Under the pieces are notes generated by a model. The model saw nothing but the letters and a program-made list of their open reading frames with translations. It did not search any database and was not told where the DNA came from. From IMG/VR virus record IMGVR_UViG_3300046001_000459, positions 1 through 20,542 of that record: 20,542 bases of DNA; one strand, given 5' to 3'. The translations under genes and the position numbers were made by a program. Each line of letters opens with the position of its first letter. Within the stretch, counting starts at the first letter, position 1. Positions 1 through 20,542 of the stretch are shown here, one piece after another. The DNA comes from a virus.

Positions 1-448
1 CCTCGTCCCACCAATACTTTGCAATGCCACACTTACGCACCAGCGAGTCTTTGAACAACGCGTAGGTGGTCATAAAACCGTTGTTGTCGTTGCTGAATAT
101 GTAGTTTGCATAGTCAGTCGCCTGTTGAGTGCTGGCAACATCTTCAGGACCGCGCGGCACATACTCAACGACATTCTCACTGCTGAAGAAGACCTTCATC
201 AGACTCGGCAGCATGGCGCTGACGGTGTCGCGCACCTCCATCGCCACGACTTGGCTGCGCCCATCTTCCTCATTGCCAAAGGGGTCGCCACGATAGTATT
301 CAGTGCCCTTGGCGCGAATAGGAGAGATGTCGGCATCGATGTAGCTGACAGCATCCTCCAGCTCACCGGCCACGATGCCTTGCAACTCGGTGTCATCCAT
401 CGGATTGACTGCCGCAATGTCGGTGCTCACTTGCATATCGTTGATCAT
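1..448 (-). CDS. Phage portal protein, N-terminal part (cut by window edge)
   Basis: Portal proteins form the dodecameric ring at one capsid vertex through which DNA is packaged and ejected. The ATG at 448 opens a reading frame that runs off the left edge, giving about 149 residues. Visible hallmarks are the segment YYRGDPFGNEEDGRSQVV (about residues 47-64), then VRDTVSAMLPSLMKVFF, and later NGFMTTYALFKDSLVRK. I recognise these from large P22/Sf6-like podovirus portals, where the EDGRSQVV segment and the VRDTV helix are conserved. The start overlaps the stop of the upstream gene by four bases (ATGA), so the two are probably translationally coupled. The C-terminal two thirds lie outside the window, so the full length and any barrel domain cannot be judged. 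The call rests on recognised sequence pattern, not on a search. Confidence 0.8.
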   Translation of the reverse strand, partial: MINDMQVSTDIAAVNPMDDTELQGIVAGELEDAVSYIDADISPIRAKGTEYYRGDPFGNEEDGRSQVVAMEVRDTVSAMLPSLMKVFFSSENVVEYVPRGPEDVASTQQATDYANYIFSNDNNGFMTTYALFKDSLVRKCGIAKYWWDE

Positions 449-735
449 TTCTTGTTCCTTGCAGATATTGCTTTTGCTTTGGCGCGAGCCTGTTCTTTTG
501 AGTTAGCCCCCCAAGCCTTGAGAGACAACGCTAATCGGGTTGGCTCGCCGTTCTTTTCCATCGGACCAGGCATATTGCCCATTCTCGCAAGGAATGATGC
601 CCTGCGCGGATTGTCGCCAGACTTGACAGGCGCTTTCAAGTTCATGCCCTCGGCCTTTGCGCTGGCGCGTCCCTTGGCATTCAAGCCGCCTTTGGGATTT
701 TTCCCTTCACTACGCTGCCACGCTGGTGTCTTCAT
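445..735 (-). CDS. Small basic conserved phage protein of unknown function
   Basis: This 96-residue protein is rich in Lys, Arg, Ala and Gly, with no signal peptide or membrane segment. It carries TPAWQRSEGKNPKGGLNAKG near the N-terminus, then PVKSGDNPRRASFLARMG and GEPTRLALSLKAWGA, and ends in a basic helix (EQARAKAKAISARNKK). I have seen this combination next to portal genes of environmental podovirus-like phages, where it is annotated as hypothetical; it may belong to a DUF family (possibly DUF6321, not certain). Strong positive charge suggests binding to DNA or to the capsid interior, which is inference. The gene overlaps the methyltransferase gene upstream by 26 bases and the portal start by four, so it sits inside the structural operon. 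Confidence 0.7.
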   Translation of the reverse strand: MKTPAWQRSEGKNPKGGLNAKGRASAKAEGMNLKAPVKSGDNPRRASFLARMGNMPGPMEKNGEPTRLALSLKAWGANSKEQARAKAKAISARNKK

Positions 736-1228
736 AAGGCACTTTCTTCAAAATCACATACATAGAATCAACTGCACGCGGCAGTCGCAATATTTCATCT
801 TGCGGCAATTCTAGGCTTGCACCGTAATTGCTGAGACTCATTTGCAAATGTTCCAACTCAAACCGACTGCCCTTCCAACCCAAGTACCACGCCCACTCGC
901 AGTAGTACACCCATGACTTCTCATTGAAAGCACGCACATGAGTTGGGTCTTGCCACGCGCCATGACTCAAGTCATACGGCACATGAATGTGCATCTCGCC
1001 ACCCATCTCCAGCAAATCCCGACAGTTGGTCATGGCCTGCACTAAGTTCGATATGTGCTCCAACACATCATTGGCGATGATCTTGGAAAACTGTCGGTCG
1101 ATCTGCATTGGCGCACCAATGTCCACCACCCAATCAGCACCAACATCGGCGCGAATGTCAGCATTCACGCAATCGGCTCGGCGATCCTTGCCCGAACCGA
1201 GATTAAGAGTTAAACCACTGCTTTGCAT
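710..1228 (-). CDS. Class I SAM-dependent methyltransferase
   Basis: This 172-residue protein is a single Rossmann-type methyltransferase domain. LTLNLGSGKDRR at residues 6-17 is the glycine-rich motif I that binds S-adenosylmethionine. NADIRADVGADWVVDI follows with acidic residues at the ends of the next strands, ANDVLEHI matches the motif around strand 4, and LLEMGGEMHIHVPYD matches the strand-5 hairpin of type-11 methyltransferases. The later QDPTHVRAFNEKSW segment occurs in small phage and glycan-cluster methyltransferases. No target recognition domain is present, so a small molecule, sugar or protein substrate is more likely than DNA. It overlaps the glycosyltransferase by 26 bases, and the pair probably acts together on a glycan or on a virion or host surface molecule. 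The substrate is not determinable here. Confidence 0.8.
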   Translation of the reverse strand: MQSSGLTLNLGSGKDRRADCVNADIRADVGADWVVDIGAPMQIDRQFSKIIANDVLEHISNLVQAMTNCRDLLEMGGEMHIHVPYDLSHGAWQDPTHVRAFNEKSWVYYCEWAWYLGWKGSRFELEHLQMSLSNYGASLELPQDEILRLPRAVDSMYVILKKVPYEDTSVAA

Positions 1229-1901
1229 ATTCCGGTCTGTTCTTTAAGAGCCACGGTATTGCGGCCTTGGTCAGTGCGTCACCGTTCATGCCCACAGTCT
1301 GGCTGCCAATGTGATGCACATATGACCGGCTTAGGTAGTGGTGAAAGCCTGCGACACGCAAATCCTCACAATGCACATCATCAGAATACCAATTTAGTGG
1401 GGGAAACTTTGCAGCCTCCCACGCATCACGCCCAATCCATGCAAAGATAGGTGATGGGCATTCCAGCGGCACAATTGCGTCCTCGTATGGGTACTTGAAG
1501 TAGTGCAGCTGCTGGTCAAAGGGGTTAGATCGAATATTTTGCACAGGTCTGGCCGCATCACAACGCGCAGAAACCCAACCCACAGGCGCACCAGTTTCAG
1601 CTTTCAACTGCGCCACATCCTCCATCAGCAGCCGGTAGCTGCTGGGAGTCAGGACAATATCGTCATTGGCGCAAATCACCGACTCAAAGCCATCGGCAAA
1701 GGCTTTGTCCATGATGTCGTTGTAGTCATCACCGAAATTGTGCGATGCACCAAAGACTTTCAGGTCAGCGTTAAAGCCGCCAATAATGGACTCTGGACCG
1801 CGCAAATAGACAGGCACTTCGGGACAGTACTCGGCGATGCTTGTGAGCATCACCCGCAAACCTTTTGCGTGTACTGTCGAGATGCATATGGGTGAGATCA
1901 C
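1203..1901 (-). CDS. GT-A fold glycosyltransferase-like protein
   Basis: This 232-residue protein begins with the strand-turn pattern of family 2-like glycosyltransferases (ISPICISTVHAKGLRVML). It continues with NFGDDYNDIMDKAFADGF and then VICANDDIVLTPSSY at about residues 75-89, where ANDD sits at the position of the metal- and nucleotide-sugar-binding DXD motif. A Trp- and His-rich C-terminal half (PIFAWIGRDAW, NWYSDDVHCEDLR) fits the acceptor side. The chosen start is GTG at 1901, which forms a GTGA overlap with the stop of the upstream 54-aa gene; the first in-frame ATG is 17 codons later and would lose the first strand. Family knowledge suggests sugar transfer to lipopolysaccharide, virion protein or modified DNA. 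Which of these cannot be told. The next gene is a methyltransferase. Confidence 0.75.
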   Translation of the reverse strand: MISPICISTVHAKGLRVMLTSIAEYCPEVPVYLRGPESIIGGFNADLKVFGASHNFGDDYNDIMDKAFADGFESVICANDDIVLTPSSYRLLMEDVAQLKAETGAPVGWVSARCDAARPVQNIRSNPFDQQLHYFKYPYEDAIVPLECPSPIFAWIGRDAWEAAKFPPLNWYSDDVHCEDLRVAGFHHYLSRSYVHHIGSQTVGMNGDALTKAAIPWLLKNRPEYAKQWFNS

Positions 1902-2062
1902 TTCTTTGACTTTGGCTTCTTGGCGGTCTTGGCCGCCAGCTTGAAGTCAGCGGCAGACGGTGCTGCCTTTGATCCCACTTTGTTCATCTTCTCACCGCTG
2001 CCTGCGGCGATGCGTTTTTGTTTGGCGTTGATGTTGGCGTAGAGGCCAGGCTTAGTCTTCAT
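1898..2062 (-). CDS. Small basic protein, 54 aa, unknown function
   Basis: The reading frame from ATG at 2062 to TGA at 1898-1900 encodes 54 residues starting MKTKPGLYANINAKQKRIAA. The middle reads GSGEKMNKVGSKAAPSAADF and the tail is very Lys-rich (AAKTAKKPKSKK). I recognise this pattern (KPGLYANINAK, SGEKMRKPGSKGAP) from many phage structural modules, where it is always a hypothetical protein. It overlaps the upstream Cys-containing gene by 11 bases and the downstream glycosyltransferase start by four (GTGA), which supports translation. Strong basicity suggests a nucleic-acid or capsid-associated role, but no function is known to me. Confidence 0.65.
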   Translation of the reverse strand: MKTKPGLYANINAKQKRIAAGSGEKMNKVGSKAAPSAADFKLAAKTAKKPKSKK

Positions 2063-2540
2063 TTTTCATTCCAATCTTGATTGTCAACAATGACTCAGGC
2101 TCTTCACCCTCATCCTCTTCACCCTCGCCACCGGCAACCCATGCCGAACAGGTACGGCTGGACGCGCACTTGAAGTCGAATATCTCGCAGTAACCTAAGT
2201 CACCGGCATCAATCACCGCCCAAGGGTCACCCTCGTCACCAATGCCCTTGGCGATGCAATCCAGCATGGAATCATCTTGGTTGAAAGCCGCGCAGTTACC
2301 GCACAGGCTTTGCTTGGCCTCGTCCTCGGACACTTCCCACTGATCAGCCATCTTCATCCAATACTGCTTGTTGGGCAGCTTGGGATTCTCAGGACCGTAG
2401 TTCGCAGAGTCAATCGCCTTGGCGCGATTCTTCAGATTAAGCGTGATGTCTTGCGTTGCCATGGGGCAGCTCTCTTCGCCACCCTCATAGCCCTCATCCT
2501 GATCCATGGCCTGATCCATGGTGCGCTGTAGCGTAGCCAT
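2052..2540 (-). CDS. Acidic Cys-containing phage protein, possible metal binder
   Basis: This 162-residue acidic protein has an unstructured N-terminus (MDQAMDQDEGYEGGEE). The core contains NYGPENPKLPNKQYW, then LCGNCAAFN (CxxC), LDCIAKGIGDEGDPW, DLGYCEIFDFKCASSRTC and AWVAGGEG. That makes six regularly placed cysteines, followed by an acidic linker and a short hydrophobic end. The spacing suggests a Zn or Fe-S site; resemblance to high-potential iron-sulfur proteins is only superficial. I know this family as a conserved hypothetical near portal and scaffold genes of environmental phages. The ATG overlaps the stop of the upstream gene by one base (TAATG), and its end overlaps the 54-aa gene by 11 bases. 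No enzymatic function can be claimed. Confidence 0.7.
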   Translation of the reverse strand: MATLQRTMDQAMDQDEGYEGGEESCPMATQDITLNLKNRAKAIDSANYGPENPKLPNKQYWMKMADQWEVSEDEAKQSLCGNCAAFNQDDSMLDCIAKGIGDEGDPWAVIDAGDLGYCEIFDFKCASSRTCSAWVAGGEGEEDEGEEPESLLTIKIGMKNED

Positions 2541-2737
2541 TAACGCATCCCCTTGGTCTTCATGTTCTTGGCAGTGCGAGCACCGCGCATGGGCATCTTG
2601 GCTTCGGACATCGCAATTGCCACGGCCTGCTTGGGACTCTTGACCACTTTGCCGCCTTTGCCAGAGTGCAATGTGCCAGCCTTGTACTCGCCCATCACCT
2701 TGCCAACCTTCTTTGCTGCCTTTGTCATCTTCATCAT
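2540..2737 (-). CDS. DUF6496-like small basic protein
   Basis: This 65-residue basic protein starts MMKMTKAAKKVGKVMGEYKAG and continues TLHSGKGGKVVKSPKQAVAI, then AMSEAK. The core pattern (VMxEfKxGTLHSGkGGKVVKxxKQAvAIAmSEA) is that of DUF6496, found in many bacteria and phages without a known function. A short basic tail follows (RGARTAKNMKTKGMR). The gene lies seven bases downstream of the second of two paralogous proteins, and its stop shares one base with the next start (TAATG). Together with its neighbours it forms a run of four small proteins between the paralogous pair and the glycosyltransferase. A role in head assembly is possible by location only. Confidence 0.7.
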   Translation of the reverse strand: MMKMTKAAKKVGKVMGEYKAGTLHSGKGGKVVKSPKQAVAIAMSEAKMPMRGARTAKNMKTKGMR

Positions 2738-2744
2738 GTACCCC

Positions 2745-3056
2745 TTAAACGATCTCAGTCACAGAAAATATGGTTGCGACAGGCGCAATCACGGCGATCT
2801 TGTCACCACCACTGACCTCAATGTACTCAACCTTGTTGATGGGCAACTGAGTAGATGTGCTATTTGATGCAGTCGGATTTGAGCCAACCTGATAGTGCAA
2901 GTGAGATGTGCCAGCGTTGGCAATACGCACAATGGTGGTCTGCGCTCCGAAGGCGGCAGACTGCTGGCTTGTTATGGTGACAGTAATCACCTGACTCGCG
3001 CCATGCTTGCCAAATATGCAAACCTTGCCAGTGTCATCGCGGGTTAATTTAGACAT
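2745..3056 (-). CDS. Small beta-rich protein, paralogue of the upstream gene
   Basis: This 103-residue protein starts MSKLTRDDTGKVCIFGKHG and ends PVATIFSVTEIV. Alternating hydrophobic residues and the near absence of long helices predict a beta sandwich. It is a tandem paralogue of the gene just upstream: I count about 58 identical positions in about 103, including the MSKLTRDD start, FGK, QVITV, TIVR, GxNPTA, and ExxGGDKIA near the end. An AAGGGG Shine-Dalgarno sequence precedes the ATG by a few bases. Position in a structural module and fold type suggest a small head-decoration, head-tail or fibre-associated protein, but this is inference. The nine-base spacing to its paralogue suggests duplication within the operon. 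Confidence 0.7.
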   Translation of the reverse strand: MSKLTRDDTGKVCIFGKHGASQVITVTITSQQSAAFGAQTTIVRIANAGTSHLHYQVGSNPTASNSTSTQLPINKVEYIEVSGGDKIAVIAPVATIFSVTEIV

Positions 3057-3065
3057 CTCAGCCCC

Positions 3066-3380
3066 TTATGAAATCTGCGTCACAGACACATCGGTGGCAA
3101 CAGCACCACGAATAAATGCAATCTTGTCGCCGCCAGTGACTTCAACATACTCAATGGCGTTAACAGGCAGCATCGCGCTGGTGGTCAAAGTCGCTGTCGG
3201 GTTTGCGCCAACAGTGAAAAAGGCTGGCGCGGCATTGGTATTTGCCAAACGCACAATGGTGCAGTTGGCCGCCACAGCAGTAGACTGACCAGTGGTAGCG
3301 CCAACAGTAATCACCTGAGTTGTACCCATCTTGCCAAATGTCGCTATCTGACCGTTGTCATCTCTCGTCAACTTGCTCAT
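3066..3380 (-). CDS. Small beta-rich protein, first copy of tandem pair
   Basis: This 104-residue protein starts at the ATG at 3380 (MSKLTRDDNGQIATFGKMG). An open frame extends 19 codons further upstream, but the inner ATG is preferred because it aligns with the paralogue's first residue and has AAGGGG six bases upstream, the same leader as the sister gene. Features are a predicted beta-strand-rich body with QVITVG, TIVRLAN, FFTVGANPTA and EYVEVTGGDKIAFI, ending SVTQIS. There is no signal peptide. It is the first gene after the noncoding region downstream of terL and may head its own transcript. A small virion decoration protein is the most plausible role, by location and fold only. Confidence 0.7.
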   Translation of the reverse strand: MSKLTRDDNGQIATFGKMGTTQVITVGATTGQSTAVAANCTIVRLANTNAAPAFFTVGANPTATLTTSAMLPVNAIEYVEVTGGDKIAFIRGAVATDVSVTQIS

Positions 3381-3563
3381 ACAAATCCCCTTTAAAGAAT
3401 TAAGCGTTGGTGCAGGGAGTTCTGAGGAAAATCCCACTTAGAAATTTATAACCCAGTTACTCCGCACCAACACGGCTGGAGACTGCGGCCCTAGGTTAAT
3501 GGCGTTCTAGACCGCCCCCTCAGCAGATTAAGCAATCCCCATGCGTGTTGACGCATAACGCAA
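3381..3563. other. Noncoding spacer between terL and the paralogous pair, rich in inverted repeats
   Basis: This 183-bp stretch has no convincing gene. It contains a long imperfect hairpin (3406-3471), a smaller GGCG/CGCC element and two overlapping hairpins just after the terL stop (3541-3569). Read leftwards, a TATAAA box lies near 3447-3452, but no good -35 sits 16-18 bases away, so a host-type promoter is not established. The two palindromes CCTAGG and TCTAGA lie about 15 bases apart. The stretch could be a transcript boundary, an RNA processing signal or a packaging-related site. Confidence 0.6.
3406..3471. repeat. Long inverted repeat (13-bp stem, 2-base bulge)
   Basis: GTTGGTGC at 3406-3413 pairs with GCACCAAC at 3464-3471, and GGAGT at 3416-3420 pairs with ACTCC at 3459-3463. 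The only interruption is the AG bulge at 3414-3415. The enclosed 38 bases are AT-rich. No T-run follows on either strand, so this is not a standard rho-independent terminator. It lies 25-90 bases upstream of the first paralogous gene on the leftward transcript. Confidence 0.75.
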
Positions 3564-3569
3564 TTATGC
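3541..3569. repeat. Two overlapping, mutually exclusive hairpins at the terL 3' end
   Basis: ATGCGT (3541-3546) pairs with ACGCAT (3551-3556) around the tetraloop GTTG. GCATAA (3553-3558) pairs with TTATGC (3564-3569) around CGCAA. The two share GCAT, so only one can form at a time. The second includes the terL stop codon. No T-run is present. Confidence 0.6.
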
Positions 3570-5039
3570 AACCCTTGAGAGGTTTCTTTTCAACGGTTGC
3601 GCCCAGTTGTTGCCAGCCTTCGATCCCATCATGCCAATCACCGCATCTGATGCAAAGGTCAAACAGAAAGCATCAGCCTTGTCAGGTGAGGCCAAACCCC
3701 GCTTTTTGATCTCATCTTTGCTCTCAATCTGAATCTTTCCGTTGCTCGTAAACATATAACGCACGGTGGCCAACTCAGCAATCAGCAGCTCATCCTTTGG
3801 CAACCGACAGTCACGCTGCTCCAACCACGCCTTGGCCTTGTACCAAAGTTCAGCCTTCAGATTGCGGTAAGTACCGCCCATGGCCGGTGACTCCGCGACA
3901 TTAATGCCTCTGGCCGGCAGCTTCAACTCCCGCAGACGGTCAACCACGCCAGCGCCAAGACCAATGCTGTCCACCAGTATCTCGGTTGGACGGTCGCTTG
4001 GCGCCAAAGCCTCGTACTCGGCCACCACCGCACCGGTCAACTGCATCAGGTCTAAGTTCTTCCATGTCTTGATCGGCTCTGTCACCGCGTTCCCACGGCG
4101 TTTGCACAGCGCCGAACGGTCAGAGCCAAAGCGTGCCACATCCAAGCCCCAGACCAGTGGCGCGTAAGGCGAGGCCACCACATCCCGATTCATCGCCAAG
4201 TCCAACAACTCCATCGGTATCACCGTGTCTTCGTCAGACTTTGGAAACTCACCCAGCACGCGGATTCGGTAGGCGTTGGACTCCTCACCGTACCGCGACT
4301 TCATCTCCTCGATGTACGCCTCGCTCACCCTCGGCGAGTCGGCGCAGGACACCTTCATCGTCACCCAATCTCCCGCCAATCGGTTATGCGTGTCGTAGAA
4401 GAATCCGCTGGAACGCACAGGGTTTCCCAGTAGTAGCGTGACGGCGTTGTGGCCGGACATTGATCCAGATGCCGCCTCGAACACCTTCTCAGGTATACCG
4501 GATGCCTCATCTCCCACCAGCATCACATGATCGCTGTGGACACCCTGCAAGGCTTCGGGCTGCTCGGCACGCGATGTACGCGCTGAGATAAACGCCTCCT
4601 CGTTTGCGCCAATCACCTCAATACGGTCCTGTTTCACATCCAACATATCGGCCAGCATTGGCGGCAGCACCTTTACCCAACGCTTAACCTCGGCAAACAA
4701 GGCATCGTAGAGCTGGCTGCTGGTGGGCGCTGTCACCACCACCTTGACCGGAAAGCGCAGCAGCAGATACCAGATCATCGCCCAGGCACTAGCCGTGGAC
4801 TTGCCGACACCGTGGCCCGATCTCACGCTGATGCGTCTGCTGCCTGACGCGATGTGATTCAAGAATTCCACTTGCCAAGGGTCAGGCTCGGTGTTAAGGA
4901 CTTCCTTAACAAACAGGACAGGGTTATTCTTGTACAGCTTGACGAATTCGACAAAAGGGTTATTCGTCAGCAAGTCCTCGGAATTTTTTTTCGGGACGCG
5001 CTTTTTCGCGGTGGGGGTGGTGGGGGTCGGGTCAGTCAT
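3564..5039 (-). CDS. terL: Terminase large subunit (ATPase and nuclease)
   Basis: This 491-residue packaging motor cuts concatemeric DNA and pumps it through the portal. The N-terminal ATPase shows a Q-motif-like PWQVEF (55-60), Walker A SGHGVGKST (74-82), Walker B HVMLVGDEA with Asp177 and catalytic Glu178, and coupling motif LLLGNP (202-207). The C-terminal RNase H-like nuclease shows GLDVARFG with Asp300, ILVDSIGLGAG with Asp357, and SPDKADAF with Asp456, the expected acidic triad. Length is typical. An in-frame TGA lies eight codons before the ATG at 5039, so the start is firm within a few codons, although no strong Shine-Dalgarno is seen. An A8 run falls within codons 17-19. TerL is separated from TerS by a 280-bp noncoding gap that holds a DnaA-box cluster, an unusual arrangement. 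Confidence 0.95.
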   Translation of the reverse strand: MTDPTPTTPTAKKRVPKKNSEDLLTNNPFVEFVKLYKNNPVLFVKEVLNTEPDPWQVEFLNHIASGSRRISVRSGHGVGKSTASAWAMIWYLLLRFPVKVVVTAPTSSQLYDALFAEVKRWVKVLPPMLADMLDVKQDRIEVIGANEEAFISARTSRAEQPEALQGVHSDHVMLVGDEASGIPEKVFEAASGSMSGHNAVTLLLGNPVRSSGFFYDTHNRLAGDWVTMKVSCADSPRVSEAYIEEMKSRYGEESNAYRIRVLGEFPKSDEDTVIPMELLDLAMNRDVVASPYAPLVWGLDVARFGSDRSALCKRRGNAVTEPIKTWKNLDLMQLTGAVVAEYEALAPSDRPTEILVDSIGLGAGVVDRLRELKLPARGINVAESPAMGGTYRNLKAELWYKAKAWLEQRDCRLPKDELLIAELATVRYMFTSNGKIQIESKDEIKKRGLASPDKADAFCLTFASDAVIGMMGSKAGNNWAQPLKRNLSRVA

Positions 5040-5319
5040 TTCGGTAGGTGTTCGGTTGCGTCATCAACCGCCCCCGCCGCAAATCGCAAGGGGGGGGCAT
5101 CGCGCCGCGCCAGCCAGCAGGCCGGTCACCGCGGCCACTTGACAGTTGATTCTGCCTGTGGATATCTTTTCAGCGTAAGTCATTGATTCATATGCTTTCT
5201 TACAGATTGCTTACAATATCCATTTAACACGATGTCCATTATGTTAAGTCAAATGTGGATAACTGGCCTGTTTCTGCTCGTTTTGCAGGCGCTTTGCAGT
5301 TATGCACAGGCCAATGTGC
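5040..5319. other. Candidate replication origin: GC/AT boundary plus DnaA boxes
   Basis: The gap between terS and terL has no gene. The segment 5061-5140 is about 74% GC by my count and includes an eight-base G run (5090-5097). The next 100 bases (5161-5260) are about 32% GC. DnaA-type boxes (TTATNCACA on either strand) occur at 5157-5165 (TGTGGATAT, one mismatch), 5254-5262 (TGTGGATAA, exact), 5300-5308 (TTATGCACA, exact) and 5338-5346 (TGTGGATAA, exact, inside the terS 3' end). The AT-rich part also has an inverted repeat TTAACA/TGTTAA (5224-5229, 5242-5247) and direct repeats CTTACA 11 bases apart (5199, 5210). DnaA boxes beside an AT-rich unwinding region are the textbook pattern of a DnaA-dependent origin. 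Function is inferred. Confidence 0.6.
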
Positions 5320-5751
5320 TCAACCATTGCGATTTTCTGTGGATAAGTCATCAACAACCTCGACATGGCGCAGTGCCGCCATGCGTAGGTCTTGGATGTT
5401 GATGTTTACCGAGGCGGCTTTTTGTAAGCCATAAGTCTTCTGATCCCACCTTTCGGCCAGCCATTGCCTAGTTCGGATGCGCTGGACATCGCGCTGCGGG
5501 TTGCTGTCGGCCATGCTGTCAGCAATGTCCAGAGTCTCCACCGCGAGTTTATCGGCGGCTTTCGCGCGCGCACGCGCAATTATAGAGGGATCGGTATCTT
5601 CGATCCATTGCTCTAGCGCCCTGCGCCCGATGCCAAGCTCATAGCAAATCTGCGTCTGCGACTTGCCAGCCTCGAACATGGACACAATCATGTCATCGGG
5701 CAAATCCTCAAGCAATGCCATGTCTTCCCTGAATTTCGGCCTTCCTGCCAC
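5320..5751 (-). CDS. terS: Terminase small subunit
   Basis: This 143-residue protein would recognise the packaging start site and load TerL. It opens AGRPKFREDMALLEDLPDD and continues with a helix-turn-helix (SQTQICYELGIGRRALEQWI, about residues 30-49). An Ala- and Arg-rich oligomerisation helix follows (ARAKAADKLAVETLDIADS), then RIRTRQWLAERWDQKTYG and a beta-type tail (VNINIQDLRMAALRHVEVV). This order of HTH, oligomerising helices and C-terminal TerL-binding tail is that of Sf6-like small terminases. The start is GTG at 5751, supported by the conserved AGRPKF beginning; the next ATG (residue 11) would remove it. It follows a 29-codon frame by two bases. An exact DnaA box lies inside its last codons. 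Confidence 0.85.
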   Translation of the reverse strand: MAGRPKFREDMALLEDLPDDMIVSMFEAGKSQTQICYELGIGRRALEQWIEDTDPSIIARARAKAADKLAVETLDIADSMADSNPQRDVQRIRTRQWLAERWDQKTYGLQKAASVNINIQDLRMAALRHVEVVDDLSTENRNG

Positions 5752-5753
5752 GC

Positions 5754-5843
5754 TCAGACCCGCTTTAAAGCTGTTTTAACGCGCTGGACGATGTCCAGTA
5801 CCAGTGACTTGATCAAGTCCGCTAATCGTTTAATTTGTTCCAT
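5754..5843 (-). CDS. Possible 29-aa helical peptide upstream of terS
   Basis: ATG at 5843 to TGA at 5754-5756 encodes MEQIKRLADLIKSLVLDIVQ followed by a basic end (RVKTALKRV). The heptad-like pattern of Ile/Leu/Val alternating with Lys/Arg suggests one amphipathic helix. GGAG lies nine to ten bases upstream, within the end of the preceding gene, which it overlaps by 14 bases. The terS GTG starts two bases after its stop, so it may couple terS translation to the upstream gene even if the peptide itself does nothing. Size makes the call uncertain. Confidence 0.4.
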   Translation of the reverse strand: MEQIKRLADLIKSLVLDIVQRVKTALKRV

Positions 5844-6507
5844 GTTTGTATTTCTCCGCTTGTTTGCTGTTGAATTTCATTTCTGGCTGACCGCCTTCAA
5901 ATGCATGAAGATCGTTTTCTAAATCATCAAAGCCTGATTGTCCACCGAATTTCTCGTTTGCTTTGAAGCTGACCACCTTTGCTGTTGGATCAAACGTTTT
6001 GACAGCAATGACCTGCTGCACAAAGGGATCGTTGAAGATCACCTCCAACTCTTCCATGCTCCAAATACACTTGTTGTCCAGTTCCTGTCTCTCGCGCTGC
6101 ATAGCCAGAGTCTCGTTGACCGTTCTGACAATCACCATAACCTGACCTGACTGCATCTCCCACTCAATCCTCGGAATGCTGTCGCTGGCTGGACTCATGC
6201 CTTGATCGGCTGCCCACTGATCGAGCACTGCATACGCTCGGACCATTCCCGCCAAACTGGAATCAAACTTCGCACGATCCTTTGCGCCAATCGCTTGGTG
6301 CAATCTGCTGTTCTGAATCCAGAATTTCTCTCTGAGTTCACTGTCTACTAAAGTAATCAGTCGATTTTCTCCCCATTTCCTGTCGCTGACCGCTTTGGCG
6401 GCCTCCAACTCCACCAACTTGGATTGAACATAAACCGTCCACGCATCTGCCTGTGGACTTGGACTCACCGCCACTGGATGCTGTCTTGAGCTTTTCTTTG
6501 TTGCCAT
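5830..6507 (-). CDS. Hypothetical protein preceding terS
   Basis: I do not recognise this 225-residue protein beyond a general likeness to hypothetical proteins beside terminase genes. The N-terminus is basic and Pro/Ser-rich (MATKKSSRQHPVAVSPSPQ). A helical central part follows (SKLVELEAAKAVSDRKWGEN, HQAIGAKDRAKFDSSLAGM), then a beta-like section (QVMVIVRTVNETLAMQRERQ). The helix WSMEELEVIFND comes next, and the end is hydrophilic. There is no membrane segment, signal peptide or catalytic motif. AAGGA lies nine bases before the ATG at 6507. It sits between the primase-helicase and terS in a leftward operon, so it could act in replication or in the switch to packaging, but no function can be assigned. 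Confidence 0.75.
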   Translation of the reverse strand: MATKKSSRQHPVAVSPSPQADAWTVYVQSKLVELEAAKAVSDRKWGENRLITLVDSELREKFWIQNSRLHQAIGAKDRAKFDSSLAGMVRAYAVLDQWAADQGMSPASDSIPRIEWEMQSGQVMVIVRTVNETLAMQRERQELDNKCIWSMEELEVIFNDPFVQQVIAVKTFDPTAKVVSFKANEKFGGQSGFDDLENDLHAFEGGQPEMKFNSKQAEKYKHGTN

Positions 6508-6552
6508 CTTTTTTATCCTTGTCTAAATTTACTGAAGCAGCCGTCAGAACAA

Positions 6553-8754
6553 TCAGAAACTACGAGTCTTATAGACTCTCGTTTCCGATTCTGATTTCTG
6601 ATCATCTGAAGCGTCTGATTTCTGATCGCTTCTGATCGCTTCTGATTGCTGATTGTTGAATTTGTAAGCCGCCTCACTTGCCATTTTTGTCAAAACATCT
6701 TGGTTAAGCCATGCGACTTTGCCGTGATGTCCACCCAATTTTTTAGTTTTAAGTCTCCCCTTTGCTGTCCAAATTGCGTTACTGATTTGCGTCTTTGTAG
6801 CGTCATAGGCACTGGCTTGTAGCGTCAATTCTTCTTTCCAGTCATCAATATTGACCACCTTCAGGCTTACGCCATCTATTACATCAGTGAATCCTTTGTT
6901 CTTAATTGCCCTATATAGTGCTGGCAACTCATATGGCTGCCATTTGCCACCATCTTTGTTGGCTGGTGGCTTTTTCTCAGTCATCTTTGTGTGATCTGTT
7001 TTGGCTGAATCTGACGCTTGCACCGCCAAGCTGGTCATTGGGTCACCGATTTGCAGTGATCCGGCTGGCGCTGCCAGTTCGACTTTGACCATCTCAAAGC
7101 CGTAGCGCGTCCCATCTTCACCGTCCTTTTGCTTGGCGGTTCTGATGATGCCCTTCATAGAATCCTCAAACCTGATCAACTCCAGTTCGGTATCCACAGC
7201 CCCTAAGAGCGCAGACGATCCCCGCATTCCCTTGGCTGAGTCCTTGCCGCTGTGATGCAGAATCATCAGCGCAGCGCCTTGCACGATCTGCTGTATGCGT
7301 CCACAGGTCACCACAAACTGCATCATGTCTGAGGCCGAGTTCTCATCTCCACCGCCAAACGCTCGCGCCAGCGTATCCACAACGATCAACTTAAAGTCCA
7401 TGCCAGTTTCCATAACCAGCGTCTCTACGGCCACCATCAGCGCGTTGAAGTCCTCCACACTTGATCTGAGGTTTAGCTGGTGTCTGATCACATAGATTGG
7501 CGCACCGTCCTCTGTCTGATGGTGCTGCTTGCACGCCTTGATCCGCGCACCGACTCCCCCGAACCCTTCACCGGCTATATATAAAACAGCGCCGGATTCT
7601 GTGACTTCGTTGCCCATCCAAGTGCGGCCGGTGGCGATTGACTCGGCAATGTCCAGCGCGATAAAGGACTTGAATGAGCCTGGCGGTCCATATAAGGCGG
7701 TAAACGCGCCCACCGGAATCACACTGTGGATCAGCCACTTGACCGGCTCATCTTGTATCGAGTCCCAGTGCTCGATGGCGATTTGCTTTGTCGGCTTTGG
7801 TGGTGCTGCTGGCTCTGCCGCAAACTCATGTTCAATTTCTGCTGTTTTCTGTACATGATCCAGTTGATCTGTACACATTTCCTCGTTTTGTGTACATGAC
7901 TTGGTAATTGGATTCAACCGTTCGGGCATCGTTAGCTGATCCAACGATGTGATGACGGTTGCCGCCTTGACCAGCGCCACCAGTTTATCCCTGCCGCCGC
8001 CCTCCTCGATGAATTCGTAGGCATCGTCCCCTTGGCCTTGCAGACCGAGGTCAACTACCTTGAGTGACTTGACGATGGGCAATATTGCCTCTGCCGCTTT
8101 GTAGGCATAGCCCCAGCCGGCCACATCGTTGTCGGGCAGGATGATCACTTGAGCGCCAGCAAAGTATTCTGTGATGGCGGCAGGCCAGCTTCCAGCGCCA
8201 GTGTGCGCGGTGCTGGCGATCATGCCAATTGACTTGATCGCGTCTGCCGCCTTCTCGCCTTCAACTAGGAAGATGTTTCTGCCTGCGGTCTTCGCGTCCA
8301 GCAGCGCGGGTAAGTTGTAGGGAACGATGCGTGCGTCTGACAGCGTGCTCTGCTTTCGGCCTGCCTCGTCAATCTTGTACAGACGGTATGTCTTGCCTGA
8401 CTCCCCTACGCGCAGCCGCTGCTTAACGAATACCGGCTGACGGTCTTCATCGGTGTAAATCCACTCCTGCTGGAATTCCACCTTTGGGATTGGTCTGATG
8501 TTGGCGAGTGGGTCTGGTCTTTCCAAGAGTTCCGGTAGCAAGTTCAATGCTCTGATGGTGTGAAAGACATCCTCTTGGCTGCACCCACCATGACAGTGGA
8601 AGAGAGGCTTGCCCTCATCATTGATGTCGATGCTGAGTGATGGATTCTTGTCGCCGTTGCCTTTGCCGTGACTCGGTACAGGGCAACTCGCCACCCACTG
8701 ACCGTTTGCTTTCTTTGCGTTGCCCAGCGTCTTGGCTATTTGTTCTGCTTGCAT
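6553..8754 (-). CDS. Primase-helicase: CHC2 zinc finger, TOPRIM and RecA-fold ATPase
   Basis: This 733-residue replication protein fuses primase and helicase functions. Cys24, His29, Cys54 and Cys58 form a CHC2-type zinc site. The TOPRIM core shows LVEGEKAAD with Glu165 and ILPDNDVAG with Asp208/Asp210. After a flexible linker (about 280-330) comes a RepA/AAA_25-type ATPase with Walker A GPPGSFKS (356-363), Walker B LIVVD (456-460) and LHHSGKD (499-505). A C-terminal part (605-690) resembles a winged helix. The tail is low-complexity Ser/Asp/Gln/Lys, encoded by TCTGAT repeats. The start is ATG at 8754: AGAGG precedes it, it overlaps the methyltransferase stop by 19 bases, and the upstream extension of the frame only mirrors the methyltransferase gene. 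It would prime and unwind DNA at the phage origin. Confidence 0.9.
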   Translation of the reverse strand: MQAEQIAKTLGNAKKANGQWVASCPVPSHGKGNGDKNPSLSIDINDEGKPLFHCHGGCSQEDVFHTIRALNLLPELLERPDPLANIRPIPKVEFQQEWIYTDEDRQPVFVKQRLRVGESGKTYRLYKIDEAGRKQSTLSDARIVPYNLPALLDAKTAGRNIFLVEGEKAADAIKSIGMIASTAHTGAGSWPAAITEYFAGAQVIILPDNDVAGWGYAYKAAEAILPIVKSLKVVDLGLQGQGDDAYEFIEEGGGRDKLVALVKAATVITSLDQLTMPERLNPITKSCTQNEEMCTDQLDHVQKTAEIEHEFAAEPAAPPKPTKQIAIEHWDSIQDEPVKWLIHSVIPVGAFTALYGPPGSFKSFIALDIAESIATGRTWMGNEVTESGAVLYIAGEGFGGVGARIKACKQHHQTEDGAPIYVIRHQLNLRSSVEDFNALMVAVETLVMETGMDFKLIVVDTLARAFGGGDENSASDMMQFVVTCGRIQQIVQGAALMILHHSGKDSAKGMRGSSALLGAVDTELELIRFEDSMKGIIRTAKQKDGEDGTRYGFEMVKVELAAPAGSLQIGDPMTSLAVQASDSAKTDHTKMTEKKPPANKDGGKWQPYELPALYRAIKNKGFTDVIDGVSLKVVNIDDWKEELTLQASAYDATKTQISNAIWTAKGRLKTKKLGGHHGKVAWLNQDVLTKMASEAAYKFNNQQSEAIRSDQKSDASDDQKSESETRVYKTRSF
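6590..6646 (-). repeat. Iteron-like TCTGAT direct repeats in the primase-helicase 3' end
   Basis: Six copies of TCTGAT start at 6590, 6597, 6614, 6621, 6631 and 6641, several inside a TTCTGATCGC unit repeated at exactly 10-bp spacing. Two inverted TCAGAA copies lie at 6544-6549 and 6553-6558, just past the stop. In the coding frame they give the Ser-Asp-Gln-Lys tail. The 7- and 10-base spacing is suggestive of protein-binding iterons, but simple slippage expansion is also possible. Confidence 0.7.
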
Positions 8755-9953
8755 ATTGCCTCTACTTGTTCGATGCGTTGTCCGATCCACGCCATCACAG
8801 GCACTGCCATGCTGTTGCCCAAGGCCTTGTACCTTGGACCGTCTGGCGTTGGCTTGCCCTTGGCTTGGATGTCGGTGTAGTTGTCGGGAAAGCCTTGGAG
8901 TCTCTCGCATTCCTTTGGCGTGAGTCGGCGCACTGCCATGGCTTGTTGAATTACTACTGCTTCATTTCCTTGTGTAGGACAATGGCATTGTTGTGTAAGA
9001 GCGCCAACGCCATGATCTTCGCGAACCTTACGGCCAGGAGACATTAAGTTCATTGACCATGCCGTTTGGGCGCTGGATGGAATAGGTTGCATCACGATAG
9101 GTTCATGCCCATGCGTTTCACGCCTAAGAGTTCCTGTCATGTCGTGCTCAATGTTCATCACGCTACCGCCTTGATCCATCAGGCAGATGGGTTGCGCCAC
9201 GCCATGCTGATCAGCCTTAGTGAGACATGGTGCAATGTCATGCATCGGCTCTGTGGCGTTGCCGCCGTTCTCAGGCTTGCGTCCAATCCAGTTGCCAGGT
9301 ATGCCGTAGGCTGGAATCAAGTCTTCTGTTTCAAAGTCGTAACGCTGGCCAGCGCCTCGTGTAAGGCACTTGGCAGGGTCTTCCCTCTTTTCTCTGCTCG
9401 GCGCAGGATTCCCTGACAGGCTGTGGCGCTCAAAAAGAACCGCTGCGGCACATCGCCAGTCTCCAAGGTATCCGACAACGAACACACGGCGGCGGCGCTG
9501 TGCCACTCCAAAGTATTGAGCGTCAAGCACCCTGTATGCGAACCCATACCCGCATTCTGCCAACCCTCCAAGGAAGCTGCCAAAGTCCCGTCCTCCATTG
9601 GAGGACAGAACGCCGGGGACGTTCTCCCAGACCAACCAGTTGGGGCTATGTTGTTTAGCAATGGCAAGATAGGTAAGCATGAGGTTGCCACGCGGGTCAT
9701 CCAATCCTTTTCTGAGTCCTGCGACTGAGAATGATTGGCAGGGAGTTCCTCCAACGAGAAGATCGACATTTGATTCAATTGACCACTCCTTAAATTTCGT
9801 CATGTCGCCAAGGTTTGGCGTTTGTGGGTAGTGGTGCGCCAGCACCTGAGATGGAAACTTTTCGATCTCTGAATACGCTACTGCCTCCCATCCAAGGGGA
9901 TGCCATGCTACTGTTGCCGCCTCAATACCACTGCAAAGTGAGAGATATTTCAT
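8736..9953 (-). CDS. DNA (cytosine-5)-methyltransferase
   Basis: This 405-residue enzyme transfers a methyl group from SAM to C5 of cytosine. All key motifs are present in order: LCSGIEAAT (I, 6-14), GGTPCQSFS (IV, catalytic Cys72), WENVPG (VI, Glu110), AQRRRRVF (VIII, 151-158), RRLTPKECERLQGFPDNYT (IX, 342-360) and YKALGNSMAVPV (X, 375-386). The region between VIII and IX (about 185-335), where the target recognition domain lies, is built from several short related units (CLTR..., CLTK..., GTLRRE..., GALTQQ...), which may give more than one specificity. No restriction enzyme is nearby, so it is an orphan phage enzyme that probably protects the DNA from host restriction. It follows a terminator, and no clear Shine-Dalgarno or promoter is visible before the ATG at 9953, so expression probably depends on read-through. 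Confidence 0.95.
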   Translation of the reverse strand: MKYLSLCSGIEAATVAWHPLGWEAVAYSEIEKFPSQVLAHHYPQTPNLGDMTKFKEWSIESNVDLLVGGTPCQSFSVAGLRKGLDDPRGNLMLTYLAIAKQHSPNWLVWENVPGVLSSNGGRDFGSFLGGLAECGYGFAYRVLDAQYFGVAQRRRRVFVVGYLGDWRCAAAVLFERHSLSGNPAPSREKREDPAKCLTRGAGQRYDFETEDLIPAYGIPGNWIGRKPENGGNATEPMHDIAPCLTKADQHGVAQPICLMDQGGSVMNIEHDMTGTLRRETHGHEPIVMQPIPSSAQTAWSMNLMSPGRKVREDHGVGALTQQCHCPTQGNEAVVIQQAMAVRRLTPKECERLQGFPDNYTDIQAKGKPTPDGPRYKALGNSMAVPVMAWIGQRIEQVEAICKQNK

Positions 9954-9970
9954 GTTGTATTTTTTAGAGG

Positions 9971-9999
9971 AAAAAAAACCGCTGGTGCTACCCAGCGGT
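9971..9999 (-). terminator. Rho-independent terminator after the SSB-like gene
   Basis: On the leftward strand an 8-bp perfect stem (ACCGCTGG at 9978-9985 with CCAGCGGT at 9992-9999, loop of six) is followed directly by eight T residues (complement of the A run 9971-9978). It lies 17 bases after the SSB-like stop and 18 bases before the methyltransferase start. It would reduce transcription into the methyltransferase and primase-helicase. Confidence 0.9.
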
Positions 10000-10015
10000 G
10001 CTTAAAGCCGATCAG

Positions 10016-10603
10016 TTAAAACATTTCGTCATCAGCCACTGCTGCGGCCATCACGCTCTTCGCTGGCGCTGGTGGTGCAACTGGTGCGGCAGCCGGAGCA
10101 GCAAATGGCGCAGAGTGATCCGCACCTTCAGCGTCCATGCCAGCGGGACGATCAATCCAACTGATGATTGCGAACGCTGGAATGCGCGTAGTGCCTTTAC
10201 CGATCTTTTCCAGTTTAGAGCCAATGTATTCCAGCACAGGCAACTTGCCAGCATTGGCGGCTTGCTGTGCCGCGCACGCCTCGTATAGAGCTTGAAGCCC
10301 CATGTTAGGACCTACGCCGTTGGATGACCATTCCACCAAGCCGATTTCCTTGTTGTAAAACTTGATGATGAATCCACGCTTGTGATCCGGTGTTGGCTGT
10401 GCGCCTTTGCGTCCAAGCGTTGCATCGGCCTGCCAATCGCGGATACCTACACCGAGTTGTAGCCAGCCGGTTTGCACATCATTGATGTCGAACACAACCT
10501 TTTTGAGTTGGATTTCCTCGCCAAGATTGTTTGTCCAAGCGTTGGCTTGGGGAGAGAAGCGGATGTAGTTACCAGAGCCGCCAGCAGATGAGAGGTTTAG
10601 CAT
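10016..10603 (-). CDS. Predicted single-stranded DNA-binding protein
   Basis: This 195-residue protein has a beta-rich N-terminal domain (residues 1-155). It starts LNLSSAGGSGNYIRFSPQA and contains IQLKKVVFDINDV, HKRGFIIKFYNKEIGLVEWS, LPVLEYIGSKLEKIGKG and AFAIISWIDRP, compatible with an OB fold. A flexible Ala/Pro-rich linker (about 165-185) then leads to an acidic tip ending ADDEMF. A core plus disordered linker plus acidic tip with a terminal aromatic residue is the layout of bacterial SSB and T7 gp2.5-like proteins, where the tip recruits partner proteins. The gene lies between a Cas4-like nuclease and the primase-helicase block, which fits a replication and recombination role. The call is by architecture and context; no specific SSB signature is claimed. 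Confidence 0.7.
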   Translation of the reverse strand: MLNLSSAGGSGNYIRFSPQANAWTNNLGEEIQLKKVVFDINDVQTGWLQLGVGIRDWQADATLGRKGAQPTPDHKRGFIIKFYNKEIGLVEWSSNGVGPNMGLQALYEACAAQQAANAGKLPVLEYIGSKLEKIGKGTTRIPAFAIISWIDRPAGMDAEGADHSAPFAAPAAAPVAPPAPAKSVMAAAVADDEMF

Positions 10604-10637
10604 TTTGCGTTTTGCTTTCTAAAGTTCAGGGGTTGCA

Positions 10638-11756
10638 TTATTGACTCAGACTGCGATCTCTCGCAAGTGTGAGTCCACTTGATATCTTGACCGTGAGATC
10701 GTCCAAGATAACTCTGTTTTCCTTTGGTAGCAGTTTCTCTGCTGCCGCTGGAGTAATTAGTGTCGTGTCGAATATTTGAATTCGGGTAAGTCCCAACTCG
10801 GCCAGCTTGTCGGCTGCCTTGTCGCCATCTAACCACTTGCGCGTTGCGCGTTTGGGTTGCAACTGCCAGCCTTGCAGCACCATGCCGTCCTTCTCCATGG
10901 ACTGCAATGCGTGCTCTTTGACGGCCTCAATGAATTTCTCAACATGATTGGCTTTGTCCAGAATGGCGCTGATCTGATCCGGTGTGAGCGTCTTCATCAC
11001 CTCTGCGATCTCTTCTTTGTCCAGCTTGGTGATGTCCTGTTGTTTGGCCACGACATCGAATTGCTGTTGCTGTTTAGGGCAAATGGTCTTCGCGTCACAC
11101 CACTGACAAGCTGACTCAGACATATACAGAGGTGGATCATCGAGTTGGGTGGCGATCATTGCAGGCCGCAAGACTTTCTCTTCCCACTCCCACATATCGG
11201 CTGCTGTCATCACCAGTGTGCGAGGCTCGCCAGAGTAGGGCTGAACAATGGTGAGTTGAAATTCTTTTATCCAATCGCGGCTCATGCCCTGCGTGTAAGC
11301 CAGCGCGTATATCTTGAGCTGGGTAGAGTCCTCAGACACATAGCCCTTGCCGGTCTTGAGGTCTACGACATAAACAGTGCCTGCAAACATTGAGTAGCCA
11401 ACAACATCGGCAGTGCCGCCAACCTCTATGTATTCTTTGCTCTGGTACTTAACCGGATACTCGACATTCATGCGCTCGGTCTTGACTTCAATGTGCCAAA
11501 TCTCATTCAAGTAGTCCAAGGCCATCTGACAATCGTCAGCGTCCAGAGTCACGCCTTCAATAGTTTCACCAACAAACTTCATGGGGTCGGTGTCGAGTTG
11601 AAAGCAAGTCTCGGCCAGCGCGTGAATGGCTGTGCCACGCTGTGCGGCCTCACCTGATGGGCGTTGCGGTACTTGAGCGCAGAGCTTCACCGAGCCAGGA
11701 CACGCTATCCAGCGCGATGAAGCTGACGGTCTTAACCTTCTTTGTTTGATTGCCAT
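10638..11756 (-). CDS. DUF2800 family, Cas4/RecB-like PD-(D/E)XK nuclease
   Basis: This 372-residue protein begins with the DUF2800 signature RPSASSRWIACPGSVKL (9-25) and GTAIHALAE (41-49, His45). It continues with VGGTADVVG (Asp117), VVDLKTGKG (Asp132 and Lys134) and QLKIYALAY (Gln146, Tyr150). These match the H-D-D-K-Q-Y arrangement of RecB/Cas4-type nucleases. Cys19 near the N-terminus plus Cys217, Cys220 and Cys226 form the one-plus-three cysteine pattern that holds a 4Fe-4S cluster in Cas4 and AddB. The C-terminal third (230-372) is helical, with a charged section. It sits between RuvC-like and SSB-like genes, so processing of DNA ends in recombination-dependent replication is likely. 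The ATG at 11756 is preceded by a purine-rich GAAAGAGA and overlaps the upstream gene by 25 bases. Confidence 0.85.
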   Translation of the reverse strand: MAIKQRRLRPSASSRWIACPGSVKLCAQVPQRPSGEAAQRGTAIHALAETCFQLDTDPMKFVGETIEGVTLDADDCQMALDYLNEIWHIEVKTERMNVEYPVKYQSKEYIEVGGTADVVGYSMFAGTVYVVDLKTGKGYVSEDSTQLKIYALAYTQGMSRDWIKEFQLTIVQPYSGEPRTLVMTAADMWEWEEKVLRPAMIATQLDDPPLYMSESACQWCDAKTICPKQQQQFDVVAKQQDITKLDKEEIAEVMKTLTPDQISAILDKANHVEKFIEAVKEHALQSMEKDGMVLQGWQLQPKRATRKWLDGDKAADKLAELGLTRIQIFDTTLITPAAAEKLLPKENRVILDDLTVKISSGLTLARDRSLSQ

Positions 11757-11962
11757 GTGTCTCTTTCTAGATGATGGTCATTGATGACCAGTTGATAAGC
11801 CAGTTGTCGCACCTCGTGGCTGACTGCATGGCCGAGGTCTTCCGGATCGAGGATGCGCTTGAGTAATACGATCTTGTCCTGATTGGCTTTGCGTTGCTGT
11901 TCCAGTTGAGTGCCAAGCCAGACGATGTGCTCACGCAATATCTGTCGTTCTTTATCCTGCAT
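11732..11962 (-). CDS. Small helical protein, 76 aa, unknown
   Basis: ATG at 11962 opens a 76-residue frame beginning MQDKERQILREHIVWLGTQL. A longer frame from a TTG at 11983 is possible, but the ATG is preferred and overlaps the RuvC-like stop by 11 bases. The first half looks like a charged coiled coil (EQQRKANQDKIVLLKRIL); the second is helical with His residues (HAVSHEVRQLAYQLVINDHH). I do not recognise a family. It overlaps the nuclease gene downstream by 25 bases, so it is embedded in the recombination block and may be an accessory factor of either neighbour. Confidence 0.65.
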   Translation of the reverse strand: MQDKERQILREHIVWLGTQLEQQRKANQDKIVLLKRILDPEDLGHAVSHEVRQLAYQLVINDHHLERDTWQSNKEG

Positions 11963-12431
11963 GGCGTGACCCCCAGTGGGCAATCAGCGCAGCGTCAGCG
12001 CGGCCATCGTCTTTGACTCGTTTGAATTGATCTTGATCTGATGGGAAGAGTTCCATGGCGCGAGCGCGGCTGGCATCCTTACCCTGTCCACGGCCAACGG
12101 CCTTCACCCAAGTCGCTGGCGGTACAAAGGTAACCGGCATCTTGAACGCGGCCAGAATGCCCTCAATCATGCCAAAGCTGCGGCCAAAGCTGAAGACACT
12201 TGTCACGCCTTGGCCCGCCATTGCTCCTACGCGCTCGCAGTAGGCATGACAGTCTCTGCCGGAGTACAGGTAGAGCATCTCGGCCAACTCGCTGGCGCTG
12301 ACCTGTCGTTTGGCTTTGCCGTTGCGCTCAACCGTCATGGTTGGCATATCGAATATCTTGAGGCTCTCAGTCGAGATGATGGCGATTGCGCCAGAGAGAC
12401 CAGGATCGATGCCAATGCTGTATTTGCTCAT
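11952..12431 (-). CDS. RuvC-like Holliday junction resolvase
   Basis: This 159-residue protein is close to the usual RuvC length. It has the RNase H-fold active-site series: GIDPGLSGA (Asp9), CERVGAM (Glu66) and DDGRADAALIA (Asp142 and Asp146 in the last acidic cluster). FSFGRSFGMIEGIL and the strand TFVPPATWVK fit the dimer helix and following strand of RuvC. The enzyme would cut four-way junctions or other branched DNA made during replication, and so debranch concatemers before packaging. Its ATG overlaps the stop of the HTH regulator by four bases (ATGA), and its own stop overlaps the next small gene by 11. No RuvA or RuvB partner is visible, which is normal for phage resolvases. Confidence 0.9.
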   Translation of the reverse strand: MSKYSIGIDPGLSGAIAIISTESLKIFDMPTMTVERNGKAKRQVSASELAEMLYLYSGRDCHAYCERVGAMAGQGVTSVFSFGRSFGMIEGILAAFKMPVTFVPPATWVKAVGRGQGKDASRARAMELFPSDQDQFKRVKDDGRADAALIAHWGSRHAG

Positions 12432-12682
12432 TTGACGGCCTCTTCCATGGCCTTGTTCAGTATGGTCATGCGTGCTGACACCAGCGCATTGGCGGCCTCA
12501 TCCAAGCGAATGACGGTGCTGTAGAGTGGCTCTGTGATGCCGTTCTGCCAGCGACTGATCTGCGCCTGATTGATCTCTGACACGCGAGAGAGGTCAGACA
12601 TCTTGAATCCGGCAGACTCCACCTTGTTTTTTATGTCCAGAATTGCTTGCTGTGCGATTTTCATGTCTAGAATGTTAACCAT
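12428..12682 (-). CDS. Cro/CI-type helix-turn-helix regulator
   Basis: This 84-residue protein contains an HTH of the Cro/CI class: KMSDLSRVSEINQAQISRWQ (about 27-46) has the Ala-free turn and the recognition helix QAQISRWQNG. A helical C-terminus follows (DEAANALVSARMTILNKAM). The start could be the ATG at 12682 or the in-frame ATG at 12664 (MKIAQQAILDI); neither has a strong Shine-Dalgarno. It is the first gene of the leftward operon and sits 33 bases behind a terminator-like hairpin. The natural inference is an early repressor acting on the 12.8-kb control region, either on its own leader or on the rightward promoter whose -35 box lies in an inverted repeat. No CI-like dimerisation or cleavage domain is present. 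Confidence 0.8.
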   Translation of the reverse strand: MVNILDMKIAQQAILDIKNKVESAGFKMSDLSRVSEINQAQISRWQNGITEPLYSTVIRLDEAANALVSARMTILNKAMEEAVK

Positions 12683-12711
12683 GTTTTGTGGAAAGCGTCA
12701 AGTGTACAGGC

Positions 12712-12739
12712 AAAAAAGGGGATCAGCGAACCGATCCCC
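12712..12739 (-). terminator. Terminator or attenuator in the leftward leader
   Basis: Read leftwards, GGGGATC and GATCCCC (12733-12739 and 12718-12724) form a 7-bp stem with an eight-base loop, followed by six T residues (complement of A run 12712-12717). It ends about 30 bases before the HTH start. No leftward gene lies upstream for 2.7 kb, so its likely target is the leader of the HTH-ruvC operon itself. Confidence 0.8.
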
Positions 12740-12748
12740 AAAGGCAAC

Positions 12749-12769
12749 TGCTGGAAGCATGAACCAGCA
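12749..12769. repeat. Second hairpin in the leftward leader
   Basis: TGCTGG (12749-12754) pairs with CCAGCA (12764-12769) around a nine-base loop. It lies ten bases upstream of the terminator stem on the leftward transcript and has no T-run. It may be part of an attenuation or antitermination leader, or be incidental. Confidence 0.45.
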
Positions 12770-12800
12770 ACCCACATTGTAGATGATAGAATACTTGACT

Positions 12801-12824
12801 AACTTGTAGGTGATTTGACAAGTT
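12801..12824. promoter_or_regulatory. Candidate operator: inverted repeat over the rightward -35 box
   Basis: AACTTGT (12801-12807) and ACAAGTT (12818-12824) are perfect inverted 7-base arms separated by ten bases. The right arm overlaps the promoter's -35 hexamer. A further ACTTG half-site lies at 12793-12797, nine bases from the first arm. A dimeric HTH protein, such as the one encoded next door, could bind here and block RNA polymerase. Confidence 0.6.
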
Positions 12825-12842
12825 CGGTAAATGTGATATTAT
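12815..12842 (+). promoter_or_regulatory. Strong sigma70-type promoter for the rightward cassette
   Basis: An exact -35 TTGACA at 12815-12820 and a -10 TATTAT at 12837-12842 (five of six) are separated by 16 bases. Transcription would start near 12849, about 29 bases before the first ATG, with an AAGGA Shine-Dalgarno at 12866-12870. This is the best host-type promoter in the window and implies early expression by host RNA polymerase. Confidence 0.8.
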
Positions 12843-12877
12843 CAATTCCTCAATAACGCAACTCTAAGGAAAACGAA

Positions 12878-13258
12878 ATGAACGCAACTTACCAAGCATA
12901 TGCAGTATCTGACCTTTACGAAGCCGGTCTCGCTTGTGACGGTCACCCTTTCATCGCTGAAAAATACTATGTCCTGATTGAGAATGCAGCTGGTCGCCGC
13001 TTTCGTCACGAAAAAACTTTTCCTGGCGTAAAAGTTGTGGAGTGCGAAGAAACTGGCGAAGTTAATTTTGCTGATATTCGTGAGACTGCCAAGACAATCG
13101 TTGAAGATTTGGCCGCCAAAGTTAATGCAACCTTGGCATCAGGTAAAGCCTTGACAGCATCATGCTGGTTTGAAGTCGATCCAGCTTACGGCTCTGACGC
13201 TTACATCGATCAAGGTACAGAGTCAAAGCGCTTTTTTGAAGAGAGAGCCGCAGCTTAA
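12878..13258 (+). CDS. Acidic hypothetical protein, first gene of the rightward cassette
   Basis: This 126-residue protein is not recognised. It begins MNATYQAYAVSDLYEAGLAC and alternates predicted strands (KYYVLIENAAGRRFRHEK, GVKVVECEETGEVNF) with one helix (RETAKTIVEDLAAKVNATLA). A third strand region (ASCWFEVDPAYGSDAY) and an acidic end follow. I count about 21 acidic against 13 basic residues, so it is distinctly acidic. It has no membrane segment and two isolated Cys. The AAGGA at 12866-12870 and the strong promoter imply high early expression. A small acidic, early-expressed phage protein could be a host-takeover or anti-defence factor, or a DNA mimic, but that is speculation. Codon use appears more AT-ended than in the genes that follow. 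Confidence 0.8.
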   Translation: MNATYQAYAVSDLYEAGLACDGHPFIAEKYYVLIENAAGRRFRHEKTFPGVKVVECEETGEVNFADIRETAKTIVEDLAAKVNATLASGKALTASCWFEVDPAYGSDAYIDQGTESKRFFEERAAA

Positions 13259-13267
13259 TCAACCCAA

Positions 13268-13283
13268 GGGGGCATCGTCCCCC
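13268..13283 (+). promoter_or_regulatory. GC hairpin between the first two cassette genes
   Basis: GGGGG (13268-13272) and CCCCC (13279-13283) enclose the loop CATCGT, ten bases after the first stop. Only three T residues follow, so it is at best a weak terminator. It may instead stabilise the 3' end of the abundant first message or lower expression of the downstream genes. Confidence 0.45.
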
Positions 13284-13299
13284 ATCTTTAAGGAGTCCT

Positions 13300-13440
13300 A
13301 TGAACCACACACAACACGCATTCACGGTAGAGGCACACCGCAAGCTGTCCAAACGCGCAGAGGCTGCTCTGGACTATCTGCTGTGCCTTGTCATTGGCGT
13401 TGGCTTGGCCGCACTGCTCGTAGCATGGTGGTCATCGTGA
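13300..13440 (+). CDS. Small single-pass membrane protein, 46 aa
   Basis: ATG at 13300 preceded by AAGGAG (13290-13295) opens a 46-residue frame. It begins MNHTQHAFTVEAHRKLSKRA, followed by one strongly hydrophobic segment (LDYLLCLVIGVGLAALLVAW, about 25-44) and two Ser. The basic stretch RKLSKR before the segment suggests an N-inside orientation. It has no lipobox. Its stop overlaps the next start by four bases (GTGA). A small inner-membrane phage protein of unknown role; holin, superinfection exclusion or host-takeover are possibilities without direct support. Confidence 0.7.
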   Translation: MNHTQHAFTVEAHRKLSKRAEAALDYLLCLVIGVGLAALLVAWWSS

Positions 13441-13712
13441 ACAACCCACCAGCATTTCCAACAAGCCATGAAGAGCCAGACGATTACAACGGCCACAACA
13501 ACAGCAAAAAAACCGTGATAGACCAAGGCATGACATTGCGTGACTACTTTGCGGCAAAGGCTTTGCAAGGATATGTCTCAGCAAGGGGGTGGCATCCTGA
13601 CTTCACCTACCCAGCCGATTTCAATTTTGATGCTGGAAAGCGTGCCGCAGATGCAGTAGCTGTTGCGTCTTACCAGTATGCAGACGCAATGTTGAAAGCG
13701 AGGGAGGCATGA
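13437..13712 (+). CDS. Conserved small phage protein with MTLRDYFAAKA motif
   Basis: Starting at GTG 13437, this 91-residue protein opens VNNPPAFPTSHEEPDDYNGH and contains DQGMTLRDYFAAKALQG, then AGKRAADAVAVASYQYADAM near the end. The NNPPAFP start and the GMTLRDYFAAKA motif are common in early or accessory regions of many phages and prophages, annotated as hypothetical. The GTG is chosen because it forms a GTGA overlap with the membrane-peptide stop and restores the family-like N-terminus. An in-frame ATG at 13425 is possible, and the open frame extends further left only as a shadow of the upstream genes. It appears soluble and mostly helical. Function is unknown. Confidence 0.75.
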   Translation: MNNPPAFPTSHEEPDDYNGHNNSKKTVIDQGMTLRDYFAAKALQGYVSARGWHPDFTYPADFNFDAGKRAADAVAVASYQYADAMLKAREA

Positions 13713-13975
13713 CTGAGTTGCAAGACTACTGCCAAGAACCTCGGACCATGTCCGATCTGGTGGAGGCTGGATTCAAGCCCAACACGGTCTACGCCGCTGT
13801 CAAGCGCAACGAATTGAAGAACACCAATGCCGTAGACGCATGGGGGCGTAAACAGCGCGGCAAGGGCTTATTCCTGTCCACCGTCACACCAATCCCCTAC
13901 AACGCGAGCCTGTTAGTGCAGGCTTGGAACAATCAACCACAAGGAGAAAACCATGTCACAGACTATGCAAATTGA
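13709..13975 (+). CDS. Small winged-helix-like protein, 88 aa
   Basis: The ATG at 13709 overlaps the previous stop by four bases. The protein begins MTELQDYCQEPRTMSDLVEA and contains GFKPNTVYAAVKRNELKN, which reads as the turn and recognition helix of a winged-helix fold. A basic, possibly wing-like strand pair follows (GRKQRGKGLFLSTV). The tail (about 65-88) is less ordered and overlaps the next gene by 23 bases. I infer a DNA-binding regulator or adaptor; no specific family is recognised. It resembles in design, but not in sequence, the HTH protein at 14899-15267. Confidence 0.65.
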   Translation: MTELQDYCQEPRTMSDLVEAGFKPNTVYAAVKRNELKNTNAVDAWGRKQRGKGLFLSTVTPIPYNASLLVQAWNNQPQGENHVTDYAN

Positions 13976-14222
13976 GATTGACCGCGCAGTTAACCGTTTC
14001 ACGCCACCCATGGAAGTGGGCGGTGGATTTCTCTCCCGCGATGACTTTGCCACGCTTGCACGCAAGGCTGTGACCGAGGGTACGTTGATCGGTTGGGCGC
14101 ACGCGGAGAACATGACCAGAGAGCGTATGCAGCGCAAGATCACCGAGCTTGAGCATGAGGTCACCATACTGCGTGACCGCGTGAAAGATGTTGAGATGGA
14201 GTTGCTGGCGGTCCAGAAGTGA
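13953..14222 (+). CDS. Coiled-coil protein, 89 aa, unknown
   Basis: An AAGGAG-containing leader (13941-13946) precedes ATG 13953. The 89-residue product starts MSQTMQIEIDRAVNRFTPPM, continues VGGGFLSRDDFATLARKAV, and ends in a clear heptad coiled coil (RKITELEHEVTILRDRVKDV, about residues 60-79, then EMELLAVQK). It probably dimerises. It overlaps the preceding gene by 23 bases but has its own ribosome binding site. No catalytic motif, no membrane segment and no known family that I can name. Confidence 0.75.
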   Translation: MSQTMQIEIDRAVNRFTPPMEVGGGFLSRDDFATLARKAVTEGTLIGWAHAENMTRERMQRKITELEHEVTILRDRVKDVEMELLAVQK

Positions 14223-14401
14223 AGATCATCATCCTAGTGCTGGCGGTGCTGGCACTGTTTTACTTTGACTCGGAGGAATTCAATGGAGACAGTAATCACA
14301 TTTGTGCTTGGCGGCTTGATCGGTATTGCCATCACGCTGCTGGTGCTTTTTTGCATCGTCAATTTTTTACTAGACAAGACAGAGGACAAGTAAATGCCTA
14401 G
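14219..14401 (+). CDS. Possible membrane peptide overlapping the 36-aa gene
   Basis: GTG at 14219 forms a GTGA overlap with the previous stop and starts MKIIILVLAVLALFYFDSEE, a hydrophobic N-terminus compatible with a single membrane segment. The remaining 40 residues run in a different frame through the whole of the 36-aa gene and look like shadow sequence (CAWRLDRYCHHAAG). Either a real 60-aa protein exists with a nested gene inside it, or only the 5' part has evolved as a short coupled peptide. No lipobox is present. Confidence 0.4.
   Translation: MKIIILVLAVLALFYFDSEEFNGDSNHICAWRLDRYCHHAAGAFLHRQFFTRQDRGQVNA
14283..14393 (+). CDS. Small single-pass membrane protein, 36 aa
   Basis: A GGAGG Shine-Dalgarno (14272-14276) six bases before ATG 14283 opens a 36-residue frame. 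It begins METVITFVLGGLIGIAITLL, continues VLFCIVNFLL and ends in a short charged tail (DKTEDK). It is almost entirely one membrane helix, with an N-out or short N-terminus and a charged C-terminus probably in the cytoplasm. The stop abuts the next ATG without a gap. Small phage membrane peptides may be holins, spanin-like or exclusion factors; this one shows no diagnostic motif. Confidence 0.65.
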   Translation: METVITFVLGGLIGIAITLLVLFCIVNFLLDKTEDK

Positions 14402-14546
14402 ACCTAAGAGTGAATTGACCACCTCACAAAAGCGCATTGGCGCAAAGCTGACGACATGGCAGTATGAGGAATGGAAGAGGCTTGGCGCATCCAAGTGGCT
14501 TAAGCAGATGCTGACAGAGAGCTATAAAAGGAGGGCACAGGAATGA
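14394..14546 (+). CDS. Ribbon-helix-helix-like small basic protein, 50 aa
   Basis: ATG 14394 follows the previous stop directly. The 50-residue protein begins MPRPKSELTTSQKRIGAKLT and continues TWQYEEWKRLGASKWLKQML with a basic end (ESYKRRAQE). The short strand (KRIGAKLT) followed by two helices (WQYEEWKRLG and KWLKQMLTESY) is the layout of ribbon-helix-helix DNA-binding proteins of the Arc/CopG type. The PRPKSELTxSxKRIG beginning recurs in phage proteins I have seen annotated as hypothetical. It would act as a dimeric regulator. The stop overlaps the next start by four bases (ATGA). Confidence 0.75.
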   Translation: MPRPKSELTTSQKRIGAKLTTWQYEEWKRLGASKWLKQMLTESYKRRAQE

Positions 14547-14902
14547 CACAGGATGAAATCATTGAGATGGCTAAACAAGCTGGCTTTGATATTGATTTAC
14601 CTGCGTATGAAAACGGGACTGCGTTGGCTATAAAACTTGCCAAACTGGTAGCCGCCAAAGCCTTGGCACAGCCAGAGCAAGAGCCTTGGTGCATGAAGAT
14701 GAACGGCTGCAAGACAAAGTGTGAAGATTGCCCCGATAAGCCACCACCTACACCACAGCGCACATGGGTAGACCTAACTCGCACGCAAATGCAAGATGTT
14801 TATTTTGAAGTTTTAAAGGAACATCGCGGTGGTCATCAGATGGAAGGACAGCTTGCCTTTGGGGAGGCTTTGCAAGCCAAGATTCGAGAGAAGAACACTT
14901 GA
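14543..14902 (+). CDS. Conserved small phage protein with Cys cluster, 119 aa
   Basis: The protein starts MTQDEIIEMAKQAGFDIDLP and has a helical N-terminal half (LAIKLAKLVAAKALAQ). The compact cysteine cluster WCMKMNGCKTKCEDC (about 49-63, four Cys) is followed by a Pro-rich linker and a second helical part (RTQMQDVYFEVLKEHRGG). The beginning MTxxEIIxMAxxAGF followed by a Leu/Ala helix is frequent in phage accessory regions. The Cys cluster could hold a Zn ion. The ATG overlaps the previous stop by four bases, and AAAAGGAGGG lies upstream as ribosome binding site. Function is unknown; the N-terminal helix pair may mediate dimerisation. Confidence 0.75.
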   Translation: MTQDEIIEMAKQAGFDIDLPAYENGTALAIKLAKLVAAKALAQPEQEPWCMKMNGCKTKCEDCPDKPPPTPQRTWVDLTRTQMQDVYFEVLKEHRGGHQMEGQLAFGEALQAKIREKNT

Positions 14903-15267
14903 AATCTGCAAGACTACCGCGAGTGATTGATCTGCTGCAACGCACCGCCTGCACAGCGCCAGAGCTTGGCCGTAAGGTGTACTGCACCGAGCGTTCAGCG
15001 CAGCAGATGATCAACCGTCTGCGGCTTGCTGGCACGGTCCACATTCAGGAGTGGCGCAGATCAGGCAATGTGCTGGTGGCGGTGTACAGTTATGGAATTG
15101 GCACTGATGCTGTCAAGCCGCCACCGCTGACACCTGTGGAGAGACTACGCCGATTCAGAGCGCGTGAGTCATTGGACGATAAGGCTTTCCGCTTGGCAAG
15201 GGAAAGAGGTAAGAGATTAAAGCCGAGGCGCGATCCGCTGGTGGCTGCACTGTTTGGGGATAGATGA
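14899..15267 (+). CDS. Winged-helix DNA-binding protein, 122 aa, TTG start
   Basis: The protein starts at TTG 14899, forming a TTGA overlap with the preceding stop; no ATG gives a comparable frame. Residues about 7-60 form a winged helix: VIDLLQRTACTAPELGRKVY, then TERSAQQMINRLRLAG as recognition helix and TVHIQEWRRSGNVLVAVYSY as the wing. A very basic C-terminal part follows (ERLRRFRARESLDDKAFRLA, RERGKRLKPRRD). This suggests a sequence-specific DNA binder with a basic tail for added affinity, perhaps a late regulator of the cassette or of the adjacent structural operon. The stop overlaps the next ATG by four bases. Confidence 0.75.
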   Translation: MKSARLPRVIDLLQRTACTAPELGRKVYCTERSAQQMINRLRLAGTVHIQEWRRSGNVLVAVYSYGIGTDAVKPPPLTPVERLRRFRARESLDDKAFRLARERGKRLKPRRDPLVAALFGDR

Positions 15268-15443
15268 TGAAGATAACTTTAGATGTTCAACTGATACCTG
15301 ACTACGGTATCAATATTGATGTGCAGCCAGATGACGGCATCCTCAAATTATCTGCGCCAGAACAAGAGGCAATTGTCAATGAAGCAATCCGCGCTCTTGA
15401 GCACTACATAATTATGATCACTGATCCCCAAGAAGACGCTTGA
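15264..15443 (+). CDS. Small acidic hypothetical protein, 59 aa
   Basis: ATG 15264 overlaps the previous stop (ATGA). An ATG repeat at 15267 could also serve. The frame runs to TGA 15441-15443 and gives 59 residues starting MMKITLDVQLIPDYGINIDV, then QPDDGILKLSAPEQEAIVNE and an acidic end (ITDPQEDA). It shows one short beta region and one helix (PEQEAIVNEAIRALEHY). It is the last gene of the rightward cassette. Its final 26 bases overlap, tail to tail, the 3' end of the leftward gene at 15418-16965. No family recognised. Confidence 0.7.
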   Translation: MMKITLDVQLIPDYGINIDVQPDDGILKLSAPEQEAIVNEAIRALEHYIIMITDPQEDA

Positions 15444-16965
15444 GTCTTGCTATCTCTTTGTCATCCATGAACATGGAGATACCTTTGCCGGCAGTGGACA
15501 GCACACCGCGAGTTAATTGGTTTGGGTCTGCATATGTTCTACCAGCGGGGATGTCGCCATGGAATTGATAATTGACAAACAAATCTTCTAGACTTGCTCT
15601 TTTTATATCTGAGCCAGGCTTGTTCATTTGCGTTGGCAAAATTTGGTTGTACAAGGGTTGCATAAATTCGCTGATTGGTGCGCCCCTAGTGTTTCCTAAG
15701 AACACGCCAGGAATGTCATATCCATATGCGCCATGAGCACCGCGTGAAATTCCCAATTTTGGTAATGCCTCAAAGATTGAGTCACCCATCAAAAATGGTT
15801 GTTTGTACATTACATTTGGATCAAGCATCGCGTTTTGCAGATCGGGATAGTTAAATCCAAGACCTTGCTCTGCGCCAACATTACTCATCTTCTCCACAAA
15901 TACTTTACGCAAATCTCCTGCGCTACCGACAGGCAAACCTTCTCCAGTCAGTAATTGCAAACGCGATGCTGGATCATTCAATCCGACAAAGTCTTTGTAT
16001 TTACCAGGCTTACCTTTAATAGTCTTTGCCCTCATCTGATCTGATATTTGATTCAATAATTTGGGACTTGGGTTTGTTGCATCAATCAATGATAAAAGCC
16101 CAAGCGTTGGACCAGTTGAGAAGTTCTCGCCACCTGGCGGCATTGTGTGTGGGGCCATAAATACGCGCCCAGTACCGCCCATCTTTAGGTTTTCTTCTAT
16201 AGCCTGCAAGGCTCGATTATTTTGCGACATAGCCTGTGCCTGACCGGAGGCATATCCAATATTGCGTCTAATATTGTTTTCATCCATCATGTACATCAAC
16301 CCGCCTGGCGTGACAAACGAATTGTTTCCAAGTGGTATGTCGCTGACATTGGTGACTTCGACATTGCGACTTAGTTGATCAGTTGGGTATGTAAAAATGC
16401 TGCCGCCACGCATTTGTTCGTAATCAACTTTTCGTCTCGGAACAATGCCAGGCAATTGCCGAGTTTGATATCTTGTACCAACTATCGGATTTGGCTTCTT
16501 AGGTGTGACAGGTATATACACATTGCTTGTAGTCCCCTGCGCCAAGTCACCAAGCAGACCAGCGCCAAACCCACCACGCTGCATTGTTTGATTAACCATT
16601 GGCGTGATAGCGCGTTCAGCGGCCATGCCAGTGCGTTCAGCTTGCGCGGCCACAGCTTGACGCGGTATTGATGCCAGCATCGCAGCCTCTGGAATTACTG
16701 GCGGCAGCTTGCTTGCCTCAAGCAGACCACCAAGGCTTTGCAACATTTCTGGCGCAACCTGACCGCGGGGCTGATAGGTGTACTGTTGCATGACACGCTT
16801 TGCCTCTGCCTCAGCAATGCGGTTAGCCTCTCGCGTACCCAGCTTGCCGCTGGTCGCTCCCTTGTACACGCCATAGGGCATACCAAGCAAACCGGCCAGC
16901 GCACCGCTGCCAAGGGTTGCAGCAGTCTCTCCAGCGCCGGTCAGATAGTCTAGGTAGGTTGCCAT
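15418..16965 (-). CDS. Large phage protein, probable virion-associated, 515 aa
   Basis: The N-terminus reads MATYLDYLTGAGETAATLGS, followed by a Gly/Ala-rich hydrophobic stretch (GALAGLLGMPYGVYKGATSG) and the helix EANRIAEAEAKRVMQQYTYQ. The same beginning occurs in many large environmental phage proteins. After a Pro-rich linker the body has no motif I can name (VFMAPHTMPPGG, RAKTIKGKPGKYKDFVGL and GISRGAHGAYGYDIPGVFLG are notable). The end is a charged helix (DKEIARLKRLLGDQ). Long Ala/Gly-rich N-terminal segments before a separate C-terminal domain are seen in internal virion and ejection proteins and in polyvalent proteins carried into the host. It starts three bases after the upstream stop (TAATAAATG). 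Function is inferred from architecture only. Confidence 0.75.
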   Translation of the reverse strand: MATYLDYLTGAGETAATLGSGALAGLLGMPYGVYKGATSGKLGTREANRIAEAEAKRVMQQYTYQPRGQVAPEMLQSLGGLLEASKLPPVIPEAAMLASIPRQAVAAQAERTGMAAERAITPMVNQTMQRGGFGAGLLGDLAQGTTSNVYIPVTPKKPNPIVGTRYQTRQLPGIVPRRKVDYEQMRGGSIFTYPTDQLSRNVEVTNVSDIPLGNNSFVTPGGLMYMMDENNIRRNIGYASGQAQAMSQNNRALQAIEENLKMGGTGRVFMAPHTMPPGGENFSTGPTLGLLSLIDATNPSPKLLNQISDQMRAKTIKGKPGKYKDFVGLNDPASRLQLLTGEGLPVGSAGDLRKVFVEKMSNVGAEQGLGFNYPDLQNAMLDPNVMYKQPFLMGDSIFEALPKLGISRGAHGAYGYDIPGVFLGNTRGAPISEFMQPLYNQILPTQMNKPGSDIKRASLEDLFVNYQFHGDIPAGRTYADPNQLTRGVLSTAGKGISMFMDDKEIARLKRLLGDQ

Positions 16966-16968
16966 TTA

Positions 16969-19062
16969 TTACCTCGCTCTACGCACTTCGGCAGCAATTG
17001 GTTTGATTTGTTTGTAATACGCTTCAATCGCATCGCTCATGCCTGGCTCTGCTGTTGCAATTGCCGACAGTTTTGCGATTTGTGTTGTCAGTGTGTTGGG
17101 ATTGTTGGCAACCAATTTACTGGTGTCAGAAACCCATCGAATAAATCTTGGGCTTTCCAATAGCTTGGCTGCTGTGTTGCTGGTCAAGACAAGTCCACTC
17201 AGGGCAGATAAACCGCCTACAAGTGCTTGCGTCATATCGCCACCAACTCCACCGCCAACCAAACCACCAGCGCCTAATAAGGCTGATGTAACCATCTGAG
17301 CGCCAGCAGTGTTAGATGTGTTGACGGCCTTGCCAGCTTCACGCGCACCTGTAGTTACTTTAACCAAGTCATTGATGGATGGAATGATGTTTCGGTATCT
17401 CTCGCCAGAGAACAGGACTCGCTTTGCGCTGTCGCTTAAGTTGTTCCAGTTTGTCAAAAATGTATTGGCGCTGAATTCATAGCTGTCAGCCCCTACATCT
17501 ACGCCTTCTTTCATGCCAGCTTTTGCATTGCCAAGCTGTTGCCAAACTGATGCGGCCAATGTGTCTCGCTCTTCTGGTCTGAAATTACGCATCAACAGTT
17601 GAAGTCTACCCATGCCATCTTTTGTGCCTGCCATCGCAAAGTTGACGGCATTCACATCAAGATTTTGATCTACGATTTTTTGTAGTGCAGGCAGATTGAC
17701 TTCACGATTGAACCGTACATATCGATCATGCAATTTGATTGCTCGGCTTGCAATGTCGCCAGACTGATTAGCCGCAGCCACCACATCCTTACGCAATGCG
17801 TCATACAAACGCGCAAAATTTGATGTGTCTGAAAGACCAGAAATATCTGGTCGGGCTAAATCTTTTCCAATGCTTGTTCGCTCTTTTCTAAGCGCAGCAA
17901 ATGGAACACCACCAAACCCAGATTGGGCATCAGACACAACACGCATGGCGCGATCAATGACTGGCTGATAAATTGGTCCAAGTGTTTGTGGACTTTTGGC
18001 AATTTCAGCTTGAAGTTGAGCAACCAATTGGGCTGTGTTTGTTGCTGGGAATCGGTTTTGTGAGCCAACAGCGTTTGCCACAATGTCATCAATCTGTTCG
18101 CGTCTTTCCTCAAATCTTTTACCAGCAGCTTGAGAGCCTTCTTGTAAGAATTTTCCAAGTCCACCTTTTTCTGTAAATATTTGCGGTGTAGGTGTCTTGC
18201 TTGCTCTAGAAATATCTTCGGCAATATTTCTTGATGCAGTACCCATCTGCTCTTGCATCAATTCGTACCTTGGTGCAATGACTTGAGCGCCGCCAGGCGT
18301 TTGCGCGAGTCCAGCCTCCAAACGCTGCACAGCAGGACTTTGCGTAGCGACACCGGCAGGCAGTTTGATGCCGAGTCTTGATGCTGCTTGCGGTATGCCT
18401 TGGCGCAGTCCCATCAGCTTTTGTTGGATTGGTGTTAGCAATTGCGGCAGATACTTCTCCGCAAGTTGTCCACCACGCTGACCAATAGCGTTTAGCAAAA
18501 TATCTTTTGTGACTCCAGTGGCTTGCTCTGCACCGCCTCTGGTTTCAACTGATGGGCCGCCATATTGCATACCCATCTCGTACAGCTTCTTGAATGCTGC
18601 GCCACCAGTACCAGCGCCAGCAACCATGCCTGCCGGTCCAAATGGTGACATAAGAGCAGCGCCAGTACCAGCACCAACAAACTCTGAAATCTCTGGCAAA
18701 GCGCCAGCAATATCACCCATAGTGGGCAAAGGCACGCCAAAGAGTACAGGATTCTTTTCATTCATCAGTGTTGGCCTACCGGTCTTTGGATCGGTATAGA
18801 TGAAGTTGTCTTTGTCGTATGGCTGTGCGTCAGGAAAGAATTTCTTTAGCGTTGCCAACTTATCTTCACTGGTGGTGGAAGAGCCGACAGCAGCCCTTAC
18901 ACCTAAAGGCGCACCAGTAGTCATTTCAATCTGTTTTTCGCTTGGCGTTGGTACTTGCAATGACCTGATGTAGTCGGCCAAGGCTTGAGCCGCCTGCCTA
19001 TCACCAGCCGCATCAGCAGCTTGCAAAGATTTATACAGATCGTCAATAGTTGGTTCAGCCAT
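16969..19062 (-). CDS. Probable internal virion/ejection protein, 697 aa
   Basis: The protein starts MAEPTIDDLYKSLQAADAAG, then RQAAQALADYIRSL, a helix pair I have seen at the N-termini of many phage internal proteins. Residues about 112-160 form Gly/Ala-rich hydrophobic segments (FVGAGTGAALMSPFGPAGMV), and a second such segment lies near 590-630 (LLGAGGLVGGGVGG). The large middle is helical (KRFEERREQIDDIVANAVGS, AALRKERTSIGKDLARPDIS). Long soluble helices with amphiphilic Gly/Ala segments fit proteins that leave the virion and insert into the cell envelope during DNA ejection. GGAAGGAG precedes the ATG at 19062, which shares one base with the upstream stop (TAATG). No lytic transglycosylase motif was seen. 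Confidence 0.75.
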   Translation of the reverse strand: MAEPTIDDLYKSLQAADAAGDRQAAQALADYIRSLQVPTPSEKQIEMTTGAPLGVRAAVGSSTTSEDKLATLKKFFPDAQPYDKDNFIYTDPKTGRPTLMNEKNPVLFGVPLPTMGDIAGALPEISEFVGAGTGAALMSPFGPAGMVAGAGTGGAAFKKLYEMGMQYGGPSVETRGGAEQATGVTKDILLNAIGQRGGQLAEKYLPQLLTPIQQKLMGLRQGIPQAASRLGIKLPAGVATQSPAVQRLEAGLAQTPGGAQVIAPRYELMQEQMGTASRNIAEDISRASKTPTPQIFTEKGGLGKFLQEGSQAAGKRFEERREQIDDIVANAVGSQNRFPATNTAQLVAQLQAEIAKSPQTLGPIYQPVIDRAMRVVSDAQSGFGGVPFAALRKERTSIGKDLARPDISGLSDTSNFARLYDALRKDVVAAANQSGDIASRAIKLHDRYVRFNREVNLPALQKIVDQNLDVNAVNFAMAGTKDGMGRLQLLMRNFRPEERDTLAASVWQQLGNAKAGMKEGVDVGADSYEFSANTFLTNWNNLSDSAKRVLFSGERYRNIIPSINDLVKVTTGAREAGKAVNTSNTAGAQMVTSALLGAGGLVGGGVGGDMTQALVGGLSALSGLVLTSNTAAKLLESPRFIRWVSDTSKLVANNPNTLTTQIAKLSAIATAEPGMSDAIEAYYKQIKPIAAEVRRAR

Positions 19063-20542
19063 TATTGACTCCTTCCTGGATATAGTTTTAGTAATTCTTG
19101 AATTACTGGAGGCGTTGGCGGTCTAGCTGGAGCTGGAGCTGGTCTAGGTGCACTAAATGATTTAGGCAACTGCATGATCGGTTGACCAAACTGTAGATTT
19201 GTTCTCATTGCTTCTTGAATCATGCGATCTTTCATTTCACCTGTTTGAGCAAAGAAATAGCTTGGACCGCCAAGACCTTTTATGTATGTTGAAAGGTTTG
19301 TTGGGTCACTTAATTGGGCTTGTAATCTTGGTAAATCTTCTTTGTTTAATACGCCAAGCTCTGCCGCTTTTCTTGCTTTGGTCAGTAAATCTTCATAAAT
19401 TGCTGTTTGTGTAGCGCCTTTCGATCCAATGCCACCAAGTTGCATTCCTTCTTGAGAAACAACATTTTCTATTTTTTCAAGCGCAGCAACAAAGTCAACG
19501 GCAGCTTTTATTGCTGATCTTGATGCTGTAATCTCTTCTGGTCTTGGCGCAAGTGGAGTTGATTTAACTCCAGCAGGCAATGGAATAGCAACAGCACCAT
19601 CAGCAGGCGCGGCAACGGCAGGTGCTACTGCGCTTTTAGCTGGCGCAGGCGCACTGACAGCACTTGGCTGAACAATAGTTGCTGGCGCTGTTGCTGATGG
19701 CGTAGCAATTTTGCCTTTGTAGCTTGGCTTTGCAAATGATGGTGGAATAGGTGCAGGTTGTGTGTACACAATTCGCGTAGAGCCATCAGGCTGAACCTGT
19801 TCGGTTGGCACTGGCTTACTCAACTCACGATACGCCAAAGCATATTTAGCACTGCTTGGGTCTTCTGTCAGCAGTATGTTGTAAGCAGCACCAGTTGTGC
19901 CGCCACCGAATGGTCCTTCAGCAGTTCCAACCAATGTGGCTTGTCTTGTATTTTTGTTCAACTGGTAACTACCAACGCCAGGCAATCCATACTTGACGGC
20001 ACTTGCACCACTCACAATCTCGTACTCATCACTAGGTGCTTGCACTGTACTTACCTGACCTGTTCTATTGTTGATCTGATACTTTCCGCGAGGATCGAGT
20101 CCAAGGTCGGCAGCATTTTGACCAGTAATAGTTTCAAAGCTCTCTGTTTTCAAACTTTCTTCAAATAATCTTGGCAATGCTGCTTTAGGGCTAAGTGCAG
20201 CAATCATTAATTGATCTGGAGTCAATGAAGAAAAAATGTCAGGTCTTTGTCTTGCAGTAACAGTTACTGGTGATATTGTTCCTGATTCATTAGGCAATGT
20301 TTGTCCAATCATCGCTGCGCGTTGCGGTGTCGGGCCAACGCCGTAAACTGGCGTAGGCAATGCAGCTGCTTGCATTGCTGTCAATGGTTGTCCCGAAACT
20401 GGCAACGATGGAGTAACTGCCGCGCTTGGTGCTGCGCCAGACAAGCGATCCATGAAGAATTTTTGGAGATTTGCCTCTCTCCTTGCTTCATCCAACTTCT
20501 GCTTAGTCAGCATCTGCTCAATGGCATTCTTCTGTGCGCCTT
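19062..20542 (-). CDS. Structural-type phage protein, 5' end cut by window edge
   Basis: The frame is open to the right edge: before the ATG at 20513 it continues with GAQKNAIEQ, so the true start probably lies outside and the gene is 5'-partial, with at least 493 residues visible. The visible N-terminal helix (TKQKLDEARREANLQKFFMD) is charged. It is followed by Pro/Ala-rich disorder, two tandem copies of a ~32-residue unit, YNILLTEDPSSAKYALAYRE, a long Ala/Pro linker (APATIVQPSAVSAPAPAKSA), a helical part (SRSAIKAAVDFVAALEKIEN) and a Pro-rich end. The composition matches tail-tip, hub or internal virion proteins of podovirus-like phages. It heads the visible leftward operon and is coupled to the next gene by TAATG. 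Confidence 0.7.
   Translation of the reverse strand, partial: GAQKNAIEQMLTKQKLDEARREANLQKFFMDRLSGAAPSAAVTPSLPVSGQPLTAMQAAALPTPVYGVGPTPQRAAMIGQTLPNESGTISPVTVTARQRPDIFSSLTPDQLMIAALSPKAALPRLFEESLKTESFETITGQNAADLGLDPRGKYQINNRTGQVSTVQAPSDEYEIVSGASAVKYGLPGVGSYQLNKNTRQATLVGTAEGPFGGGTTGAAYNILLTEDPSSAKYALAYRELSKPVPTEQVQPDGSTRIVYTQPAPIPPSFAKPSYKGKIATPSATAPATIVQPSAVSAPAPAKSAVAPAVAAPADGAVAIPLPAGVKSTPLAPRPEEITASRSAIKAAVDFVAALEKIENVVSQEGMQLGGIGSKGATQTAIYEDLLTKARKAAELGVLNKEDLPRLQAQLSDPTNLSTYIKGLGGPSYFFAQTGEMKDRMIQEAMRTNLQFGQPIMQLPKSFSAPRPAPAPARPPTPPVIQELLKLYPGRSQ
19926..20135 (-). repeat. Two tandem ~32-residue protein repeats
   Basis: Within the right-edge gene, residues 127-158 and 165-196 (numbered from the ATG at 20513) are related. 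ETITGQNAADLGLDPRGKYQ continues INNRTGQVSTV, and EIVSGASAVKYGLPGVGSYQ continues LNKNTRQATLV. The shared pattern is ExxxGxxAxxxGLxxxGxYQxNxxTxQxxxV. Each copy looks like a helix plus a beta hairpin, as in small binding repeats. Confidence 0.8.

Follow-up and report, generated by a model that had tools for sequence, protein, structure and literature searches.

We analysed a virus record of 20,542 bp (hereafter, the window) and found, where its two terminase genes adjoin, a compact module at about positions 5070–5346. The clustered and conserved DnaA boxes of this module, its IHF-type site, its low duplex stability and the primase-helicase gene that points at it make a replication origin using host initiation proteins the best explanation, and, reading from the DNA sequence, we hold this view with somewhat more confidence than doubt.

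Layout of the module in the window

The genes around the module are encoded on the minus strand, in the order primase-helicase, a 225-aa protein, terS, the terS–terL gap and terL. The gap proper spans 5040–5319. The features of the region are as follows.

3564–5039, minus strand: terL, large terminase (tblastn against annotated TerL, best 68%; phrog_2, E 1e-48)
5070–5097: C-run/G-run tract
5157–5165, minus strand: degenerate fourth DnaA box, ATATCCACA, near-exact
5161–5260: AT-rich stretch, candidate DNA unwinding element, 32% GC
5176–5188, minus strand: IHF-type site AATCAATGACTTA, the sole consensus match in the window
5222–5249: 28-bp imperfect dif-like palindrome, its core present in 54 of 54 distinct gaps
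5254–5262, minus strand: DnaA box 3, TTATCCACA, exact
5300–5308, plus strand: DnaA box 2, TTATGCACA, exact
5338–5346, minus strand: DnaA box 1, TTATCCACA, exact, within the 3′ end of terS
5320–5751, minus strand: terS, Sf6-type small terminase (Pfam PF20901, E 4e-11; phrog_1482)
5830–6507, minus strand: 225-aa protein between the primase-helicase and terS, with no Pfam or PHROG match
6553–8910, minus strand: primase-helicase, AAA_25 helicase part (PF13481, E 5e-37; several primase/helicase PHROGs)

Transcription of the primase-helicase gene runs toward the module. Its true start is probably at about 8754, and the alignment begins at residue 53 in many relatives. A relative shows a weak Toprim match. 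By eye, a counterpart of the 225-aa ORF occupies the equivalent place in class B loci.

How exceptional is the box cluster? The exact TTATNCACA box occurs three times in the whole window, where 0.58 copies are expected, and all three fall within 93 bp (5254–5346). Not one of 300 dinucleotide-preserving shuffles placed even two exact boxes within 93 bp. Boxes with one mismatch are not enriched across the window (12 found, 15.2 expected), and the signal is therefore a cluster of exact sites.

A sequence-only reading of this DNA had reported three exact boxes and one near-exact box between terL and terS, next to a switch in GC content. The four boxes are borne out, and the GC content is indeed 74% at 5061–5140 against 32% at 5161–5260. 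Three of the boxes lie between the two genes, whereas box 1 lies inside terS, where it reads Leu-Ser-Thr in frame. That reading had also named shuffled sequence and an alignment of the gap in relatives as checks; the shuffles exclude chance and, as described below, the alignment excludes non-conservation. The box-cluster observation of that reading is thus confirmed, and is stronger than originally stated. It had overlooked the C/G tract, the IHF-type site and the palindrome that resembles dif.

Conservation of the boxes and of the neighbouring elements

A TerL search of viral contigs gave at least 597 related stretches, of which we kept the best 80. The TerL proteins of L001–L003 are 100% identical to that of the window, and other near-identical contigs are present; 54 of 66 gaps among these best 80 loci are distinct. 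In the 80 contigs, 201 exact boxes lie in the 600 bp upstream of terL (39,486 bp in all), as compared to 2 in the remaining 717,951 bp. Wherever a contig reaches 400 bp or more upstream of terL (65 loci), box 1 is present. Its codons are TTA-TCC-ACA in 47 of 47 distinct terS ends, in which other Leu codons nearby vary; since these 47 rows were chosen by the box, the conservation of box 1 rests on the 65 loci.

The box spacing is retained across the alignment of the 54 distinct gaps. In the relatives shown, the box 2 position is occupied by TTATCCACA, TTATGCACA or TTGTCCACA, and many relatives have an exact TGTGGATAA near the position of the fourth box. In L066-type relatives, only box 1 is an exact TTATNCACA; the others are TTGTCCACA or degenerate, box 3 being among the degenerate ones. 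One group, comprising some class A loci, carries an 11-bp insertion, or one helical turn, between boxes 1 and 2.

The core of the IHF-type site, ATCAANNNNTTR, lies 3′ of the palindrome in 54 of 54 distinct gaps, with 0.015 matches expected by chance per 130 bp. The full consensus, which we take to be WATCAANNNNTTR, is found in 39 of the 54. Where found in the palindrome loci described below, the full consensus is offset from the palindrome by either +59 or about +70, and these two positions are 11 bp, one helical turn, apart. In addition, the duplex stability of the 60 bp starting at 5186 is within the lowest 0.06% of values in the window, and the homologous stretch in six relatives falls in the lowest 0.18–0.73%.

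Of the 88 fully flanked loci among the matches listed for the palindrome scan described below, 83 have a run of at least six C or G residues close to the palindrome, as compared to 47 of 1440 background windows. We considered the C/G tract as a special hairpin and rejected this, the single-strand folding being no better than that of shuffles (z 0.01). A search for structured RNA gave no Rfam match at the gathering threshold.

A dif-like palindrome within the module

The 28-bp palindrome is strongly conserved, with 16 of its 28 columns invariant in the 54 distinct gaps of the best-80 TerL loci. Like dif, it shows an 11-6-11 dyad, and its central bases differ among the phages. The window palindrome is identical to E. 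coli dif at 19 of 28 positions (dif sequence from PMC3025954), and the 54 gap palindromes score 18–20 against the best of three dif seeds. A score of 19 was reached by 12 of 100,000 shuffled palindromes, by 131 of 100,000 when the dyad symmetry was kept (p about 1e-3), and by none of 40,168 GC-matched 28-mers. Among 1.3 million 28-mers elsewhere in the same loci, the fraction reaching at least 19 against any of the three seeds was 1.5e-6.

Read on the plus strand, one arm of the palindrome matches the E. coli XerD arm at 10 of 11 positions by eye. The other arm has diverged: the XerC arm GCATAA is absent from the window palindrome, which has ACATAA in the terL sense and CACGA on the other strand. 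Moreover, dif was chosen for comparison after the palindrome had been seen, and the dif-likeness, with the Xer-type role that it would imply, is therefore suggestive. A looser dif-type pattern matched in 13 of 16 genomes of the Paraburkholderia order of locus L107, for example CATAATGTATATTATGTCAA, and the arm ATTATGT is common to the phage palindrome and the candidate dif-type sites of those genomes.

The terS–terL gap of phage C72C1 (TerL 47%) contains a palindrome-like core with a CGCATAA XerC-type arm, as well as a C/G tract. This gap contains no DnaA boxes, which counts against the origin reading. Since C72C1 has the palindrome and the tract without the boxes, these two may be the older, terminus-linked parts of the module, and the boxes may be a lineage-specific addition.

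The module in phages with diverged terminases

Is the module confined to one type of terminase? We scanned for the exact palindrome, with neither terL nor the boxes in the query, and obtained at least 106 loci with 89 distinct modules. Among the matches listed, 103 of the 106 carry DnaA-type boxes within −160 to +120 of the palindrome. Of the other three, L193 and L201 have a palindrome but lack boxes, and L223 is truncated at a contig edge. Strict boxes number 343 in the 31,143 bp around the palindrome, as compared to 20 in the 871,456 bp away from it (among the matches listed). Box number and position vary among the layouts of these loci.

By tblastn against the window, the 106 listed loci comprise 53 with TerL at 50% or more, 11 more with TerS at 50% or more, 14 with TerL below 50%, 16 with a primase-helicase match and no TerL or TerS match, and 12 with none of these. 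In profile searches, the TerL proteins of the window, L236 and L200 share phrog_2, and the TerS proteins of the window, L236 and L283 share phrog_1482; thus, the terminases have diverged but are related. In L200 and in class B, the searches recognised no TerS. By tblastn, the primase-helicases of L283 and the window do not match, yet the two have PHROGs in common. Because phages with such diverged replication and packaging genes keep the module, its common reader would most simply be a host protein.

In a second scan, which used box pairs (L297–L399), TTAACATAA was found near 34 of 103 loci among the matches listed, where 0.65 were expected. A window-type TerS or TerL accompanies 20 of these 34 and is absent from the other 14. 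The box-pair set overlaps the phage family and is not an independent sample. The remaining 69 of the 103 listed loci lack a neighbouring TTAACATAA, so the boxes and the palindrome also occur apart; a window-type terminase is absent from 64 of the 69. Thus, the boxes and the palindrome co-occur well above chance, and box pairs are also present in other phages that have no palindrome.

In L278 and L281, terS and the primase-helicase gene stand on opposite sides of the palindrome and both point at it. The primase-helicase match is the one that changes sides, lying 541 bp and 407 bp from the palindrome, respectively. These two contigs represent either a rearranged phage or an assembly chimera.

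The module as a proposed replication origin

The primase-helicase gene precedes the module and points at it in 67 of 67 palindrome loci with a match longer than 250 aa, among the matches listed, and the near end of the match is a median of 1445 bp (range 407–1914) from the module. We also scanned relative G017 with Pfam, covering 30 proteins of its 54 ORFs of at least 75 aa; these include the ORFs of at least 250 aa, with terL and the methylase represented by the window copies. Among the 30 proteins, several large ones of which had no match, Pfam recognised none as a DNA polymerase, an integrase or a partition protein, and no Rep family appeared in the Pfam scans. One 201-aa G017 protein gave a weak, sub-cutoff match to a resolvase helix-turn-helix (PF02796, 22.1 bits against a cutoff of 23.8). 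A host-initiated origin fits this gene content, since no polymerase is recognised and the primase-helicase operon ends at boxes beside a melting stretch.

How would such an origin work? We infer protein binding, melting and firing, as well as any Xer action and any placement at a genome terminus, in the following manner. First, host DnaA would bind the clustered boxes, and in this phage group IHF would bend the interval that separates the palindrome from the fourth box. Melting of the AT-rich stretch at about 5161–5260 by the DnaA complex would follow. Next, the phage primase-helicase, whose operon stops just short of the module, would be loaded at the melted stretch, and finally the host polymerase would take over replication. 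As for the palindrome, it most likely binds another protein, possibly host XerC/XerD, to resolve multimers or circularise the genome.

Several findings count against the origin reading. One is the match of the window primase-helicase to phrog_906, a PHROG named DNA polymerase/primase, although the match covers the helicase part. Among the matches listed, 24 of 94 fully flanked palindromes have no IHF core nearby, mainly in two layout classes; the other 70 have one, with 0.05 expected. The L066-type relatives retain a single exact box, and box pairs occur apart from the palindrome in the 69 loci described above. In addition, DnaA boxes with IHF also mark titrating and regulatory loci.

Cumulative GC skew neither supports nor excludes an origin at the module. 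In six relatives it rises nearly monotonically, with no turning point at the module, and the detrended extremes lie at about 7 or 22 kb and at 31–35 kb from it. The raw minimum and maximum adjoin the module because the circles start there and the skew rises throughout; being a product of circle rotation, they were rejected as origin evidence. Circularity rests on exact end repeats in G020 and G017; for the other four we deduced it from a 40-mer at one end that is repeated close to the opposite end. The DnaA-dependent origin proposed in the sequence-only reading thus stands as the best explanation, through the boxes, the IHF-type site, the low stability and the primase-helicase; the skew that was to reveal it gives no support, and the module is a candidate origin.

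Alternative functions

The boxes and the IHF-type site also resemble datA, a chromosomal locus of E. coli that combines DnaA boxes with a site for IHF. Carried on the many copies of a phage genome, such a locus could titrate or inactivate DnaA-ATP and thereby block new rounds of host replication. Box 1 and the IHF core are both present in 54 of 54 distinct gaps, as a DnaA sink would have them. The core is missing, however, in the 24 of 94 wider loci listed, and a sink leaves unexplained the 67-of-67 linkage to the primase-helicase among the matches listed, the low-stability stretch and the palindrome; neither a palindrome nor an adjacent phage primase-helicase gene accompanies datA. On sequence grounds, we consider this function unlikely.

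Could the module instead be a packaging site or genome terminus, with IHF and the repeated sites assembling a cosB-like complex for TerS and the sequence of the boxes of no consequence in itself? In phage phiM5 (TerL 55%), a 357-bp direct terminal repeat is annotated, and at its right end, just before terL, lies a C/G tract; by analogy our module could lie in or beside a terminal repeat. The frequency of the C/G tract (83 of 88 listed loci) and the kinship of the terminases through phrog_1482 and phrog_2 point the same way. Nevertheless, the boxes stay DnaA boxes in loci whose terminases are at about 30% identity or have no tblastn match, class B has no recognised TerS, and the contig ends, inspected by hand, show no pile-up at one base. 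We therefore regard a packaging function as improbable. The persistence of the boxes while the terminases diverge also led us to reject them as TerS sites in the main reading; this rejection is weaker because the TerL proteins of the window, L200 and L236 share phrog_2 and the TerS proteins of the window, L236 and L283 share phrog_1482. A nearby terminus is compatible with an origin. The link between replication start and packaging that had been suggested earlier is one of position only: the module is also found beside strongly diverged terminases and, in some loci, more than 1 kb from terL.

Counted by hand, 11 of the 80 best TerL contigs (L023, L036, L038, L048, L053, L055, L068, L069, L072, L073 and L075) start within an interval that extends from 50 bp before the beginning of terL to 151 bp after it. 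The cause is perhaps a break in assembly at the C/G tract, or else a genome end. The terS contigs, also inspected by hand, have no common end position.

A promoter region regulated by DnaA and IHF, which would turn on the packaging and structural genes from terL onward, is a very unlikely alternative. In its favour, early genes give way to packaging genes at the module, which in class A is upstream of terL. However, the single sigma-70-like match in 4900–5500, on the plus strand, faces away from terL and is no more than shuffles would give (1 found, 0.6 expected), and in some loci more than 1 kb separates the module from terL.

Finally, Xer-dependent integration as the main function, with the module as the attP of an IMEX-like temperate phage and the boxes secondary, is highly improbable: the palindrome resembles dif, and a host recombinase would be needed because no integrase was recognised among the scanned proteins, but our genome-contig scan with two short patterns gave 12 TerL relatives, none above 69%, the palindrome pattern occurs in 0 of 399 sampled genomes of L107's Paraburkholderia order, and no plasmid in PLSDB matched the module, absences that carry little weight.

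Relation to known systems

Phage origins are usually regarded as sites for phage-made initiators. DnaA-dependent origins of the oriC and oriV types are represented by E. coli oriC and P1 oriR. The candidate origin described here resembles them in its TTATNCACA boxes clustered on both strands, its IHF-type site, its unstable AT-rich stretch and the nearby primase-helicase gene. It differs from them in belonging to a tailed phage, in lying at the early/late junction, and in carrying a conserved palindrome and a C/G tract. Coliphage 186 is also a tailed phage that uses a host initiator, being reported to depend on host dnaA; it is temperate. P1 circularises or resolves its genome by Cre/lox.

In Pseudomonas phage vB_PseuGesM_254, an AT-rich region with DnaA boxes is an origin predicted by Ori-Finder (PMC11512268). 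It is a single prediction, for a phage that encodes DNA polymerase A, whereas the layout described here recurs in many contigs and includes an IHF-type site and a palindrome. The Xer-using phages CTXphi and VGJphi are filamentous (PMC5357621, PMC3025954), and non-tailed vibriophages also figure in the literature on Xer use. Their sites and dif have in common with the module the 11-6-11 dyad with a variable centre; the module differs in its diverged XerC arm, and no integrated copy of it was found.

Isolate phages (INPHARED) gave short, weak matches to the module, and searches of the open-licence PMC literature turned up no description of the module, nor of a tailed phage using dif. The DnaA-type origin is a known kind, and the variant with a palindrome, an IHF-type site (in some groups) and a C/G tract did not come up in those searches.

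If the origin reading is true, these phages tie their replication to the control of host initiation, despite strongly diverged terminases and primases, and the module offers a short DNA signature for locating origins in uncultured phages. The dif-like palindrome, in turn, makes genome circularisation or resolution testable with E. coli XerCD. We also considered a wider combination for virulent tailed phages: a single region of about 280 bp would contain the origin, fired by host DnaA (together with IHF in some groups), as well as an Xer-type site and the genome terminus. We think this combination rather unlikely. If it holds, the packaged terminal redundancy would carry both a site for circularisation or resolution by XerCD and an origin for restarting replication, and the module would have been retained while the neighbouring terminases and primases diverged almost beyond recognition.

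Further observations

Relative G017 encodes SU10-type capsid and portal proteins (Pfam). SU10 has podovirus morphology, and these proteins therefore suggest a podovirus; some GenBank relatives bear the label Myoviridae. A prophage state found no support in the genome-contig scan (12 TerL relatives) or in the 399 genomes of the one order, and the phages may be virulent. No tRNA genes were found in the six relatives or the window.

A C-5 cytosine methylase gene (8736–9953, minus strand; PF00145) overlaps the called start of the primase-helicase ORF. A methylase-like ORF is present in the ORF list of G017, and none was seen in that of G020. Downstream of terL, the adjacent ORFs 2745–3056 and 3066–3437 (minus strand) encode similar proteins, both with MSKLTRDD by eye, and apparently represent a tandem duplication.

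Contig L113, from Selenomonas ruminantium, has three DnaA-type boxes in about 90 bp, approximately 3.6–3.7 kb upstream of its terL match. This cluster is possibly another such phage origin, in what may be a Firmicutes prophage. The class B box array at L219:9850–10190 has short, weak matches in Microbacterium phage Squash, Lactococcus phages AM4 and WRP3, and some Microviridae. The matches to this array fall mostly in unannotated phage stretches, and DnaA-box arrays may be commoner in phages than annotated.
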